A program made the position numbers and the translations under genes. The notes beneath the pieces are model-generated. The model worked only from the letters and a program-made list of their open reading frames with translations. It was not told where the DNA came from and did no database searches. Of a stretch of 64,000 nucleotides of DNA, positions 1-64,000 are shown in pieces (the stretch's first letter is position 1; each line of letters begins with the position of its first letter). The stretch is from Ignavibacteriota bacterium (GTDB lineage Bacteria; Bacteroidota; Ignavibacteria; Ignavibacteriales; Melioribacteraceae): positions 1-64,000 of the forward strand of contig PAAX01000026.1 of the NCBI GenBank assembly GCA_002698995.1, written 5' to 3'.

Positions 1-54
1 CTTAATCGAAATTCAATTTCTTTTGCTCTATCAATACGTCAAAGAACTTTTGCT

Positions 55-70
55 GCCGCCATTTGGCGGT
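55..70. repeat. Short GC-rich hairpin at the broken end of the GLUG gene
   Basis: CCGCCA and TGGCGG pair around TT in otherwise AT-rich DNA. It lies immediately beyond the stop codon of the truncated GLUG-repeat gene. It could be a terminator stem or part of an inserted repeat. No U-tract follows on the minus strand, so terminator function is not supported. Confidence 0.35.
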
Positions 71-75
71 TTCGT

Positions 76-762
76 TCAACTGTTAGTTACTGTACTTCTA
101 TCAAAATTTCGCCCCACCAATCCGCCAATATTGGCGTAAGTACTATTATTTACGATTGAAATGGTTGAATAGCTATTAGACACAGTACAATATTCATTAT
201 TATAGCCTATAATACCGCCAACATTTGTAGCATTGCTGGTAATAGTTCCCGTTGAATAACATTTTGTAATATATGAATCTCTATTAACTCCTACTAAACC
301 ACCAACGTTATTAGCACCGCCGTTAATATTAACATTAATTACTCCAAGATTCTGAACAGTTGTATTGGCAATAGTCCCAAAGAGCCCTAGGTTCAAATTT
401 GATGGTCGGTTGATATAAAGTCCATTGATTGTATGACCGTTCCCATTGTAATTTGCATAAAAAAATGTTGGTTCTGTATCACGCCCAATAGGACTAAAAC
501 CTGCTCCACCATCCCAACCAGAAGTTGAAGAGGCATTAATATCTGCAGTTTGGATAAAATACTTTCCCGCTACCCAAGCAGAAGTAGTTTGGCTAAGCCA
601 ATACAAATTATTAAGAGTTGCAATACGATATGGATCGCCGCTTGTTCCGCTTCCGGCTGGTGGAGTTGCTGTCTGTGCTTTAATTTCAGACACAAGTAAG
701 AATATTACTATTAAAAGAGTAGTCTTAATAATTCTCCAGATTCTGTCAATTTGTTTATTCAT
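76..762 (-). CDS. Secreted GLUG-repeat protein, probably 3'-truncated
   Basis: A 228-residue exported protein of unknown function, with a signal peptide at about residues 1-30 ending KAQ. It then has the N-terminal segment common to GLUG proteins (GDPYRIATLNNLYWLSQ) and three GLUG-like repeats marked NVGGLVG, NVGGIIG and NIGGLVG at about 150, 182 and 212. GLUG proteins are repetitive surface or adhesin-like proteins, and in this phylum they commonly end in a T9SS sorting domain. Here the chain stops inside a repeat (TVTNS) at a hairpin-containing segment, with no sorting domain, so the 3' part is probably lost. The start ATG directly abuts the TAA of the upstream response-regulator gene, and its ribosome-binding site (GAGGAAA) lies in that gene's last codons, so the two are co-transcribed. 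Export could still occur, but surface anchoring is doubtful. Confidence 0.75.
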   Translation of the reverse strand: MNKQIDRIWRIIKTTLLIVIFLLVSEIKAQTATPPAGSGTSGDPYRIATLNNLYWLSQTTSAWVAGKYFIQTADINASSTSGWDGGAGFSPIGRDTEPTFFYANYNGNGHTINGLYINRPSNLNLGLFGTIANTTVQNLGVINVNINGGANNVGGLVGVNRDSYITKCYSTGTITSNATNVGGIIGYNNEYCTVSNSYSTISIVNNSTYANIGGLVGRNFDRSTVTNS

Positions 763-1128
763 TTAATTTCCTCTATTAATTTGAATTTCTTTGTTAATAA
801 TCTCTTCTAGTTCCATTAAATTATCTTTCAGTACGAAGGCAATTGCACCTGCAGAAATGCTGGATTCCTTTAATTTTTTGTCAGTGTGACTTGTAATCAC
901 TATTATTTTTGCTTGCGGATTTCTTTGAATTATTTTTTCTGTAGCTGTTATTCCGTCCATAGTTTTCATTTCAATATCCATTAAAACAACATCAGGTTGA
1001 TGTTCATTGTATAATTCAACCGCCGTCAGCCCGTTTGAACATTCTATAATTTCCTCAGCTTTATCTTCAAATAAGCTGCGTAAAAAAAATCTTACATCTT
1101 CGTTGTCATCAACTATCATCAACTTCAT
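763..1128 (-). CDS. Stand-alone CheY-like response regulator receiver
   Basis: A 121-residue single REC domain with no output domain. The acidic pocket is D7-D8, the phosphoacceptor is D51 (VVLMD), and the conserved T79/S80 and K101 (FVLKD) are present, so it should be phosphorylatable. It lies 162 bp downstream of the NarL-type regulator of a propeller histidine kinase on the same strand and directly precedes the GLUG gene. It may be phosphorylated by that kinase, competing with or supplementing the DNA-binding regulator, but the partner is inferred only from position. A strong 10-bp inverted repeat sits in the upstream gap. Confidence 0.88.
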   Translation of the reverse strand: MKLMIVDDNEDVRFFLRSLFEDKAEEIIECSNGLTAVELYNEHQPDVVLMDIEMKTMDGITATEKIIQRNPQAKIIVITSHTDKKLKESSISAGAIAFVLKDNLMELEEIINKEIQINRGN

Positions 1129-1214
1129 ATTTGCATTTATTTAAATTTGGAAACTTTGTATAGAAGAATATGATAAAGGGGGGTGCAATTAAATAAGTGT
1201 TGTCCGGTATTTTT

Positions 1215-1238
1215 CTACGTGGTAACACGTAGAAAGAA
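1215..1238. promoter_or_regulatory. Perfect 10-bp inverted repeat upstream of the CheY-like gene
   Basis: Arms TTTCTACGTG and CACGTAGAAA are separated by GTAA. It lies in the 162-bp gap between the NarL-type regulator gene and the CheY-like gene, about 87-110 bp upstream of the latter. A symmetric dyad next to a LuxR-HTH regulator suggests an operator. A transcription attenuator stem is the alternative, but no clean U-tract follows on the minus strand. Confidence 0.45.
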
Positions 1239-1290
1239 ATTTTTTGGATTTAGTAGTTGGTATTCAGAAAGTGAAAAAAGTAGAACTCAA

Positions 1291-1950
1291 TTATTGAAGA
1301 AATTCTTTGTTTTCAAGAGCAAATTTTAGAAGTGAGTTTGTACCTGAAATTTCAAGTTTTGTGCAGATATTTGAACGGTGAGTTTCAACTGTCCGGTAAC
1401 TGATTGAAAGCTCTTCTGCAATTTCTTTAGTAGATTTCTGCTTTGCAACCAGTTTGAGAATTTTTTGTTCCGCAGCTGTTAAACTATTAATCAGTGTAAG
1501 AGGATTATCAATTGGCTGCGGCATGGATTTATTAAGCAATAAATCCGTTAATGATTTACTTATAAATTTCTTCTCATTAACCACAGCAGATAAAGCTTCA
1601 GTAATTTCTACCAAAGCGCTGTCTTTCATAATATAAGCATAAGCGCCAAGATTCATTGCCTTGTTAAAAATCGATTCCTTATTGTGCATAGTTAAAAAAA
1701 CTATTTTTGTATTTAGATTTTTAAGATGTAGTTTTTCGGCTAACTCAAGTCCGGTAAGCTTAGGCATATCAATATCTAATACAGCAATATCAGGATGATG
1801 TTTTTCTATTAATAATAGCGCATCTTCTCCATTAGATGCTTGTCCGATAATTTCAAAATCTTCCTCATCCTCAATAATTTCTGCAAGTCCTTTTAACAGT
1901 AGTGGATGATCATCAGCAAGAATTATTTGATGTTTTTTTATATCAGTCAT
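1291..1950 (-). CDS. NarL/FixJ-family response regulator
   Basis: A 219-residue two-domain regulator: REC at about 8-125 with D13-D14, phosphoacceptor D59 (AVLDIDMP), T87 and K109, and a LuxR-type helix-turn-helix at about 155-215 (recognition part YRTVETHRSNICTKL). Its start overlaps the 3' end of the propeller histidine kinase gene by 8 bp, so this is a cognate, translationally coupled pair. HisKA_3 kinases usually pair with NarL-type regulators, which fits. It probably binds dyad-symmetric DNA. The 10-bp inverted repeat just downstream of this gene is a candidate target. Confidence 0.93.
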   Translation of the reverse strand: MTDIKKHQIILADDHPLLLKGLAEIIEDEEDFEIIGQASNGEDALLLIEKHHPDIAVLDIDMPKLTGLELAEKLHLKNLNTKIVFLTMHNKESIFNKAMNLGAYAYIMKDSALVEITEALSAVVNEKKFISKSLTDLLLNKSMPQPIDNPLTLINSLTAAEQKILKLVAKQKSTKEIAEELSISYRTVETHRSNICTKLEISGTNSLLKFALENKEFLQ

Positions 1951-4900
1951 TCTTTACCGGAATTTCTACTTGTAAAATTGTTCCTTCCCCTTGTTTGGAA
2001 TCAATTTCAGCAGTTCCGCCAAGGATATCAGCTCTTTCCTTAATACTCATAATCCCAAGACCATTACTATGATTTTCCAGGTTAAATCCTTTTCCGTTGT
2101 CTTTAATCATAAGCAATATAATGGTTTTTGTTTTTTTCAATGTAATATTAATTTCAGAAGCTCCTGAATGTTTGAGAATGTTGCTTACCGCTTCTTGAAG
2201 AATCCTAACTAAGTTAATTTCTTTATCATTTGGAATAGAGCCGTCAATATTATTGAGTTCACTATTTATTTTGATAATCTCAGCACTTTCAATTTCGCTA
2301 ATAATACTTCGCAAAGTTTCAGTCAATCCAAGTCTATCCAATTCAGGCGGACGAAGATTATGCGATATTTGACGAACTCTATTAATTGCACTTGCAGCCG
2401 AATCTGATATATATTCCAGTTGTTTTTTTGTTTTATTTTCATCATCAATATTTTTTATACCTAGCGCAGCTCTATTTTTTATAAGGAGTAAATCCTGACC
2501 AAGTGAATCATGAAGTTCCTGAGCAATTCTCATTCTCTCTTGTTCTTGACTGTAAATTAATTTTTCCGAAAATTCATGTTGGAGCTGCTGTTTACGTTTT
2601 AAGGCAGAAAATCTTCTATAAAAATAAATTGGTAATATAGAAAGAAAAATTGCAGCCATAATTGATCTGAACCACCAAGTCATCCAAAACGGAGGTAATA
2701 CGGTTATTGAAATTGATGCGGCTTGTTTGTTCCAAACATTATCAGAATTTGAGCCTATAACTTTGAAGATGTATTCACCTGGAGGCAGACTTGTATAGCG
2801 CGCATAATTTAGTTCCCCAGCATCGTTCCATCCATTGTCATAACCTTCCATTATATATTTTGCTTTATTTTTTTGAGGCTGTACATAGCTGAGAATATCA
2901 AAATAGACCTCAACATTTGAGCTGTCATAATTGATCCGTAAATCATTAAATTCTCTTTCAATTCCGTTTACAAACAGCTCACCAAGATGAACGGGAGGAA
3001 TTATTTTATTTTTGTTTTTTTCATTGGTATGAACTACAACTATTCCGTTAATAGTAGGAAAGTAAATATTACCATTGTCATCTTTAACTGCTGAAGGTTG
3101 AAAACCACCGTTAGTTTCTGAAGAAATCATTCCATCTGATTTATCAACATTATAAACAAAGTAGGATTTTGATTTACCGTCGGCAAAATCATTTAATTCT
3201 TGTCTGCTAATTCTTTGAATACCTCGATTACTCCCCATCCAAAAATAACCGTCATCATCTTCGATAATATGAGAAATGACGTTATCTTCAAGTCCGTTAT
3301 CAGTTGAAAAAATGAAAAACTTATCATCTTTCAATCGAAGCAGTCCGCCTCCATAAGTACCAAACCACATATTATTTTCTTTGTCTTGGTATATTGCACG
3401 AAATCGATAATTCCGCAGACCGGGAATTGAAGGATAAGAAATTAATTTTTCGTTTCTTATTTCAAAAATACCGTTTACAGTTCCCACCCAAATATTTCCA
3501 TTGCTATCCTCCAATATACATCGCACATCTTTATTGGGTAAGTCTATTGCTGACGAAATATTTTTCAGACTATCATTAAAATACTTTAGCAGACCAAATT
3601 GATAACCTATCCATACTGCTCCATCTTTGCTTTCATAAAAAGCTGATATAGTATGAAGGTCATATTGGTTAGAATCCCGGATATAAAATTTCTTGTTATC
3701 TTTTACATAAAATAATTCTTTGACGTTGCTCCAAATTCTATTTTGTGAATCTTCAAATATGGACCATACATATTTCTGCTTAAAGAAATTGTTTAATGAA
3801 GAATAATTAATTTTTTCATCTTGTAATTCATATATACCTCCGCCGTTAGTTCCAATAAGGAGATTCCCATTTTTACTATAATTAAGTGAAAGAATTTGAT
3901 TGTTATCTAAACCCGCACTTTTTGAATAATTTGAAATTATAGAACGACTTATTTTTATTAATCCCTCCGTTTCGGTTCCAATCCAGTAGCTCCCTTCAAT
4001 ATCTTGAAATATTTGGTGTAATTGTGATTTAGGAATCCCGTCATTTTCAGTAATTTTATAGAATTTATTATTACTAAAAACTGCTGCACCAAAACTATTT
4101 GCAATCCACAATCTCTTCTCTGAATCAATAAATAAATCATCTAAATAATTGACTTCAATTCCTTTTTCTAGTTTATACTCCTTGTTTATTTCGTTTTGTA
4201 TATTAATTAATCTGTTTGAAGTAGTTGCAATCCAGATCGATCCTTTGGGATTTTCAACGACGTCAAGAATTTGAATATCAGGATATTCACCAATCTTTTG
4301 ACACAATACAACCTTATTATCTATAACGGCATAAATATTATTTCTAAAAGGGACAAAAAAATCCGCCCCTCCAGCCATAGCCTTTAGACTAAGTTTTTCA
4401 TCATATAGTATTTCTTGTTTGAAAAATTTTCCATCCTTATACTGATAAAATTCGGGAAATGTTAAGACCCAGATAGTGCCATTTTTATCCTGCTTAACTT
4501 GTAAGGAGCTAATAATCTTCAAACCATCTTTTTCTGTAAATTCCTTAAATAACCCTTTATAGTAATAGGATAATCCTTCATTAGTACTTATCCATAACCT
4601 TCCTTTATTATCAGTAAAGAGAGAGAGGATTCTATCAGAAACTAATCCGGGTGAATTGAACTTATTGAAGACTTTGAAACTAATTCCGTTGAAACGCGCT
4701 AAACCGCCATTAGTAGCAACCCATAAATATCCATCTTTTGTTTGATCGATATCATTTACGGAATTTTGAGGTAAACCTTCATCTTGCGTGAAATTTTTAA
4801 TTGTAAAGTAGAATGGCAATTTATTTTGGGCATAATAATTAACGGCAGGCATCAACAGAAAAAAAAAGATTACAAAAGTAATCCAATACTTTTTTATCAA
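1943..4900 (-). CDS. Propeller-sensor histidine kinase (Reg_prop, Y_Y_Y, HisKA_3)
   Basis: A 985-residue inner-membrane sensor kinase. It has a signal peptide at about 1-25 (ending YYAQ), a periplasmic seven-blade-type sensor of many Reg_prop repeats (e.g. DGYLWVATNGGLARF, NGNIWVGTVNGIFEI) to about residue 650, and a Y_Y_Y domain at about 660-735. One transmembrane helix follows near 745-765, then a HisKA_3 dimerisation helix with phospho-His H797 in RIAQELHDSLGQD and a HATPase_c domain at about 895-983 (DNGKGFN, NGLGIMSIKER). This architecture resembles the HTCS sensors of Bacteroidota, but those usually carry a fused AraC output. Here the output is the separate NarL-type regulator overlapping the 3' end. 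The ligand is unknown; glycan sensing is the family precedent. Confidence 0.93.
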   Translation of the reverse strand: MIKKYWITFVIFFFLLMPAVNYYAQNKLPFYFTIKNFTQDEGLPQNSVNDIDQTKDGYLWVATNGGLARFNGISFKVFNKFNSPGLVSDRILSLFTDNKGRLWISTNEGLSYYYKGLFKEFTEKDGLKIISSLQVKQDKNGTIWVLTFPEFYQYKDGKFFKQEILYDEKLSLKAMAGGADFFVPFRNNIYAVIDNKVVLCQKIGEYPDIQILDVVENPKGSIWIATTSNRLINIQNEINKEYKLEKGIEVNYLDDLFIDSEKRLWIANSFGAAVFSNNKFYKITENDGIPKSQLHQIFQDIEGSYWIGTETEGLIKISRSIISNYSKSAGLDNNQILSLNYSKNGNLLIGTNGGGIYELQDEKINYSSLNNFFKQKYVWSIFEDSQNRIWSNVKELFYVKDNKKFYIRDSNQYDLHTISAFYESKDGAVWIGYQFGLLKYFNDSLKNISSAIDLPNKDVRCILEDSNGNIWVGTVNGIFEIRNEKLISYPSIPGLRNYRFRAIYQDKENNMWFGTYGGGLLRLKDDKFFIFSTDNGLEDNVISHIIEDDDGYFWMGSNRGIQRISRQELNDFADGKSKSYFVYNVDKSDGMISSETNGGFQPSAVKDDNGNIYFPTINGIVVVHTNEKNKNKIIPPVHLGELFVNGIEREFNDLRINYDSSNVEVYFDILSYVQPQKNKAKYIMEGYDNGWNDAGELNYARYTSLPPGEYIFKVIGSNSDNVWNKQAASISITVLPPFWMTWWFRSIMAAIFLSILPIYFYRRFSALKRKQQLQHEFSEKLIYSQEQERMRIAQELHDSLGQDLLLIKNRAALGIKNIDDENKTKKQLEYISDSAASAINRVRQISHNLRPPELDRLGLTETLRSIISEIESAEIIKINSELNNIDGSIPNDKEINLVRILQEAVSNILKHSGASEINITLKKTKTIILLMIKDNGKGFNLENHSNGLGIMSIKERADILGGTAEIDSKQGEGTILQVEIPVKND

Positions 4901-5184
4901 TAAATTATATGTAACAATAGTTTTTATAGGATCACATTTGGAATATTCTATTGAGAAATATAATAAAAAGCGGTTAACTTTTATAAAATAGTCAAAGAAG
5001 AAGATAGAAGCTTTTGACTCTAGTCACATGTACTATGTACAGGAGAAATTTATAGATGAGAATATTTTTACATCTAATAAAAATAGAATAAGTATGCTTT
5101 GAAAGATCACACTTCAATAAAAATATTTAGGAAAGCTGGAATAAAGGAATAATGGAATGAAGATTATTGGATGATGTTAATAAA
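4901..5184. other. Intergenic stretch with no recognised gene
   Basis: AT-rich DNA upstream of the propeller kinase. It must hold that gene's promoter, but I could not identify a convincing -33/-7 or -35/-10 pair. No open reading frame with a plausible ribosome-binding site was found. The rest of the gap is occupied by the inverted-repeat element at 5185-5307. Confidence 0.5.
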
Positions 5185-5307
5185 TAAGGGGGCTGTCTCA
5201 AAAATATCTCTGTCATCACGAGCGCCCGCCTTGCCAAGCAAAGCGAGGCAGGCTTCAGCAAAAACCGCTTCGCAATGACAATTTTAATCTTTTGAGACAG
5301 CCCCTTA
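5185..5307. repeat. MITE-like or REP-like inverted-repeat element (~123 bp)
   Basis: The left end TAAGGGGGCTGTCTCAAAA and right end TTTTGAGACAGCCCCTTA are near-perfect inverted repeats (one extra G on the left). The inner part is G+C-richer than its surroundings and has a second nested pair, TGTCAT near the left and ATGACA near the right, with REP-like GAGCG and CGCTTCGCAATGACA segments. It is too short to encode a transposase and shows no clear target duplication. It lies 15 bp beyond the stop codon of the YCF48-like gene, so it may also stop transcription. Confidence 0.6.
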
Positions 5308-5322
5308 AAACAACTAAAATAA

Positions 5323-6579
5323 TTATTTGATTAACATCATTTTATGTGCTTGAATAAAACTTCCTGCTTGTATTTTATAGATGTACATTCCTGTAGGAAG
5401 ATTAGAAGCATCAAAATTCACTTCATACCTCCCGGCTGATTTTTGTTCATTTACCAAAGATGCAACTTCATTGCCGAGTATGTCAAACACTTTCAATGTT
5501 ACATTCTGCATTTGAGACGTTGCACGCAACGTCTCTACGTTAGGAATTGTGAACTCTATTGTTGTTGTTGGGTTGAATGGGTTTGGGTAGTTTTGGGATA
5601 GACTAAATTCAAGCGGTGGGAATTTATTATCATCTTCTTCAATGGATGTTATTCCACCGTTAGTTGTTTTTAGCATTGTTCCGTTACCTCCAACAACCCA
5701 GCCTTCAGTTTCATTAAGAAAACAAATTGATGTTAAGCCCTGTTCTGTATTTGTATATTGTTCTGTCCAATTTAATCCGCCGTCATTTGTTTTCATGATT
5801 TTTCCTGAATATCCAGCTGCCCAGCCATTATTAATATCAGTGAAATAAATCGAAACCATATCTTTTTCCGGTTCTCCAAATGAATATTCAACCCAATTTA
5901 TTCCACCATCAATAGTTTTAAGAATATTAGGAGCATGTTCGGCAACAGCCCAACCTTTGTAAATATCAATGAAAAAGATTTGTCTAAAGGAATAGTTTGT
6001 GCCGCTTGTCAGTTGTATCCAATTATTTCCTCCATTTGTTGTTTTAAGTATTATTCCGTCTTGCCCGGCAATCCAACCAATCTGAGAATCGATAAAATAG
6101 ACTGACCTCAAATTAGAATTAGTTACACTTGGCTGCTCCAGCCAATCAACACCGCTGTTGGTAGTCTTTAAAATCATACCGGCATCCCCTACAATCCACC
6201 CAATATTTCCACTTGTAAAGTAAACTGAATGGAAAAAAGTGTATGTATGTTGAGTATAGTCCCAATTACTGCCGCCATTAGTTGTTTTAAATATCATTCC
6301 GAAACTTCCTACTGCCCAGCCAATGTTAGAATCAACAAAGAAAATTGATGCTAAAGTATAAGTTAATCCTTGTCCTGGTGATCTTAATTCCCAATCAATA
6401 CCACCGTTTGTTGTTGCTATTATTGTTCCATTTTGACCGCAAGCCCAACCGTATACATCATCTATAAAAAACACAGAGTTCAAACCATTATTTTGCGGTA
6501 AAGGATCAATTATGCTCCATTGAGCATTGGATGCGGATGCGATAAATAATATTACAAATAAAGTATAAATAGTTTTCAT
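5323..6579 (-). CDS. T9SS-secreted YCF48-like beta-propeller protein
   Basis: A 418-residue secreted protein. It has a signal peptide at about 1-19 (ASASNAQ) and about seven YCF48/BNR-like repeats of ~43 residues, each carrying GWA(V/A)G..G.I.KTTNGG..W, giving a predicted beta-propeller over about 20-315. From about residue 330 comes a T9SS type A sorting domain (SQNYPNPFNPTT ... HKMMLIK) that directs export across the outer membrane. The start is supported by the upstream AAGGAAAAG. The sorting domain contains the extra segment VETLRATSQMQN, encoded by a palindromic repeat also found in two other genes here. Function is unknown; repeats of this type are usually binding scaffolds. Confidence 0.88.
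   Translation of the reverse strand: MKTIYTLFVILFIASASNAQWSIIDPLPQNNGLNSVFFIDDVYGWACGQNGTIIATTNGGIDWELRSPGQGLTYTLASIFFVDSNIGWAVGSFGMIFKTTNGGSNWDYTQHTYTFFHSVYFTSGNIGWIVGDAGMILKTTNSGVDWLEQPSVTNSNLRSVYFIDSQIGWIAGQDGIILKTTNGGNNWIQLTSGTNYSFRQIFFIDIYKGWAVAEHAPNILKTIDGGINWVEYSFGEPEKDMVSIYFTDINNGWAAGYSGKIMKTNDGGLNWTEQYTNTEQGLTSICFLNETEGWVVGGNGTMLKTTNGGITSIEEDDNKFPPLEFSLSQNYPNPFNPTTTIEFTIPNVETLRATSQMQNVTLKVFDILGNEVASLVNEQKSAGRYEVNFDASNLPTGMYIYKIQAGSFIQAHKMMLIK
5514..5535. repeat. In-frame palindromic element, copy 1
   Basis: Perfect arms GAGACGTTGC and GCAACGTCTC around AC, inside the T9SS-domain coding sequence. It encodes part of VETLRATSQMQ, a segment absent from the otherwise similar sorting domains at 26.6 and 34.9 kb. 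Copies 2 and 3 lie at 27408 and 30487. Confidence 0.85.
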
Positions 6580-6768
6580 GGCTTTTCCTTTTTCACTTTA
6601 GTTAATAATTAACTTACAACTGAAGTACGTTACCATCTTTGTATAATGAAAAATTAGAAGTTTGAGTCTACCTATTACTAGTTCTCAATTAAAGAATTAT
6701 CGTTAATCTAAATACTAATAATTAGGTGCGGGTATACAGAAAGAATTTAATGAAGCAGATCGAAAATG

Positions 6769-6792
6769 AAAATACCCGTTTTCAGGTATTTT
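6769..6792. promoter_or_regulatory. 8-bp inverted repeat near PAS-LuxR regulator
   Basis: Arms AAAATACC and GGTATTTT flank an 8-bp centre (CGTTTTCA). It lies between the PAS-LuxR regulator gene (stop at 6813) and the YCF48-like gene, about 190 bp upstream of the latter's ATG. It could be an operator of the adjacent LuxR-type regulator or a weak terminator of that gene. The AT-rich arms make terminator strength poor. Confidence 0.4.
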
Positions 6793-6812
6793 GTAATTAA
6801 GCTATAATTGCT

Positions 6813-7598
6813 TTAAATCCAGCCTTCGGTTATACCTCTTGAAATTAAGACTACGGAATTTTCACAGCCGGATTTTTGTAAAATATTCTTACGGTGAGTT
6901 TCCACGGTTAAAGGGGAAATGAATAAGGTTTCCGAAATCTTTTTTGTACTGTAACCTTTGGCAAGAAGTTTAATTATTTCAAGTTCTCTTTTTGTGAAAA
7001 TTTTGTCGGAGATGGAAGACTGCAATTCATCAACGGAAGAATTGAATACATCCATATTCAAATATGATATTTCACCGGCTAAACCGATCAAAGAAAATTT
7101 ATAATTATTTTTCTCAGTAAGATGACTAATATTTGTATGAATATTAAGTGATTTAATAAGTTTGTAATTTTCATCCACTAAAAGTGCTAATGCCTGATGA
7201 TTAAATAATCGGTATGTTCCGTCAATTGTCTTTATTCTAAAGTTATAAGAACCTTTATAGCTGGTAAATTTTTCGAGTCCAATTTTTTTGATAATAAAGT
7301 CAATTGCCTTTGCTTCCGCTTTAAAAATAAAATCCATATCATCGGGATGATTCAAATCAAGAAGATCATTAATATTTTTTATTTGACTGCATTTTATTCC
7401 ATGAATATCTTCAAAACCCGAACTTAAGTGGGAAATACTCATATTGGAAAAATCTATAACATAAAAATAAAAGGGTCCGGTTGTAAAGATTGAACTAATA
7501 ATTTCATCAAAATTGATTTTTTGAAGACCGGCAGCGGATTTATCCTGAACTTTTACATCGTTCCATACTTGATGCATTTGGTTAATGACATTTTTCAT
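6813..7598 (-). CDS. PAS-like sensor with LuxR-type HTH output
   Basis: A 261-residue cytosolic one-component regulator. A PAS-like fold spans about 35-165 (FYFYVIDFSNMSISHLSSGFEDIHG ... HPDDM ... YNFRIKTIDGTYRLFNHQ). The C terminus is a LuxR/GerE helix-turn-helix at about 198-258 (FTKRELEIIKLLAKGYSTKKISETLF, LTVETHRKNIL). No REC domain or transmembrane segment is present. The frame is open eight codons further to a TTG, but the ATG at 7598 is preferred because it is a standard codon preceded by GGAAT. It lies upstream of, and on the same strand as, the YCF48-like T9SS gene, which it may control. The ligand is unknown. Confidence 0.85.
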   Translation of the reverse strand: MKNVINQMHQVWNDVKVQDKSAAGLQKINFDEIISSIFTTGPFYFYVIDFSNMSISHLSSGFEDIHGIKCSQIKNINDLLDLNHPDDMDFIFKAEAKAIDFIIKKIGLEKFTSYKGSYNFRIKTIDGTYRLFNHQALALLVDENYKLIKSLNIHTNISHLTEKNNYKFSLIGLAGEISYLNMDVFNSSVDELQSSISDKIFTKRELEIIKLLAKGYSTKKISETLFISPLTVETHRKNILQKSGCENSVVLISRGITEGWI

Positions 7599-7847
7599 TT
7601 TGCATTCCAAATTAGTAATCAAGAATAAGCTAGAATGAAGTTATGAAAAATCTAATAATATTACATGTTTATTAGATGGAATTGTATTTTAGGTTAAGGA
7701 AGTATTTATAGAAAATCAGTCCTTAAATTCATTTCACGGAATAACTATGTTCCAATCTCTCTTATCTTTAATTGGTACTGAAAAACAAATTAATCTACTT
7801 CAACTGCAAAAGGAAATTTTATTTATACTGTTCCAATTCTCAAAACT

Positions 7848-9191
7848 CTATTTGATTTTTAATTCCTCTAGATTTGTCGGTTTAGCAATAATTTTTAATC
7901 CAGAATCAAGCATAAACATTGTTGGTGTTGCATAGATGTAATAATCTGCAGAGGCTTTGCTTTCCCAACCTTTTAGGTCAGATAGATTAATCCAGTCAAG
8001 ATTGTTCTCTGAAATAAAATTTAGCCAATCATCTCTTTTCTCATCTAAGGATACTGCTACTACTTCAAAACTATTCTTTGCTTTATAGAGCTTATGAATC
8101 TCTGGGAGTAAATCTTTACAATGAGGGCACCAGCTTGCATAAAATATCAGCAATATTTTATCGGCTTTGATTTCACTTAAGTTTATTTCATTTCCAGTTT
8201 CATCCGGTAAAATTATGTTTGGCGCTATTTTGCCAATTGTTAAAAGTTTACTTTGGTTTATTCTATTTTGAAGTGAGTTTTCTGTCTGTTCATCTAAGCA
8301 AAGATCATCTTTAACGACATAGTTTTCGATTATGTAATCGACTACATTATCAAATCCGAACTTCTTAAATCCATCTACTAAATAATCTGCAACATGTTGA
8401 TAGACAAATATATTAGCACTTGCTTTGGTCAATAAGGTATCCACTGCTTTTTGAAATTCTTGTTCAAGCATTCCCAAAGGTAATTGCGGATTTCTAAAGT
8501 AGGTAAGATATTCTATTGATTTATTTGTAAAGCAGTCAGAGTATATAAGTTCATCATCATTGAAATCAACATTATCGAGTGAATGTTCTTTAAGGTGTTC
8601 TAATTGTTCTTCTATCGGAATATCCGTGCTTATAACCGGAAGCTGTGAAGATTTAATAAAACGAGCTATGAATGATTCCGGTTCTTCTTGAGAAGTCATA
8701 TTTACAAATTTTAGATAATCATACTGCAGTTCATTCAGCTTTTGTTTTGTAAGATCATAATAGTCATCATTACTTGGATAGCGGGAAAGAATTAGTTGAA
8801 GAAGTTCTGATTTGGTTTTGTAATCTCTATTAAGCTTAACAAACTCATAATAAAGTTTATTGCTTTCTGAATTTACTGCATGCAATGATTCGGCAATATT
8901 TTCTGCATCTGCAGTAATTTCAATATCTTTACCATCATTAAGAAATGTGATAGATTTATGTTTACCGAAAGAAAGCCTATAAAAACCGGTACGTAAATTT
9001 TCATTTGAGAAAGAGAACTGACCGGCAGTTAAAGCAGAAATGGAATCAACAAAGGTTTGCTTTTCACCGCTAAGTGAGAATAGTATAGCTCTATTCTCAG
9101 TTACATTATCAATACTAATTTTTATCTGCTGAGCAAAACTTAATATATTTAGCAGAATGAGAAGGCAAAATATTTTTAAAATAATTTTCAT
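7848..9191 (-). CDS. TlpA-like periplasmic thioredoxin-fold protein
   Basis: A 447-residue exported protein with a signal peptide at about 1-22. It has a long N-terminal region of the kind found in Bacteroidota TlpA/AhpC-TSA proteins (first ~85 residues beta-rich, then helical), and a C-terminal thioredoxin fold from about 320. The active site is WCPHC with C355 and C358, and the cis-Pro loop is near YATPTMFML. It probably reduces or isomerises disulfides in the periplasm. The ATG at 9191 was chosen over an upstream TTG because the signal peptide then starts normally (MKIILKIFC). No cytochrome or maturation partner is adjacent, so the substrate is unknown. Confidence 0.87.
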   Translation of the reverse strand: MKIILKIFCLLILLNILSFAQQIKISIDNVTENRAILFSLSGEKQTFVDSISALTAGQFSFSNENLRTGFYRLSFGKHKSITFLNDGKDIEITADAENIAESLHAVNSESNKLYYEFVKLNRDYKTKSELLQLILSRYPSNDDYYDLTKQKLNELQYDYLKFVNMTSQEEPESFIARFIKSSQLPVISTDIPIEEQLEHLKEHSLDNVDFNDDELIYSDCFTNKSIEYLTYFRNPQLPLGMLEQEFQKAVDTLLTKASANIFVYQHVADYLVDGFKKFGFDNVVDYIIENYVVKDDLCLDEQTENSLQNRINQSKLLTIGKIAPNIILPDETGNEINLSEIKADKILLIFYASWCPHCKDLLPEIHKLYKAKNSFEVVAVSLDEKRDDWLNFISENNLDWINLSDLKGWESKASADYYIYATPTMFMLDSGLKIIAKPTNLEELKIK

Positions 9192-9400
9192 ATTATTTTG
9201 TGAGCTCAAAGTTTTTCAAAAAATGTTTTACACCCGTGTGTAATTTTTTCTATTAGGGAGTGAATTCCATATTTAGATTACTATTCTGGAATTCACTTCA
9301 TACATAATTATCACAATAGCAAAAATAAAAGTATCTCAAATGATGTTAAATCATCTTAGTCTTAAATATTACTTCTCAGCAAACTGATGTATTAATTTAA

Positions 9401-10179
9401 CTATGAACCAACAATTACAATTTCTTTTATTTTTGAATTTGACTTAAAGTCTACTCTTTTTAAATAATTCGTTTCATAACCACCTAGCTTGTTTCTATCT
9501 CCAATATAATCTTCATTCTTGAGCAAAAACCTAAGTTGCGGATAAGAAGTTATTGTAGGATAAAATCACCGCTTAAATAGGATCAGGTAATCTCAACTTT
9601 TTTGTATTTAGTAAAAAAATCTTGAATTGTTGAGTTAATTCCTATCCCCCCTTTGGTGCGGTATTTATCAGAATAAATAGTGATCAGTCCTATTTTATTT
9701 GAATATTTCATTTGGCGATCGTCAAACTTTGGTTTGAATAAAAGATGTTCAGTATTTCCTTTAAAGGCTTTCGCAACAGTATACCTTTCTTCTGTTCCTT
9801 GATCCCACTCAGAAATATTCTCAAATATAATCTCAAAATCATTTTCTCTGTTGGAGGTTGGCATTTTATCTTCAACCTTAAACAAACCCGCTTGCTTATC
9901 TGATAAAATAAACCCTGAATGAATATTATTTAAAATATTTATTTAATAGTTTTCATCATCATTAGAATAATTGATTCTATCTTTTTCTTTGAATTGTTCG
10001 GAAGTTTGCACAGATGAATTAGATTTTTGATTTTTTTCATTAATAGCTTCAGTATTGTTTAATTGGTTTTTCTCGGAAACATTGATATTTTTATAATTTC
10101 TTGAATCAGTATATAAAGCAAACAACAGCAAAAGTAGTGTTGAAATAAAAATAAGTTTCTTTCAATTAGTCCTTATCAT
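9401..10179 (-). pseudogene. Decayed gene for an exported protein
   Basis: One interrupted coding sequence can be followed. An ATG at 10179 begins MIRTN, a TGA follows, then the same frame reads KKLIFISTLLLLLFALYTDS (signal-peptide-like) through ...NDDENY at about 9943. A TAA follows, then the same frame continues INILNNIHSGFILSDKQAG and runs to KKVEIT at 9583. A TGA follows, then SYLSGDFILQ, TAA, and a frameshift into PTITSYPQLRFLLKNEDYI ... IVIVGS, ending with TAG at 9401. Four stops and a shift across a coherent ~255-residue reading indicate a pseudogene. The two longest open pieces (10131-9943 and 9885-9583) start only at TTG codons. The family is not recognised. Confidence 0.7.
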
Positions 10180-10355
10180 GTTTTAACGAATGATTAATTA
10201 CTTTTTGTAATAAGAAAATGGTTTATTGTCTATATAACATTCTAAAGATTTTCTTCATTTATAGATTCCTAACTAATAAATTATAAATTTTTGTTTAGAC
10301 GAATATTTCACTTATTGAAATAATTTATTTGGTATTATCTAACACAAAAATTCTA

Positions 10356-10811
10356 TTATTCACGATAAGCTGTAAATTTACAGTGATAAAAACTTTGTTT
10401 ATTATAACCATACTTTATCATAAACTCCCCTTCCATCCGGTTATCATTATCACTTAAAATGGCACCAAGCTCAAAATCTTTTTCGGTTGTTCGACTACTA
10501 AAATTAACACCTTTTCCAAAGTCATTTATAATTATGATTTCACCTCTTAGTGTATAACCTTGAATAGTCCCGAAATTTGTTAAGAATATGACATCTAGTG
10601 AACTCGCATCATTTGTATTAGAAAATTCTAGAATTACTTTCTTGGAATCAAATTGATCATAACTTTTTGAATTTGAGGTTGCGATCAAACTTTTAAACTT
10701 ACCAATGCCAACATAAGTACCAGAAAATGAGTTATTACTTTGAGGATTTATTGTAGCAAGGAATATTATGAAAAAAATTAAGAAACTAATATATAATTTT
10801 TGTTTGTTCAT
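10356..10811 (-). CDS. Small exported protein of unknown function
   Basis: A 151-residue protein with a clear signal peptide (about 1-24, MNKQKLYISFLIFFIIFLATINPQS). The mature part is beta-rich with alternating hydrophobic strands (GTYVGIGKF, DVIFLTNFGTIQGYTLRGEIIIIND, EGEFMIKYGY), compatible with a lipocalin-like small barrel, but no family is recognised. It belongs to a minus-strand series of exported unknowns between the FISUMP gene and the decayed gene at 9401-10179. Confidence 0.65.
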   Translation of the reverse strand: MNKQKLYISFLIFFIIFLATINPQSNNSFSGTYVGIGKFKSLIATSNSKSYDQFDSKKVILEFSNTNDASSLDVIFLTNFGTIQGYTLRGEIIIINDFGKGVNFSSRTTEKDFELGAILSDNDNRMEGEFMIKYGYNKQSFYHCKFTAYRE

Positions 10812-10869
10812 AAAATCTATTTATTCCTTTAATTTATTTATTATGCTTTAGACTTATATTACTTTTATT

Positions 10870-11556
10870 TTAATCACTCCAAATGAGAGCACTTTCCACT
10901 GCATTTTTTAACTCAGCATATTCATGATATATTACTTGTGGCCAATGGAAACTATTTTCAAGATACTTGAATGTCTTTTCAGCCTCCTTGAATTTCTCTA
11001 AATATATTAAAACATATATTTTTGCAACTATTAATTCATAGTTCCAAATATCTTCTTCCCCATTTTCAAATATTTTAAAACCATTTCTATATTCAATTCT
11101 ATGCTTTGATTCTAATGCAAGAATATGGTTCAGTGCTTGCTGATAGTTACCACTGCTGAAATTTGCCATATATAGCAGTTCCAATTCTGGAACGCTTTTC
11201 ATATCAATATATTTATTAAAAGTTTCATAGAACTTTTGTTTATATATTTTTTCGTAATTAGTTGAACTTGTTTTATTGGATGTTTGGTGACTTGTGCTTT
11301 GATCAGAGTTATAAATAGCATTAGTTTTTTCTCTCAAATCCTCAAACATAGAACTATTACCAGATTTGGGAAACAAAAAATGTTTTGTGGCAGAAATTTG
11401 CAAATCTTCAATCTCGGGGGACGCATTCATCCCACTTGTTCTATTTACAGTTTGAACAAATTTTTTAATTACATTGTCACTGTATGATTGACCCATTATT
11501 TGGATTGATAGCATTAAAAATAGCAAAACACGAATTGCTACTATAAATATTTTCAT
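10870..11556 (-). CDS. Exported helical protein of unknown function
   Basis: A 228-residue protein. The ATG at 11556 is preferred over the one five codons upstream because AAGGGA sits at correct spacing before it. The signal peptide is about 1-23 (ending IMGQ). The C-terminal half (about 115-220) is helical with TPR-like periodicity (ELLYMANFSSGNYQQALNHIL, KIYVLIYLEKFKEAEKTFKYL), suggesting a protein-binding solenoid. The middle is Ser/Thr/Asn-rich and probably disordered. No family is assigned. It lies 42 bp downstream of the 213-residue secreted-protein gene on the same strand. Confidence 0.65.
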   Translation of the reverse strand: MKIFIVAIRVLLFLMLSIQIMGQSYSDNVIKKFVQTVNRTSGMNASPEIEDLQISATKHFLFPKSGNSSMFEDLREKTNAIYNSDQSTSHQTSNKTSSTNYEKIYKQKFYETFNKYIDMKSVPELELLYMANFSSGNYQQALNHILALESKHRIEYRNGFKIFENGEEDIWNYELIVAKIYVLIYLEKFKEAEKTFKYLENSFHWPQVIYHEYAELKNAVESALIWSD

Positions 11557-11598
11557 TTTAATCCCTTTCATAAAGATTATTATTATTGTATTATTTAA

Positions 11599-12240
11599 TT
11601 ATCTTATATCTCGATTTCCAATTAATTCACTTAATTCATCTGGGAAATATTGCGTATCAAACCATTCTGTTGTTGTAGCATACCTTATAGAATGCGGAGC
11701 ATTAAATATCAATCTGATTTTCCAACCATTACTTTCATTCAAAAGCATTATAAAAAATTGTCTATCAGCATAATATGCATATGCTTTAGATAGAAAAGTA
11801 ATGTTTTTTACTTTACCATCTTTATCTAAAGTATTTCTAAATCGTTCTGATAAAATTTGTGAACTTTTAAATGTATCTGTGTACTCATGAGATTTTTTGT
11901 AATCCCAATAAATACTAACAGTTATCGTTATGTCTAAGTTAATATGATTTTTAAGAAACGCCTCTTTCAATTTAGCTCTATTCGTATAATAATTCATATA
12001 CTTAGTATCAATATTTTGTCTTTTACTGTTGTCTTTTTCTTTGTTTAGGATAACATATACTCCCTTTTCTGAACAATAACTCACAGCTTTGTCCCAGTTC
12101 TTATTACCATAAGCCTCTGCAAAATTTAATAAAACGGATTTAATATTATCAATTTCTTTCATCATACGTGATTGTGAAAAAGAAATTGAAGTAAATATAG
12201 AAAATAGAAATATTAAATAAACCATTTTCTTTTGATTCAT
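11599..12240 (-). CDS. Exported protein, possibly NTF2/SnoaL-like fold
   Basis: A 213-residue protein with a signal peptide at about 1-23 (ending ISFSQ) and good ribosome-binding sequence AAAGGGGATAG. The mature N terminus IDNIKSVLLNFAEAYGNKNWDKAVSYCSEKGVYVI has the helix-helix-strand layout that opens NTF2/SnoaL-like folds. The rest alternates long beta strands, including NGWKIRLIFNAPH near the end, which also fits. This is a fold guess, not a family match. Neighbours on both sides are exported unknowns on the same strand. Confidence 0.6.
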   Translation of the reverse strand: MNQKKMVYLIFLFSIFTSISFSQSRMMKEIDNIKSVLLNFAEAYGNKNWDKAVSYCSEKGVYVILNKEKDNSKRQNIDTKYMNYYTNRAKLKEAFLKNHINLDITITVSIYWDYKKSHEYTDTFKSSQILSERFRNTLDKDGKVKNITFLSKAYAYYADRQFFIMLLNESNGWKIRLIFNAPHSIRYATTTEWFDTQYFPDELSELIGNRDIR

Positions 12241-12284
12241 AGTCTATCCCCTTTATTATATTTATTTATAGTTTAATGTAGAAT

Positions 12285-13028
12285 TTAACTTCCCTTAAAA
12301 CCTGATATAGTTCCAAACCTTCCTTTAACACCAAAAGGCATTTTTGCTGATAACCCAATTTGTGAATTGATATTCTTTGAACTAAATATATGTTGATTGT
12401 TTACAATCCAGTGTAAAGAAATACCTTCCATTTTCGGAAAGAAATCGGAGTCACTATAACTAAGTTTAATAACTAAATAAATATCTCCTTTATTTTTTGC
12501 TATATCTGCAAATTTTGCCTTTTCCTTACTTAACGGTAGTTTTTTTGTTATAAAACGGAAATAAGATAATCCAGGTCCAGACTGATATTCAAAAAAATTT
12601 CCAATGGACAAATTTACCTGAGGATGTGTTTTTTTGTTGGTAAAATGATCGTTCGTCCAACGGGTATAAATTCTTTTTGTCGTCATAAATAATGTTTGTG
12701 TATGAGCTTGATAGTTAATTTGATCAACTGGAATTCTAATAGCACAAATCAATTCATTCTTTTTATAATATTGTTCGGCTTGTGTTTTGTTCTCTTTAAT
12801 TCTGTTTTTATATAGAGAATTCAAATCAGAATAGCTATCATAGTCTGACTGCTCCTTATAGAAAATTTTTTCAATACTTTTACAATAGTTTTCTAAATAT
12901 TTCTCAAATTCAGAATGCGTCATAATTTTATAACTATTTCCATTCCCATCAAAAAACATATTATTTTTCGCTTGCTGAGCAAAAATAAAATTTGATATAA
13001 AAAGTAGAAGTAAAATTGCCTTTTTCAT
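12285..13028 (-). CDS. Exported protein of unknown function
   Basis: A 247-residue protein. The ATG at 13028 is chosen because GGAAGG lies just upstream and the product then starts with a standard signal peptide (MKKAILLLLFISNFIFAQQ); the frame is open 16 codons further. The mature part has a charged helical section (about 35-95, EKYLENYCKSIEKIFYKEQ) followed by a beta-rich region. No family is recognised. It is the first of four consecutive exported unknown genes and lies 84 bp downstream of the FISUMP gene. Confidence 0.65.
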   Translation of the reverse strand: MKKAILLLLFISNFIFAQQAKNNMFFDGNGNSYKIMTHSEFEKYLENYCKSIEKIFYKEQSDYDSYSDLNSLYKNRIKENKTQAEQYYKKNELICAIRIPVDQINYQAHTQTLFMTTKRIYTRWTNDHFTNKKTHPQVNLSIGNFFEYQSGPGLSYFRFITKKLPLSKEKAKFADIAKNKGDIYLVIKLSYSDSDFFPKMEGISLHWIVNNQHIFSSKNINSQIGLSAKMPFGVKGRFGTISGFKGS

Positions 13029-13112
13029 GTGACCTTCCAAAATTATTATAAAATTTATTAATACTGCTTTATACATTATTTATAGCTGCTCTGCATTTAT
13101 ATTAGGTATTAT

Positions 13113-14930
13113 TTAATCCTTGATGCAACGAACACTAAAACCAAAAGTTTTAGGTGCCCCATATTGATCAATATCACTGTCAGAATTATCCAGAAAACGC
13201 AAATCTGCATATTCTGAATTAAATTGACTTGAAGACCATAAATGAATGGAGTTCCTCAAACCGCCAAACTGACCATAAGTTACGATATCACCGCTTCTAT
13301 GTCCCGAGAATAAAGCAGTAAAACTAGATATATTTGTGCCTGCTCCGGCACCACTTCCTTCATCGACTGCTTTTAATGAATTTCCGTCATCATTTACATA
13401 AGTTGTCAAAGTTGTTAGGTCTGCAGTAGTTGGTAGATGCCATCCAGGAGGACAAATTCCTTGGGATCCTTCTGTAGTTGTATACAGCATCATTTCATCC
13501 CATTGATAGAGACCACCGTAAGTATCACAATTTGCTTCATTATCATCATAGCAGTACTTTTCAATAGTTTCATTGTCAGTTTGATCTTGTGAACCATCTA
13601 TTCTAGTACCAACATTTAAGTTTTCTTTTAACCAGCATTGAGTACCGATTTGCACTGTGTTATAAGTTTGTCCACCATAGTCAACAGTTTCTGTTCCCGG
13701 ACAGGGACCGCCATCTTCTCCGGTTTCAAATGACCATGTATCCGAATAGCTTGAGCTTCCATAATTATTTGTTGCGAGTACTCTCCAAAAATATTCCGTA
13801 TTACTATTGAGAGTTGCAGTCTCATATTTGTTATCTGTAATATTACTTGCATTTACTATTGTAGGAGTAAATGAACTGTTTTCAGCCACTTGCAATGTAT
13901 AGCTAGAAACATTGAATCTATTTTCCCAATTCAAGGTTGGTCTCATACTTTGGTTGGTAGAAGCATCACTTGGCAAAAGTTGTGTTGGGCTGGCTGGAGG
14001 ATCATTACGCAGGCATCTAACCGCGTAGCCTTCCGTATCGTCCCATGAAAAACCAAAGGAAATTCCACTTGACTTATCATCCAAAGAAAACCAAAGATTT
14101 TCACCAAGTGCTCTTGCTTTTGAACTCCATAATGTTGTGTAAACATTAATTTCGTAAAAACCTCCATCCCAAAAATATCCTTCAAGTACTGCAGAGAAAT
14201 CACTTGTGTTAGTCCCGGTTCCTGCACCACTCCCTTTACCGACTTCCTTTAATGTATTTCCATCATCATTAACTAAATTCTTTAAATGTCTAAAATCGTT
14301 TTCTGATGGAATATGCCATCCATCAGGACAAACACCTTGTGCATACTCTGAATTATCATAATCCATTATTTCATTCCAACGATATAGCCCACCATAAGTG
14401 ATACAATTAGCGGGATTGTCATCATAACAATATTTTTCGATAACTCCATTATCTGTCATATTTTGAATACCATCTATTCTAGCACCCACATTTAGATTTT
14501 CCTTAAACCAAACTTGATCACCTATAGGAACAGTAGAATAAATTTGTCCGTAATGATATACTTCATCACCTACAAGATCATCTGCAACAATTTTTATAAT
14601 AAAGTTATCACCGGAAGGAACGCTGCTGTGTTCAGAATCATGCTGCCAAATTATTGATTTACCGGTTCCCGTGTTGACGTTTGCACCAATATCACCACTT
14701 ACTTGTGTGCATGCATAATCGTATGTTTGTCCACCATCATCGGAAACTTCAATTAAAATGCTCACAATATTCTCTTCACTATCGTTTACATCATAAGTTA
14801 TAGTTATCACACCTGTTTCACTGTTGTACGAATGATCAATATTACTAACAACAGGTGCGGTATTTTGTGAATATATTCTGGAAGCAAGCAGTAATAAAAT
14901 TATAATAATAAGGTTATGTTTTAATTTCAT
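13113..14930 (-). CDS. Secreted protein with two FISUMP domains
   Basis: A 605-residue exported protein with a signal peptide at about 1-22 (ASRIYSQ) and an Ig-like strand-rich domain at about 25-115. A first Fibrobacter succinogenes major paralogous (FISUMP) domain lies at about 120-310 (VWFKENLNVGARID ... GGLYRWNEIM ... CPDGWHIPSENDF ... GYAVRCLRND). An Fn3-like domain follows at about 315-400, and a second FISUMP domain at about 410-605 (CWLKENLNVGTRID ... CPPGWHLPTTADL ... GFSVRCIKD). FISUMP domains occur on surface proteins and their role is unresolved. Unlike many relatives this one has no C-terminal sorting domain, but the gene 14 bp upstream encodes one on a separate protein. The start at 14930 follows GGAAAG. 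Confidence 0.88.
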   Translation of the reverse strand: MKLKHNLIIIILLLLASRIYSQNTAPVVSNIDHSYNSETGVITITYDVNDSEENIVSILIEVSDDGGQTYDYACTQVSGDIGANVNTGTGKSIIWQHDSEHSSVPSGDNFIIKIVADDLVGDEVYHYGQIYSTVPIGDQVWFKENLNVGARIDGIQNMTDNGVIEKYCYDDNPANCITYGGLYRWNEIMDYDNSEYAQGVCPDGWHIPSENDFRHLKNLVNDDGNTLKEVGKGSGAGTGTNTSDFSAVLEGYFWDGGFYEINVYTTLWSSKARALGENLWFSLDDKSSGISFGFSWDDTEGYAVRCLRNDPPASPTQLLPSDASTNQSMRPTLNWENRFNVSSYTLQVAENSSFTPTIVNASNITDNKYETATLNSNTEYFWRVLATNNYGSSSYSDTWSFETGEDGGPCPGTETVDYGGQTYNTVQIGTQCWLKENLNVGTRIDGSQDQTDNETIEKYCYDDNEANCDTYGGLYQWDEMMLYTTTEGSQGICPPGWHLPTTADLTTLTTYVNDDGNSLKAVDEGSGAGAGTNISSFTALFSGHRSGDIVTYGQFGGLRNSIHLWSSSQFNSEYADLRFLDNSDSDIDQYGAPKTFGFSVRCIKD

Positions 14931-14944
14931 TTTTCTTTCCGAAT

Positions 14945-15637
14945 TTATTTTGTAAGCATTAATTTTTTGGTAAGTGATTTTCCGTTCCAAATAAGTTGAT
15001 AGAAATACATTCCGCTGGATAAACCTTCAGCGTTTAATTCAATTTCATAGAAACCGGCATCTAGATTTTTATTAATGAGTATTGCTACTTCCCTACCAAG
15101 AATGTCAAATAATTTTAGTACCACATTAGATGACCCACCTAAACTTTCTTGCGGAATCGCAAATTTAATTTTGGTGGTAGGGTTAAATGGATTTGGATAA
15201 TTTTGATATAAATTAAATACATTCGGAAGCATTTCAGAATTTGAAACAAGGGATAAAGAAATTTCTTTTGAATATGATACTTTACCATCTTGATCAATTT
15301 GTTTAAGGCGATAACAAATTATTTCAAGTCCACTTTCAAATTCATCTATGAAAAAGTATTCTTTATGTGAATTTGAAGTTCCACTGCCTTCAACAAATCC
15401 AATACTTATCCAAGTTGAATCTTTGTTATCAATACTCAATTTTTGGACTTCAAAACCATGATTATTAATTTCTGTTACAGTTTCCCATTTAATTATAACT
15501 GCACCATCTTTTACAAAAGCAGTTAATAGGGATAGTTCAACTGGAAGTGGCCCTTGATTGGAGTAACCAATTCCTACTTTTGCAATAGAGCTAATGAATA
15601 AAATAATAATTATTAAAAATGTAAGTTGAATCCGCAT
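14945..15637 (-). CDS. Short secreted protein with T9SS sorting domain
   Basis: A 230-residue protein: signal peptide about 1-20, then an Fn3-like module with the phrase usual for proteins of this phylum (LPVELSLLTAFVKDGAVIIKW ... NNHGFEVQK) at about 30-135. A T9SS type A domain follows at about 148-230 (YQNYPNPFNPTTKIKFAIP ... SLTKKLMLTK). The segment after the NPFNPTT motif reads ESLGGSSN, so this copy lacks the palindrome-encoded insertion seen in three other sorting domains. It stands 14 bp before the FISUMP gene, which has no sorting domain. It may be exported together with it or be a remnant of a larger protein whose main domain has been lost. Confidence 0.85.
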   Translation of the reverse strand: MRIQLTFLIIIILFISSIAKVGIGYSNQGPLPVELSLLTAFVKDGAVIIKWETVTEINNHGFEVQKLSIDNKDSTWISIGFVEGSGTSNSHKEYFFIDEFESGLEIICYRLKQIDQDGKVSYSKEISLSLVSNSEMLPNVFNLYQNYPNPFNPTTKIKFAIPQESLGGSSNVVLKLFDILGREVAILINKNLDAGFYEIELNAEGLSSGMYFYQLIWNGKSLTKKLMLTK

Positions 15638-15664
15638 TTGTCCCTCTTATTTTTTCTTTTATTA

Positions 15665-15757
15665 TTATATTTTAGTTTCCTTTAACCATTTTAAGAATAG
15701 TAGCAAACCTGAAAGCAATAGTATTACACCGATTAATATCATTATTATATAATTCAT
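15665..15757 (-). CDS. Possible 30-residue single-span membrane miniprotein
   Basis: A short open frame, MNYIIMILIGVILLLSGL followed by LLFLKWLKETKI, with one hydrophobic helix and a positively charged tail, the layout of small membrane subunits. It lies 27 bp upstream of the T9SS-domain gene on the same strand. No convincing ribosome-binding site is visible, and hydrophobic chance frames are common in AT-rich DNA, so this is tentative. Confidence 0.3.
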   Translation of the reverse strand: MNYIIMILIGVILLLSGLLLFLKWLKETKI

Positions 15758-15906
15758 TCAATATTCACATAAACAATCATACCAACTTAAATCTCTAGAA
15801 TTCAGCTCATTTAAGAGGTGTGAGTTTCTTAGATATAAACTCTCTTTACATTTACTATAAACTTTGTTTATAGTGATACTTTTCATTTTTATTTTTATTT
15901 TCTGTT

Positions 15907-18054
15907 GTGAAGTATTTACTTTTTATATCGTTATTCGTTTTCGATGTATTCTCTCAAATACTTGCTCCTTCATATCGTCTTGAAAACCAATTGGTTCTGG
16001 ATGAAGAAGCCGCTTATCAAATTAGAAGAAGTGATGGTAAATCTTTTATTATTCATTACCGTAATAAGCACAATGATATTCCTTCCAGATTTAGAATTTC
16101 AGATGCCAATTTTGGAGTAATTGATGCATTTAATTTTAAAAATGCGGAAGTAGTTCTTCGTTCTGTTCGTGTTATTGATATTGATTATGATGATGAGGAT
16201 GAAGTCTTCTTTTTTCTAAAGGAAAAAGATATTGCAAAATTAGTTTTACTCTATCCATTTAAGGATAGTTTAAAAGTGCTTCATCAGTTTCAATATACGG
16301 ATAATTATTTTTCAGGAAATCTTTTTGTAGCTTCACCTAAGGATCATGATTCATTCTTTGTTTCTATTGCAGAAAATCATCCTTCTATTAAATCTTTTCG
16401 TGGAATAATTTCATTCAGCAAAAAAGATTTTACAATTAACTGGGTTCTTCCTTTTGCTGATTATCTTTACATGTTTGATTATTCAGAAAGCAGAGCTGAA
16501 CTACTGCTAGGTTCTATTGCTTATAACAATAAGTTTGAATATAAAAATGAGGCTAATCAATTTTATGTGAATGGGAAACCTGGATTAATAATAAAAAATG
16601 CCTTCCCCAATATTAAAATTTCAGATTCTTTTTACTCAAACGATTCTATCAGCAGTCTTAAAAGAATTTCCTTTGATGGGAAGCTTTTGAAAGATCATAT
16701 AATGGGGCATTCTTTTGTTTCTACTTATCTATTGAAAAGGACTGAAGATTACATACTTTTAATTGTTCATCCACGCACTGCCGGAAGTGATAAAGAAATT
16801 ACAATATTTAAATATTATTATGATGAGGATAAGTTTGAAAAAATTCTTGGGATTAATACAAATAATCATCAATCCGCTCGTGTAAGAACACAAAAAGATA
16901 AGATGCTATTTAATGACGGGACTCCTATTATTTATAAAATTGATAATGAAGGAAATCTGGAAAAATATATTGATCTAAGTGATCGATTAAATCCCAACCG
17001 TCTTTATTCAATAAGTGTAGATGATAAGTTTATTTATTTGGATGAGCAGCAGAATACTCATATTATAAATGAAGAAGGATCAATAATAGCAAATATTCCA
17101 AAACCACATTATATCTATTATTATGAATCATTAGGACTTATACACCAGGTTAAACAAGGAAAATTATATTTTGATAAACTTATAAAGTTGAATCTGTTAG
17201 AGAGAATTACTCCAGATACTTATGTTTACTTAACATGGTTTTTAGGAACAAGCACAATAATAATTCTCTTTTTCTGGCTTCTTACAATGGGTATTTCTAA
17301 AAAAAGAATTTTGAAGCAGAAATTGGAGATAGAAGAGAGTCATAAAGAACTTACACAAACTACATTAAAACTAATAGAAAGTGAAAAACTTGCCGTACTT
17401 GGAACTATTGCAAGCAGTGTAGCACATGAATTGAATAGTCCGCTTGGAGCAATATTAAACAGCGCTGAAAGGATTGATGGATTAGTAAATGCTGATCAAG
17501 AAATTAGAAAGAACAGTTCTTTAATTAAAAAAGCTGCAATAAGATCAAAAACTATAATTGAAAAATTTCTATTGGCTTCCCGAACAAGTAAAGGTGATGA
17601 AATTACCAATGTTGCCAAGGTAATAAATGACTGGAAAGAATTATTTGAAAAACAATTTCTATTAAGCGGGATTAAGATTTCATATAATGTTGATGAAAGC
17701 TTATCAGTAAAAATGCCTTACGAAGAATTAAATCAAGTAATAATAAATCTGATGTTTAATTCAAGAGATTCGTTGGCAGAAACATCAAACCAAGAAAAGA
17801 TAATTAAAATTTCACTTTACAAAGAGAATGATAAAGCTATTTTAGAAATTGAGGATAACGGTACCGGCTTTAATAAAGATATACTGAATAAAGCTTTTAA
17901 TGCCTTTATAACTACAAAGGAAGCAGGAAAAGGAACCGGATTAGGACTGTGGATTTGCAAAAGATTAATTACTGAGGCTAGTGGAACAATTGAAATCTCC
18001 AATATCGATAAGGGTGCAATCGTTAAAATAATTCTAGATAAATATGATGGATAA
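15907..18054 (+). CDS. Membrane sensor histidine kinase
   Basis: A 715-residue sensor kinase. It starts at GTG, the only start codon after the in-frame upstream TGA, and the product begins with a signal peptide (about 1-17). A large periplasmic domain at about 20-435 has repeated beta strands suggesting a degenerate propeller. A transmembrane helix lies at about 441-461, a short coiled coil follows, then HisKA with H507 in VAHELNSPLG. HATPase_c has an intact N-box (NLMFNSRDS), G1 (DNGTGFN) and G2 (GKGTGLGL). The H-box and C-terminal type match NtrB-like kinases, and the gene overlaps the downstream NtrC-type regulator by 11 bp. The ligand is unknown. Confidence 0.92.
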   Translation: MKYLLFISLFVFDVFSQILAPSYRLENQLVLDEEAAYQIRRSDGKSFIIHYRNKHNDIPSRFRISDANFGVIDAFNFKNAEVVLRSVRVIDIDYDDEDEVFFFLKEKDIAKLVLLYPFKDSLKVLHQFQYTDNYFSGNLFVASPKDHDSFFVSIAENHPSIKSFRGIISFSKKDFTINWVLPFADYLYMFDYSESRAELLLGSIAYNNKFEYKNEANQFYVNGKPGLIIKNAFPNIKISDSFYSNDSISSLKRISFDGKLLKDHIMGHSFVSTYLLKRTEDYILLIVHPRTAGSDKEITIFKYYYDEDKFEKILGINTNNHQSARVRTQKDKMLFNDGTPIIYKIDNEGNLEKYIDLSDRLNPNRLYSISVDDKFIYLDEQQNTHIINEEGSIIANIPKPHYIYYYESLGLIHQVKQGKLYFDKLIKLNLLERITPDTYVYLTWFLGTSTIIILFFWLLTMGISKKRILKQKLEIEESHKELTQTTLKLIESEKLAVLGTIASSVAHELNSPLGAILNSAERIDGLVNADQEIRKNSSLIKKAAIRSKTIIEKFLLASRTSKGDEITNVAKVINDWKELFEKQFLLSGIKISYNVDESLSVKMPYEELNQVIINLMFNSRDSLAETSNQEKIIKISLYKENDKAILEIEDNGTGFNKDILNKAFNAFITTKEAGKGTGLGLWICKRLITEASGTIEISNIDKGAIVKIILDKYDG

Positions 18055-19450
18055 TTTTTATAATCTATTAATTTTAGAAGATGATGAATATTCACTGGAA
18101 AATCTTAGGATTTCATTATCACCAATAAAGAATTATAAAATAACTTTCTGCTCAAATCCAGATGATGCTTTAAGTTATCTTAACCAAAAATTTGATCTGA
18201 TAATAAGCGACTTAAAGCTTCCGGGTTCAAGCGGTGTTGATATAATCAAAGAATTTAAGTTAACCTCTCCTGCTATTAAATCAATTATAATTACCGGGTA
18301 CTCTGATGAACCGTTAATTATAAGAGCATTGAAGGAAGGCATAAATGATATTATAAAAAAACCTTATGAAGAAATTGAACTTCATAATTCTATTAAAAAT
18401 CAGTTGAAGCAGATAAATCTAGAAAAGGAAAATATACTACTTAAAGAAAAGGTTGAAAAGGAAAACATTGTTTTAAAATCACAATTAAACAAAAAGATAA
18501 TTGACGATGAGTATTTAATTGTAGGAGAGTCGAAACTAATCAAGGATATTTTATCAAAAGCAATTATAATATCTAAGCATGGATTAAACACATTAATATC
18601 GGGAGAAAGCGGAACAGGCAAAGAGTTGCTGGCAAGATATATTCATAGAAACGGACCAAGAAAAAATCAGCCTTTTGTACCTATAAACTGTGCCGAAATT
18701 AGTCCCTCGATTTTTGAATCTGAATTGTTTGGTTATGAAAAAGGATCATTTACGGATGCTCATATTTCCAGAGCAGGATTGGTTGAAGTAGCCAATAATG
18801 GAATTCTTTATCTTGATGAAGTAACAGAAATTCCCCATTCGCTTCAGTCTAAATTACTGCGTGTTGTTGAGGAGAGTAAAGTGCGAAGGCTTGGCAGTAA
18901 TGATTGGTTAAAAGTTGATATACAAATTATCTCTTCAACAAACAGAAATATTGATGATGCTATTACTAAGGGTATTTTAAGAAATGATTTATTCCACAGA
19001 TTAAGTGAGACACAAATTTTCCTACCTCCGTTAAGAGAGAGAACAGATGATTTTGAACTGCTGATAAAATATTTTATTAATAAATATGAGCAGTTACTCG
19101 ATTTGAAAGCTCCTATAATAAATGCACAACAGTTTAATATAATTAGGCAGGCAGACTGGCCCGGGAATTTAAGACAGCTTTCTAATTTTCTTAAAGCATT
19201 TTGTTTGTTTGGCAATGAATGGGATTTTGATGATTTTATTCATAATACTGAAAATGGTTATTCTTTTAATAGGATGGAAAGCGACTGCTTTAAGTTTTCG
19301 GAAGGAACTATGCTGGAATTGGAAGAGGCAAAGTATTGGCTTATTAATAGAGCACTTAATAAATTTAACGGAAATAAATCCAAAACTGCGGAACATTTGG
19401 GAATTACATATCAAGGATTGTTGAAGATGCTGAATAAGAGAGGGATGTGA
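18044..19450 (+). CDS. NtrC-family sigma-54-dependent response regulator
   Basis: A 468-residue regulator. REC spans about 5-120 with D13-D14, phosphoacceptor D56 (IISDLKLPG), T84 and K105/K106. A coiled linker at about 122-150 leads to a sigma-54 AAA+ domain with Walker A GESGTGKE (K193) and Walker B near ILYLDEV. The sigma-54 contact loop reads GSFTDA (234-239) instead of GAFTGA. A Fis-type HTH ends the protein (NKSKTAEHLGITYQGLLKMLNKRG). The first ATG overlaps the kinase gene. I found no obvious -24/-12 promoter nearby, so targets are probably elsewhere. The altered loop keeps the essential F and T but replaces the second G by D. Confidence 0.92.
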   Translation: MMDNFYNLLILEDDEYSLENLRISLSPIKNYKITFCSNPDDALSYLNQKFDLIISDLKLPGSSGVDIIKEFKLTSPAIKSIIITGYSDEPLIIRALKEGINDIIKKPYEEIELHNSIKNQLKQINLEKENILLKEKVEKENIVLKSQLNKKIIDDEYLIVGESKLIKDILSKAIIISKHGLNTLISGESGTGKELLARYIHRNGPRKNQPFVPINCAEISPSIFESELFGYEKGSFTDAHISRAGLVEVANNGILYLDEVTEIPHSLQSKLLRVVEESKVRRLGSNDWLKVDIQIISSTNRNIDDAITKGILRNDLFHRLSETQIFLPPLRERTDDFELLIKYFINKYEQLLDLKAPIINAQQFNIIRQADWPGNLRQLSNFLKAFCLFGNEWDFDDFIHNTENGYSFNRMESDCFKFSEGTMLELEEAKYWLINRALNKFNGNKSKTAEHLGITYQGLLKMLNKRGM

Positions 19451-19628
19451 TTATTTAGTTGATTTGTTTATTTGATTTTCTGTTGATTGATTTATTCGTA
19501 AAGAATTATGTGTAAATTGAAATAATTATGCTGAGAAATTAGAAGTAAGATTTTGTAAGATGATTAAGTCCATAATAAAAGAAGTAGTATAAAGTCAGCA
19601 AATATTTTGATGTGACATATTTTTTTAC

Positions 19629-20027
19629 TTATTTAAGGTTTTTTAATGACACTGCTAGTCGAGGATACTCCTTTATAATTTTCTTATCCAAAGTAACAAG
19701 TTTAGTTTTAAGGGTTTTTGCTAGAACTACAAATTCTAAATCATAGGCAGATAAAGTACTTTTATTAATTTCTTCTAAAAGCTGTAAAGAATCAATTGTG
19801 TACTCATTCCCTTTTAAGAGTTTGTGAGATTCTTGAATAATTTCATAAGACTGGTTTAGTGTGATAAGATTTTTTCTTAAATAAAGTGTTAGAATACTTC
19901 TCAGTTCTGATCGCCAAAGAATCGGTACCGACCAATCAGAATCAGATTTCAATAATTTCTCGGCATTCTGATTATATTCTCCTTTAAGAAACAAATATGC
20001 TATAACATTAGTGTCAACAACAATCAT
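19629..20027 (-). CDS. vapC: PIN-domain toxin, VapC family
   Basis: A 132-residue PIN-domain ribonuclease. The four acidic residues of the metal site are present: D5 (VVDTNVIAY), E41 (RSELRS), D96 (SAYDLEFV) and D114 (LVTLDKK). VapC toxins cleave tRNA or rRNA and are held inactive by a co-encoded antitoxin. Its start overlaps the 3' end of the ribbon-helix-helix gene by 4 bp, the usual antitoxin-toxin coupling. Confidence in the family is high, but the RNA target cannot be read from sequence. Confidence 0.92.
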   Translation of the reverse strand: MIVVDTNVIAYLFLKGEYNQNAEKLLKSDSDWSVPILWRSELRSILTLYLRKNLITLNQSYEIIQESHKLLKGNEYTIDSLQLLEEINKSTLSAYDLEFVVLAKTLKTKLVTLDKKIIKEYPRLAVSLKNLK

Positions 20028-20263
20028 TTTCTGCCAGAGATCTTTGCTTCTTCAAGTTCATTTAAGGTTATTTCAAAATTCAGATTATGTCTTATCTCTT
20101 GAGATTTTTTAATTATCATCTCAACTTCATGTTTATTAGAGAATAATGCTTCTTCAAGACAAGAAATTATTTCGCTGTTTATACTTCTGCGTGATAGTTC
20201 AGAACGCTTTTTTAGTTTCTTGTGAATTCTATCAGGTATATTTCTAACTGTAATATTATTCAT
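20024..20263 (-). CDS. vapB: FitA/VapB-type ribbon-helix-helix antitoxin
   Basis: A 79-residue antitoxin. The N-terminal ribbon-helix-helix MNNITVRNIPDRIHKKLKKRSELSRRSINSEIISCLEEAL is typical of the FitA group and would bind the operon promoter as a dimer. The C-terminal 30 residues should wrap the PIN toxin. It precedes the toxin gene and overlaps it by ATGA. Autoregulation is expected for the family; no clear palindromic operator stood out in the 208 bp upstream. Confidence 0.88.
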   Translation of the reverse strand: MNNITVRNIPDRIHKKLKKRSELSRRSINSEIISCLEEALFSNKHEVEMIIKKSQEIRHNLNFEITLNELEEAKISGRK

Positions 20264-20471
20264 TAATGTGACCTCACTTTGATATCATAATATAACCACT
20301 CCAAAGAATATTATCAATCTATCAATTTTTTGATTAGAGTTTTCTAATCAGTTCCTATAATACAACTTAAGGATATCTGTTTATATTTTACTTTTCGTAA
20401 AATTATCAATTAACTATTTCCTTGCTCCTTATTAAAGCAATAAAAATTAGTAAACACGGACTTTAAAACTA

Positions 20472-22025
20472 TCACTTACATTCTTCTTTAAATATTTTTC
20501 CGTCTATTATTACTCCACAGCAATGAGTTGTGTATTCAAACGGATCTCCGTTATAGATTGCTATATCTGCATTTTTACCGACTTCAATAGATCCTACTTT
20601 GTCATCAATCTTTAATATTTTTGCAGCATCAATTGTTATGGAAGCAAGTGCATCTTCAAAGGATAAAACGTTAGCTGCGTAAACTCCGGCTTCAAATAAA
20701 ACTACTCTTGTTTTCGGAACGTAACTTTCGTATCCACTTTCAATCGAGAATAAGATTCCGACTTCTTTTAATTTAGATGCTGTTTCTAATGAACCGCTTG
20801 ATAGTCTTGCCATACTTGCATGAAGTATTACCGGTACATTTGCTTTTTTTATTTCATCAATTACTAGATAAGATTCTTCTGCTCCGTTAAGAATAAGCTC
20901 AAAGCTAAATTCTTCTGCTAATCTTAATGCTCCTAAAATATCGACTGCTTTATCTGCGGTTATTAAAGCTGGTATTTCTTTATTCAGCACTTTAGATAGG
21001 ATTTCGTATTCAATATTTATGGGCGGATTTTGATCATCAGAATTTTTCTTTTCCGAATAAGCTTTTGCTTCATATAGTTTTGAACGAAGCATCGCAATTC
21101 CTTTTGGTCTTGATCCGGGTGATTTAAATTCAGATGCTACTTCACTTCCTAAAGAAAAGGCAACCATTGAAACAGAATCAAGTATAGTATTCGGTTCCAT
21201 TGTTCCGTATGTTTTTACTATCATTGTCTGACCGCTTATTAAAGCCCCAGGTGCATGACCCGTATTTATTGTAGTAACGCCAAAATTTCTTATCCAATTT
21301 ACTAATTCTTCTCGCGGATTATAAGCATCAATTGCTCTTAATTCAGGCTGAATTGGATCGGACTTTTCCAATTGATCTTGATCATGCGGCTGATTGTAAA
21401 TGCCGGCAAGACCAACTACAGAGCGGGAATCGATTAATCCGGGTGTTACAACTTTACCTTCAATTACCTTAATATTCTGGGGAATTCTTATTCTATCACT
21501 TTTACCAATTGCAGTAATTTTTCCCTCTTCTATTATGATAATTCCTTTTTCAATTACTTCACCATTCATGGTGTAGATTTTATCCCCTTTTACTGCTATT
21601 TGTGAGAGGAGTGTTGTGGTGAAGAAGAGGAGAAAAAATATTGCAGTAAATAAGGTGGAATGATATTTCTCGATTTCGCTTGAAATAAAAGGCTGTAGAT
21701 GACATTTCTCGATTTCACTCGAAATGACGACGGTCTTGTAAGATTTTTTGCGTTCGCTCGAAATGACAAGCTGTGAATGACATTTCTCGATTGAACTCGA
21801 AATTACGGCGGTGTTGTATGATTTCTCGCATGCGTTTGAAATGACATGCTGAGAATGACATTTCTCGATTTCACTCGAAATGACGGTGGTGTTGTAAGAT
21901 TTCTCGTGTTCGCGCGAAATGACAGACTGTGAATGACATTTCTCGATTGAACTCGAAATGACGGATGTGGAATGACATTTCTCGATTGGACTCGAAATGA
22001 CGACGTTCTTTGTTTTATTAATCAT
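20472..22025 (-). CDS. Amidohydrolase-like protein with repeat-derived N terminus
   Basis: A 517-residue protein. Residues 9-125 are nine 13-residue repeats (consensus VISSEIEKCHSQx, alternating with VISxxEKSYNTx) encoded by a tandem array of palindromic repeats. Only then comes a signal-peptide-like core (FTAIFFLLFFTTTLLSQ) and an amidohydrolase/imidazolonepropionase-like domain (GKVVTPGLIDSRSVVGLAG ... DQDQLE ... GKNADIAIYNGDP). The usual HxH metal motif is replaced by RSV, and the His-rich motifs of the neighbour (HHHTHRADD, HTDD) are missing, so it is probably not a metal hydrolase of the standard kind. I recall a similar degenerate subgroup with IDxxSVVGL. The ATG overlaps the upstream gene's TGA. 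No ATG, GTG or TTG lies in frame between the array and the hydrophobic core. It probably partners the upstream paralogue. Confidence 0.8.
   Translation of the reverse strand: MINKTKNVVISSPIEKCHSTSVISSSIEKCHSQSVISREHEKSYNTTVISSEIEKCHSQHVISNACEKSYNTAVISSSIEKCHSQLVISSERKKSYKTVVISSEIEKCHLQPFISSEIEKYHSTLFTAIFFLLFFTTTLLSQIAVKGDKIYTMNGEVIEKGIIIIEEGKITAIGKSDRIRIPQNIKVIEGKVVTPGLIDSRSVVGLAGIYNQPHDQDQLEKSDPIQPELRAIDAYNPREELVNWIRNFGVTTINTGHAPGALISGQTMIVKTYGTMEPNTILDSVSMVAFSLGSEVASEFKSPGSRPKGIAMLRSKLYEAKAYSEKKNSDDQNPPINIEYEILSKVLNKEIPALITADKAVDILGALRLAEEFSFELILNGAEESYLVIDEIKKANVPVILHASMARLSSGSLETASKLKEVGILFSIESGYESYVPKTRVVLFEAGVYAANVLSFEDALASITIDAAKILKIDDKVGSIEVGKNADIAIYNGDPFEYTTHCCGVIIDGKIFKEECK
21651..22001. 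repeat. Tandem array of nine 39-bp palindromic repeats
   Basis: Nine units of exactly 39 bp, each containing a REP-like imperfect palindrome with ends GACATTTCTCGA and CTCGAAATGAC. From the second unit on, two subtypes alternate, suggesting growth by 78-bp duplications. All units stay in frame with the amidohydrolase gene and are free of stops. The same sequence family appears intergenically at 26839-26907. Confidence 0.9.
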
Positions 22026-23317
22026 CTTATTTCCTCCTCACCGTGTACGTGATGAAATCTTGGATAAGCTTTGTATCTGCCTACCGCATACTTATAATCT
22101 TCGAGATTACTTCTATCAAAAACTTTTTCGCCTTCAATCCACGTTGATTCTATATGAGTATAAACAGAAAAAGGATCGCCGGAAAGAATTAAAAAATCTG
22201 CATCTTTCCCTTTTTCCAATGATCCAACTTTATCATCCATCTCTAACATTCTTGCACCGGCAATTGTTAAACTTTCCAAAGCTTTCTCTTTAGATAGTCC
22301 TGCTCTCATAGCTAATGCGGCGGAACGAAGAAAGAATCTTGAATCAGTAATCCAATCATCAGTATGAATTGCAACATCAACACCGGCATCATCAAGAATT
22401 TTACCGGTTTCAAATTTTAATCCAACAGCTTCCATTTTTCCTCCCGGTGAATCGACTACAATTATTGAGCAAGAGACATCAGCTTTTGCAATTTCTTCAG
22501 CAACTTTCCATCCTTCACTTACATGATGAAGAACCACTTTAAAACCGAATTCTTCTTTTAATCTAAGTACGGTCATTATATCATCAGCTCTATGTGTATG
22601 ATGATGTACCATCCTCTTCCCTTCCAGAATTTCAACTAAAGGTTCTAATTTTATATTTCTCTCAGGCATTTTTGCTGCATCACCATCTGCCTCATCAATT
22701 TTCTTTTTATATTCTTTTGCCTGATAAAATAAATCCCTAATAATTGCAGCCGATTTAGCTCTTGTTCCGGGAAATGGCTTGCCTCTTAAAGAGTTTGTTC
22801 CATTTGCCATCTTCATCCCACCGCAGATTCCAAACTGAACATTTTCGCATATAAGCATTTCTTCTAAAGTAGATGCTCTTTTGGTTTTGAGGTAAACTGT
22901 CTGTCCGCTCATTAAATGACCTGAACCGGGCATAATATTTACAGTAGTAATTCCCCCGGCTCTCGCCCTATTAAAAGTAGAATGAAAAGGATCGATTGCA
23001 TCTAGAATTCTTAAATCGGGTTGAGTAGGTGAATCGCTGTCAAATCCCCAATCAATTCCAATATGAGAATGAGTGTCAACTAATCCTGGAATTATTACTT
23101 TTCCTTCAACATCAACAATTTCAGCATCAGATGGAATGTTATAATCTTCCAATTGACCAACAAATTCAATTTTAGAATTGTTGATCACAAGAATTCCTTT
23201 TGAATAATTTTTACCTGAGGCAGTAAGTATTTCAGCATTTTTAAATATTTTGATTTGTGCGTAAAAAGAAGAAGCAGTTATTAAAACTGCAAGAACATAT
23301 TTAAGTAATCTCTTCAT
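22022..23317 (-). CDS. Exported metal-dependent amidohydrolase
   Basis: A 431-residue imidazolonepropionase-like amidohydrolase with a signal peptide at about 1-20 (ITASSFYAQ). The metal-site motifs are present: DTHSHIG (HxH), HHHTHRADD, HHVSEGW and HTDDW. The terminal GSLEKGKDADFLILSGDPF is the family signature. The start at 23317 follows AGAGGG, and the frame is open nine codons further. It probably hydrolyses a cyclic amide or dipeptide-like substrate in the periplasm, but the substrate is not predictable. It overlaps the degenerate paralogue downstream by 4 bp, suggesting equimolar synthesis and possibly a heteromer. Confidence 0.9.
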   Translation of the reverse strand: MKRLLKYVLAVLITASSFYAQIKIFKNAEILTASGKNYSKGILVINNSKIEFVGQLEDYNIPSDAEIVDVEGKVIIPGLVDTHSHIGIDWGFDSDSPTQPDLRILDAIDPFHSTFNRARAGGITTVNIMPGSGHLMSGQTVYLKTKRASTLEEMLICENVQFGICGGMKMANGTNSLRGKPFPGTRAKSAAIIRDLFYQAKEYKKKIDEADGDAAKMPERNIKLEPLVEILEGKRMVHHHTHRADDIMTVLRLKEEFGFKVVLHHVSEGWKVAEEIAKADVSCSIIVVDSPGGKMEAVGLKFETGKILDDAGVDVAIHTDDWITDSRFFLRSAALAMRAGLSKEKALESLTIAGARMLEMDDKVGSLEKGKDADFLILSGDPFSVYTHIESTWIEGEKVFDRSNLEDYKYAVGRYKAYPRFHHVHGEEEIR

Positions 23318-23583
23318 AAGCCCTCTATTTATAAGATAAAGCATCTGAAAATATAGAATGTATAAAATGAATCAAAGTGTTTTTTAATTATGGTAAAAGG
23401 AATTAATTTAATGAATAACAACTTCCCCATCTTTGAATTTCCTTTGGGACACTGCCTAAACCTCAATTGAAATTGTAATCTATTTAACATTTCTGTTAAT
23501 AATTTGAATCTCTTTTTGTAGTGTGAATTAAATCAAAAAGATTATATTGAATAAACGACAATATATCTTTAACTGAGGGAAGA

Positions 23584-24033
23584 ATGAATACTGCTAGTAA
23601 AGCCGCACTTTTTTTCATTATAGTAATATTAATAGGCTGCTCTTCAAACGATGCTTCTAAAGAAGAGGTTGAAATTTCTGAAATAAAAATAACAAAAGAA
23701 TTTTCTGCAATAACCGGTACTATAATTTCAATTGATTCTACAAAATTTTCAAATGATGAAAATAGTCCTTGCAGTAAAGCACCATGCTGGGCTAAAGTGA
23801 AAGTAAATAGTGTAATTGGAAGAGGTCAAGGGGGACCATTTATTTCAGTTAATGATACTCTTAATGTTCATTTTACTTTTACACTTGCCGAAACTACAGA
23901 AGAACTAATTCCAAATCTTGATAAAAGAATGCCCGGGTTAAAGATTAATGATGGTTTTGAAGCAAACATTAAAGCCATGGCAAATAATAATATGGAAAAG
24001 CTTTATGAAGTCTACTATTACACAAAGAAGTGA
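23584..24033 (+). CDS. Small lipoprotein, cassette copy A
   Basis: A 149-residue lipoprotein with lipobox LIGC (C19) and a probable beta-barrel (OB-like) mature domain: ITGTIISIDSTKF ... CWAKVKVNSVIGRGQGGPF ... DTLNVHFTFTL. The cysteines in SPCSKAPC could form a disulfide. It lies 32 bp before a 913-residue T9SS propeller gene. The same pairing recurs at 31916-35065 with a weakly similar lipoprotein, so the two products probably act together, for example lipoprotein anchor and surface partner. No family name is assigned. Confidence 0.78.
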   Translation: MNTASKAALFFIIVILIGCSSNDASKEEVEISEIKITKEFSAITGTIISIDSTKFSNDENSPCSKAPCWAKVKVNSVIGRGQGGPFISVNDTLNVHFTFTLAETTEELIPNLDKRMPGLKINDGFEANIKAMANNNMEKLYEVYYYTKK

Positions 24034-24065
24034 AATAAATCAATTACAATAAATTTGGAGAAATT

Positions 24066-26807
24066 ATGAAACATACTTACAAAAAGTATTTTTCAGTTGC
24101 TGCAGTTATAGTTGTTTTGATATCTGCTTACTTTTACAACAGCACATCTTTCATCACAAAAGAAGTGGTAAAACCTAAGCTTTCTAAAGAGGATAAAGCA
24201 AAAGGAATTGCCGACATGTATACGTGGCAATTTAATAGATTAAAAAATCCTACAACAAATGATATTCCATTTAATATGAGAACTAAGGAATTAGAATTTG
24301 CAAAGAAGATTTCAAAAATTTCAGAATTAAATAAGAATAATGTTTTAACTACCGATTGGTTTGCTGAGGGACCCAACAATCAAGGAGGAAGAACAAAGGA
24401 TGTTATTGAAGATATAACTAATTCTAATATTCTACTAGCCGCAGCTGCAAACGGAGGTATTTGGCGTTCCGAAAATGCAGGTTCATCATGGGAGTCAATT
24501 ACAGATCCATCAATAATGCAGAATGTTAACTGCATTACTCAAGATACTCGTCCTGGTAAAACTAATATCTGGTATTATGGAACCGGAGAATTTGCCTCAA
24601 ACTTATGGATAAATGGATCACAATTAGCACGTTTTCATGGGAATGGAATTTACAAATCAAATGACGGTGGTAAAACCTGGAATAGTTTGGCTAGTACAAT
24701 ATCAGATTCTCCGGCTTGGTTAGTTAGTCCATTTCAATTTGTATGGGATGTTGAAATTGACAAAACAGTGTTGAATCAAGATAGAGTTTATGCAGCTTGT
24801 TTCAGCGGAATATTTGTTTCAAATAATGGAGGTGAAAGCTGGTCAACAGGAATTGGCGGCTTAAGTAATAATTTTAATGAAATGTCTTATTATACTAGTG
24901 TAAGTGTAAATGAAAACGGAGTAGCTTTTGCAGCTTTAAGTTCAGGTGTAAACAGTGGAATTTACCACTCCACTAATGGAGTCAATTGGACTTCAATAAA
25001 ACCTAATTTCTGGCCTGCTCAAGTTAATAGAATTGAGACTGCTGTTTCAAAATCAAATCCTAATATTTTATATGTAGTTGCAAATACTCCTGCTGTTGGA
25101 AATCCTGGAAGTCCTGATGAAGGTGAAAATGGATATTTAAGTTTATGGAAGTACAATCATTCAAACGGGCTATGGAGTAATCTTTCCGACAAACTGCCGA
25201 CATATAACTTCCCGGCAGAAGGATTTACATCACAAGGAGGATATGATTTAATAATTGAAGTAAAACCTGATGACGAAAACTTTGTAGTAATCGGTGGGAC
25301 AAATCTTTATGTGACAAAAGATGGTTTTTCTACAAAGTTAGGAAGAAACAATTGGATTGGCGGTTACGGCAAGGCAAATAATTGGAGTCCATACAGTAAT
25401 CATCATCCTGATCAGCATGGATTATTTTACTCATATTCTAATCCTAATAAGGTTTATTCGGCGCATGACGGCGGTATTAGCAGAACAAATGATATAACTT
25501 CAAGCAACGTTGCTTGGACTTCGTTAAATTCAGGATATATTACTACTCAATTCTGGCATGTTGCAATTGAGCAAAAGTCATCTGGTAACAATCTCATAGT
25601 TGGCGGAACTCAAGATAACGGAACATGGAGAGATAATTCGCCAAACCTTTCATCATGGGCATCAATTTGGAGTGGTGATGGTTGTTATGCAGCAGTTGCT
25701 GATAATAATGTCTTCTATTATGTATCATGGCAGAACGGAGGAGTATTTAGATATAATGATGCAAATCAATGGACACAGGTTACTCCGCAAGGAGCATCAG
25801 ACTTTTTATTTATAACACCATATATGCTTGATCCAAATAACACTAATCACATGTATTTGCTGGCAGGAGATAAGGTTTGGAAAAACTCGGGACTCTCAAG
25901 TATTCCAGCTTTTCAGCAAAATCCTACTTCGCTAAACTGGACAAGTTTCAGTGGATTTGTAGAAGGATGGGCTGCAACTGCGCTGGGAATGAGTAAATCA
26001 GCACCAAATATATTATTTGTTGGAGATAGTGACGGAAATCTATACAAAATATCAAATACTTCTGATATGAATTCCAATTTTGTAAAAATTAGAGGTAATA
26101 ATTTCCCTGATGGATATATTTCTTCAATTGCTGTTGATCCAAACAATGTAAACAATATTTTAGTAGGATTTTCAAACTATCAAGTATTGAGTTTATTCGT
26201 TACTTCAAATGGTGGAACTACTTGGACTGAAGTAGGAGGAAACTTAGAAGAAAATTCAAACGGTTCAGGAAATGGTCCATCTATCAGAAGTGTTAAAATT
26301 CTTCCTACTTCTAATGGGAACGTTTATTTAGCCGGCACTTCTATTGGTCTTTATACGACTTCATTTTTAAATGGAAGAAATACTAATTGGAGACAGGAAA
26401 GTCCGGACAAAATTGGAAATATTGTTGTAGAAACTATGGATGTTAGAGCAGCAGACGGAAAAGTTGTTGTGGGTACCTTTGGAAAAGGTGCTTACAGTGC
26501 AACAATTTTAACAACAGATGTTGATGAAGAAATTCAACTCCCAAATTCGATATCTTTGAAACAGAATTACCCAAATCCTTTTAATCCCACTACTAGTATT
26601 GAGTATTCAGTAGTTAGTAGTGAGTATGTTAGTCTGAAGGTTTACGACATGCTTGGGAAAGAAATAACAACTTTAGTTAATGAACAACAATCTGCCGGAA
26701 GGTATAATGTTAGTTTTGATGCATCTTCATTAGCAAGCGGAGTTTACATTTATAAATTAACTGCCGGTAATTTTTCTGAATCCAAGAAGATGATTTTAGC
26801 AAAGTAA
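24066..26807 (+). CDS. Large T9SS beta-propeller protein, cassette copy A
   Basis: A 913-residue surface or secreted protein. It has a signal peptide or anchor at about 7-25, a helical pro-segment at about 40-90, then WD40/YVTN/BNR-like (sialidase- or sortilin-type) repeats at about 95-810 with many SNDGGKTW, SNNGGESW and TSNGGTTW Asp-box-like motifs. A T9SS type A sorting domain lies at about 830-913 (LKQNYPNPFNPTTSIEYSVV ... KKMILAK). No sialidase catalytic set is evident, so binding is more likely than hydrolysis. The ribosome-binding site TTTGGAG supports the start. The protein is similar over its full length to the 914-residue protein at 32321. Confidence 0.88.
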   Translation: MKHTYKKYFSVAAVIVVLISAYFYNSTSFITKEVVKPKLSKEDKAKGIADMYTWQFNRLKNPTTNDIPFNMRTKELEFAKKISKISELNKNNVLTTDWFAEGPNNQGGRTKDVIEDITNSNILLAAAANGGIWRSENAGSSWESITDPSIMQNVNCITQDTRPGKTNIWYYGTGEFASNLWINGSQLARFHGNGIYKSNDGGKTWNSLASTISDSPAWLVSPFQFVWDVEIDKTVLNQDRVYAACFSGIFVSNNGGESWSTGIGGLSNNFNEMSYYTSVSVNENGVAFAALSSGVNSGIYHSTNGVNWTSIKPNFWPAQVNRIETAVSKSNPNILYVVANTPAVGNPGSPDEGENGYLSLWKYNHSNGLWSNLSDKLPTYNFPAEGFTSQGGYDLIIEVKPDDENFVVIGGTNLYVTKDGFSTKLGRNNWIGGYGKANNWSPYSNHHPDQHGLFYSYSNPNKVYSAHDGGISRTNDITSSNVAWTSLNSGYITTQFWHVAIEQKSSGNNLIVGGTQDNGTWRDNSPNLSSWASIWSGDGCYAAVADNNVFYYVSWQNGGVFRYNDANQWTQVTPQGASDFLFITPYMLDPNNTNHMYLLAGDKVWKNSGLSSIPAFQQNPTSLNWTSFSGFVEGWAATALGMSKSAPNILFVGDSDGNLYKISNTSDMNSNFVKIRGNNFPDGYISSIAVDPNNVNNILVGFSNYQVLSLFVTSNGGTTWTEVGGNLEENSNGSGNGPSIRSVKILPTSNGNVYLAGTSIGLYTTSFLNGRNTNWRQESPDKIGNIVVETMDVRAADGKVVVGTFGKGAYSATILTTDVDEEIQLPNSISLKQNYPNPFNPTTSIEYSVVSSEYVSLKVYDMLGKEITTLVNEQQSAGRYNVSFDASSLASGVYIYKLTAGNFSESKKMILAK

Positions 26808-26838
26808 TTAATTGTAAGATATTGTTTTATAACAGTAC

Positions 26839-26907
26839 TTTCGACGAGTGAAGCGAGAAGAAACCTTTAAAGTAATTAAGATTTCTCATTCGCTTCGCTC
26901 TTCGAAA
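26839..26907. repeat. REP-like inverted repeat
   Basis: Imperfect arms of ~25 bp: TTTCGACGAGTGAAGCGAG pairs with CTCATTCGCTTCGCTCTTCG. It lies downstream of the 913-residue propeller gene and may serve as its terminator. The sequence belongs to the same family as the 39-bp array units at 21.7-22.0 kb. The remainder of this 409-bp gap holds no recognised gene. Confidence 0.65.
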
Positions 26908-27158
26908 TGATTTTAAAGAATTTCTAAACTAATCTTCGCACCCTTCTAAAAAGTCTTCTATTCTCTCTAAATTCCGAAAAGAAAATAACAGTACGATTTG
27001 GAAAGATTGTAATTGCTTAATTAATCTGTTAAAATTTTTCTTTATGATTTAAATTAACGAACAAAAGAGGTACAAACAAAATTACAAGTAATGCAGAAAT
27101 GAAATCGAATTATTGTTCAGACTCAGGACAAATCATTTTTAGGTTGGTGATAATTAAA

Positions 27159-27205
27159 AGGGTTGTTCAGATATAATTCTAAAAGACTTTTATTTAAACA
27201 ACCCT
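27159..27205 (-). terminator. Probable intrinsic terminator of the 1009-residue T9SS gene
   Basis: AGGGTTGTT and AACAACCCT form a 9-bp stem with a 29-base loop, 12 bp after the minus-strand stop codon. On the minus strand the stem is followed by TTTTAATT. The long loop lowers the confidence. Confidence 0.55.
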
Positions 27206-27216
27206 AAAATAATCTA

Positions 27217-30200
27217 CTACTTCAACAGCAGCATTTTCTTTGATGAAACATGATTTCCACTTTTTAACTGGTACATATAAACGCCGCTTGCAAGATTAGA
27301 TGCGTTAAAGGTTACTCTATATTTTCCTGCTGATTGCTGTTCATTAACTAATTCTGCTACTTCCCTTCCAAGAATATCAAAGACTTTTAATGTTACGTTC
27401 TGCATTTGAGACTTTGCATGCAACGTCTCTACATTTGGTATTGCGTATTCAATTATTGTAGTAGGATTAAACGGATTTGGGTAGTTTTGAGATAAACTGA
27501 ATTGAAATGGAATATTGTTTTCTTTTTCTACTCCAACAGGAATATCTTCAAAGTTAATATTGTAGCTTTCTAAAATCTCATTGAGATATTCTTTTGCTAA
27601 GGTAACAGAATTTTCGGGACTATTTCCTCTTGCAGCTATTAAAGCACCTAGCACAGTTTTTGGTTTTCCTACTTCTAAATCAAAAGGACCAGTTGTTGCC
27701 ATTAATCTTTGATCTACTGTAACTGTATTTAGCCATCCGGTTTGAGTTTCGGGATCACCCCAATACATATATTTCGATGGATACAAAGTTGAATCAATCC
27801 CCAATATATTTCCATTTCCAAAGTTCCAATTTGATATATATAATGAATCACCTCCCTTGGACTTGCCACCAAGTTGATAATTTCTTAATTCGAAATAAGT
27901 ATCCGGATCTCCATGAGTAGGATGAGCTTGCATGTATTGTGTAAAAGAATGAAGAGGCATGTTAATTGCACCGGGTAAAATCTTTCTTCCCATATAATTA
28001 CCGCTGGTAATTTGTGCTGTATCCAAAGGAGTATCTATTCCTTCGTCATAAATATCATTTCCATTTACATCCTCATACGACTTTCCTTTCCAGTAATTTA
28101 TTGGTCCTTCTAAAAAGGACGTCAATAATGCAGGAGCATTTGGCCCAAACTCAGTATCATCTCCATAATTATAAGCATAACAACTTGACATTTTAACATC
28201 AGAGCCAACTAGATCATCTTGATAATCACCTATATCCGGATCTTGTGCAAATGAGAAATAAACATCTTCAAATTTGTCTGCTACTGCACCTGTGTTTTCA
28301 ATTTCGTAACGAATAAAAATTGTGTTATCGAAAGCTTCACTAATACCATTCTTACTTGTGAATAATGTAACTTTTATCTCAATTCCTTTTGGAGCAACAG
28401 TAAATCTTCTTAATTCTGTTGGAAGACCATCATTAATTATGTACCAATAGGTTTCTTCACCGATTAAATCAGGTCTATCTTCATCTTCATCCCACTTGCC
28501 ATTATTGTTTTTATCAATGGGGTTATAAATACCGTCATTATCACCGTCATAAAAATTTGCACCTAACTCAACTGCTGTTTGCCATTGCAGCCAACTAGCA
28601 CTAAAATCTTTATCAACCTTAGCTAATTTATAAATATATTCTCGTTCATCATTCAAGGCAGATTGTACTTTACCCGGTATATAATCCTTAATTCTAGAAG
28701 CAGTTAAAACACCATTCCCAAATAACATTCCATTATGTTCACCCGTTAGGAAAAAACCTCCGGAAAATAAAATGAATTTATTATCATAAAAACCTCCTGC
28801 TCCCGAGTAATTAATATCAACATCTGCTATTACCCCATGGTTATCAATTGGTATTTTTAACCGCCCTTTGTCGATTAATATTTTCTCTTCACCTGGATAA
28901 ACAACGCATATTTCCTCATCCGTTTTGGATAGGTTATCAATTGAATCAACTGCTAATACAACAAGAGAATTGCTGCTGTATGGTAAAATTAATTCTCCTG
29001 AATAAATAGTATCATTTGAAGTTAAATCTGGAAATATCCCGTCATCTTTGAGCATCACCTTTTCTGAATTTACTAACGCATATACTTCTTTCAAATTATC
29101 ATCGATAACTTTTGTATTTAGAATTCGTTTACTATCACCATCCAAATTATCTTTTACTTCTTTCCACTCGATTACCGGATATGTTTTTGTATCAATAGGA
29201 TTTACATAATTATTTACCCAAATTGATGATGTACCATCTTCAACTGCTGAATATTTTTCTTTATCAGTTATCCATCCGAAGTTAACTTCATTATTAAGTA
29301 CAAATAATTCGGGTGAGTTGTTTATTCCTCGGTAGCTTGTAAGTGATTGAACTTCTGATACTGTTTGATTTGAGAGATTGTAACTGAATTTTTTTACTTC
29401 TCTTTTGCTGTTCATTTCATATGCAAAATGAACGGTTTGATTATTCACTGCAGCATTTATATATCTTCTTTTTCCTAAAATAAAAGAATCCTCTAATAAG
29501 TAAGGCATAATTACTTTTTCACCCCAAGTTGCCCCATTATCGGTGCTTAATAATTCTCTTAATTCATTTACATCACTGTTATTCTCAGCTAAAAAGTAGA
29601 TCCTAAATTCATTATTGTTTGATTCAACAGCTGTTATATCTGTCGTAGTTTTTGTTGAACTTATTTTTAATTCAGTCCAGGTTGCTCCATTATCAGTAGA
29701 ATATTGATAGTAAACTCCTTTTGGAATTGATTTATAGTAGACAAAACTAATGTTACCAGCTTCATTTACAAAAAGATCAAATTTATAATAGCTTTGAGAT
29801 AAATAAACATTGGCTAATTTTGTTATATCGCTCCAAGTATTTCCATTATCATCAGATGACAAATAATATATCCCATTATTACTAATATTATTTTTAAATT
29901 CTTCTGCAAAGAAATAAATAGAAATATTCTCACCATTTTGAATTAAACGAACAGTCGAATTTTTATAAAACTTATAGTCAACAAAACTAAAAGAATGGTA
30001 TTGAGCAAAAGTTTCACCAAAATCATTGGTAATAGCAAAGTAAATAGTATCAGTATATGTTGTTAAATTATTTTCTGAACTGTTTAACCAAGCCATAAGT
30101 ATGCCATTATTTTTTGTGGAAATATCATAACTGGTGAAAATCATATCATTACCATAAATTTCATTTCCGAGCAATCTTTTTGCATTTTCAATTTGACTGT

Positions 30201-30246
30201 AAATAGAGACAACGGTAAAAAGAAGAATTAAAATTATTCTGATCAT
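27217..30246 (-). CDS. Large T9SS-secreted protein with BNR-like N-terminal half
   Basis: A 1009-residue secreted protein with a signal peptide at about 1-18 (MIRIILILLFTVVSIYSQ). Sialidase/BNR-like repeats fill about 20-330 (SSDDNGNTWSD, YSTDNGATWTEL, LSTDNGATWGEK), with an intermediate beta domain at about 375-470. A region around 560-590 is rich in Asp/Asn (DGDNDGIYNPIDKNNNGKWDEDED), resembling Ca-binding or dockerin-like loops. A further unrecognised domain extends to about 900, and the T9SS domain occupies the last ~90 residues (SLSQNYPNPFNPTT). GGAG precedes the ATG. The sorting domain carries the palindrome-encoded VETLHAKSQMQN insertion. Function is unknown. Confidence 0.86.
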   Translation of the reverse strand: MIRIILILLFTVVSIYSQIENAKRLLGNEIYGNDMIFTSYDISTKNNGILMAWLNSSENNLTTYTDTIYFAITNDFGETFAQYHSFSFVDYKFYKNSTVRLIQNGENISIYFFAEEFKNNISNNGIYYLSSDDNGNTWSDITKLANVYLSQSYYKFDLFVNEAGNISFVYYKSIPKGVYYQYSTDNGATWTELKISSTKTTTDITAVESNNNEFRIYFLAENNSDVNELRELLSTDNGATWGEKVIMPYLLEDSFILGKRRYINAAVNNQTVHFAYEMNSKREVKKFSYNLSNQTVSEVQSLTSYRGINNSPELFVLNNEVNFGWITDKEKYSAVEDGTSSIWVNNYVNPIDTKTYPVIEWKEVKDNLDGDSKRILNTKVIDDNLKEVYALVNSEKVMLKDDGIFPDLTSNDTIYSGELILPYSSNSLVVLAVDSIDNLSKTDEEICVVYPGEEKILIDKGRLKIPIDNHGVIADVDINYSGAGGFYDNKFILFSGGFFLTGEHNGMLFGNGVLTASRIKDYIPGKVQSALNDEREYIYKLAKVDKDFSASWLQWQTAVELGANFYDGDNDGIYNPIDKNNNGKWDEDEDRPDLIGEETYWYIINDGLPTELRRFTVAPKGIEIKVTLFTSKNGISEAFDNTIFIRYEIENTGAVADKFEDVYFSFAQDPDIGDYQDDLVGSDVKMSSCYAYNYGDDTEFGPNAPALLTSFLEGPINYWKGKSYEDVNGNDIYDEGIDTPLDTAQITSGNYMGRKILPGAINMPLHSFTQYMQAHPTHGDPDTYFELRNYQLGGKSKGGDSLYISNWNFGNGNILGIDSTLYPSKYMYWGDPETQTGWLNTVTVDQRLMATTGPFDLEVGKPKTVLGALIAARGNSPENSVTLAKEYLNEILESYNINFEDIPVGVEKENNIPFQFSLSQNYPNPFNPTTIIEYAIPNVETLHAKSQMQNVTLKVFDILGREVAELVNEQQSAGKYRVTFNASNLASGVYMYQLKSGNHVSSKKMLLLK
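27408..27429. repeat. In-frame palindromic element, copy 2
   Basis: GAGACTTTGC and GCAACGTCTC around AT, with one mismatch between the arms relative to copies 1 and 3. It occupies the same site within a T9SS-domain coding sequence, in the same reading frame. Confidence 0.8.
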
Positions 30247-30295
30247 TACTTCTCCAAAATTGATTTAAGTGTTATAATTATTCATTTATGATTTT

Positions 30296-31063
30296 TTATT
30301 TGATAAGCAGCATTTTCATTGATGAGACATGATTACCACTTTTTAATTGATACAGATAAATTCCACTAGATAAATTACATGCATTAAAGTTTACTTTGTA
30401 TCTTCCCGCTGATTTTTGTTCATTAACCAATTCTGCTACTTCCCTTCCAAGGATATCAAAGACTTTTAATGATACGTTCTGCATTTGAGACGTTGCACGC
30501 AACGTCTCTACATTTGGTATTGAGTACTCAATACTTGTAGTTGGGTTAAAAGGGTTTGGGTAGTTTTGTGAAAGTAAAAAGTTCTGTGGTAATATAGTTT
30601 GCTTTTTATCCTCAACAGATACTACACCGCCTTCATTAAAAACAGCTAAACCTCCACCAATAGTACCAATCCACTTATTCCCGCTTTCGTCTATGGCTAT
30701 TGACCTAACATCATTACCCGGCAAACCGGAATTAGATGTTTTATAAACTTCCCAATTTGTTCCGTCATATTTGGCTAAGCCACCATAAGTACCAATCCAC
30801 TTATTCCCGCTTTCGTCTATGGCTATTGAAATAACATCATTATCCGGCAAACCGGAATTAGATTTGTTGTAAAATATAGTTTCACCGGTCAATTTATTAA
30901 GTTTAACAAGACCTCCGTTTGTGCCTACCCAAATGCTATCCCCTTCAATAGCAGTTGCCCGAATAATCTTACCAGAAGAATAACTTATCCATTCCGGATT
31001 CTGTGAATAAAGATTTTGCATGAACAGTATAAAAATTATAAAAAGAATTTGCTTTGTTTTCAT
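30296..31063 (-). CDS. Small T9SS-secreted Reg_prop protein
   Basis: A 255-residue protein with a signal peptide at about 1-20 (ending NLYSQ). Three Reg_prop-type propeller repeats follow (IWVGTNGGLVKL, NKWIGTYGGLAKY, NKWIGTIGGGLAVF), then a T9SS type A sorting domain at about 165-255. The repeats match the sensor-domain repeats of histidine kinases, but here they are attached to an export signal instead of a kinase. Three repeats are far too few for a closed propeller, so it may oligomerise or be a contracted allele; two repeats are nearly identical at DNA level with a 126-bp period. The start at 31063 follows AAGGAGATC. Confidence 0.85.
   Translation of the reverse strand: MKTKQILFIIFILFMQNLYSQNPEWISYSSGKIIRATAIEGDSIWVGTNGGLVKLNKLTGETIFYNKSNSGLPDNDVISIAIDESGNKWIGTYGGLAKYDGTNWEVYKTSNSGLPGNDVRSIAIDESGNKWIGTIGGGLAVFNEGGVVSVEDKKQTILPQNFLLSQNYPNPFNPTTSIEYSIPNVETLRATSQMQNVSLKVFDILGREVAELVNEQKSAGRYKVNFNACNLSSGIYLYQLKSGNHVSSMKMLLIK
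30487..30508. repeat. In-frame palindromic element, copy 3
   Basis: Arms GAGACGTTGC and GCAACGTCTC around AC, identical to copy 1. It lies inside the sorting-domain coding sequence of the small Reg_prop protein and encodes the VETLRATSQMQ segment. Confidence 0.85.
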
Positions 31064-31915
31064 TAAGATCTCCTTATTAATAAAACTTGATATATTTCTG
31101 CCCAACTCTTAAGTATTTTCTTCCGTGTACAATCTTTACGGGCTTCATGGTTTTTCTATTTTGTAGTATTGTTAGCACCGTACAAACCTAATAAGCAAGT
31201 AACAGCAAACAATAGTACATTTCTATACTTTCAATTTTGTTAATACTATTTATCTACAATAACATTTCAAACAAGTTGACAAAATATAAATAGTTTAATG
31301 TCTAAGTCCAATATATTACATTTCTGTATCATATAAATCAGTACAATTACGTATATAAAATTTTTGCACTATTTTTCTCGGAGTTAATTGATCTGTTTTT
31401 CAGATGGTTTTTCCACTATCTTGGTCTTTATGCTGAAGAGAAAGTAAAATTTCTCTTTCAATTAAATTAAATCGTGAACAAACTATAAGTTGATTTGCCT
31501 CAATTATAAAACGCCGCCGATACATAATAAACTTAACTGAATTCAAAATAAACCAAATTGATTTAACAAACAGAAACAACGAGAACTAATTGATATTTAT
31601 AAACTATTACAAAATATATTCACAGAAATATTTAACGAACTTTAATAAATTAGATAAAATAAAAGTGTTAATTATTTTATCTTTTCTAAGATACTAAAAT
31701 TTCAATCAATTATTCAAAATAATAATTTGATTTGCATTGATTTAATTACTCCTATTTTCAGTATATGATATCTCATTATAAGTTGAATTTTATATTAGGT
31801 TTTCTACTTTTATTCTTGAATAAAAGCATTAATTTCACACAAAATTTAATTGCCTTTTAAGGTTTTTTCTAATATAATCTTTAGCCGATATTTCATCTCT
31901 TTTAAGGAATCTAAA
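31064..31915. other. 852-bp AT-rich divergent intergenic region, no gene seen
   Basis: This is the longest non-coding stretch in the window, between divergently transcribed T9SS-protein genes. It is very A+T-rich. No reading frame with a credible ribosome-binding site, no RNA gene signature and no strong inverted repeat was recognised. It must hold promoters for both sides. It could also be the remains of a deleted gene. Confidence 0.5.
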
Positions 31916-32293
31916 ATGAAAACATTTTTTGTTTTATTAATTTCTTTAATGCTATATGGCTGTTCCGGAAACTCAACAATGGAAAATGAAAGTAAATATA
32001 TCCAAGAGCCATCACCCGGAATTTCTATAGCTTATATTAATGCTGAACTTATAAATATCTCCGCAGTAGAGAATGATCAATTTCTAAAAATAAAAGTAGT
32101 TGATGTAATAGCTTACGGCAGCAGTACTCCCCTTTTGAACAAGGAAGAAATAATTGAAATAAAACTTCCCCAGAATGAAAAAGTAGTAAATAATCTCGTA
32201 AAAAATATTGCAGAAAATAAATTCAGAAAAATGAAAATAAAGGCTAATCTAATTGATTCAAAAAGAGTTTGGTCTATAATTGATATTGAATAA
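31916..32293 (+). CDS. Small lipoprotein, cassette copy B
   Basis: A 125-residue lipoprotein with lipobox LYGC (C16). The ATG at 31916 was chosen because AAGGA precedes it and it gives a proper lipoprotein signal; the frame is open 22 codons further. The mature part is a small beta-rich domain (IAYINAELINISAVENDQFLKIKVVDVIAYG ... LLNKEEIIEIKLP), similar in layout to the lipoprotein at 23584 but without its cysteines. It lies 27 bp before the 914-residue T9SS propeller gene. Its role is unknown. Confidence 0.75.
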   Translation: MKTFFVLLISLMLYGCSGNSTMENESKYIQEPSPGISIAYINAELINISAVENDQFLKIKVVDVIAYGSSTPLLNKEEIIEIKLPQNEKVVNNLVKNIAENKFRKMKIKANLIDSKRVWSIIDIE

Positions 32294-32320
32294 AAAATCT
32301 TAACATTAATTGAGGGTGCA

Positions 32321-35065
32321 ATGAAAAAAAAGAAAGTTATTATTTCTTCAGTAATACTTTTATTATTAGTATCGTTTTTATCCTATAATAATTTTTTAGA
32401 TAGAAGTCCCAAGGAAGTAGAATCAAAATCCTTTAAGCTCCCAAAGTTTGAAAGAAAAAAAGCAAGAGAAGATTATTTCTTTAAAATTCTTAGAGATCCG
32501 GCAACAAATTCAATTCCCGAAAATATTAGAGAACGTGAGCTGCAATTTGCAAGAAATCTGGATAATGCAAATAGGTTAAACAAATCAGCATCTGCAGTAT
32601 TTGATTGGACTGAAGCCGGTCCGGTTGACGTTGGCGGAAGAACAAGAGGTTTAGCCGTTGATAGAAGAAATACAAATATTGTAATTGCGGGGGGAGTTAA
32701 CGGAGGAATTTGGAAATCAACTGATAAGGGAAATACTTGGGTGCTTAAATCCGATCCGGCTTTGGATTTAAGCGTGACTTATATAGCACAGGATTATAAC
32801 AATGAAGATGTTTGGTATTATACTTCCGGAGAATTTACTCAATCAGCAAATGATATAGGTTTTACAGCTAAAGTTTATGGCAGCGGTTTATATAAATCTA
32901 CTAATAATGGAGAGAGTTGGTTCAATATTCAATCTGCAGGAAGTACTGTAGATTCAGATACACCATTTGATTTTATGTCGAAAGTAATTGTTAGTCCAAC
33001 TACAGGTTCTGTTTTTATCTCAAGTAATTTGTATGGAATTTATCGATCTACTGACGGCGGGAATAACTTCGATCAAGTTTTAGGTGCCGATGCAAATCAA
33101 GTTGATTTTTATGAGATTGATATTGCCTCTAACGGAAATATTTTAGTTACCGCATCAACAAATAAGTTTGATGTTAATGAACCTGTAAGCGGCGGAATTT
33201 ATTATTCAACCGATGACGGCGACAATTTTACGGATATTACTCCGGACGGTTATAACGATTTTGCAGAAGTTAAAAGGGGTGTTATAGCATTCGCTCCTTC
33301 AAATTCTTCTGTTGCCTATGCATGGATTGACGGAGCAGATTTAGAATTTAATGAGATAACAAAATTTTTCAAACTCAATTTAAATAATAGCACAGCCGAA
33401 GATAGGACTGATAATCTTCCCAATTTTCCTGAACCGGCTGGACAGATTAATACTCAGGGAAGTTACAATATGATTCTGGCTGTTAAACCTAATGATGAAA
33501 ATTTTGTAATTATAGGTGCAACAAATTTATATAGATCATTTGATGGTTTTGCTACTTTAGCCGATACAGAATTAAAAAACTGGATTGGCGGATATACAAT
33601 TGAAAATAATTTCGGTTCTTACGAAAATCATCATTCAGATCAACACGCAATATTTTTTGAACCGGGAAATCCTAATGTTGTTTGGTCAGGACATGACGGC
33701 GGACTTTCTTACACAACAAATATCTTAGAACAAAACACTTCTATTTCATGGATTGATAAAAACAGAGGTTACAACGTAACTCAATTTTATAAGGTTGATA
33801 TTCTTGATGTGGATGGGACTATAGGTATTGGCGGAGGGACACAAGATAACGGCTCCCCGGTTTTTGAAAGAGTAAATAATGTTTCGGCTAATTCTGATGA
33901 TTTATCTACAGGAGATGGAGCATTCATTTTTGTAGGATCAAATTTTGTATTAGCATCTGCACAGGAAGGCAATTTAATAAGGAATGACCAAGACGGAAGT
34001 CAATCTTTTGTGAAACCATTAAACGCAGCCGATGTTCAATTTATACATCCATTTAGAGTTGATCCTAATAATAATGATATAGTTTATTTTCCGGAAGGAA
34101 GACAACTTTGGAGGAATAATCAAATTTCTACAATAAATAATCAAGATAATTTTGATGGAACAACAGAGGGTTGGAATTTAATTGGTGATGTTGATGCTTC
34201 TTCCGGAATAGAACATACTATTACCAATCTTGCTGTATCAGTTACTCCGGCCCATATATTATTTTTAGGATTATCTTCGTCTGAATCAACACCAAAAATT
34301 GTTAAGCTTGAAAATGCTGATAATGCAGTTTCTGGATTTGTAAGCATTAATTTACCAAATGCATCCTCAGGAAGTTATATTCATGATATTGCAGTAAATC
34401 CAAATGATGCAGATGAATTTATTGTTGTAGTTTCAAATTATAATGTAAATAGTATCTTCCATACAGATGACGGTGGTGCCAATTTTACTGTAGTTGATGG
34501 AAATTTACTTGGTGATAATAATAATCCAGGACCATCAATAAGATCAGCAGAAATAATTCCTTTAGAGAATACTACGGTATACTTAGCTGCTACAAGTATC
34601 GGATTATATTCAACAACCCAGTTAAATGGTAACAGTACCTCTTGGTTTAAGGAAGCTTCTGGGCTAATCGGCAGTACTGTTTCAAATGATATTGCAAAAA
34701 GTTTGAACAGCAATTTGGTTGCAGTTGGAACACACGGAAGAGGTATTTTTATCGGAGAACCAAATTCTTCTGTAAATGTAGATGAAGATAAGCTAACAGC
34801 AAGTAGTTTTGAGTTATTTAACAATTATCCAAATCCTTTTAATCCTACTACCATTATTGAGTATTCAGTAGTTAGTAATGAGTATGTTAGTCTGAAGGTT
34901 TATGATATGCTTGGGAAAGAAATAACTACTTTGGTTAATGAACAAAAGTCTGCCGGAAAATATAAAGTTAATTTTGATGCATCCTCTTTAGCAAGCGGTG
35001 TTTACATTTATAAATTAACTGCTGGTAATTTTTCTGATTCTAAGAAGATGGTTTTAACTAAGTAA
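32321..35065 (+). CDS. Large T9SS beta-propeller protein, cassette copy B
   Basis: A 914-residue paralogue of the protein at 24066 with the same order: N-terminal hydrophobic segment (about 6-22), helical pro-segment (about 38-88), WTEAGPVDVGGRTRG followed by BNR/YVTN-like repeats (KSTDKGNTW, KSTNNGESW, RSTDGGNNF, HTDDGGANF), and a T9SS type A domain at about 830-914 (NNYPNPFNPTTIIEYSVV ... KKMVLTK). The passenger regions are clearly diverged from copy A, whereas the sorting-domain DNA is nearly the same. It is probably a surface-exposed binding scaffold working with its lipoprotein neighbour. Confidence 0.88.
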   Translation: MKKKKVIISSVILLLLVSFLSYNNFLDRSPKEVESKSFKLPKFERKKAREDYFFKILRDPATNSIPENIRERELQFARNLDNANRLNKSASAVFDWTEAGPVDVGGRTRGLAVDRRNTNIVIAGGVNGGIWKSTDKGNTWVLKSDPALDLSVTYIAQDYNNEDVWYYTSGEFTQSANDIGFTAKVYGSGLYKSTNNGESWFNIQSAGSTVDSDTPFDFMSKVIVSPTTGSVFISSNLYGIYRSTDGGNNFDQVLGADANQVDFYEIDIASNGNILVTASTNKFDVNEPVSGGIYYSTDDGDNFTDITPDGYNDFAEVKRGVIAFAPSNSSVAYAWIDGADLEFNEITKFFKLNLNNSTAEDRTDNLPNFPEPAGQINTQGSYNMILAVKPNDENFVIIGATNLYRSFDGFATLADTELKNWIGGYTIENNFGSYENHHSDQHAIFFEPGNPNVVWSGHDGGLSYTTNILEQNTSISWIDKNRGYNVTQFYKVDILDVDGTIGIGGGTQDNGSPVFERVNNVSANSDDLSTGDGAFIFVGSNFVLASAQEGNLIRNDQDGSQSFVKPLNAADVQFIHPFRVDPNNNDIVYFPEGRQLWRNNQISTINNQDNFDGTTEGWNLIGDVDASSGIEHTITNLAVSVTPAHILFLGLSSSESTPKIVKLENADNAVSGFVSINLPNASSGSYIHDIAVNPNDADEFIVVVSNYNVNSIFHTDDGGANFTVVDGNLLGDNNNPGPSIRSAEIIPLENTTVYLAATSIGLYSTTQLNGNSTSWFKEASGLIGSTVSNDIAKSLNSNLVAVGTHGRGIFIGEPNSSVNVDEDKLTASSFELFNNYPNPFNPTTIIEYSVVSNEYVSLKVYDMLGKEITTLVNEQKSAGKYKVNFDASSLASGVYIYKLTAGNFSDSKKMVLTK

Positions 35066-35075
35066 ATATTATGAC

Positions 35076-35103
35076 AGGATGCAGATTTTAAAATCTGCAT
35101 CCT
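35076..35103. terminator. Bidirectional terminator between convergent genes
   Basis: A perfect 28-bp palindrome with arms AGGATGCAGATTTT and AAAATCTGCATCCT, between the stop codons of the plus-strand propeller gene (35065) and the minus-strand amidase gene (35113). A-rich and T-rich flanks suit termination in both directions. Confidence 0.8.
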
Positions 35104-35112
35104 ATTTAATTT

Positions 35113-36855
35113 CTAATCTTCACACCAATCTAAAAAGTCTTCTATTCCTTCTAAAATCTTTTCTGCCATTTCTTTTCTAAATTCATCATTCATTAATAGA
35201 ATTTCATCCTCGGGATTTGACATAAAAGCAAGCTCAACAAGAACATTCGGCATTTCTGTCTGAGAGTTCAAAGTAAAATTAAAATTACCCACATTTCCAT
35301 AAGGAGCTAATCCTAATTCTAGCATTCTCTTATAGATCTTTTGAGATAATGGTCTGAATGCAATATGTTTATAATAAGTACTTGTACCGGAAGTCTTTGT
35401 TGGATCAGATGTTAAACCAATTGAATTTGCGTGAATACTTATTAGGAGATCCGGTTCTTCTTCAATTGCAGATTTTAATCTTGCAGAATTCCAAACAGAA
35501 ACATCTTCACTTCTAGTCATTACTACCTTTGCTCCTTCATCTTCAAGTAAATTTTTAAGATGAAGAGCAGTTGAAAGATTAACTTCTTTTTCAGTTAATC
35601 CGGTTGATCCTAAAGCACCGTTATTTGTTGGTCCTCCATGACCGGCATCTATTACAATTTTAAGATTATCTAAATCCAAATCCTTTGGCTGCTGCTTAAT
35701 TTTAATCTGAAGTCCTCTTCCCTCATACTTAACAGAATAACCCCACAATTGTTTATGCTTAAGCTCAATAGTAATTCTGAGTAGATTCTCTTCAACCTGA
35801 TTGTAATAAATATTCTTAATTTCCTTTGTAGTTGGATATTGAGTTATCCAGTTTGTATTAGAAACAGCACCATAAATATCAATATGAATTTTTCTTTCGG
35901 AAGGTTCTTGAAATGATGAATAAGGAAGTTTCTCTCCTATGGATACATTTACATAATCATATTTATCATCACCCCAAACAGTAAAAGTCTCTGTTAATGC
36001 ATTTGGAACTTGCGTGCCGTATGGAAGAATCTCAACTTGATCAATTGGAATCCAAGCAATATTATTTCTGTTTAACCTGACTCTAAACATATCATCAACT
36101 TTACCATCAATCATCAATTTAATATCTTCATGAATAAATGATAGCTTTGCCCCCCCCAATCTGTTTGTTCCCAAACCATAATTCAGTTCCGATCTTTCGT
36201 CAATAGTTTTTGCAACAAGAGGAAAATCCATATTCATAAATGCTATCTTTGCATATGATTTTTTTGATATAGTTTTACCATCTTTTTCTAATGAAAAAGT
36301 AATAGGTTGTTCTGTTAATTCATCAGTTTCTTTAACTTTATATCTGCCGACATAAATTCCTTTAACTCCTCTTGGGCTTTCATCCGGACGTAACTCCCGC
36401 ATCTCAATGCCATTTAGAAAAGAAGCTTTACAGCCGGGAGTTCCTTTAATTCTTACTTCTAATATATCATTCTTTGTAAGCCACATATCCTGGTTAGGAA
36501 GCATTAAAATATTTTCGATCACTAAAGAATCTGTTGTAGAAGTTTCCAGTTCAAATTCTTCTTTAATTATAACAAATTCTTTTTCTGCTTTTCCAAATGG
36601 ATTTTCAGAAACAATTTTATAATTATTAACACCAGATTTTACATCTAAAACTCCTGCAAAAGCACCGGAACTATAAACAAAGAATTCTTTACCATTTATA
36701 TTTACTTTACTATTTGGAAGTGTGCTTGCTGAGAGTCTATAAGTTGAAGAATAAGAAATAACAGTATCGGCTTCTGGAACAATTAATCTAACAAAATTAT
36801 CTTGAGCAGTTATTATTGATGTAATAAACAAAATTAAAAAGATGAACTTTTTCAT
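35113..36855 (-). CDS. N-acetylmuramoyl-L-alanine amidase (Amidase_3)
   Basis: A 580-residue exported cell-wall hydrolase with a signal peptide at about 1-17. A long N-terminal region of beta-rich domains at about 20-375 probably targets the envelope, in the place AMIN domains occupy in AmiC-type enzymes. The catalytic Amidase_3 domain spans about 395-578, with zinc-site motifs DAGHGG, GLTEKE, SIHANS and catalytic LVELAFMSN. It cleaves the amide bond between muramic acid and the stem peptide. It is convergent with the propeller gene and divergent from the thioredoxin-like gene. Family assignment is secure; a division role is inferred. Confidence 0.92.
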   Translation of the reverse strand: MKKFIFLILFITSIITAQDNFVRLIVPEADTVISYSSTYRLSASTLPNSKVNINGKEFFVYSSGAFAGVLDVKSGVNNYKIVSENPFGKAEKEFVIIKEEFELETSTTDSLVIENILMLPNQDMWLTKNDILEVRIKGTPGCKASFLNGIEMRELRPDESPRGVKGIYVGRYKVKETDELTEQPITFSLEKDGKTISKKSYAKIAFMNMDFPLVAKTIDERSELNYGLGTNRLGGAKLSFIHEDIKLMIDGKVDDMFRVRLNRNNIAWIPIDQVEILPYGTQVPNALTETFTVWGDDKYDYVNVSIGEKLPYSSFQEPSERKIHIDIYGAVSNTNWITQYPTTKEIKNIYYNQVEENLLRITIELKHKQLWGYSVKYEGRGLQIKIKQQPKDLDLDNLKIVIDAGHGGPTNNGALGSTGLTEKEVNLSTALHLKNLLEDEGAKVVMTRSEDVSVWNSARLKSAIEEEPDLLISIHANSIGLTSDPTKTSGTSTYYKHIAFRPLSQKIYKRMLELGLAPYGNVGNFNFTLNSQTEMPNVLVELAFMSNPEDEILLMNDEFRKEMAEKILEGIEDFLDWCED

Positions 36856-36934
36856 GAAAAACCCTTGTTAATGAATAAAAGTAGAAACAGTAAAATAAAG
36901 ATATAATTATATTTGTTCCTTTATAAAATTAAAA

Positions 36935-37549
36935 ATGAGTAATATTTTGGAAAATTTATCAGTTATAAATAAGCCGACAAGATTCTTAACATTCGAAGAA
37001 CATCATCAAGAGTTGAAAGAGAAATTGGAAAAAATTAATCCAACTGATTTGGAAGGCTTGGAATTAGAAAGACACAATTACAGAGCTATAAATCTGCAGA
37101 GAACAAATAGAATAATTAAAACCTATTCCCCTTCACAAGAAATTATTGATGCAGTAAATAAAATTAATGATAAACAGAACTGGATTGTGATAACAGAAGA
37201 TTGGTGTGGTGATTCAGCCCAGACAATCCCTTACATTCAAAAATTCATTTCTCATAATCCAAATATTGAACTGAAAATTATCCTGCGCGATGATAATTAT
37301 GATTTTGCAGATGAAATTATAAAAGAAGGAAATCCAAGATCAATTCCAAGAGTATTAGCTTTTGATGAAATGGGTAATTTAGTTTTTATGTGGGGCTCCA
37401 GACCAAAAGAAGCGCAGGAAATTGTGACCCAAGGGAAAGCTCAAGGAAAGACAAAGGAAGAATTTAATAAAGATCTTCATCTTTGGTATGGAAGAGATAG
37501 AGGAAAAACTTTAGAAAAAGAATTTATAGAAATATTAAACTCACTGTGA
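36935..37549 (+). CDS. Thioredoxin-like protein with a WCGDS motif
   Basis: A 204-residue protein without signal peptide. A thioredoxin fold is indicated by NWIVITEDWCGDSAQTIPYIQKF at about 82-104 and the cis-Pro region SIPRVLAFDEMG. Only one active-site cysteine (C91) is present and CxxC is replaced by CGDS, as in the Bacteroidota thioredoxin-like group that reads EDWCGDxAQ. This suggests a monothiol or non-redox role rather than a classical reductase. It stands alone, divergent from the amidase gene and ending at a shared terminator. Confidence 0.85.
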   Translation: MSNILENLSVINKPTRFLTFEEHHQELKEKLEKINPTDLEGLELERHNYRAINLQRTNRIIKTYSPSQEIIDAVNKINDKQNWIVITEDWCGDSAQTIPYIQKFISHNPNIELKIILRDDNYDFADEIIKEGNPRSIPRVLAFDEMGNLVFMWGSRPKEAQEIVTQGKAQGKTKEEFNKDLHLWYGRDRGKTLEKEFIEILNSL

Positions 37550-37565
37550 TTTAATGTCAAATCGA

Positions 37566-37606
37566 TTTAGTACAGATTCGAAGTCTGACTGCAAATCTGT
37601 ACTAAA
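37566..37606. terminator. Bidirectional terminator between convergent genes
   Basis: A 13-bp stem (TTTAGTACAGATT with AATCTGTACTAAA) and a 15-base loop, between the thioredoxin-like gene (+) and the MORN/TonB gene (-). T-rich DNA follows on the plus strand (TTATTTTTC). Confidence 0.8.
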
Positions 37607-38851
37607 TTATTTTTCAATTCTAAAAGGGACTTTAATCAAAACATCTGAGCGGATATTTTCACCGTTCATCATTCCAGGTTGAAATTTAGTTTCCAAAATG
37701 GCTACTTCAACCGCTTCATCTGCACCTGAACCTAAACCCTTAATTACTTTTGTATTTCTCACATAACCATTGTCATCAACGGTAACCATTACTTCAATAA
37801 TTCCAGTTATATTTTTCTCAATGGTTCTTTTGGGAATTACTAGATTATTAAGAATTCCTTTTATTCCTTCAACCGGCATAGCGCATTTGTCAAGTGAACA
37901 TTCAAAATAATCATCTTTATAGAGTGAACTTACTTTGTAACTATCTTCTTCCTTTCTCTCTTTTGAAAGTTCTAATGTTTTATCAATTTTGGGCTGCGAT
38001 TCTACTTTCGGTTCACTCCTTTCCGGCTGACTATAATCAATATTCAGCGGTTCCTCAATATTTCTTGATAGAACATTTTCCTTGTTGATATTAGCTGTTG
38101 TGTACAATTCATCCAGTTTGAACTGGACATAAAGTACAACTTCAGTTTCCACCGCTCTTCCTTTGTCTTTGCCCGGATAAAAACGAGTCTCTTCAATTGC
38201 CTCTTTTGCCGCTTCATCACAGCCTAAACCAATACCTTTCACAACTTTTGTAGATCTAACCTTTCCAGTTGTATCAATTGAAGCTAAAATTGTGACAGTT
38301 CCCTGAAGTCCGTATAATTTTGCATGTTCAGGGTATTTTAATCTTTTGTAGATAGACTGCATGCCGCCGAGAGGTTCTGGACAAATTTCAACCGGACATA
38401 TAAATTCCTGTTCTTTGCTTCGTTTTGATTCCTGTCTAATTCCACCTTTAAATGCAGTAATCGGTGCAATGTAATTCTCATCAAAATCTATATTTACAAT
38501 TTTTACAAGTTTACCTAATTCATAACTTCTTACTTCTTTTAATCCGCCGTTGTTGTAATATAATTTATGGAGTCCATCTTTTATTCCATCTTCAACATAA
38601 AATTCTTCTATCAATAAACCTTCTTCACTGTAACTCCTAATCCATCCGTTTAATTTACCTTGGCTGTAAGTTTTTTCTTCTTTCAGATTTCCATTTTCAT
38701 GATACCAATATGAAGTTCCGTCTAATATTCCAGCTATATATGAGATTTCAGAACGGAGATTTTTATTTATATAATATGATTTTACAATTCCGTCTTGTGC
38801 AAAAATCAAAGTATTGCTAAAAATGATTAATAAAAAAAAGAATAATTTCAT
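37607..38851 (-). CDS. MORN-repeat protein with two TonB C-terminal domains
   Basis: A 414-residue exported protein with a signal peptide at about 1-18. Three MORN-2 type repeats lie at about 35-125 (GTSYWYHENGNLKEEKTYSQGKL). A TonB_C domain follows at about 165-250 (YPEHAKLYGLQGTVTILASID ... ETRFYPGKDKGRAVETEVVL), then a Pro/Glu/Lys linker and a second TonB_C-like domain at about 330-412. TonB_C modules normally contact TonB boxes of outer-membrane receptors. With only a cleavable signal peptide and two such domains, this is more likely a periplasmic binding protein than an energy transducer. The gene start is 30 bp from the divergent L,D-transpeptidase-like gene. Confidence 0.85.
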   Translation of the reverse strand: MKLFFFLLIIFSNTLIFAQDGIVKSYYINKNLRSEISYIAGILDGTSYWYHENGNLKEEKTYSQGKLNGWIRSYSEEGLLIEEFYVEDGIKDGLHKLYYNNGGLKEVRSYELGKLVKIVNIDFDENYIAPITAFKGGIRQESKRSKEQEFICPVEICPEPLGGMQSIYKRLKYPEHAKLYGLQGTVTILASIDTTGKVRSTKVVKGIGLGCDEAAKEAIEETRFYPGKDKGRAVETEVVLYVQFKLDELYTTANINKENVLSRNIEEPLNIDYSQPERSEPKVESQPKIDKTLELSKERKEEDSYKVSSLYKDDYFECSLDKCAMPVEGIKGILNNLVIPKRTIEKNITGIIEVMVTVDDNGYVRNTKVIKGLGSGADEAVEVAILETKFQPGMMNGENIRSDVLIKVPFRIEK

Positions 38852-38881
38852 AAGTTTGGCATTCCATCTAATAAGGTAATT

Positions 38882-40141
38882 ATGAAAAATTTTATTGTTA
38901 CGGTTTTACTATTTACAACGATTATAAGTTCACAAAATTTTGTTGATAAAGATAAGCTTTATTCTGCTTACGTTCTAAAAGAGAATAGAGAAAAATTTAT
39001 ATCCAATTTAGATAACAGAATCAAAAACCGATTTGATGTTAAAGATATTGTTAATGAAAAAGAGTGGCTTTCTATTCTAGAGGATATTGAACTTAGTAAT
39101 TATATCCCAAGTAATTTTGAAATGATTTTGAGAAATGCATTTAAATCCAGCAGCAATAAATCAGATTTATTTAGGAGAAGGATTATTGAAGCAAGTTATA
39201 CATTTTTCCCAAATAGTTTTGTAAATGAAATATCAAAGATTTATTCGATGACCAAAGATGAAAATGTAAAGGCAATTGCCGGTTATTATTTGATTAAAAG
39301 CGATTCTTCTCAAATAGATTCAACAAAATTTATTAGTGATTTAAAACTTTCATTTCCAAACTGGGAAAAATCCTCTTTACTTTTTTATTTGGTAAATAAC
39401 TTATCTTATAAAAAAGATAGACCCGATTTAACTGAATTGTTAAAGCATGATTTCAATTCCAACAAAACTATTGTTTATTCATTGCAAAGAGAAAATAGAA
39501 AGAATAAAGGTTTAGTTGTGATAAAAAACTCCAAAGGAAAATTTGTAAGAAATGATGACGGTTCCTTTTTTGCAAATCCTCATTTAGGATTATCTGTTAC
39601 AAATCTTCCCGGAATATTTAGAAACGGAAATACGCCTCAAGGGATTTATTCTTTAGTAGGAATGTACGTTTCCCCTACCGAAACAATCGGTCCAACTCCA
39701 AATTTTATTATGAGAATTCCTTTTGAAAAACCAACTTCACTTTTTTATCATAAAAGGAATAAATATGATAATTGGGTAATTGAAGATTACAAAAATATTC
39801 TGCCGGAAAGCTGGAAAGAATTTCTCCCAATTTATGAATCATTTTATGCCGGTAAATTTGGAAGAAAACTTATTGTCTCTCACGGATCGACTGATAATGA
39901 TACATATTTTAAGGACTATCCTACTTATCCGATTCTTCCAACTAAAGGATGTTTGTCCTCAAAAGAAATTTGGGATGAAACAACCGGAAAATTAAAAGAG
40001 AGTGATCAAGTTGAATTAATAAATGCATTACTTAAATCGGGCAGCACTTTTGGTTATGTTATAGTTATTAATATTGATGATCAAGAAAAGGATGTCACTC
40101 TAGATGAAATCGAAAAATATTTAATTGAGGCTGAGAAATAA
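38882..40141 (+). CDS. L,D-transpeptidase-like (YkuD-type) exported protein
   Basis: A 419-residue protein with a signal peptide at about 1-17. A helical N-terminal region at about 20-190 precedes a catalytic-like domain at about 195-400. The motif pair HGSTDND (H334) and TKGCLS (C357) corresponds to the HG and SHGC(I/L)R signature of L,D-transpeptidases, which form 3-3 peptidoglycan cross-links or attach proteins to peptidoglycan. GNTPQGIYSLVG resembles the TPxGxF motif of that family. TKGC instead of SHGC is a departure and may mark a subfamily. The ribosome-binding site is AAGG. An envelope neighbourhood supports the assignment. Confidence 0.72.
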   Translation: MKNFIVTVLLFTTIISSQNFVDKDKLYSAYVLKENREKFISNLDNRIKNRFDVKDIVNEKEWLSILEDIELSNYIPSNFEMILRNAFKSSSNKSDLFRRRIIEASYTFFPNSFVNEISKIYSMTKDENVKAIAGYYLIKSDSSQIDSTKFISDLKLSFPNWEKSSLLFYLVNNLSYKKDRPDLTELLKHDFNSNKTIVYSLQRENRKNKGLVVIKNSKGKFVRNDDGSFFANPHLGLSVTNLPGIFRNGNTPQGIYSLVGMYVSPTETIGPTPNFIMRIPFEKPTSLFYHKRNKYDNWVIEDYKNILPESWKEFLPIYESFYAGKFGRKLIVSHGSTDNDTYFKDYPTYPILPTKGCLSSKEIWDETTGKLKESDQVELINALLKSGSTFGYVIVINIDDQEKDVTLDEIEKYLIEAEK

Positions 40142-40317
40142 GCCTCTCAATTAATTATCAATACAGAAATATAACTTAATCTTCTTCTTTACAATTAAAT
40201 TAAGCTGTAGCATTGTATAATACAAAACCGCATAACTATGCAGTTGATTCCCCCTCTTCATTTCATTAAAATGTTTTTGAGATTCTTACTAACACCAACT
40301 AACAAAAGGGGGATCAA

Positions 40318-40554
40318 ATGGAAGAACATAAAAATCCAATAGCTGACTTAGTAAGTGATGATATATACGAACTGCTTAACAGCCGCGGATTAATAAATGA
40401 AAAATCCGTTAGAGATTATATCATCAAAAAGAAATTCAAAAGTCTGCGGTCAAATAAAATAAGTGCAAGTGATGCTATCGATCATTTGCGTGATGAATAT
40501 CCGTATCTGCAATTTGATACGATAAGAAAGATAGTTTACCAGCCAAATAAATAA
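40318..40554 (+). CDS. Small helical cytosolic protein of unknown function
   Basis: A 78-residue charged, mostly helical protein (KNPIADLVSDDIYELLNSRG, NEKSVRDYIIKKKFKSLRSN) with no signal peptide. It has an excellent ribosome-binding site (AAAGGGGGATC) and its own strong terminator, so it is a real, probably well expressed gene. The arrangement could be a small nucleic-acid-binding or adaptor protein, but no family is recognised. It is convergent with lexA. Confidence 0.72.
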   Translation: MEEHKNPIADLVSDDIYELLNSRGLINEKSVRDYIIKKKFKSLRSNKISASDAIDHLRDEYPYLQFDTIRKIVYQPNK

Positions 40555-40599
40555 TTTTGGTTGAGAAAAAAGAGTGATTGAGTTTGTTATTTGTGAATG

Positions 40600-40623
40600 A
40601 AGCCCCTAATTGGGGCTTTTTTT
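40600..40623 (+). terminator. Intrinsic terminator of the small helical protein gene
   Basis: A 7-bp stem AAGCCCC/GGGGCTT with loop TAATT and a run of seven T. The T-run reaches into the stop codon of the convergent lexA gene. Confidence 0.9.
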
Positions 40624-41242
40624 ATATTACTTTATTCTGCATTTTTCTATAAACACCTATTACTACACCAACAATCTTGAATTTGTCGTAATTACTTCGA
40701 ATAATAATCGGCTTATATTCGGGATTTTCGGAATGGAGTTCTATTTGATCTTTTTTCTTAAACATCTTTTTTACAACTGCAGCATCATCCAAAACAGCAG
40801 CCACAAACTGCCCATCTTTTGGTTCTAATGTAGGATTTATAATCACAAAATCGCCGTTAAAAATATATGCATCTTTCAAACTTTCCCCTTTCACCTTAAG
40901 GAGAAATGAATCTTGAGGCATATTTGCAATAGTCGGAAGTTCAATCGAATCTATAGCATCAGGGTATATTATTAATGGATTACCGGCAGCTACTTCCCCT
41001 AAAACCGGTTTTGTTACAAATATTCTATCTTCAATGGTAATTTCTATTCCTCTGGCAAGTTTAGGATTTCTCTTAATAAATCCTTTCTTTTCTATGGCAC
41101 TTAAATGCTGCTGCACTGTTGATCGATTTTTGTAACTAAAATGATTGGCAATTTCAGCCAGAGTAGGCATCAATCCTTTTGATTTCATTTCAATCAGATA
41201 ATCTAAAATTTTGTGTTGTGTAGTTGTTAATTCTTTTGACAT
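40622..41242 (-). CDS. lexA: LexA repressor (SOS regulator)
   Basis: A 206-residue LexA: winged helix-turn-helix DNA-binding domain at about 1-65 (TLAEIANHFSYKNRSTVQQHLSAIEKKGFI), hinge, and S24 autoprotease domain. The self-cleavage site is A86-G87 (EVAAGNP), the catalytic serine S121 (KGESLKDA) and lysine K158 (AAVVKKMF). It represses DNA-damage genes and is inactivated by RecA-stimulated self-cleavage. A palindrome at 41265-41284 just upstream of the ATG is a likely autoregulatory operator. Confidence 0.95.
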   Translation of the reverse strand: MSKELTTTQHKILDYLIEMKSKGLMPTLAEIANHFSYKNRSTVQQHLSAIEKKGFIKRNPKLARGIEITIEDRIFVTKPVLGEVAAGNPLIIYPDAIDSIELPTIANMPQDSFLLKVKGESLKDAYIFNGDFVIINPTLEPKDGQFVAAVLDDAAVVKKMFKKKDQIELHSENPEYKPIIIRSNYDKFKIVGVVIGVYRKMQNKVI

Positions 41243-41264
41243 TTTAGTTCACCTACCATATAAA

Positions 41265-41284
41265 TACCATACATTTGTATGGTA
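41265..41284. promoter_or_regulatory. Candidate LexA operator (SOS box)
   Basis: TACCATACA and TGTATGGTA are perfect inverted arms separated by TT, 23-42 bp upstream of the lexA start. Position and symmetry fit LexA autoregulation. The sequence differs from the proteobacterial CTGT-N8-ACAG box. A partial half-like TACCATA lies just beside it towards the gene. Confidence 0.7.
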
Positions 41285-41394
41285 AATCTATTTGATATAA
41301 AAATAATTGTCAATTGAAAAAATATAACATGAGTGTAGATTACTACGAGTGAAGTAAAAATCTAGGATAAACTCATCAATAAATAAGAGATCTA

Positions 41395-44300
41395 TTAAGC
41401 CAAAACTCTATTTAGGCTGTCTAAAATTTTATCTCTTAAAACCGGCTTAGATATAAAATCATTAAATCCAGCCGCAATAAAATTATCCTTATCGCCGGGA
41501 AGTACGTATGCTGTAACCGCAACTATAGGCACATCTTGATATCCTGGAATCTGACGGATAAATCTTAATGTGTCTAAACCGTTATATTCCCCTTTTAGAT
41601 TTATATCAAGAATTATGAAATCAAATTTCTTGGATTTTATTAAAGGGAGTGCATCTTCCAGTCCGGTTGCATAACTGATAGATTTCAAATCTTTCATCTG
41701 AACTTTAAATAATGTCTGCGATTCAAACTGATCTTCTACATAAAGACATTCAAGCTGAGATAAATCCAATGCCTTTTCTTCAACCTGCGGTATTTCAGTT
41801 TTAGCAGGTTCAATTACTTTTTCTACCTTAGGTATTTCAATAGGCTTTTCTTTTTTTACTTCTTCGTATTTCGGAATTGGTATGGTATCAATTTTTTCTT
41901 TAACAAAATTCTCCGATGAAAATTCAAAAGGAACAATTATTTTAAAATCATCATTTGCCGAAGAATCAAAATCCAAACCTAAGTTGAGTACATCAAGTAA
42001 TCTTCTTACTAATCTAATTCCAAATCTGGACACCCCGTATTTACGCTTTAATTCATTTTCATCTTCAGTAAATATTTTCTCCAAGCCGGAAAGCAAATGA
42101 GGAGTAATACCATTTTTTTCATCTCTGATGGAGATGTAAGCATTGTCTGAATCAAACTTTGATGCCGATAAAAAGATTTTATCGTTCTTGGTAATTTTAA
42201 TAGCAATTGTAAGTATAAGATTTAGAAAACTTAATAATCTTTGTCTATCTGTATTAAATTCAAGAGAAGAAGAAATTTTACCGTAAGTAAGTTCTGTTTT
42301 TTCATCTTTACTTACTTTTTTAACAGAATCTTCGATATCATGAATTAGATCAACAAAACGAATATCGGACTTACTCAGTTTGAAATTATCGGCAATTAAC
42401 GAAGCATATTCTGCCGCAGAATCCATAAGAAGCATAAGGTTTTTATGATTCTCTTGAATGATCTGCGAAGCTTCAAGCTGATCTTTATCCGGATTATCAA
42501 CACTTTCAATTAATTCTTGAGCAAAACCTATAATTACATTTATAGGAGTAAGCAATTCATGAAATAAGTTTGATAAAAATGAAGTATCATAACTTTGAAT
42601 TTTATTTTCTGATACAAGTTTAAGCTCTTTTTTAGCTTCCTTAGGTTCCTGCTTTAAATTAATTGTTAGGTTAAATGATTCAATTTCACCTTCATAATTA
42701 ACAATTGGAAACGCATTTATTTCAGCAGGAATTTCTTCGTTGGTATATGTTTTTACTTTACTTTTTATTCTTTTCCCCTCTTTTTCATTTGAGTGAAAAA
42801 TTGAAGAATTGATAGAAGCACGCTCGCCGTCAGTAACCAAACTTAAAATTGATTTACCGATAATATCATCATATCTGTATCCAAGATTATTAACTACAGA
42901 TTTATTTACATAAGTGATAAATCCGTCTTTATCAGTTAATACAATAGGATCGGAAGTACTTTCAAAAGTAGCCTTGAATAATTGAATTTCCTTTTCTCTT
43001 TCAAGTTGTGGAGTTACATCTTTTATAATATTGAAATGAGCTTTTTTACCTTTAAAATCAATAGTTGATTTACTCATTTCTACAAGAACAGATTTACCAT
43101 TTTTAGTTTTATGCCTCCAAGGACCGCTGAATTCGCCATTGGTAGTACTTTTAAATTTTGCATTCTCAATAAGAGTTTGAATATCTTCGGGAGCATATAA
43201 ATCAGTTAAATCCATTTGAAGAAATTCATCTCTTGTATAGCCATACATTTTTAATGCAATTGCATTAACTTCCAAAAAACGCAGGTTGTCTATATCATAA
43301 ATAAATATTGCTTCGGGACTTGTATGCATTATCACGTCATACATGTTTTTATTCGCTTCTATTTGTGATTGATTAAATAATCTGCTGTCAAACAGCAGAA
43401 GAATATACTTTTTTTTTTCAGTTCCTACCTTGTAGAACGAAACCTTTTCAGAAATCTCAAAGTAATCCGGAACAATTTCAATAAAATTTCTCTCTTCCAA
43501 TAAATCAGAATTCCAAAACAACTGAATTTTCTTTATAGTTTCTTTTGAAAAGAAATCATTAACCGAAATATCCTTTAAATCTTTTTTTGAATTATAGAAA
43601 TGTTCAGTTACAAGTTCTAATTTATTTTCATTATTTATAAGCATTAGAGGATAAGGAAACTTAAGCAAAATTTCTTGATGGAAAGTTGATACTTCCAAAT
43701 CGGGAATTTTGTATGCTAAAGAAACAATCGCTTCAAGTTGATTATCAAAATTGAGCAGCGGAAATTTAACTAAGCTTAAGTCCTTCTCCTCTAAATATGC
43801 ACCCTCTACAACAAGTAATTTTTTGTTAGTTCTTATATAATTTTCAAAATCTATGGTCTGCTGTTCATCAGTTTTAAATTTTTCACTAAGATATGCTTCA
43901 TTAGCAATAATATACTTTTCTCTTATATCTTTTATGCTAAATGGTAACTTGTAGTTACTTAATTCTTTCTTAAGCTTTGCTTTTGAAATAATTGTGAATG
44001 GATAATTTTCTTCAATAAAATTAAAAATATCCAACAGATTTTTATCTTTAACAAAATCACTTACTTCATCAAAATTAATTTTGATTTGTTTTGGATTAAT
44101 CTTGTTCTCACTTAAAACCTGCCTGAGATAAACTAAATAATTTTGATCTTCCTCAATATTTACAACAGTAATTTGATAGTTCTTATTTTCAAATAAGAAA
44201 TAATCTTCAATATCATAACTTTCTGATTTTTGTCGGGATAAATAATCAATCCCCTTTTGAATTAATGAATAAAAGTTATTCCCTAATACTAAATTACCGT

Positions 44301-44427
44301 TATCACTTTTAAATAATTTCTCTGCTGAATTATTCTTATATAAAATATTCAGTTCGCTATCTACAATAAAAGCCGGATAACTAACTGCGTTATTAAGAAT
44401 GTTATATGTTGATTCTTTAATCTGCAT
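41395..44427 (-). CDS. Soluble PAS hybrid histidine kinase, ATP site degenerate
   Basis: A 1010-residue cytosolic protein with no transmembrane segment. It has an N-terminal PAS at about 1-110, an undefined region, PAS domains at about 360-480 (TSPEAIFIYDIDNLRFLEVN) and 485-605 (DPIVLTDKDGFITYVN), HisKA with H623 (LFHELLTPINV), a HATPase-like domain at about 700-830, a Pro/Glu/Lys-rich linker, and a C-terminal REC with D941 (FIILDINLKG). The HATPase boxes are poor: the N-box NA is IA, the DxGxG box reads DEKNGI, and the GxGLGL box reads GVSRFGIRL, so kinase activity is doubtful. Its ATG overlaps the FN3 lipoprotein stop (TAATG), tying it to the polysaccharide operon as last gene. It probably regulates polymer production. 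Confidence 0.85.
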   Translation of the reverse strand: MQIKESTYNILNNAVSYPAFIVDSELNILYKNNSAEKLFKSDNGNLVLGNNFYSLIQKGIDYLSRQKSESYDIEDYFLFENKNYQITVVNIEEDQNYLVYLRQVLSENKINPKQIKINFDEVSDFVKDKNLLDIFNFIEENYPFTIISKAKLKKELSNYKLPFSIKDIREKYIIANEAYLSEKFKTDEQQTIDFENYIRTNKKLLVVEGAYLEEKDLSLVKFPLLNFDNQLEAIVSLAYKIPDLEVSTFHQEILLKFPYPLMLINNENKLELVTEHFYNSKKDLKDISVNDFFSKETIKKIQLFWNSDLLEERNFIEIVPDYFEISEKVSFYKVGTEKKKYILLLFDSRLFNQSQIEANKNMYDVIMHTSPEAIFIYDIDNLRFLEVNAIALKMYGYTRDEFLQMDLTDLYAPEDIQTLIENAKFKSTTNGEFSGPWRHKTKNGKSVLVEMSKSTIDFKGKKAHFNIIKDVTPQLEREKEIQLFKATFESTSDPIVLTDKDGFITYVNKSVVNNLGYRYDDIIGKSILSLVTDGERASINSSIFHSNEKEGKRIKSKVKTYTNEEIPAEINAFPIVNYEGEIESFNLTINLKQEPKEAKKELKLVSENKIQSYDTSFLSNLFHELLTPINVIIGFAQELIESVDNPDKDQLEASQIIQENHKNLMLLMDSAAEYASLIADNFKLSKSDIRFVDLIHDIEDSVKKVSKDEKTELTYGKISSSLEFNTDRQRLLSFLNLILTIAIKITKNDKIFLSASKFDSDNAYISIRDEKNGITPHLLSGLEKIFTEDENELKRKYGVSRFGIRLVRRLLDVLNLGLDFDSSANDDFKIIVPFEFSSENFVKEKIDTIPIPKYEEVKKEKPIEIPKVEKVIEPAKTEIPQVEEKALDLSQLECLYVEDQFESQTLFKVQMKDLKSISYATGLEDALPLIKSKKFDFIILDINLKGEYNGLDTLRFIRQIPGYQDVPIVAVTAYVLPGDKDNFIAAGFNDFISKPVLRDKILDSLNRVLA

Positions 44428-46247
44428 TATAAATTAGGAATAGTTACTTGTACTTCGTTCGAATAATCCGAATAACCATTTGAGAATCTAGCTCTAACCC
44501 TATAAATATAAGTTAAAGTACGAGCTACGTTATTATCATTAAAACTTATCGATCCCCCTTGTCCGCTCTGTGCACCAATAATTTGATAAACAGAGAATGA
44601 AGCATCAAAACTTCTTCTTCTTTCCAGTTCATATACAATTTCGTTGTCATAAGGATCATTAAATTGTAAACTTACCTGCGTTGCTGTTAGGTTTGTAACA
44701 GTTAAAGTAATATCGGAAATAAATGAACCTTGAGTATTAACTTCATTGGAATAACTTGAGAAGAAGCTTCCTCTAAATGCTCTTACTTTGAAGAAATATT
44801 GGCTGTTGGGATTAGGCAGAGTAATTCTATCCGCAGAAACATTTACACCGTATGTTTTAAATAATTGATAAGTTCCAAGATTAGTTTCTTTAGCCCAAAG
44901 CTGAAATCCTTCTTCATCATCAGAATTATCATTCCAGAAAATGCTGTACTCGTTTGTTGATCCGCTTACGGGAAGAATGGTTAAGTTTGATGGAGCAATT
45001 GGAGCTACTTCTACAACTCTAGCGCTGTCAATATTAGAATATTGAGTGAAAAAACCTTCTGTTGAACTATGTCTAGCACGATAATAGTAAATATTACCCG
45101 CAGTTACATTTACATCAATTAATGAATCAATATCAGTTGCTGTTGAACCAATTGGCTCAAAATTATTTAAACTGTTTACGCTTCTTTCAACTAAGGTACC
45201 GTTTTCAAGTGCAGTTTTATCCTGCCATCTAACCAAAACATTTTTCTTATTTACTCTAAATGATGCTACCAAATTGCTAGGTGCAGGAACGTCAACATAA
45301 GAAGTTGTTAATGTAACAATATTCGACCAAACGCTTTGAGAGCTTTCGGTAAATGAAGCTATTCTATAACTGTAGGTTGTTCCTTGAAGAAGATTTCCAT
45401 CGGTGTATTCTCTTTCCAAAGGTCCGGTTATAGCGATCTGTGAAAAATCTCCTGTAGTTGGATTTGTTCTTTGAATTTTGAATCCAAGTACATTTGTACT
45501 TTGATCATTCACTTCCCAAGTTAATCTTATTGTTGAAGAACCGAGTATTTCTCCCGATAAAACAGGACCGCTGATAGTGCTTACTTCATTACTGAATGGT
45601 GAAGCACCATATTGATTGACAGCTCTAACCTTATAATAATAATCTAATACCGGTGATAAATTTTCGTCATTGGTTGAAATGGAATTTTCCGGTAAAGTTT
45701 TATAAAGAGAATAATTTGCATCAGCACCTACTTTTCTCCAGACTTCAAAAGATGATTCATTACTCGAACTATCATCCCAAAAAAGATTTATGGTTCTGTC
45801 GTTTATTTTTGTAAGCACTAAATTTGCCGGAGCTTTTGGGGGTTCTTTTGATTCGGAAACGTGAATATTTTCTTTTACTTCACTTGTTGTTATTACATTT
45901 TCTTGACTGTAAACATTTACATAATAACTGATTTTTGTGTTTATTAGAGAAGAGTCGATAATCAAAAAAAGTTTCGGATTTGTCCCGTCACTATTTTGAT
46001 TATACTGTTTTTGAAATTCATCATTAAGCCAAACTTCATATTTACTTAAACCTGAGCTGTTTCTACCCGCACTTGCTTCATATTGAATTTCATTTTCACC
46101 AACTTGAACCGTATCACCGTTATCCGGGAAAATTAATTTTATTGTAGGGGCAGTAGCTTGGGGACTATCAGTTATCGAATCAACACAACTAATAAAAAAA
46201 GATAAAAATATGATTAAGAAAAATATTTTAACGAACTTTTTTGCCAT
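44427..46247 (-). CDS. Lipoprotein with fibronectin type III repeats
   Basis: A 606-residue lipoprotein with lipobox FISC (C21). An N-terminal Ig-like domain (about 32-125) is followed by about five Fn3 domains, each beginning with AP.NL and carrying YYYKVRA, YSYRIAS, YYYRARH, YFFKVRA or YIYRVRA near its end. It is an extracytoplasmic scaffold, probably on the outer membrane. It sits 17 bp downstream of the NodB-like gene and overlaps the hybrid kinase gene, so it belongs to the polysaccharide operon. It may bind the polymer or link the export complex, as PelC-type lipoproteins do in another system, but it is unrelated to PelC in sequence. Confidence 0.85.
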   Translation of the reverse strand: MAKKFVKIFFLIIFLSFFISCVDSITDSPQATAPTIKLIFPDNGDTVQVGENEIQYEASAGRNSSGLSKYEVWLNDEFQKQYNQNSDGTNPKLFLIIDSSLINTKISYYVNVYSQENVITTSEVKENIHVSESKEPPKAPANLVLTKINDRTINLFWDDSSSNESSFEVWRKVGADANYSLYKTLPENSISTNDENLSPVLDYYYKVRAVNQYGASPFSNEVSTISGPVLSGEILGSSTIRLTWEVNDQSTNVLGFKIQRTNPTTGDFSQIAITGPLEREYTDGNLLQGTTYSYRIASFTESSQSVWSNIVTLTTSYVDVPAPSNLVASFRVNKKNVLVRWQDKTALENGTLVERSVNSLNNFEPIGSTATDIDSLIDVNVTAGNIYYYRARHSSTEGFFTQYSNIDSARVVEVAPIAPSNLTILPVSGSTNEYSIFWNDNSDDEEGFQLWAKETNLGTYQLFKTYGVNVSADRITLPNPNSQYFFKVRAFRGSFFSSYSNEVNTQGSFISDITLTVTNLTATQVSLQFNDPYDNEIVYELERRRSFDASFSVYQIIGAQSGQGGSISFNDNNVARTLTYIYRVRARFSNGYSDYSNEVQVTIPNL

Positions 46248-46264
46248 AATTATCCGTAGTTAAA

Positions 46265-48166
46265 TCAGCTTTCAATGTTTTCAAAATCTATTAAATATGA
46301 TCTTGTTTCACCTACATCTAAATCCTCTACATATAAATAAAGAGTGCTTGTATTTGAATCAAATGTATATTCAGGAATCTTTGTATTAATTATATCAGAA
46401 GATATTTCTACATTTTTAATCTGCTTATTAAGGTTAAGTTCAACGGTAAAATCAACATTTTCTCTTTTAGTTGGATTTGAAACTTCTACGGCAATTCTTC
46501 TCTTGCTTCTAGTTTCATATCTCATTTCAATGCCGCCTCTTCTTAACCACCAAACTGAAAGTTCATCAAAACTTGTAATCCAGTAATTATTATCCCGCAA
46601 GTATTTAACAATCGAGTTCATAACATTTACATATTCTGCACGAAGTTGATAATCGGTATGAACTTTAAAGACCAGTAATCCACCTTCAAATTTTATTCTA
46701 TCTATATCTTCTTCATATGTATATCTTTGAAATTCGGTATCGGTTAAACCATAATCTCTAACAATTTTGTAATCATCACGAGCAGTTTTGGTAAAGATCA
46801 TAATTGGTTTTCCATCACGAATTTCAATTTTGGGTACGGAACGATCTGTTAAAGAATCTGTTACAAGGAATCTCATATTTTCTTTACTCATTCCCTGCAG
46901 AGTATATTCGTTATAAAAACCGAACAAAGGCATTAGGGATTCAATAGGCTTATCCGCTAATTTGCTTAATGTATCTTTGGCAAAAGCTAAATCCGCAAAT
47001 TGAATTTCTTTATCATAGAATGCATTAATTGTATCATCTAATGAGAATAAAAATCCAACATCTACAACCGCACCAATATCCTGTGATTTACTGAGTGTTT
47101 TTATAATTCCTGGATATTCGGAAGCTTTAAGAGGATCAACAAAATATGTAGCTTGAATACTATTGTTCTTCAGAATCGGCAATAAATTAAGAGCATTATT
47201 AGGCTGTTCGGTTATCATAGGAACAATAACTGCTGCAGCTTCATACGGAGCCGGCCAATCTTTAACGTAGGCAGTTGGATTGTAAGTTAACCAGTTAAGA
47301 GAATTTCTAAAAAGTCTGTCAAAATAAATATAATCTTCCTGTTCACCAACAACAGAATTGAGTTCAAATCCGTACCATACAAATCTTCCTTTGCCATAAG
47401 TACCGTAGGCAATTCCAGCACTTTTTTGAATAGCTTCTTGAACTAAACCTTTTTCACGTCTGAAATCATACCAAAAACTAACTTGTGTGGTTCTTGGTTC
47501 AACAATTTCCACATAAATTGGTCTATCCCAAGTTGCAATATCTAAAGAATATCCGGTAGGAATTCCGGCAGTTAAAGGCAAGTTCCCTCTCAAAGTATGA
47601 ATCTTAGTTATTTCATCCGGTCTAATTTCCTTGTTAAACTTTAGACCAAAAACTTCAGTAACAAAGCTCCAGCCTCTCCATTTGGCTTCATCGGAAAATG
47701 TTGCGGTACCGCTGGTTGAAAAAACACTTCCCCCTCTTTCAATATATTTTTTCAGTTGAATAATTTCTTTATCACTTAAAGATTTTGAACCGGGGAGAAC
47801 AATAACTTTATAATCATAGTGCTGCCCCAATTCAATTGTCTGATCATTTATAATATCATAAGGAAATTTATTTGCTTTTAAGAAATTCTCCCAAGTATCA
47901 ATATTATCATTTAGCCAGGTGCTCCCTTCATCAAGCATATTTTGAGTATACTGCGAATAAAGTACAGCAACTTTATTCCTTTTATCCGAGGTAGAAATCT
48001 GCAGATTTTCGGGAGTTGGTAAAATTTCGGGGACTTTATAATTACCATATACATTTTTGATAACCAGCATAAAAACTAAAATGCCGGCAACAAGCAGAAC
48101 CATTCCGCTTAAAAATATAATAAGGTAATTAACCCTTAAGCCATATTTTCCTCTTTTTACCGCCAT
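46265..48166 (-). CDS. Membrane-anchored GATase-like plus NodB-like protein
   Basis: A 633-residue protein with an N-terminal transmembrane helix at about 15-37. A class-I glutamine-amidotransferase-like/beta-galactosidase A4-like domain spans about 65-290 (KVAVLYSQYTQN ... YKVIVLPGSKSLSDKEI ... YGKGRFVWYGFEL). A polysaccharide-deacetylase (NodB) fold follows at about 305-545 (AAAVIVPMITEQ ... ILKNNSIQATYFVD ... NNYWITSFDELSVWW), then a beta domain to the end. The order resembles PelA- and PgaB-type modification proteins. The NodB metal motifs TFDDG and HxxxH appear as VPMITEQ and VVDVGFLF, so deacetylation is doubtful. It overlaps the small single-span gene by 10 bp and is co-translated in the polysaccharide operon. 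Confidence 0.8.
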   Translation of the reverse strand: MAVKRGKYGLRVNYLIIFLSGMVLLVAGILVFMLVIKNVYGNYKVPEILPTPENLQISTSDKRNKVAVLYSQYTQNMLDEGSTWLNDNIDTWENFLKANKFPYDIINDQTIELGQHYDYKVIVLPGSKSLSDKEIIQLKKYIERGGSVFSTSGTATFSDEAKWRGWSFVTEVFGLKFNKEIRPDEITKIHTLRGNLPLTAGIPTGYSLDIATWDRPIYVEIVEPRTTQVSFWYDFRREKGLVQEAIQKSAGIAYGTYGKGRFVWYGFELNSVVGEQEDYIYFDRLFRNSLNWLTYNPTAYVKDWPAPYEAAAVIVPMITEQPNNALNLLPILKNNSIQATYFVDPLKASEYPGIIKTLSKSQDIGAVVDVGFLFSLDDTINAFYDKEIQFADLAFAKDTLSKLADKPIESLMPLFGFYNEYTLQGMSKENMRFLVTDSLTDRSVPKIEIRDGKPIMIFTKTARDDYKIVRDYGLTDTEFQRYTYEEDIDRIKFEGGLLVFKVHTDYQLRAEYVNVMNSIVKYLRDNNYWITSFDELSVWWLRRGGIEMRYETRSKRRIAVEVSNPTKRENVDFTVELNLNKQIKNVEISSDIINTKIPEYTFDSNTSTLYLYVEDLDVGETRSYLIDFENIES

Positions 48167-48642
48167 CTAAGGGGTTCTTCTTTCTTTTTGTTTTCAACTT
48201 TTTTCTGATCTACATAATTCTCAGTTGTATATCTAGAGAATTTTCTACCGGAAGGAGTAAATCTTTCCGATTCTCCGGTTTCTCTGCCAGAAGGTCTTTG
48301 ATATTTAGTCTCCGAATAAGAACCGCTGGAAGTTGAAGGAGAAACAAAAGTAGGACGCATTTCAGGACCTTCTTCTCTAACGTCTGTATATCTTCTTGTT
48401 TCGTAAATCGATTCTCTTGTTGGAGCTCTTTCTTCAATAATAGTTCTTCTGGTTTCACCTTGTGCACCGGCTAATTGCGCTGGCGCTACTAATTCACCAG
48501 GAATAGCAGAAGGCTGAGCTGCCTGGGCAGTTCTTCCCTTTCTTTCTCTAATTTTATAAAGTATGTATGCACCAACAGCAAGAATAAATGTAGAAATTGT
48601 TGCTACAAGAATTATAAGTGAAAGTATTGGAATTAATTCCAT
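48157..48642 (-). CDS. Small single-span membrane protein with disordered tail
   Basis: A 161-residue protein with one transmembrane helix at about 3-30 (IPILSLIILVATISTFILAVG) followed by a basic, Pro/Ser/Arg/Glu-rich cytoplasmic-type tail without predicted structure. It is placed directly after the GT2 synthase gene (18 bp) and before the NodB-like gene (10-bp overlap). PgaD, a short membrane protein that supports PgaC, holds the same position in pga operons, so an accessory role to the synthase is plausible. There is no sequence resemblance to PgaD that I can see. Arg-rich tails can contact nucleotides or lipid head groups. Confidence 0.75.
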   Translation of the reverse strand: MELIPILSLIILVATISTFILAVGAYILYKIRERKGRTAQAAQPSAIPGELVAPAQLAGAQGETRRTIIEERAPTRESIYETRRYTDVREEGPEMRPTFVSPSTSSGSYSETKYQRPSGRETGESERFTPSGRKFSRYTTENYVDQKKVENKKKEEPLRWR

Positions 48643-48660
48643 TTTATTTCTCCAATAAAT

Positions 48661-50115
48661 TTATTTTTTAGCTAATGCAGGAGTAGGAGTAGTTGCCGCA
48701 CCTGCTGCCGGTTTTTTCTGCTGACCAAAACCAACTCTTTCCAGTTTTCCCCAATCCATTTTAATACCAAGAAATTCTTCAATAGTTGCCATTGCTTTGG
48801 TAACATCAATAAATACAATAAAGACTAATCTGTAAATTAAAGCATAAGGTACCAATCTGAATTCCTCTTTTTCAGCAGCAATACAATATATTGCCGCCAT
48901 TAAATCGAGTACCATAATACCAAGCCACCAGAAAAATATAAGGCTTGACATTCCGTACAGTAACGCAACAATAATAAAGAAAATATTAGCGAAAATGTTC
49001 ATAGCAGGCCAAATGAGAGCCTCATAAAACATCGTCCATAAAATTAGTGTGTTATTAAAATTAAGTGTTGGATTAAATATATGTTTCTTATGTTTTCTGA
49101 TAGCTTGAAGAATTCCGCGTGTCCAGCGGTATCTTTGTTTCAATAATTGATGAAGTTTAACCGGAGCTTCTGTATAAGCAATACAATTAGGTTCATATTG
49201 TATTTTCCAGCCTTTAGCTAGAATTTTAAGAGTCATATCGGCATCTTCTGCAAAAGTATCACTTGAATAGAAACCGGCATCTCTTAATGCTTTCTTTCTG
49301 AATATTCCAATAGGACCTGGAATAATATTTACCATTCTGATATAACCCTGCGCACTTCTGGCAAGATTCAAGCCTTCAATGTATTCAAGTGCTTGAAGAT
49401 CAGTTAAGAATTTTTTTCTATTTTCAATTTTTACATTCCCGGCAACAGCACCAACTTCAGGATCAATAAAATGTCTTAATCCCATTTTCAATGTATTTTC
49501 TGAAAGCTGCGAATCACCATCCATACACAAAACAAAATCAGCTTCAGAATACTGAATGCCGGCGTTTAATGCTTTTGATTTTCCACCGTTCGGTTTATTT
49601 ATAAGAGAAACTTTTACAAGACTTGTTCTTCCCTGTCTGTAACCGACTAAAGTTTCAGCAACTTCGGCAGTGTTATCTTTTGAACCATCATTAACAATTA
49701 GAATTTCATAATTAGGGTAATCTAAATCGAGCAGAGAAGAAATTGAATCAGCTAAAACTTTTCCTTCGTTATAAACCGGAACAATAATAGAGACAAAAGG
49801 ATAATAACCATCCTTCTCTTCAACAGTATATTTTGTAATGTACAAGTAAGCTAAAACAAGAATTGAAAAATATCTGAACATCAATACAAATAAGAAAATT
49901 ACAAGAGAAACTATAGAAGAATATACAAATAAACCGCTCCAGGATAATACTGTTAACGGAAGTGTAAAAAGGATTATTAAAATTAAGACAAGTGATAAAA
50001 CCCCGGTAATAATAATAGTACGAAGTTTTTCACTTCCTTCATTTCTGTGAGGAGGTTTAATTTCTCGGTTATCTAATACTACCTGTAATTTTTCTATTTT
50101 TTGTTTTATTGACAT
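48661..50115 (-). CDS. Processive GT2 polysaccharide synthase (PgaC/cellulose-synthase-like)
   Basis: A 484-residue inner-membrane glycosyltransferase with two N-terminal transmembrane helices (about 32-55, 60-93). The GT-A catalytic domain at about 105-335 has D143 (VNDGS), D199 and D201 (MDGDS), catalytic-base motif AED (D291) and QRYRW (327-331), the full processive-synthase signature. A C-terminal membrane bundle (about 350-445) and an Ala/Pro tail follow. Size matches PgaC/IcaA rather than BcsA, and there is no PilZ domain. It should polymerise a beta-linked sugar from a UDP-sugar and extrude it across the inner membrane. It could be a poly-GlcNAc or a cellulose-like synthase; the neighbouring GH9 hints at the latter. 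Confidence 0.92.
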   Translation of the reverse strand: MSIKQKIEKLQVVLDNREIKPPHRNEGSEKLRTIIITGVLSLVLILIILFTLPLTVLSWSGLFVYSSIVSLVIFLFVLMFRYFSILVLAYLYITKYTVEEKDGYYPFVSIIVPVYNEGKVLADSISSLLDLDYPNYEILIVNDGSKDNTAEVAETLVGYRQGRTSLVKVSLINKPNGGKSKALNAGIQYSEADFVLCMDGDSQLSENTLKMGLRHFIDPEVGAVAGNVKIENRKKFLTDLQALEYIEGLNLARSAQGYIRMVNIIPGPIGIFRKKALRDAGFYSSDTFAEDADMTLKILAKGWKIQYEPNCIAYTEAPVKLHQLLKQRYRWTRGILQAIRKHKKHIFNPTLNFNNTLILWTMFYEALIWPAMNIFANIFFIIVALLYGMSSLIFFWWLGIMVLDLMAAIYCIAAEKEEFRLVPYALIYRLVFIVFIDVTKAMATIEEFLGIKMDWGKLERVGFGQQKKPAAGAATTPTPALAKK

Positions 50116-50359
50116 AATTAGATATTATTTTAAATTTTATAAGACAATAACAATGCCAAAATACAAAAACTCCAATTTTTATCTATTTTCGAATTTTCAT
50201 CTTTCGCAATAGTCTTATTTTGATACATTATTCCTTGTTTGACGCAATTTCCCAAATAATTTGTTTTGAATATAATACTTTAATTAAGCTATTGCAATAA
50301 AATAAGTTAAACAATATTTCTAAAGTAAAATCACAATAAAACTTATCTAAGTTAATAAA

Positions 50360-53248
50360 TTACCAAATTGACCAGAAAGCAATCGCATAAATTGAAGCGG
50401 AATTATAACCTGTGTTTTCTCTGAAAGAACTATTTAAGAATCCATTAAGATTCATTCTGAAATTTCTTGACGGAGTCCATGTTAATCCCGATGATAATTG
50501 ACGTAAAATGTAATCGCTCTGAGGTACGTAACCTAGTTTTCCTTCAACAAACCAATTCCATTCTTCTTCTTTAACTATTTCCCATCTTGCAATTAAACTA
50601 TGAGCCGTATAATTCTGCGGAGTGTAATAAAGTGGTATAGAATATTTGAAGTCTCCGAATTCAAATTCATATCCGAATTCTAAATCTTCAAAAAATCTTC
50701 TCAATACTTTGATGCTGAAAAAATTACCTTTATTTGCTGCGTAAGTTGTAATTGGATTTGCATAAATATCAGTGTAAGAATCAACAGTAATATATTGATA
50801 ATATGAAATAAATCTTAAAACTTCGTTTGGATTATAAAATCCGTCTAATCTGAATGAATTAGCTCTTAATCTAATTCCAACTAAACTGGGTGAATATAAA
50901 ATTGTTGCCGCATCGCTGCTTAAATAATTAGCCGAAATTCCCCAATGATCTTTCTTTTCGTATTGTGCACCAATTTCATAATATTCTTGATTAATAATGA
51001 AAGGGCTGTATTGTCGTCCATAACTGCCGCGTAAAATAAAATTATCGGTTGGACGAATAAACAAATTTCCTTTAAAGAGATTGAAATCAATTCCAATTGA
51101 TGAGTTGCGTAAATGATTTCTTAAAAAGGTTGCACCAACGGAAATATAGGGAAGAAGTCCGGTTTCTATTGAAGCACCATAATATAAATACTCAAAATCA
51201 AGATCGTCAACAAAGTAGTAAGCAGTTGGAGAAAGAACCATATAAGAGAGCATATTATCTGAAATCCATCTAAAAGCATGATCAAAAGCAGTAGGTTCTT
51301 TAGGAAGCCAATCTATTCTTTGTTCAATATCCCATTCTTCCGGAGCTGTATCTTCAATCATTTCATACATTTGAAGAGCTTTATCATATTCTTTATTTCT
51401 TGAATAAACATCTCCTAAAAATAAAATGACTTCTTGATCAGTAGAATCTTCGGCGTATAAAGTTTCAAATTCGTTTTGTGCGCCGGTATTATCTTCCATG
51501 TAATATAAAATTTTGGCTCTATTTTTTGCAGATTCGTAAGAATAATCTTCATCTAAAATTTGATCATAAAGATCCAGAGCACTATAATAATCTTCAGCAC
51601 AAATATAAATGCTTGCTAACTCAGTCTTAAATGCTGCATCAATAGGTAAATCCGTACTATCCATATAATTCAAGAAATAAGGAATAGCTTCATCGCATCT
51701 TCCTTCATTTACAAGTTCTCTTGCATCTTCAAGTTTTAAAAGAATTTCATCTCTTTTTACTCTTGCTTTTTCAGCCTGAATTAAATTTTGAAGAGTAATT
51801 AAATCAGGATTTTGAGCATCAACTTCTGCTGCTCTCTGAGCATAAACTTCTGCAGATCCGGACATATTTCTTTGAACATTTAGAGAACCAAGCGTAATTA
51901 ATGCATATAAATTATCTGGGTCTTGATCCAAAACATCTAAAAGATTTTGCTCAGCTGCCTCTAAATCCTTGTTTAACCAAACTCCAAGTTGTCCTGCTAA
52001 TAATTTATACTCAGGATTATTTGTGTTATCCTCTTCCACAACTTGATTCACTTGATCATAAGCATCTTGAAAAAGTCTATCATATGATAAAACCTTAGCA
52101 TAAAAGAATCTTGTTTCAACATCATTTGGAACTAATGTAAGATATTCACTTAAAATTTCTTCAGCTTCAGGGTAATTTTCCATATTGGCATAATTCTGCG
52201 CAATTGCCATAACAGCTTCTCTGTTTGTTGGATCATTTTTAAGATCGGCTGTTAATCCTTCAATTTTAGTTTGGAAATCACCTTGTCTATATTCTTCGAT
52301 TCTTTGATTAAGATTGATAAATCTTTCATCATTTTCGTAGTTTGTTCTTAAGTATTGAATCTGCTGATAAGCTTCTTCAAATCTTTCTGCATTTAATAAT
52401 TCTTCAACAAGCTGAAATCTGCTTTCATCATCATTAGGATCATTCTTAATAACTCTATAAAATCTATCAATTGGATATTCACGTTCAAAAGATCTTGGCG
52501 ACTGTAAAGTCAAATATCCTTCACGTCTTGCCAAATCTAGTCCATCTTTCGCTTCAATAAAAAATGGTTTTATTTCCAAAGCATTAGTAAAAGCTCTTTC
52601 GGCATTCTGAAAATTACCAAGCCACATAGTAAAATATCCGTATCGGCTCCATAATCGCCAGTCATCCGGATAACGGTCAACATATTTTTTGAGGATCTTT
52701 TCCCCTTTTACTATTGAACCGGTATGAGATAGAATTTCAGTATAACGAATAATTTCATCGGGAGAAGCATCATCATCTCTGGCTAAATACTGATCATACC
52801 AAAGTTCTGCATCTTTCCATTCCTCAAGCCATCTATAAGATTTACCGATCTCCAAATAGTTAAAAGGATTATTAGGATCGATAGCTATTTCTCTTTTAAA
52901 GCCGTCAATTCTTTTGTAAAGTATCGGACGCCAAATACTCCAGACTCTATCAAGATTCTTTTTATGAACGGGATTGGAAGGATCTAATCTGACAGCTCTT
53001 CTAAAATCAAGAACTGCAAATTGGTATTGCTCTTTCTTTTCAAAACATAAACCTCTAAGATTATATCCATCTGCTTGGCGGGCATTTTCGGAAATATATT
53101 TATTCAGAAGATCGATAGCTTCCTCATATCTACCATTCTGCATGTGTGCCATTGCCTGCCTTTTCATTACTTCATTTAATTTTTGCGCTTGCAAAATTGG
53201 AGTAACTAAAAGCAAAGCAAGAATCAATATGAGCTGCACCCTCTTCAT
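50360..53248 (-). CDS. TPR plus outer-membrane beta-barrel export protein
   Basis: A 962-residue protein with a signal peptide at about 1-21 (VTPILQAQ). Consecutive TPR units span about 25-640 (e.g. NGRYEEAIDLLNKYI, YDKALQMYEMIEDTAPEEWD), and a C-terminal outer-membrane beta-barrel spans about 665-962 with alternating aromatic strands ending AIAFWSIW. This is the architecture of PgaA, BcsC and PelB, which carry the polymer through the periplasm and outer membrane. It lies 26 bp after the KaiC-like gene. A 244-bp gap separates it from the synthase gene, where a second promoter could lie; no other gene is visible in that gap. Confidence 0.88.
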   Translation of the reverse strand: MKRVQLILILALLLVTPILQAQKLNEVMKRQAMAHMQNGRYEEAIDLLNKYISENARQADGYNLRGLCFEKKEQYQFAVLDFRRAVRLDPSNPVHKKNLDRVWSIWRPILYKRIDGFKREIAIDPNNPFNYLEIGKSYRWLEEWKDAELWYDQYLARDDDASPDEIIRYTEILSHTGSIVKGEKILKKYVDRYPDDWRLWSRYGYFTMWLGNFQNAERAFTNALEIKPFFIEAKDGLDLARREGYLTLQSPRSFEREYPIDRFYRVIKNDPNDDESRFQLVEELLNAERFEEAYQQIQYLRTNYENDERFINLNQRIEEYRQGDFQTKIEGLTADLKNDPTNREAVMAIAQNYANMENYPEAEEILSEYLTLVPNDVETRFFYAKVLSYDRLFQDAYDQVNQVVEEDNTNNPEYKLLAGQLGVWLNKDLEAAEQNLLDVLDQDPDNLYALITLGSLNVQRNMSGSAEVYAQRAAEVDAQNPDLITLQNLIQAEKARVKRDEILLKLEDARELVNEGRCDEAIPYFLNYMDSTDLPIDAAFKTELASIYICAEDYYSALDLYDQILDEDYSYESAKNRAKILYYMEDNTGAQNEFETLYAEDSTDQEVILFLGDVYSRNKEYDKALQMYEMIEDTAPEEWDIEQRIDWLPKEPTAFDHAFRWISDNMLSYMVLSPTAYYFVDDLDFEYLYYGASIETGLLPYISVGATFLRNHLRNSSIGIDFNLFKGNLFIRPTDNFILRGSYGRQYSPFIINQEYYEIGAQYEKKDHWGISANYLSSDAATILYSPSLVGIRLRANSFRLDGFYNPNEVLRFISYYQYITVDSYTDIYANPITTYAANKGNFFSIKVLRRFFEDLEFGYEFEFGDFKYSIPLYYTPQNYTAHSLIARWEIVKEEEWNWFVEGKLGYVPQSDYILRQLSSGLTWTPSRNFRMNLNGFLNSSFRENTGYNSASIYAIAFWSIW

Positions 53249-53274
53249 GAATCTTCGCTTTTATTTGTTAGAAG

Positions 53275-54567
53275 TTAATTCATTGGTAGATAGAGATTAT
53301 CTTTCTTTAATAGAATATTGAACATATCTTCCGAATTAACATAATCTTCATTTACCGGTATGGCAAAGTATGAGATGTGACCTAATACTTTTGTTAAATA
53401 AACCGGATCATGACTTGGTAAGAAATGCTGCATTTTTTCTATTAACTGTGCAACGCTGTTATTACTACTTCTAATCAGCATCACAACAATAAGGTTCTCT
53501 ATCACACAAACTTTATCTTTCTTTTCAATTGAATATAGAATAGAGTTTTTCAATTGATCTAGAGTTAATAATTCTTTTGTAGCTGCTGCTTCATCCAGTT
53601 TAAAACTTACTAAATGAAACTGCTGCCCTGTACTTTTATATAAAGCAATCTGGTTATTGAGAATTAATGAAAAATCATTTTTTGAATAAACATTAGAAAT
53701 TTTTAATCCGTCATCTTTCGGCGGAGAAATATTAGTAATTTTTGTCGGTTTACTTTCAGGTTCAGTATTTTGAATAGCCTGTTGATATTCTTGATTCTTC
53801 AGATCTTCAATTTTATTAGATGTTTCAATAGTATTTTTTAGGTTACTATTCTTCTGCGGAATTTCAATTGAAACCCCTTTATAAGGTTCAATAATATATT
53901 CCGAGGAAAATTGTCCTTCTGTATGTCCAACATTAGGACTAATAATAACTGTACCTCCATGGAAAGCTCCATGAATTTTGTCAGCTCTTTTTTTCAAAAA
54001 GACAATTCCGGTAACATACTGCGAAATTCCGTCAATAATTTCTTCAGCTTTTTTTGTTGCCGGTTCACCAACAACAAAAAGACTGGTAATATTGAGTTCT
54101 TCAATCTGTTCTAAAGTTTTTAGGAATGATTCTCTTAATAAATCAACATTCTGAAAACCTATGTATGGAGTTAATTCATCAAAAATTATTCTTGATGGAT
54201 TATATTGATTAACAACAGTAACAATATCATTTAAGTATTCAATTAAATATTGATCGGGATTATACAAATCATAAATATCATTTGGAGGAGCTACTCTAAC
54301 TACAATAATTTTGTTTTGGTTCATGTAGTTTTGTATATCAAAATTAATGGAAGCTGCTTGAATCATTAAATCTTTTGGACGCATGTTTGTGAAATACAAA
54401 CAAACTTCATTTGCTTTTGCAGATTCAATTGCAAATTGTAGTCCCAATAAAGTTCTACCGGATTTACGAGGACCAATTAATAAATAACTTCCGCCTCTAT
54501 AAATACCGCCCCATTCTTTATCAACTAAACTAAAACCAGATTTTATTAAGCTTATTGCTCCTTGCAT
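53275..54567 (-). CDS. KaiC/RecA-like ATPase with possible degenerate GGDEF tail
   Basis: A 430-residue soluble protein. A single RecA/KaiC-type domain spans about 5-235. The Walker A region is GPRKSGRT (32-39), with Arg38 where Lys is invariant in active P-loops, and Walker B is RIIFDEL. Residues 240-285 are a polar linker. Residues about 290-430 have the helix-strand order of a GGDEF domain, with FHLVSFKLD matching the first core strand and DKVCVIENLIVVMLIRSS at the position of the signature; no GGDEF residues remain. It is the first gene of the exopolysaccharide operon. By position it could be the regulatory ATP or cyclic-dinucleotide sensor, as the degenerate GGDEF of PelD is in Pel. The KaiC-like call is firm; the GGDEF-like call is tentative. 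Confidence 0.8.
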   Translation of the reverse strand: MQGAISLIKSGFSLVDKEWGGIYRGGSYLLIGPRKSGRTLLGLQFAIESAKANEVCLYFTNMRPKDLMIQAASINFDIQNYMNQNKIIVVRVAPPNDIYDLYNPDQYLIEYLNDIVTVVNQYNPSRIIFDELTPYIGFQNVDLLRESFLKTLEQIEELNITSLFVVGEPATKKAEEIIDGISQYVTGIVFLKKRADKIHGAFHGGTVIISPNVGHTEGQFSSEYIIEPYKGVSIEIPQKNSNLKNTIETSNKIEDLKNQEYQQAIQNTEPESKPTKITNISPPKDDGLKISNVYSKNDFSLILNNQIALYKSTGQQFHLVSFKLDEAAATKELLTLDQLKNSILYSIEKKDKVCVIENLIVVMLIRSSNNSVAQLIEKMQHFLPSHDPVYLTKVLGHISYFAIPVNEDYVNSEDMFNILLKKDNLYLPMN

Positions 54568-54687
54568 TTCAATCCTCTTAATTCAATTATTAAAATACCA
54601 ATTACTATGCCGAGTGTAAAAAACTACTTAATAACCGTTTTTCAACTATGTTGTTGTTTCAAAAAGAAACAGTATCTCAATTTGATT

Positions 54688-56319
54688 CTATTTTCTATTT
54701 GAATAATATCCCATTACAAAAATTGCTGTTGCATTTGCAGTAATAGTCGGTTCGTTAGCAATATAGTCATTTCTATCATCTCTGTAGTAATATTCTTCAG
54801 TTTGAAATCTGGCATAAGGATCATAAGTTTCATAATCTATCTTATAATCATTAAGCAATGCTTTAGGTGCTGGACCGGCAGCAAATCCACCCGGTAAAAT
54901 AATCTTTTTTAAGTAAGCTATTTGATGATGAAGATTTCTTGAAAACTCTGTTCCAATTCTAGAAATAAAACTAACTCCCCAAGGATTTCTTCCCAAAACA
55001 AAATCCCTTTGCAGCACTGCTAGTGAACTAAATTTATTGCTGCGGGTTACTCTTTCATACAAAATATGATGAAGAGAGATTCCCATTAGAGTATTGTTAG
55101 TTCCCCATGTTGGACTTACTCCGTTATTAAATACATTCTTATTTGCTCTTTCATAAAAGCTTGTTAAATTTTCCTCAATAAAATTTGCATAAGCTAAATC
55201 ATATTTTGCAAGTTTATAATGTGATAGAACATTTATATTTCCCCAGCTCCACCAATTTTCTGCGCCGGCTTCTGAAGCTAGTTCTCTTGCTTCCTTATAA
55301 TATTCACTTTTCTTAGTTGATTCAAAAAGCTCAACTGCACCAAGAGCGAGTTTGCCTTTGTATTCACTATCCAGATAAAAGCCGGTTCCGCTTTTATTTA
55401 CATCAGGAGCAAATTTTCTTTTTGCAAAAGCTTTTTCTGCTGCAGCCAAACATTGATCAGCAAATTCAGGATAATTAAATCTACTCCTCCAAATGCGAGA
55501 ACCTAAAGCTAAGGCAGCTGAATAAATTCCGATCAAATTTTTTCCGGTTCCGATAAAAGCCGGTCTATCAAAGGCAAGCGGATCATTTTCCGGAAGACGC
55601 CACCCAACTTCTTGATCTCTTTGGTCTTGAACCTGAACAACAAACATTTCATTATCTAATTGAGCTCTTAAAAGCCAATCCAAACCAATTTTTGCTTCTT
55701 CAAGAATATCGGGAGTTCCGTTTCTATCATTATCAAAACTAAATTTTTGAGGATCGAATTCATAAGAAAACAAAAGCATATATGTGGTAAAAGAAATAGT
55801 ATTTATGAACTTGGCATAATCCCCGGCATCATGCCAACCACCGGTAACATCCACTTGTTTTTCAATTACTTTATCACCGTTTATAAGTTTATGTGAATCT
55901 GCTTTATGACATATATCATGAAATTTTGGATCAGTGTAGCCGCATCTCTGTACCGGATAAAATTTCATTAATTCATCTACTACTTTATGATATAAATTAT
56001 AGGCTATACTAAAATTATGAGAACGACTTCCCTCAACTTCTAGATAGTAAGTACCGGTTTTTTGAATTTCAGAAAAATCAATTCGATAAATATGATTAAA
56101 GGTTCCGTAAGTTGTATCAATTTTCATTAAACTATTTTTTAAGATAATTTTGCCGTTTCCGTTTTCTCTAAGTTTAAAATCCTTGTTGGAAATATCAATG
56201 TTAGATATTACCACGGCTGATTTGTTATCTTCGGGTAAAAAGCCAAGCTGGTTGACTCTAATAAAAATCTGTGCAGCAGCGAAGTTAGTAAAAATTAAAA
56301 AAGGAATTAATAATCTCAT
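54688..56319 (-). CDS. Exported glycoside hydrolase family 9 (endoglucanase-like)
   Basis: A 543-residue exported enzyme with a signal peptide at about 1-16. An N-terminal CelD_N-type Ig-like domain spans about 17-105 (IRVNQLGFLPEDNKSAVV), and a GH9 (alpha/alpha)6 catalytic domain about 112-540. GGWHDAGDY carries the nucleophile-activating D164 and base D167. The terminal ANEPTITANA carries the acid E523, in the family's NE..I..NA motif. GH9 enzymes cut beta-1,4-glucans, and a subset act on glucosamine oligomers. On the same strand and 120 bp upstream of the KaiC-like gene, it may trim or release the polymer made by the adjacent synthase, as BcsZ (GH8) does for cellulose. Confidence 0.9.
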   Translation of the reverse strand: MRLLIPFLIFTNFAAAQIFIRVNQLGFLPEDNKSAVVISNIDISNKDFKLRENGNGKIILKNSLMKIDTTYGTFNHIYRIDFSEIQKTGTYYLEVEGSRSHNFSIAYNLYHKVVDELMKFYPVQRCGYTDPKFHDICHKADSHKLINGDKVIEKQVDVTGGWHDAGDYAKFINTISFTTYMLLFSYEFDPQKFSFDNDRNGTPDILEEAKIGLDWLLRAQLDNEMFVVQVQDQRDQEVGWRLPENDPLAFDRPAFIGTGKNLIGIYSAALALGSRIWRSRFNYPEFADQCLAAAEKAFAKRKFAPDVNKSGTGFYLDSEYKGKLALGAVELFESTKKSEYYKEARELASEAGAENWWSWGNINVLSHYKLAKYDLAYANFIEENLTSFYERANKNVFNNGVSPTWGTNNTLMGISLHHILYERVTRSNKFSSLAVLQRDFVLGRNPWGVSFISRIGTEFSRNLHHQIAYLKKIILPGGFAAGPAPKALLNDYKIDYETYDPYARFQTEEYYYRDDRNDYIANEPTITANATAIFVMGYYSNRK

Positions 56320-56337
56320 AGCATTCCTATATCCGGT

Positions 56338-56365
56338 TAAAAGAAAGCCCTCATTAATGAGGGCT
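56338..56365 (-). terminator. Intrinsic terminator of the hydroxylase-like gene
   Basis: A perfect stem from AGCCCTCATT and AATGAGGGCT, followed on the minus strand by TTTCTTTT. It lies 25 bp beyond the stop of the sterol-desaturase-family gene and separates it from the GH9 gene. Confidence 0.85.
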
Positions 56366-56389
56366 GAAGATTAAAACTAAATGTTTCAT

Positions 56390-57019
56390 TTACTTTTTAT
56401 CCTTTTCGGGATAAGTTGTTCCAAAAACATAATCCCAAGTGGGCTGACTGACACCAAATCCCTTATCAGAATGTTTGTAATGATGAAGCATATGGTGATT
56501 TTTAATTGCAAGCCAGAATTTATTTTTCATATTGAAATGATGTACTGCATAATGTGTTATATCATAAAAAAGGTAACCGGTTAAAAATCCAACAAAAAAG
56601 GGATTGACCAATACACCACCAATTAATGAATGAAACAACAAGAAAAATAGTGATGCCAAAGGAATACTAACCGAAGGAGGCATAACTAATCTTTTTGAAT
56701 CCTTTGGATAATCATGATGAACACCATGAAAAATAAAATGCATCCGTTTTCCGAATTTGCTTTTTGGTTGAAAATGAAAAATAAATCGATGTAATGCATA
56801 TTCCGTAAATGTCCAAACAAAAATTCCTATTACAAAATAAAGAGCAACAGTAGAAATGGGAAGTTCGAAAATAAATACTCCCCTGTAAAAAAAGTAAGAA
56901 ATAATAGGAAGAAAAACCCAAATTGGAACAGTCCAATGGACTTTTGAAAGTGCTTCAAGGAAGTCATTTTCAAACATCCGTACTGTTTCATCTTTATTTG
57001 AAACATACAACTTTGTCAT
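56390..57019 (-). CDS. Sterol desaturase/fatty acid hydroxylase family protein
   Basis: A 209-residue integral membrane di-iron enzyme. The eight-His pattern of the superfamily is visible: ALHRFIFH, FHGVHHDYPKD, ITHYAVHH and NHHMLHHYKHSDKGFGV. Transmembrane segments lie at about 33-50, 58-75, 115-135 and 140-158. The compact size and the HH-dense C terminus resemble fatty acid 2-hydroxylases (FA2H/Scs7-like). It probably hydroxylates a membrane fatty acyl chain. It has its own terminator and is not obviously coupled to the polysaccharide locus or to the M16 genes upstream. Confidence 0.85.
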   Translation of the reverse strand: MTKLYVSNKDETVRMFENDFLEALSKVHWTVPIWVFLPIISYFFYRGVFIFELPISTVALYFVIGIFVWTFTEYALHRFIFHFQPKSKFGKRMHFIFHGVHHDYPKDSKRLVMPPSVSIPLASLFFLLFHSLIGGVLVNPFFVGFLTGYLFYDITHYAVHHFNMKNKFWLAIKNHHMLHHYKHSDKGFGVSQPTWDYVFGTTYPEKDKK

Positions 57020-57086
57020 AACATAAATCCCTTTTTATCTCGGACTAAATATAAAAAAAAACATAATCTTTTTAAATATTTTATAC

Positions 57087-58580
57087 TTACTTGAACAGTT
57101 CTTCAACTTGGATAATATTTATTTTATTTTGATCAATGTTCAGTTTATAATCGATTATATTTTTGTCTTCTTCCAAAACTGATTCAGGTTTTGGTGTACT
57201 ATATTCTATTGGAGAAGTAGTATTTGCAGCTAAATTATTCTTGAAAGATTCAGCATCTTTTGTAATAATTGCAATCTTCATGTTATCATATTGAAGATGC
57301 TTTTTAATTGCATTGTTAACATCTTCTAAAGTTATTTCATCCATCATTTTTCTAAATAGTTCAAGATGACTTCCATCTATTCCATAAAACTTATCATCTA
57401 TTGCGTAACCTAATCTTGATGAAGTAGTTTTAGCAAAATTAAGCACATACTTTTTCAGAAAATTTCTTGTCAATTCAAAATCTTCTTTTGTCATTCCATT
57501 ATCAACCAGCATTTGAAGTTCTCTTAAAGCAGTTCTTAAAACAAATTGTCTGGTTTCGTTTGGAACAGGTCTAATCCAGATTTCAAAAATCTGTTGTCTT
57601 CTAGGAACGTTAGTAGGAGGCATTTGATAAGATCCGCCGTTTGGGAAATTTTCTATATAACTGTAATCACCGTAATTTAATCCTCTTTCTTCTCTTATAA
57701 TTTGATATAAATGAGAACTGGAATTACGATGTTCACCGAACCAAGAATTTGCAACAGCTAAAGCATACCATTCTTTTGAACCTCTAACTAAATCAATTAG
57801 AAATCCCATTGAAATAGCAGTTGCTGGAGCTTCTTTTTCGATTAAAGTGAAATTAAGTCCATCAATTTTTTCGGGTTGAGGTTTTCCGATTTCTTCAACC
57901 TGCAAGTCATTTAATTTTGCTAAATCATTCTTAAGGCGATTAATTAATGCCTCATCATATCCGCCCCCTAATCCAATAACAAAATTATTTTTCGAATAGT
58001 ATTTGTTGTAAAATTCTTTTACATCGTCAATCGTAATACTTTCGATACCGCTTATAGTACCAATAGTAATATGTCCGTATGTTGTTCCGTCAAAAATATC
58101 ATTATATAAAACAGCTTTTCCCAACTCTTCATCACTTGAATATTTCAAAGTAGTATTCAAATAATTTAGTGTGCGCTGTTTTATTCTATTGAAGTCTTCT
58201 TCCTTAAAAGCGGGATTAAGAAGAGCATCAATGAAAATCGGATAATATTCATCAAGATTATCTTTATGAACTCTACCGTTAAAAATTGTCATTTCAACAG
58301 ATGAATTACATGAATAACCGGCAGCTAAAGGAAATAACTTTTCCAAAATTTGATCATATGAATTGTTCTTTGTAGCTCCTTCAGATAATAAACCAGCAGT
58401 TAAAGCAGCTAAACCCTCTTTTCCTTTAGGGTCATTCTGCGATCCGACTTTAAACCAAATTTTGAATGAAATTGTAGGGTCATCTTTAACGGGATATAAT
58501 ACCAAATTTTCATCTTTCATATTGGAGCATCCAAATAGTAAAAAAGCTAATAACAGTAACGAAATAATTTTCTTAAACAT
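57087..58580 (-). CDS. M16 peptidase-like lipoprotein lacking the zinc motif
   Basis: A 497-residue lipoprotein with lipobox LFGC (C18). It has two M16 (insulinase-type) half domains: an N-terminal one at about 30-230, where the HxxEH motif is replaced by LAALTAG, and a C-terminal one at about 235-450. Position 1 bp after the active M16 gene and the missing zinc ligands mark it as the non-catalytic partner of a heterodimer, as in mitochondrial processing peptidase. An Asn/Lys-rich tail of about 45 residues extends beyond the fold. It is probably held at the envelope through its lipid anchor. Confidence 0.9.
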   Translation of the reverse strand: MFKKIISLLLLAFLLFGCSNMKDENLVLYPVKDDPTISFKIWFKVGSQNDPKGKEGLAALTAGLLSEGATKNNSYDQILEKLFPLAAGYSCNSSVEMTIFNGRVHKDNLDEYYPIFIDALLNPAFKEEDFNRIKQRTLNYLNTTLKYSSDEELGKAVLYNDIFDGTTYGHITIGTISGIESITIDDVKEFYNKYYSKNNFVIGLGGGYDEALINRLKNDLAKLNDLQVEEIGKPQPEKIDGLNFTLIEKEAPATAISMGFLIDLVRGSKEWYALAVANSWFGEHRNSSSHLYQIIREERGLNYGDYSYIENFPNGGSYQMPPTNVPRRQQIFEIWIRPVPNETRQFVLRTALRELQMLVDNGMTKEDFELTRNFLKKYVLNFAKTTSSRLGYAIDDKFYGIDGSHLELFRKMMDEITLEDVNNAIKKHLQYDNMKIAIITKDAESFKNNLAANTTSPIEYSTPKPESVLEEDKNIIDYKLNIDQNKINIIQVEELFK

Positions 58581-58581
58581 A

Positions 58582-59904
58582 TTACATTCCCCCTTTCAAT
58601 GTTACAATTGTTCTTTGTTCTTCACCAAAATATTTATTAACGGCATTTTTAATATCTTCCGGAGTAATTGTATCAATAACTTCAAACATTTGATCAATTA
58701 TTTTCATATCCGGAACGTAAGTTAAATAAGTCGGTAAAGCTGATGCTACACTTGAGGGACTATCTAGATTCATTAAGAAAGAATACTTCATCCTTTTTTT
58801 AAGATCATTTAATTTTTTAGAATCGACTAATTCTGTTTTATATTTTTCCAAAGTAGAATTAATTTCGTTTTTCACATAATCAATATCATTTTCGTTTTTA
58901 ATCATTGAATAAACAGACAGCAAACCGGGATCTCTGTTAAATCCAAAGTCAGCACTAACAAACTGAACTTTTTGTTCATTCAAAACTAACTTTTTATAAA
59001 TTTCGCTTGTTTCTCCGAATGCTAAATCTTCAAATAGAGATGCTGCAAAAATATCTTTATTGTTAATATCAAATGCATCTCCTTTATGAGAAATAACAAT
59101 TAATGGTAATGTTCTACCTTGAAACTTAACTTCTTTTTCCCTCAATCCATTTTGTTTTGGTTCTAAAGGAATATCTGGTTGAACATAACCGCTTTTCCAA
59201 TTGCCATAATATTGTTTAACCATTTCAAGAGTTTTATCTGTATCTATATCACCAACTATTAAAAGAACAATATTATCGGGACGATAAAACATGTTGAAGA
59301 ACTTTTTACTGAATTCGAACTGTTGAGGCATAATTTTTATATCTTCAACAAAACCCATGGTTGTATGTCTATACGTATGTTTATCAAATGCAGTGCTGTG
59401 AAGAGTTTCAAAGAGTACCATAAATGGATTAGTAATATTTTTTCTATACTCACCATAAACTGCACCGGCTTCTGTTTGGAAATCCTGTTCAGAATATTTT
59501 AGGAATTGAAATCTATCGGATTCTAATTCCATAATTCTTTCCATATCTTCAGCAGCAAAACTTAAGTAATAAACAGTTCTATCATCTGTGGTGTATGCGT
59601 TACCATCTGCACCAAGGCTAGTAACAATGCTGTCTCTAACCGGACCGGGATATTTTTCAGTTCCTCTAAACATCATATGTTCAAAGAAATGTGCAAAACC
59701 GGTTTTTCCTTCTTCAACTTCATCACGACTTCCGGTTCTAACGATAGTATAATAAGAAGCCAAACCGGGTGAATTCATTGGAATTAAAACAACAGATAAA
59801 CCATTATCCAAAGTCACTTGCTTGTAATCGTAAGGAAATACCTTATTTTGTGCATTCATATTAAATGCAAAAATGAAAAATAAAAGAATTAGTTTCTTGA
59901 GCAT
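58582..59904 (-). CDS. M16 zinc metallopeptidase, catalytic subunit
   Basis: A 440-residue exported peptidase with a signal peptide at about 1-19. The inverted zinc motif HFFEH is at 72-76 and the third ligand is E152 (GEYRKN), at the spacing usual for the family. R/Y substrate residues of the second half domain lie near NKDIFAASLFEDLAFGE. The ATG at 59904 follows GGGGGAAAA; the frame is open 18 codons further. It is paired with the inactive M16 lipoprotein and downstream of a murein-dipeptide epimerase, so it probably degrades peptides in the periplasm. Confidence 0.93.
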   Translation of the reverse strand: MLKKLILLFFIFAFNMNAQNKVFPYDYKQVTLDNGLSVVLIPMNSPGLASYYTIVRTGSRDEVEEGKTGFAHFFEHMMFRGTEKYPGPVRDSIVTSLGADGNAYTTDDRTVYYLSFAAEDMERIMELESDRFQFLKYSEQDFQTEAGAVYGEYRKNITNPFMVLFETLHSTAFDKHTYRHTTMGFVEDIKIMPQQFEFSKKFFNMFYRPDNIVLLIVGDIDTDKTLEMVKQYYGNWKSGYVQPDIPLEPKQNGLREKEVKFQGRTLPLIVISHKGDAFDINNKDIFAASLFEDLAFGETSEIYKKLVLNEQKVQFVSADFGFNRDPGLLSVYSMIKNENDIDYVKNEINSTLEKYKTELVDSKKLNDLKKRMKYSFLMNLDSPSSVASALPTYLTYVPDMKIIDQMFEVIDTITPEDIKNAVNKYFGEEQRTIVTLKGGM

Positions 59905-59923
59905 ATTTTTCCCCCATAATATT

Positions 59924-61054
59924 TTATTTGTTAAATAAACCAATACCAGGATTATCATTTAAAATTACTTTACCATCAATAACAGCAACTCCTTTATATG
60001 GATCGTTACTGATCAAAAGATTACCGTCTAAATCAGCCCAATCAACCATTGGAGAAAGTTGAGCAGCAGCACTAATTGCACATGAAGTTTCAGTCATACA
60101 ACCGAGCATCACTTTCATACCAAGAGCTCTAGCAAGAATCACCATATTATTTGCTTCCCGCATTCCGGTGCATTTCATTAATTTGATATTTATTCCGGAA
60201 TAAACACCATAAGCTTTTTTTACATCTTCAATTCTTTGAACAGATTCATCACCAATAGTTGGAAGCGGCGATTTTTCTGTTAACCAAGCAATATCATCAA
60301 TTTGTTCTTTAGGCATAGGCTGCTCAACAAATTCAATTCCTCTTTCATTTAACCAATGAATCATATCAAGTGCAAATTCTTTATCTTTCCATCCTTGATT
60401 TACATCTACTGTCAACGGTTTATTAGTTACAGAACGAATTGTTTCAATCATTTCTTTATCGGTTTCTCTACCCAGTTTAACTTTAAGAACTTTGTATTCA
60501 TCCGCTTCTTTTACTTTTTGTCTTACAACTTCTGGAGTATCAATGCCAATAGTATAAGAAGTGTAGGGAGTTTTAGTTTTATCATAACCCCAGATATTAT
60601 ACCACGGCTGCTTCATTATCTTACCTATTAAGTCATGAAGAGCAATATCTACAGATGCTTTAGCAGCTGTATTTTTTTCTTCAATAGAATCTACATAATC
60701 TAAAATAGTCTCTAACTCAAACGGATTTTTGAATTGCGATAAATCAACCTTTGATAAGAATTTTGCTGCAGTATCCTGTGATTCCCCTAAATATGGAGGC
60801 ATTGAAGCTTCACCGTATCCAACAAATCCATCATATTCAATTTTAGTGAGCATAACCGGTGTAGTAGTTCTTGAACTTGTAGCTATTGTAAATACATGCT
60901 TCAATTCTAAGGTATAAGGTTCAAATGTTAGTTTCATATTTTTGTTTCCCGCATTAAAATTTTTTGTAAATCCTTTAACTTCATTTTTTCCTATAAGAGC
61001 TGCTCCCGCAAGTAATGCCGAGCTTTTAAGAAATCCTCTTCTATTCTGTTTCAT
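59924..61054 (-). CDS. Tat-exported L-Ala-D/L-Glu (dipeptide) epimerase
   Basis: A 376-residue enolase-superfamily enzyme. The N terminus NRRGFLKSSALLAGAALIG is a twin-arginine signal, so the folded enzyme is sent to the periplasm. In the barrel domain the catalytic KxK is K191/K193, metal ligands are D217 (VDVNQ), E244 (EQP) and D269 (GDES), and the second base is K291 (NIKLMK). These match muropeptide-type epimerases (YcjG/YkfB). The start at 61054 follows GGAGATC and lies inside the 3' end of the NlpC/P60 gene. That pairing, like ykfB-ykfC in Bacillus, supports processing of L-Ala-D-Glu from peptidoglycan. Confidence 0.9.
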   Translation of the reverse strand: MKQNRRGFLKSSALLAGAALIGKNEVKGFTKNFNAGNKNMKLTFEPYTLELKHVFTIATSSRTTTPVMLTKIEYDGFVGYGEASMPPYLGESQDTAAKFLSKVDLSQFKNPFELETILDYVDSIEEKNTAAKASVDIALHDLIGKIMKQPWYNIWGYDKTKTPYTSYTIGIDTPEVVRQKVKEADEYKVLKVKLGRETDKEMIETIRSVTNKPLTVDVNQGWKDKEFALDMIHWLNERGIEFVEQPMPKEQIDDIAWLTEKSPLPTIGDESVQRIEDVKKAYGVYSGINIKLMKCTGMREANNMVILARALGMKVMLGCMTETSCAISAAAQLSPMVDWADLDGNLLISNDPYKGVAVIDGKVILNDNPGIGLFNK

Positions 61055-62234
61055 ATAGATCTCCATTATAAAATTTATTCGATTTAAATGTATTTATTCC
61101 ATATGTATCTATTGAATTAAGAATTCTCTTAGCTCTTATAAATTGATTATACCTAAACTTGCTGAAATTTTTTGCCTTTGGATCAAGACTATTTATTTTA
61201 ACTTTTCCCGAAGAATGAATAAACTCACCATTGCCTATATATATGCCGACATGAGTAATTCTTTCCTTTTTACCTTCCTTTGCATGATCTCCAAAGAAAA
61301 GTAAATCACCTGGCAAAAGTTTAGAAAAATCCTTTTCAGGAGTTTCAACCAATTCACCGGTATTAACTTGTTGAGATGCATCACGCTGTAAAATAACTCC
61401 GTTTAATCTAAATACTGTTTTTGTAAATCCGCTGCAGTCAACTCCTTTAAGTGAAGTTCCTCCCCATAAGTAAGGAAGTCCCATAAATCTTTCTGCTGTT
61501 TCAAGAATATTATCTTGGTCTGCTTTAGCATTGCTTAACCAGTTGTCAAACAATTGAGCTTCATCCTTTGGTATAAAAGCAATTCTACCATCCGGATATT
61601 GAGCTTTAAAATAATCTTCTTCTTCTGAAAGTAACTTTAAAATATTTCCTGCAACTAAGTCTGATACCCTAATTGATTTTTTAGATTTTTCTTTAAAAGA
61701 AAACCCGAAATCATTAGTATAAATAATTTTTTCTGAATTGACCCATTCATCAAATTCTGTTTTAGTCATGGGATGAAATCCGTCATCGTCAGTCCAGGCA
61801 ATGTAATTATCGCTTGTTTGAATTCTGAACCAATAGTCATTTTCTTCAAGTACTTTAACAGGATCACCAAGCAGAGCTTGGGTAGAAAGTTCTGCCGAAT
61901 GCTTTGGAATACTCCTTAAATTGGCGACAGAAATGTTAATAACTCCGTAAATTTTTCCTTTCAATTTTTCTGAAGGAAGAAGTTCAATGTTAAAATCAGA
62001 AACATCAACATTATTTTCTTTAATAAAATTATTTAATTGATCATAAGCTGCTTTTCGATCTGTTTTAATAAACTTATTTTCTTTCAAATCATATTCTAAG
62101 ATTGCAGTCCTTTTGTCAGGAGCATATTTTAATTTCAATTCGCTTAAAAATTGCTCTAAATTGTTCATCTTGTACTCTTGAGATATTGTTAAAATTGTTA
62201 GGAAGAAATAAAATGATATGGAAACTAATTTCAT
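61041..62234 (-). CDS. NlpC/P60 (C40) murein peptide hydrolase with SH3 modules
   Basis: A 397-residue exported hydrolase with a signal peptide at about 1-19. Bacterial SH3-type domains at about 95-225 (GVINISVANLRSIPKHSAELSTQALLG) precede a C40 catalytic domain at about 240-375. The catalytic residues are C267 (VDCSGFT), H328 (THVGIYIG) and H340 (FIHSSG). This matches YkfC-type gamma-D-glutamyl-L-diamino-acid endopeptidases, which release L-Ala-D-Glu from stem peptides. The 3' end overlaps the epimerase gene by 14 bp, so the product of one enzyme is the likely substrate of the next. Confidence 0.93.
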   Translation of the reverse strand: MKLVSISFYFFLTILTISQEYKMNNLEQFLSELKLKYAPDKRTAILEYDLKENKFIKTDRKAAYDQLNNFIKENNVDVSDFNIELLPSEKLKGKIYGVINISVANLRSIPKHSAELSTQALLGDPVKVLEENDYWFRIQTSDNYIAWTDDDGFHPMTKTEFDEWVNSEKIIYTNDFGFSFKEKSKKSIRVSDLVAGNILKLLSEEEDYFKAQYPDGRIAFIPKDEAQLFDNWLSNAKADQDNILETAERFMGLPYLWGGTSLKGVDCSGFTKTVFRLNGVILQRDASQQVNTGELVETPEKDFSKLLPGDLLFFGDHAKEGKKERITHVGIYIGNGEFIHSSGKVKINSLDPKAKNFSKFRYNQFIRAKRILNSIDTYGINTFKSNKFYNGDLYETE

Positions 62235-62343
62235 GATTCTCTTATTTTTGTGGATAAAATTTAAGTAAGTGGTAAAGTTAATAAAAATAGAATCTTTTTT
62301 GTGAAATAATCATCAAATGTAATTGAAAAATTAAGGAGATTCT

Positions 62344-62592
62344 ATGCAAACTTCTCAACCTAAAGTGATAATGTTTTCCACACCGACTTGCAGTTTTTGC
62401 ACTACAGCAAAAAGATACTTCAGAGAAAAAGGTATAAGATTTACAGATGTTGATGTTTCAAAAGATCAAAAAGCAGCTTTAGATATGCAGCGCAGAACTG
62501 GACAAACCGGTGTTCCTGTTATATTAATTAATAACAGACCAATAATAGGTTTTGATAAAAACAAAATAAATTCAATGTTAAACATAAGATAA
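62344..62592 (+). CDS. Glutaredoxin-family protein
   Basis: An 82-residue cytosolic glutaredoxin/NrdH-like redox protein. The active site is CSFC (C16, C19), with the conserved TGVPV cis-Pro motif (GQTGVPVILINNRPIIGFDKNKI). CxxC with TxxGVP suits a dithiol electron donor, for example to a reductase. The ribosome-binding site is AAGGAG. It lies 9 bp before groES and is probably co-transcribed with it, suggesting expression under oxidative or protein-folding stress. Confidence 0.92.
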   Translation: MQTSQPKVIMFSTPTCSFCTTAKRYFREKGIRFTDVDVSKDQKAALDMQRRTGQTGVPVILINNRPIIGFDKNKINSMLNIR

Positions 62593-62601
62593 GAGGTTAT
62601 T

Positions 62602-62871
62602 ATGAAAATTAAACCAATGGACGACAGAGTACTTGTTGAATTTGAAAAAGAGGAAGAAAAAACCCCTTCCGGAATCATTATTCCAGATACAGCAAAAGAA
62701 AAACCCAGAATGGGTGTTGTTGCTGCTGTAGGTACTGATGAAGATTTACAAGAAAAAATAAAAGTCGGCAATAAAGTTTTATTTGCAAAATACGGTGGTG
62801 AAGATATTGAGTTTGATGGAAAAGAATACAAAATAATTCAACGCTCAGATATTTTAGCCGTAATTGAATAA
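62602..62871 (+). CDS. groES: Co-chaperonin GroES (solitary)
   Basis: An 89-residue GroES, slightly shorter than the usual ~95. The start (KIKPMDDRVLVE), mobile loop (EEKTPSGIIIPDTAKEKP) and core (GNKVLFAKYGGEDIEFDGKEYKIIQRSDILAVIE) are all present. It caps the GroEL ring. No groEL follows; a terminator comes 10 bp after the stop. This is therefore either an extra copy or a split chaperonin operon. It is co-oriented with and 9 bp from the glutaredoxin gene. Confidence 0.95.
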   Translation: MKIKPMDDRVLVEFEKEEEKTPSGIIIPDTAKEKPRMGVVAAVGTDEDLQEKIKVGNKVLFAKYGGEDIEFDGKEYKIIQRSDILAVIE

Positions 62872-62880
62872 TGGTTTTAG

Positions 62881-62907
62881 CTGACCAAGAAATTAGATCT
62901 TGGTCAG
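62881..62907 (+). terminator. Intrinsic terminator after groES
   Basis: A 10-bp stem CTGACCAAGA/TCTTGGTCAG with a 7-base loop, 10 bp after the groES stop. The following T-tract is imperfect (TCTCCATTTCTTT). Confidence 0.75.
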
Positions 62908-63029
62908 TCTCCATTTCTTTAAAGTCCATTCACATTTTGATGTAATCAATATTTTATATAAGTTATAATAAGATTTAGATGTATTTTGTTTTCTCTTTTG
63001 AATGAATACAAATTTATTCTGAGATATAA

Positions 63030-63689
63030 ATGAATTTAATACATTCGCCTTATAAAATAAGGGTGGTGTATGTTATAATATTTTTTTTCATAGCAATATT
63101 TTTTACTCAGGACTATGAATTTACTAACAAATATTTATTAACCAAAAATTCATCCCTTCCAATAAACCAAGAAAATCTTAAATCCTGCGATATCATTTTT
63201 AGAAGAGGCTTAAGTTTAGTAAGTAATTTAGTTTTAAGCGCCGACAGTCATTCCCCTTTTTCACATATTGGAATCATAATAAAAGAGAAGAAAAATATTA
63301 CTGTTGTGCATGTTGTGCCGGATGAATCAGAAACTGGAATTGATATTATAAAGAAAGATGAAATGAACGAATTCCTCAGAAGTGATAGGGCATCAGCTTA
63401 TGCCGTTTACAGATATAAAAGTGAAATAGATTTTTCAAAATTGGAATCATATATAAAATCACAACTTAAAAGAGAAATATTATTTGACGGTGAATTTGAT
63501 TTATCCAGTTCAGATAAACTTTACTGCACTGAATTTGTATATAAATCTTTTTTAGAAGCAGGTATAGATTTAATTGATAATAAATTTGATACGTTACTTA
63601 TTCCAATAGGAAAAAATCCTTTTATACTGCCTGGAAGAATATTAACGTCGTCATATTTAACCAAAATAACAGAATACTTTAATGATTGA
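63030..63689 (+). CDS. YiiX/YebB-like NlpC/P60-type cysteine hydrolase
   Basis: A 219-residue protein with an N-terminal transmembrane segment at about 11-27. A permuted papain-like (YiiX/YebB-type) domain has catalytic His in FSHIGIII and catalytic Cys in YCTEFVYKSF, in the order typical of the permuted group. LKSCDIIFRRG marks its first strand. Substrates of this group are uncertain; amide or ester bonds in peptidoglycan or lipids are possible. It precedes a lipoprotein gene by 11 bp. Confidence 0.83.
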   Translation: MNLIHSPYKIRVVYVIIFFFIAIFFTQDYEFTNKYLLTKNSSLPINQENLKSCDIIFRRGLSLVSNLVLSADSHSPFSHIGIIIKEKKNITVVHVVPDESETGIDIIKKDEMNEFLRSDRASAYAVYRYKSEIDFSKLESYIKSQLKREILFDGEFDLSSSDKLYCTEFVYKSFLEAGIDLIDNKFDTLLIPIGKNPFILPGRILTSSYLTKITEYFND

Positions 63690-63700
63690 TGGAGGAAGTA

Positions 63701-64000
63701 ATGAAGACAAGGATTGGTATTTCACTTTTATTATTTATTGTAATGTTATTTGTTTCCGGCTGCGGCGGTGGATCAAGTGACCCAAAAGATATTGTAATTA
63801 ATTCAATGGAGATGATTGAGAATAATAACGTGTCAGGTGTTTCAGAAATTTTATCAAAAGATGTTAAGAGTTTAGTTGATAGTGAAAAATTAGAAAAAGC
63901 TGTAGCTGAAGAATCAGAAAAAATTAAATCAAAAGGAGGAATAGCAAAAATTGAATTTACCGACGAAAAAGTTGAAGAGAATCAAATCGATTATAAATAT
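63701..64000 (+). CDS. Lipoprotein, 5' part only (runs off the window)
   Basis: An open frame of 100 codons from an ATG with a strong ribosome-binding site (GGAGGAAG) to the end of the window. The lipobox is VSGC (C21), then a Gly/Ser spacer and a helix-rich start (DPKDIVINSMEMIENNNVSGVSEILSKDV) of the kind seen in DUF4878-like lipoproteins, followed by charged sequence. The C terminus lies outside the window. It is co-oriented with the YiiX-like gene. Confidence 0.8.
   Translation, partial: MKTRIGISLLLFIVMLFVSGCGGGSSDPKDIVINSMEMIENNNVSGVSEILSKDVKSLVDSEKLEKAVAEESEKIKSKGGIAKIEFTDEKVEENQIDYKY

Follow-up and report, generated by a model that had tools for sequence, protein, structure and literature searches.

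Cellulose and Pel, both synthase-dependent exopolysaccharides, are textbook outputs of c-di-GMP signalling, and the layout of the PgaABCD system comprises a TPR exporter, a family-2 glycosyltransferase (GT2) synthase, a small membrane partner and a protein of CE4 fold. In E. coli type II cellulose secretion, according to two studies, the cellulose regulator BcsE (NTPase*-REC*-GGDEF*) is encoded with the synthase and with a single-span small protein, BcsF (PMC7439463, PMC11470070). These studies describe the N-terminal domain of BcsE as modelled on KaiC (PMC7439463) and BcsF as recruiting its catalytically incompetent NTPase* (PMC11470070). BcsE and PssE are both portrayed as degenerate GGDEF receptors in published work (PMC7439463, PMC4125290), PssE binding c-di-GMP through an RxxD I-site (PMC4125290), and homologues of Agd3 (CE18-CBM87) are said to retain their catalytic motifs (PMC7229062). 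Here we analyze an eight-gene locus of the Ignavibacteriales that, in our estimation, rather probably encodes exopolysaccharide machinery of the synthase-dependent kind, regulated by a BcsE-type switch of its own that works independently of c-di-GMP; none of the titles listed in literature searches of open-licence papers describes this system.

Organization and conservation of the locus

Eight minus-strand open reading frames, whose positions were checked in the window (the whole stretch of 64,000 nucleotides analyzed here), form a compact run between positions 41395 and 56319. From the GH9 gene to the kinase gene the intergenic gaps measure 120, 26, 244, 18, -10, 17 and -1 bases, and the run is probably an operon. 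The eight adjoining genes of the preliminary description were all found in place, and a Pfam scan that took in nine proteins (the eight and a fatty-acid hydroxylase) backs its GH9, KaiC, TPR, GT2, FN3 and PAS/HisKA/HATPase/REC assignments; the KaiC-like gene, however, which it had put first, is the second of the eight, the GH9 gene being the first. The fatty-acid hydroxylase gene lies upstream of the run. At the other end, the last two genes encode an FN3/Ig-repeat protein (44427..46247, minus strand; Pfam fn3 3e-18), with a lipobox recognized by eye, and a PAS hybrid histidine kinase with a C-terminal receiver (41395..44427, minus strand; Pfam PAS, HisKA, HATPase_c and Response_reg). A simple hydropathy script finds no hydrophobic span in the kinase. 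Of 37 orthologues, 36 have the H-box, and the remaining one is cut by the end of its stretch.

Conserved synteny in relatives, which the preliminary description had proposed as a check, is borne out by the related loci, all 40 of which are collinear, with the genes found lying on one strand and in the same order. All eight genes are present in 32 of the 40 and a five-gene core (the KaiC-like, TPR-barrel, GT2, single-span and GATase/NodB-like genes) in 38, and individual matches amount to 37/40 for GH9, 40/40 for the exporter (partial in L078) and 35/40 for FN3. A second, partly overlapping set, made up of 80 of the 140 loci found, shows a few exceptions; four loci, L139, L140, L143 and L146, depart in order or spacing. 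Five loci read from outside the class contain the five-gene core as well. This recurrence of gene order is more than chance.

Within the order, the NodB-like gene is also present in 37 of the 38 KaiC-positive genomes, and two genomes with neither the KaiC-like nor the NodB-like gene likewise have no close GT2. Among distant genomes, every one of the 13 with a strong NodB-like match has a strong KaiC-like match; conversely, a NodB-like match is absent in 3 of the 16 distant KaiC-positive genomes (G268, G380 and G501), and no GT2 match was found beside the KaiC-like gene of these three in the stretches read (L187, L189 and L191).

Synthase, exporter and glycosidase

The synthase gene (48661..50115, minus strand) encodes a processive GT2 (Pfam GT2 7e-32), for which a simple hydropathy script predicts about 5 hydrophobic spans and in which the motifs DGD, AED and QRYRW can be recognized by eye. 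Its nearest NCBIfam model is PgaC/IcaA (207.5 bits against a cut-off of 422.3), and the CelA model scores 73 bits against a cut-off of 699. The protein is 52-58% identical to the GT2s of six distant KaiC-linked loci and 23-34% identical to PgaC, NodC, BcsA and the other synthases compared. By the refutation test that the preliminary description had set for itself, these identities and the conserved synteny do not refute it. The GT2 tree suggested from the outset, with its long branches, weak forks and reference synthases in an open fork next to the distant GT2s, has no deep resolution, so that only pairwise identities are used here and no clade is claimed. The outer-membrane exporter (50360..53248, minus strand) combines TPR repeats, matched in Pfam, with a C-terminal predicted beta-barrel, an arrangement like that of PgaA, PelB and BcsC, and scores 46.9 bits against the PgaA model TIGR03939 (cut-off 366.65).

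Directly after the synthase gene comes the gene for a small protein with a charged tail (48157..48642, minus strand), in which hydropathy indicates one span at residues 3-21. It matches no Pfam family and nothing above cut-off in NCBIfam, and its N-terminal part shares 60-80% identity with its counterparts in three distant loci and 41% with those in two. We propose that this protein serves as an adaptor at the membrane, either for the control protein or for the synthase, and, by analogy, it may play the part of BcsF.

The GH9 glycosidase (54688..56319, minus strand; Pfam PF00759 4e-75 and PF02927 1e-18) has a CelD_N Ig-like domain and, by eye, a signal peptide. A cellulose-like (beta-1,4-glucan) synthase locus, with the GH9 enzyme in the role of BcsZ, would suit both the position of its gene ahead of the KaiC-like gene in 37 of the 40 loci and the general preference of GH9 enzymes, which mostly cleave beta-1,4-glucans. 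We nevertheless regard this reading as rather unlikely: the GT2 is farther from BcsA (23% identity) than from PgaC or NodC (28-31%), the locus contains neither a PilZ match nor a Pfam match to BcsB, and the GH9 enzyme has no match in the 15 distant stretches searched and hence stands outside the wider core.

The GATase/NodB-like protein

The sixth gene (46265..48166, minus strand) encodes a membrane-anchored protein with GATase/CBM87-like, CE4/CE18-like and beta-sandwich parts, as assigned from the AF2 fold (pLDDT 86.7), structure matches and motif columns. Its GATase-like and NodB-like matches in Pfam are weak (1e-3) and below cut-off, and the predicted fold supports both domains, the model reaching a Z of 26.7 to 3RXZ, a CE4 fold, and of 21.4 to a GH42 enzyme in its middle domain. 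Foldseek also lists the PelA deacetylase 9CGY, but with an rmsd of 17 A. By comparison with the description of Agd3 in PMC7229062, the order of folds is the same (a GATase1-like CBM, a CE barrel and a beta-rich C domain), and 3RHT and 4JQS, given there as the nearest GATase-like structures for Agd3, are also among the structure matches of the NodB-like protein, which differs from Agd3 in having an N-terminal membrane anchor and in being without the CM1 (DD) and CM2 (HxxxH) motifs.

In an alignment of 47 rows, which sets 46 of 59 NodB-like proteins beside the window's own, HxxxH is absent from every row and a DD pair is present in two, neither of them the window's protein. This loss of the CE4 motifs rules out a canonical NodB-type deacetylase, and the NodB-like fold no longer points to an amino-sugar polymer, as it had seemed to do in the preliminary description. 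Because the canonical motifs are missing, the alignment and the model make a polymer guide the more likely role; the invariant D437, R442, R463-D464-D465 and H503, the last a His of the MT5/CM4 region conserved in 47/47 rows, leave room for some other activity.

The locus shares with Pga a TPR exporter, a GT2, a small membrane partner and a CE4-fold protein, and PgaC/IcaA is the best NCBIfam model for its GT2 (207 bits). On these grounds one could propose a system of the Pga type, producing an amino-sugar polymer and removing acetyl groups from it, around which accessory genes have been added, yet it appears improbable when the PgaC score is about half and the PgaA score about an eighth of the respective cut-off, when the deacetylase motifs are so widely lost and when none of the 40 loci has its accessory genes in a different position. 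The locus differs from Pga, moreover, in adding a GATase/CBM87-like domain, a KaiC*-GGDEF* protein and a kinase. Membership in Pga, Bcs or Pel is ruled out by the Pfam and NCBIfam scans and, with regard to PelF and PelG, no further glycosyltransferase or multi-span family was found in the nine proteins scanned, apart from the fatty-acid hydroxylase. The initial view of a synthase-dependent exopolysaccharide locus with Pga-, Pel- and Bcs-like parts, inside none of these systems, thus stands by the tests run.

A fusion of degenerate KaiC-like and GGDEF-like domains

The control protein (53275..54567, minus strand; Pfam KaiC 7e-24), here termed KaiC*-GGDEF* on the basis of its AF2 model (pLDDT 87.9), hhalign and residue columns, comprises a degenerate KaiC fold (residues 1-237), a low-confidence linker (239-290) and a degenerate GGDEF-like domain (about 292-430). 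Its N domain matches a KaiC structure with a Z of 26.7 (2.6 A over 216 residues). In an alignment of 64 rows, which sets 63 of the 79 complete KaiC-like sequences beside that of the window, both catalytic Glu (EE) of KaiC are lost in 64/64 and the Walker A Lys is replaced by Arg in 57/64; the window protein has one KaiC domain, as opposed to the two of the KaiC clock ATPase. The loss of the catalytic EE rules out a working KaiC-type ATPase, and control of the locus by such an enzyme, as originally envisaged, is not supported.

Judging from a profile match and from predicted topology, the second domain, which the preliminary description had overlooked, is a degenerate GGDEF. Its topology in the AF2 model is a-b-a-a-b-b-a-a-b-a, and hhalign of the C-terminal profile against 7 E. 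coli GGDEF domains gave 94% over 167 columns, compared with less than 1% in controls (REC, NodB-like and KaiC-N comparisons), a match that depends on pooling the two row sets (24% when the 64 order rows are used by themselves, 55% for the 11 distant rows). The assignment rests on these two lines, the matches listed by the fold search being taken up by KaiC. Pfam GGDEF_2 is matched in 4 of 6 distant orthologues, at best with 4e-4 and below cut-off, and the C-terminal profile scored 0.06% by hhalign against the other GGDEF* family of the order. The 11 distant C-terminal domains derive from the 15 distant stretches, leaving out L187 (wrong frame called), L189 (without a matching KaiC ORF), L192 (truncated where its contig stops) and L193, the KaiC match of which is an ordinary two-domain KaiC. 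The protein is probably a fusion of two degenerate enzymes, a KaiC-like ATPase and a GGDEF cyclase, that controls the exopolysaccharide locus.

As described in the two studies, BcsE likewise unites a degenerate KaiC/RecA-like NTPase* and a GGDEF* in one protein, but it has a REC*, which KaiC*-GGDEF* does not, and in the order the Arg of the RxxD or RxGD I-site is lost. A further difference is that a PilZ match and an intact GGDEF source are absent from the genomes of the order. No BcsE family was matched in the Pfam or NCBIfam scans of the locus proteins, and hhalign against one E. coli BcsE, a weak test with a single fast-changing sequence, gave less than 0.2%. PelD and Listeria PssE are likewise degenerate GGDEF receptors encoded in exopolysaccharide operons; PssE differs in the RxxD I-site described for it (PMC4125290), the Arg of which is missing from the KaiC*-GGDEF* of the order, and in its partner domain, which here is KaiC*.

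The exopolysaccharide system appears, from these genome sequences, to run without c-di-GMP, because the sole GGDEF-family match per genome has lost its motif in 41/41 genomes of the order, PilZ is matched in 0/41 and no GGDEF match was found in 13 of the 14 distant carriers tested (the 16 KaiC-positive genomes minus G271 and G495). The reported absence of a PilZ domain is confirmed, for the GT2 by Pfam and for the order as a whole; that of a recognizable c-di-GMP synthase holds for the whole genome, which has no intact GGDEF, but the locus itself does contain a GGDEF-derived domain. Ordinary c-di-GMP control through a KaiC-like protein that still binds the messenger is highly improbable given the RxxD Arg missing from 64/64 order rows and the GGDEF counts just listed, even if RxxD at the I-site position in 8 of the 11 distant domains would suit c-di-GMP binding, BcsE and PssE provide precedents, and an intact GGDEF gene is found in G383, one of the distant carriers.

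The c-di-AMP synthase family is present in 32/32 carriers examined, which, together with the intact GGDEF missing from 41/41 genomes of the order, makes c-di-AMP a candidate ligand. It is a long shot that KaiC*-GGDEF* should be a further GGDEF-derived synthase switch re-tuned from c-di-GMP to another ligand, such as this candidate, and we know of no exopolysaccharide synthase under control of that kind.

Proposed mechanism and implications

What the locus makes and exports is probably a sticky sugar polymer of the cell surface. Starting from the gene order, its conservation, the co-occurrence of the genes, the predicted folds, the loss of catalytic residues and the lack of an intact GGDEF or PilZ match, we infer polymer production, docking, gating and the link to the kinase as follows. 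The GT2 would make the polymer and move it across the inner membrane; in the periplasm it would be guided by the membrane-anchored CBM87/CE-like protein, and the TPR-barrel would export it, with the GH9 enzyme, a probable hydrolase, trimming it. On the cytosolic side, KaiC*-GGDEF* would dock on the synthase, probably by way of the single-span protein, rather as BcsF holds BcsE, and would act as a ligand- or partner-gated scaffold, neither ATPase nor cyclase, with sensory input coming from the PAS hybrid kinase.

Under the proposed c-di-GMP-independent version of the BcsE-type switch, the order seems to have retained, next to its synthase, a layout typical of c-di-GMP receptors, the messenger itself having been lost or never having been present. 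This suggests that scaffolds composed of a dead ATPase and a dead cyclase arise around polysaccharide synthases beyond the enterobacteria, and it opens to direct tests in cultured strains the question of what degenerate GGDEF domains perceive where c-di-GMP is lacking.

Organization and conservation of the locus

The eight genes, all on the minus strand, encode in order a GH9 glycosidase (54688-56319), a KaiC-like protein (53275-54567), a TPR-barrel protein (50360-53248), a GT2 (48661-50115), a single-span protein (48157-48642), a GATase/NodB-like protein (46265-48166), an FN3 protein (44427-46247) and a PAS hybrid kinase (41395-44427), with successive spacings of 120, 26, 244, 18, -10, 17 and -1 bases. 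The window corresponds to contig 31 of a genome of 4.23 Mb and 99.99% completeness. A fatty-acid hydroxylase gene (56390-57019) lies on the same strand 70 bases upstream of GH9, and upstream ORFs resembling it by eye were also seen in two relatives' loci, L048 and L078.

Among 245 genomes of the class, a KaiC-like orthologue was found in 41 of the 43 genomes of the same family or order, the window's own included (E 1.1e-85 or better). The remaining class matches, weak (1e-9 or worse) and incomplete, fall in frames of some 500-600 aa, as expected of ordinary KaiC. Named relatives are mostly Ignavibacteria or Melioribacteraceae genomes, the isolate Stygiobacter electus among them. Around 40 order orthologues, own excluded, the genes found share one strand and an identical order in all 40 loci; the five-gene core, from the KaiC-like to the NodB-like gene, is complete in 38 and the full set of eight in 32. 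Contig ends account for part of the missing genes (L052, L056), and in G135 the stretch (L076) lacks GT2 and later genes, a NodB-like gene being located on a separate contig. A second collection, of 80 named loci, overlaps the first in part and includes many cut by the flank or a contig end; it yielded matches to the TPR-barrel (78), GH9 (72), GT2 (63), single-span (60), NodB-like (60), FN3 (57) and kinase (35) genes. True departures in this set comprise L139, L143 and L146, which run 7 kb past the TPR gene without GT2, L140, where GT2 lies 6 kb farther on, and the GH9 matches of L143 and L154, found downstream and 7.6 kb upstream, respectively. Since the order genomes G199 and G176 have neither KaiC-like nor NodB-like genes, and their best GT2 is merely 24-27% identical, the module seems to be retained or lost as one unit. 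In G207 (L078:8042-15006), the kinase persists together with a KaiC-like gene that has diverged, between what by eye seem to be the usual flanking genes; the GT2-like gene there is 21% identical and the NodB-like gene is absent, as if the synthase had been swapped beneath a retained control layer.

Outside the class, the KaiC-like profile gave strong N-domain matches (112 bits or more) in 16 further genomes of the phylum (395 searched), and loci were fetched for 14 of them. Five (L179, L180, L183, L184 and L188) hold the full core in the same order, two (L182, L185) match four core genes with the single-span gene unmatched, and L190 presents KaiC-like, TPR and GT2 genes before the stretch ends; L181, L186 and L192 end too early for the core to be judged. 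In L187, L189 and L191 (G268, G380 and G501), no GT2 or NodB-like match adjoins the KaiC-like gene in the stretches searched, and a genome-wide profile search returned zero NodB-like matches for these genomes. The NodB-like profile matches 37 of 38 KaiC-positive order genomes and 13 of the 16 distant ones, with weak partial matches in two genomes without a strong KaiC-like match (G432, 5e-14; G539, 2e-14). The GT2 proteins of six distant loci are 52-58% identical to that of the window. A second, diverged NodB-like copy comes after the first in several of the distant carriers and in some genomes of the order (L185:17690-19549, L182:359-2284, L041:13215).

Synthase and polymer

The top NCBIfam model for the GT2 is PgaC/IcaA, at half the cut-off score. 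Its identity is 34% to a 1135-aa Prevotella glycosyltransferase (over the latter's final 460 residues), 28-31% to PgaC and NodC, 23% to BcsA and 28% to enzymes of Arthrobacter and Deinococcus, and the deep forks of the GT2 tree lack resolution. The GH9 gene suggests a beta-1,4-linked polymer, but GH9 has no match in the distant stretches searched. A GDSL-like hydrolase (Pfam 3e-6 and 6e-4 in the two scanned, below cut-off) lies between the TPR-barrel and GT2 genes in 17 of the 39 loci with both (e.g. L064:9398-10666), a hint that the polymer carries acyl groups; the gene is missing from the window.

In the model of the NodB-like protein (pLDDT 86.7), there is a single membrane helix (14-40). 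Its three domains are GATase1-like (~60-297; Z 18.0 against 3RHT and 21.4 against a GH42 enzyme's middle domain), CE4-fold (~303-545; Z 26.7 against 3RXZ) and beta-sandwich. Foldseek matches include 4JQS, and PelA (9CGY) at 17 A rmsd. These three folds and the nearest GATase-like structures, 3RHT and 4JQS, are shared with the Aspergillus deacetylase Agd3 (PMC7229062). None of the 47 aligned rows carries HxxxH, and a DD pair near the first motif occurs in two, the window's protein not among them. H503 and R463-D464-D465 are invariant, so the protein is better described as not a canonical deacetylase than as inert.

A probable control protein with degenerate KaiC and GGDEF-like domains

The AlphaFold2 model of the KaiC-like protein (mean pLDDT 87.9, 64-row alignment) consists of a KaiC domain (1-237; against KaiC, Z 26.7 and 2.6 A across 216 residues), then a linker of low confidence (239-290) and a further domain (~292-430) whose strands and helices follow the GGDEF-domain order. 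The two glutamates that are catalytic in KaiC are replaced in all 64 rows, mostly by [NSTL]M, and the Walker A motif reads GxxKSGRT, with Arg instead of Lys in 57 of 64. Seven true E. coli GGDEF domains are matched by a C-terminal profile built from order and distant rows (94%, 167 columns), and the RxxD aspartate aligns in register, as does the GGDEF pentapeptide; comparisons with REC, NodB-like and KaiC-N all stay below 1%, and the order's other degenerate GGDEF family gives no match (0.06%). This signal needs both row sets, falling to 24% with order rows and 55% with distant rows alone. Pfam GGDEF_2 falls at the same place in four of six distant proteins, at sub-threshold scores (best E 4e-4).

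Possible ligand and proposed mechanism

Each of 41 order genomes contains exactly one GGDEF-family match, in a frame of ~620-650 aa, with a degenerate motif in every case (in this alignment L247, from the distant carrier G383, has GGDEF), and PilZ matched none of the 41; the order appears to be without c-di-GMP. By eye in seven genomes, this lone protein (L194, G000:C23:48000-51500, and 40 other order genomes) has a membrane region at its N terminus plus GAF-like repeats, a layout that recalls PelD. The I-site Arg of the control protein is absent from all 64 order rows; of the 11 distant rows (L179-L188), 8 have RxxD at that site, although 13 of the 14 distant carriers tested, all except G383, gave no GGDEF match. 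A ligand swapped for another nucleotide seems improbable to us. A c-di-AMP synthase family is present in all 32 carriers examined, and its wide occurrence among bacteria makes this weak evidence for a ligand.

In BcsE (PMC7439463, PMC11470070), the NTPase domain lacks catalytic competence and is anchored by the single-span BcsF, and a degenerate GGDEF domain binds c-di-GMP and BcsQ. By analogy, the KaiC-GGDEF protein would most likely be a scaffold switch acting on the synthase, with the single-span protein as its tether and the PAS hybrid kinase as its driver. The likeness is one of working outline only, and identity as BcsE is not claimed. We favor, with some reserve, an exopolysaccharide machine that would be subject to a BcsE-like type of control.
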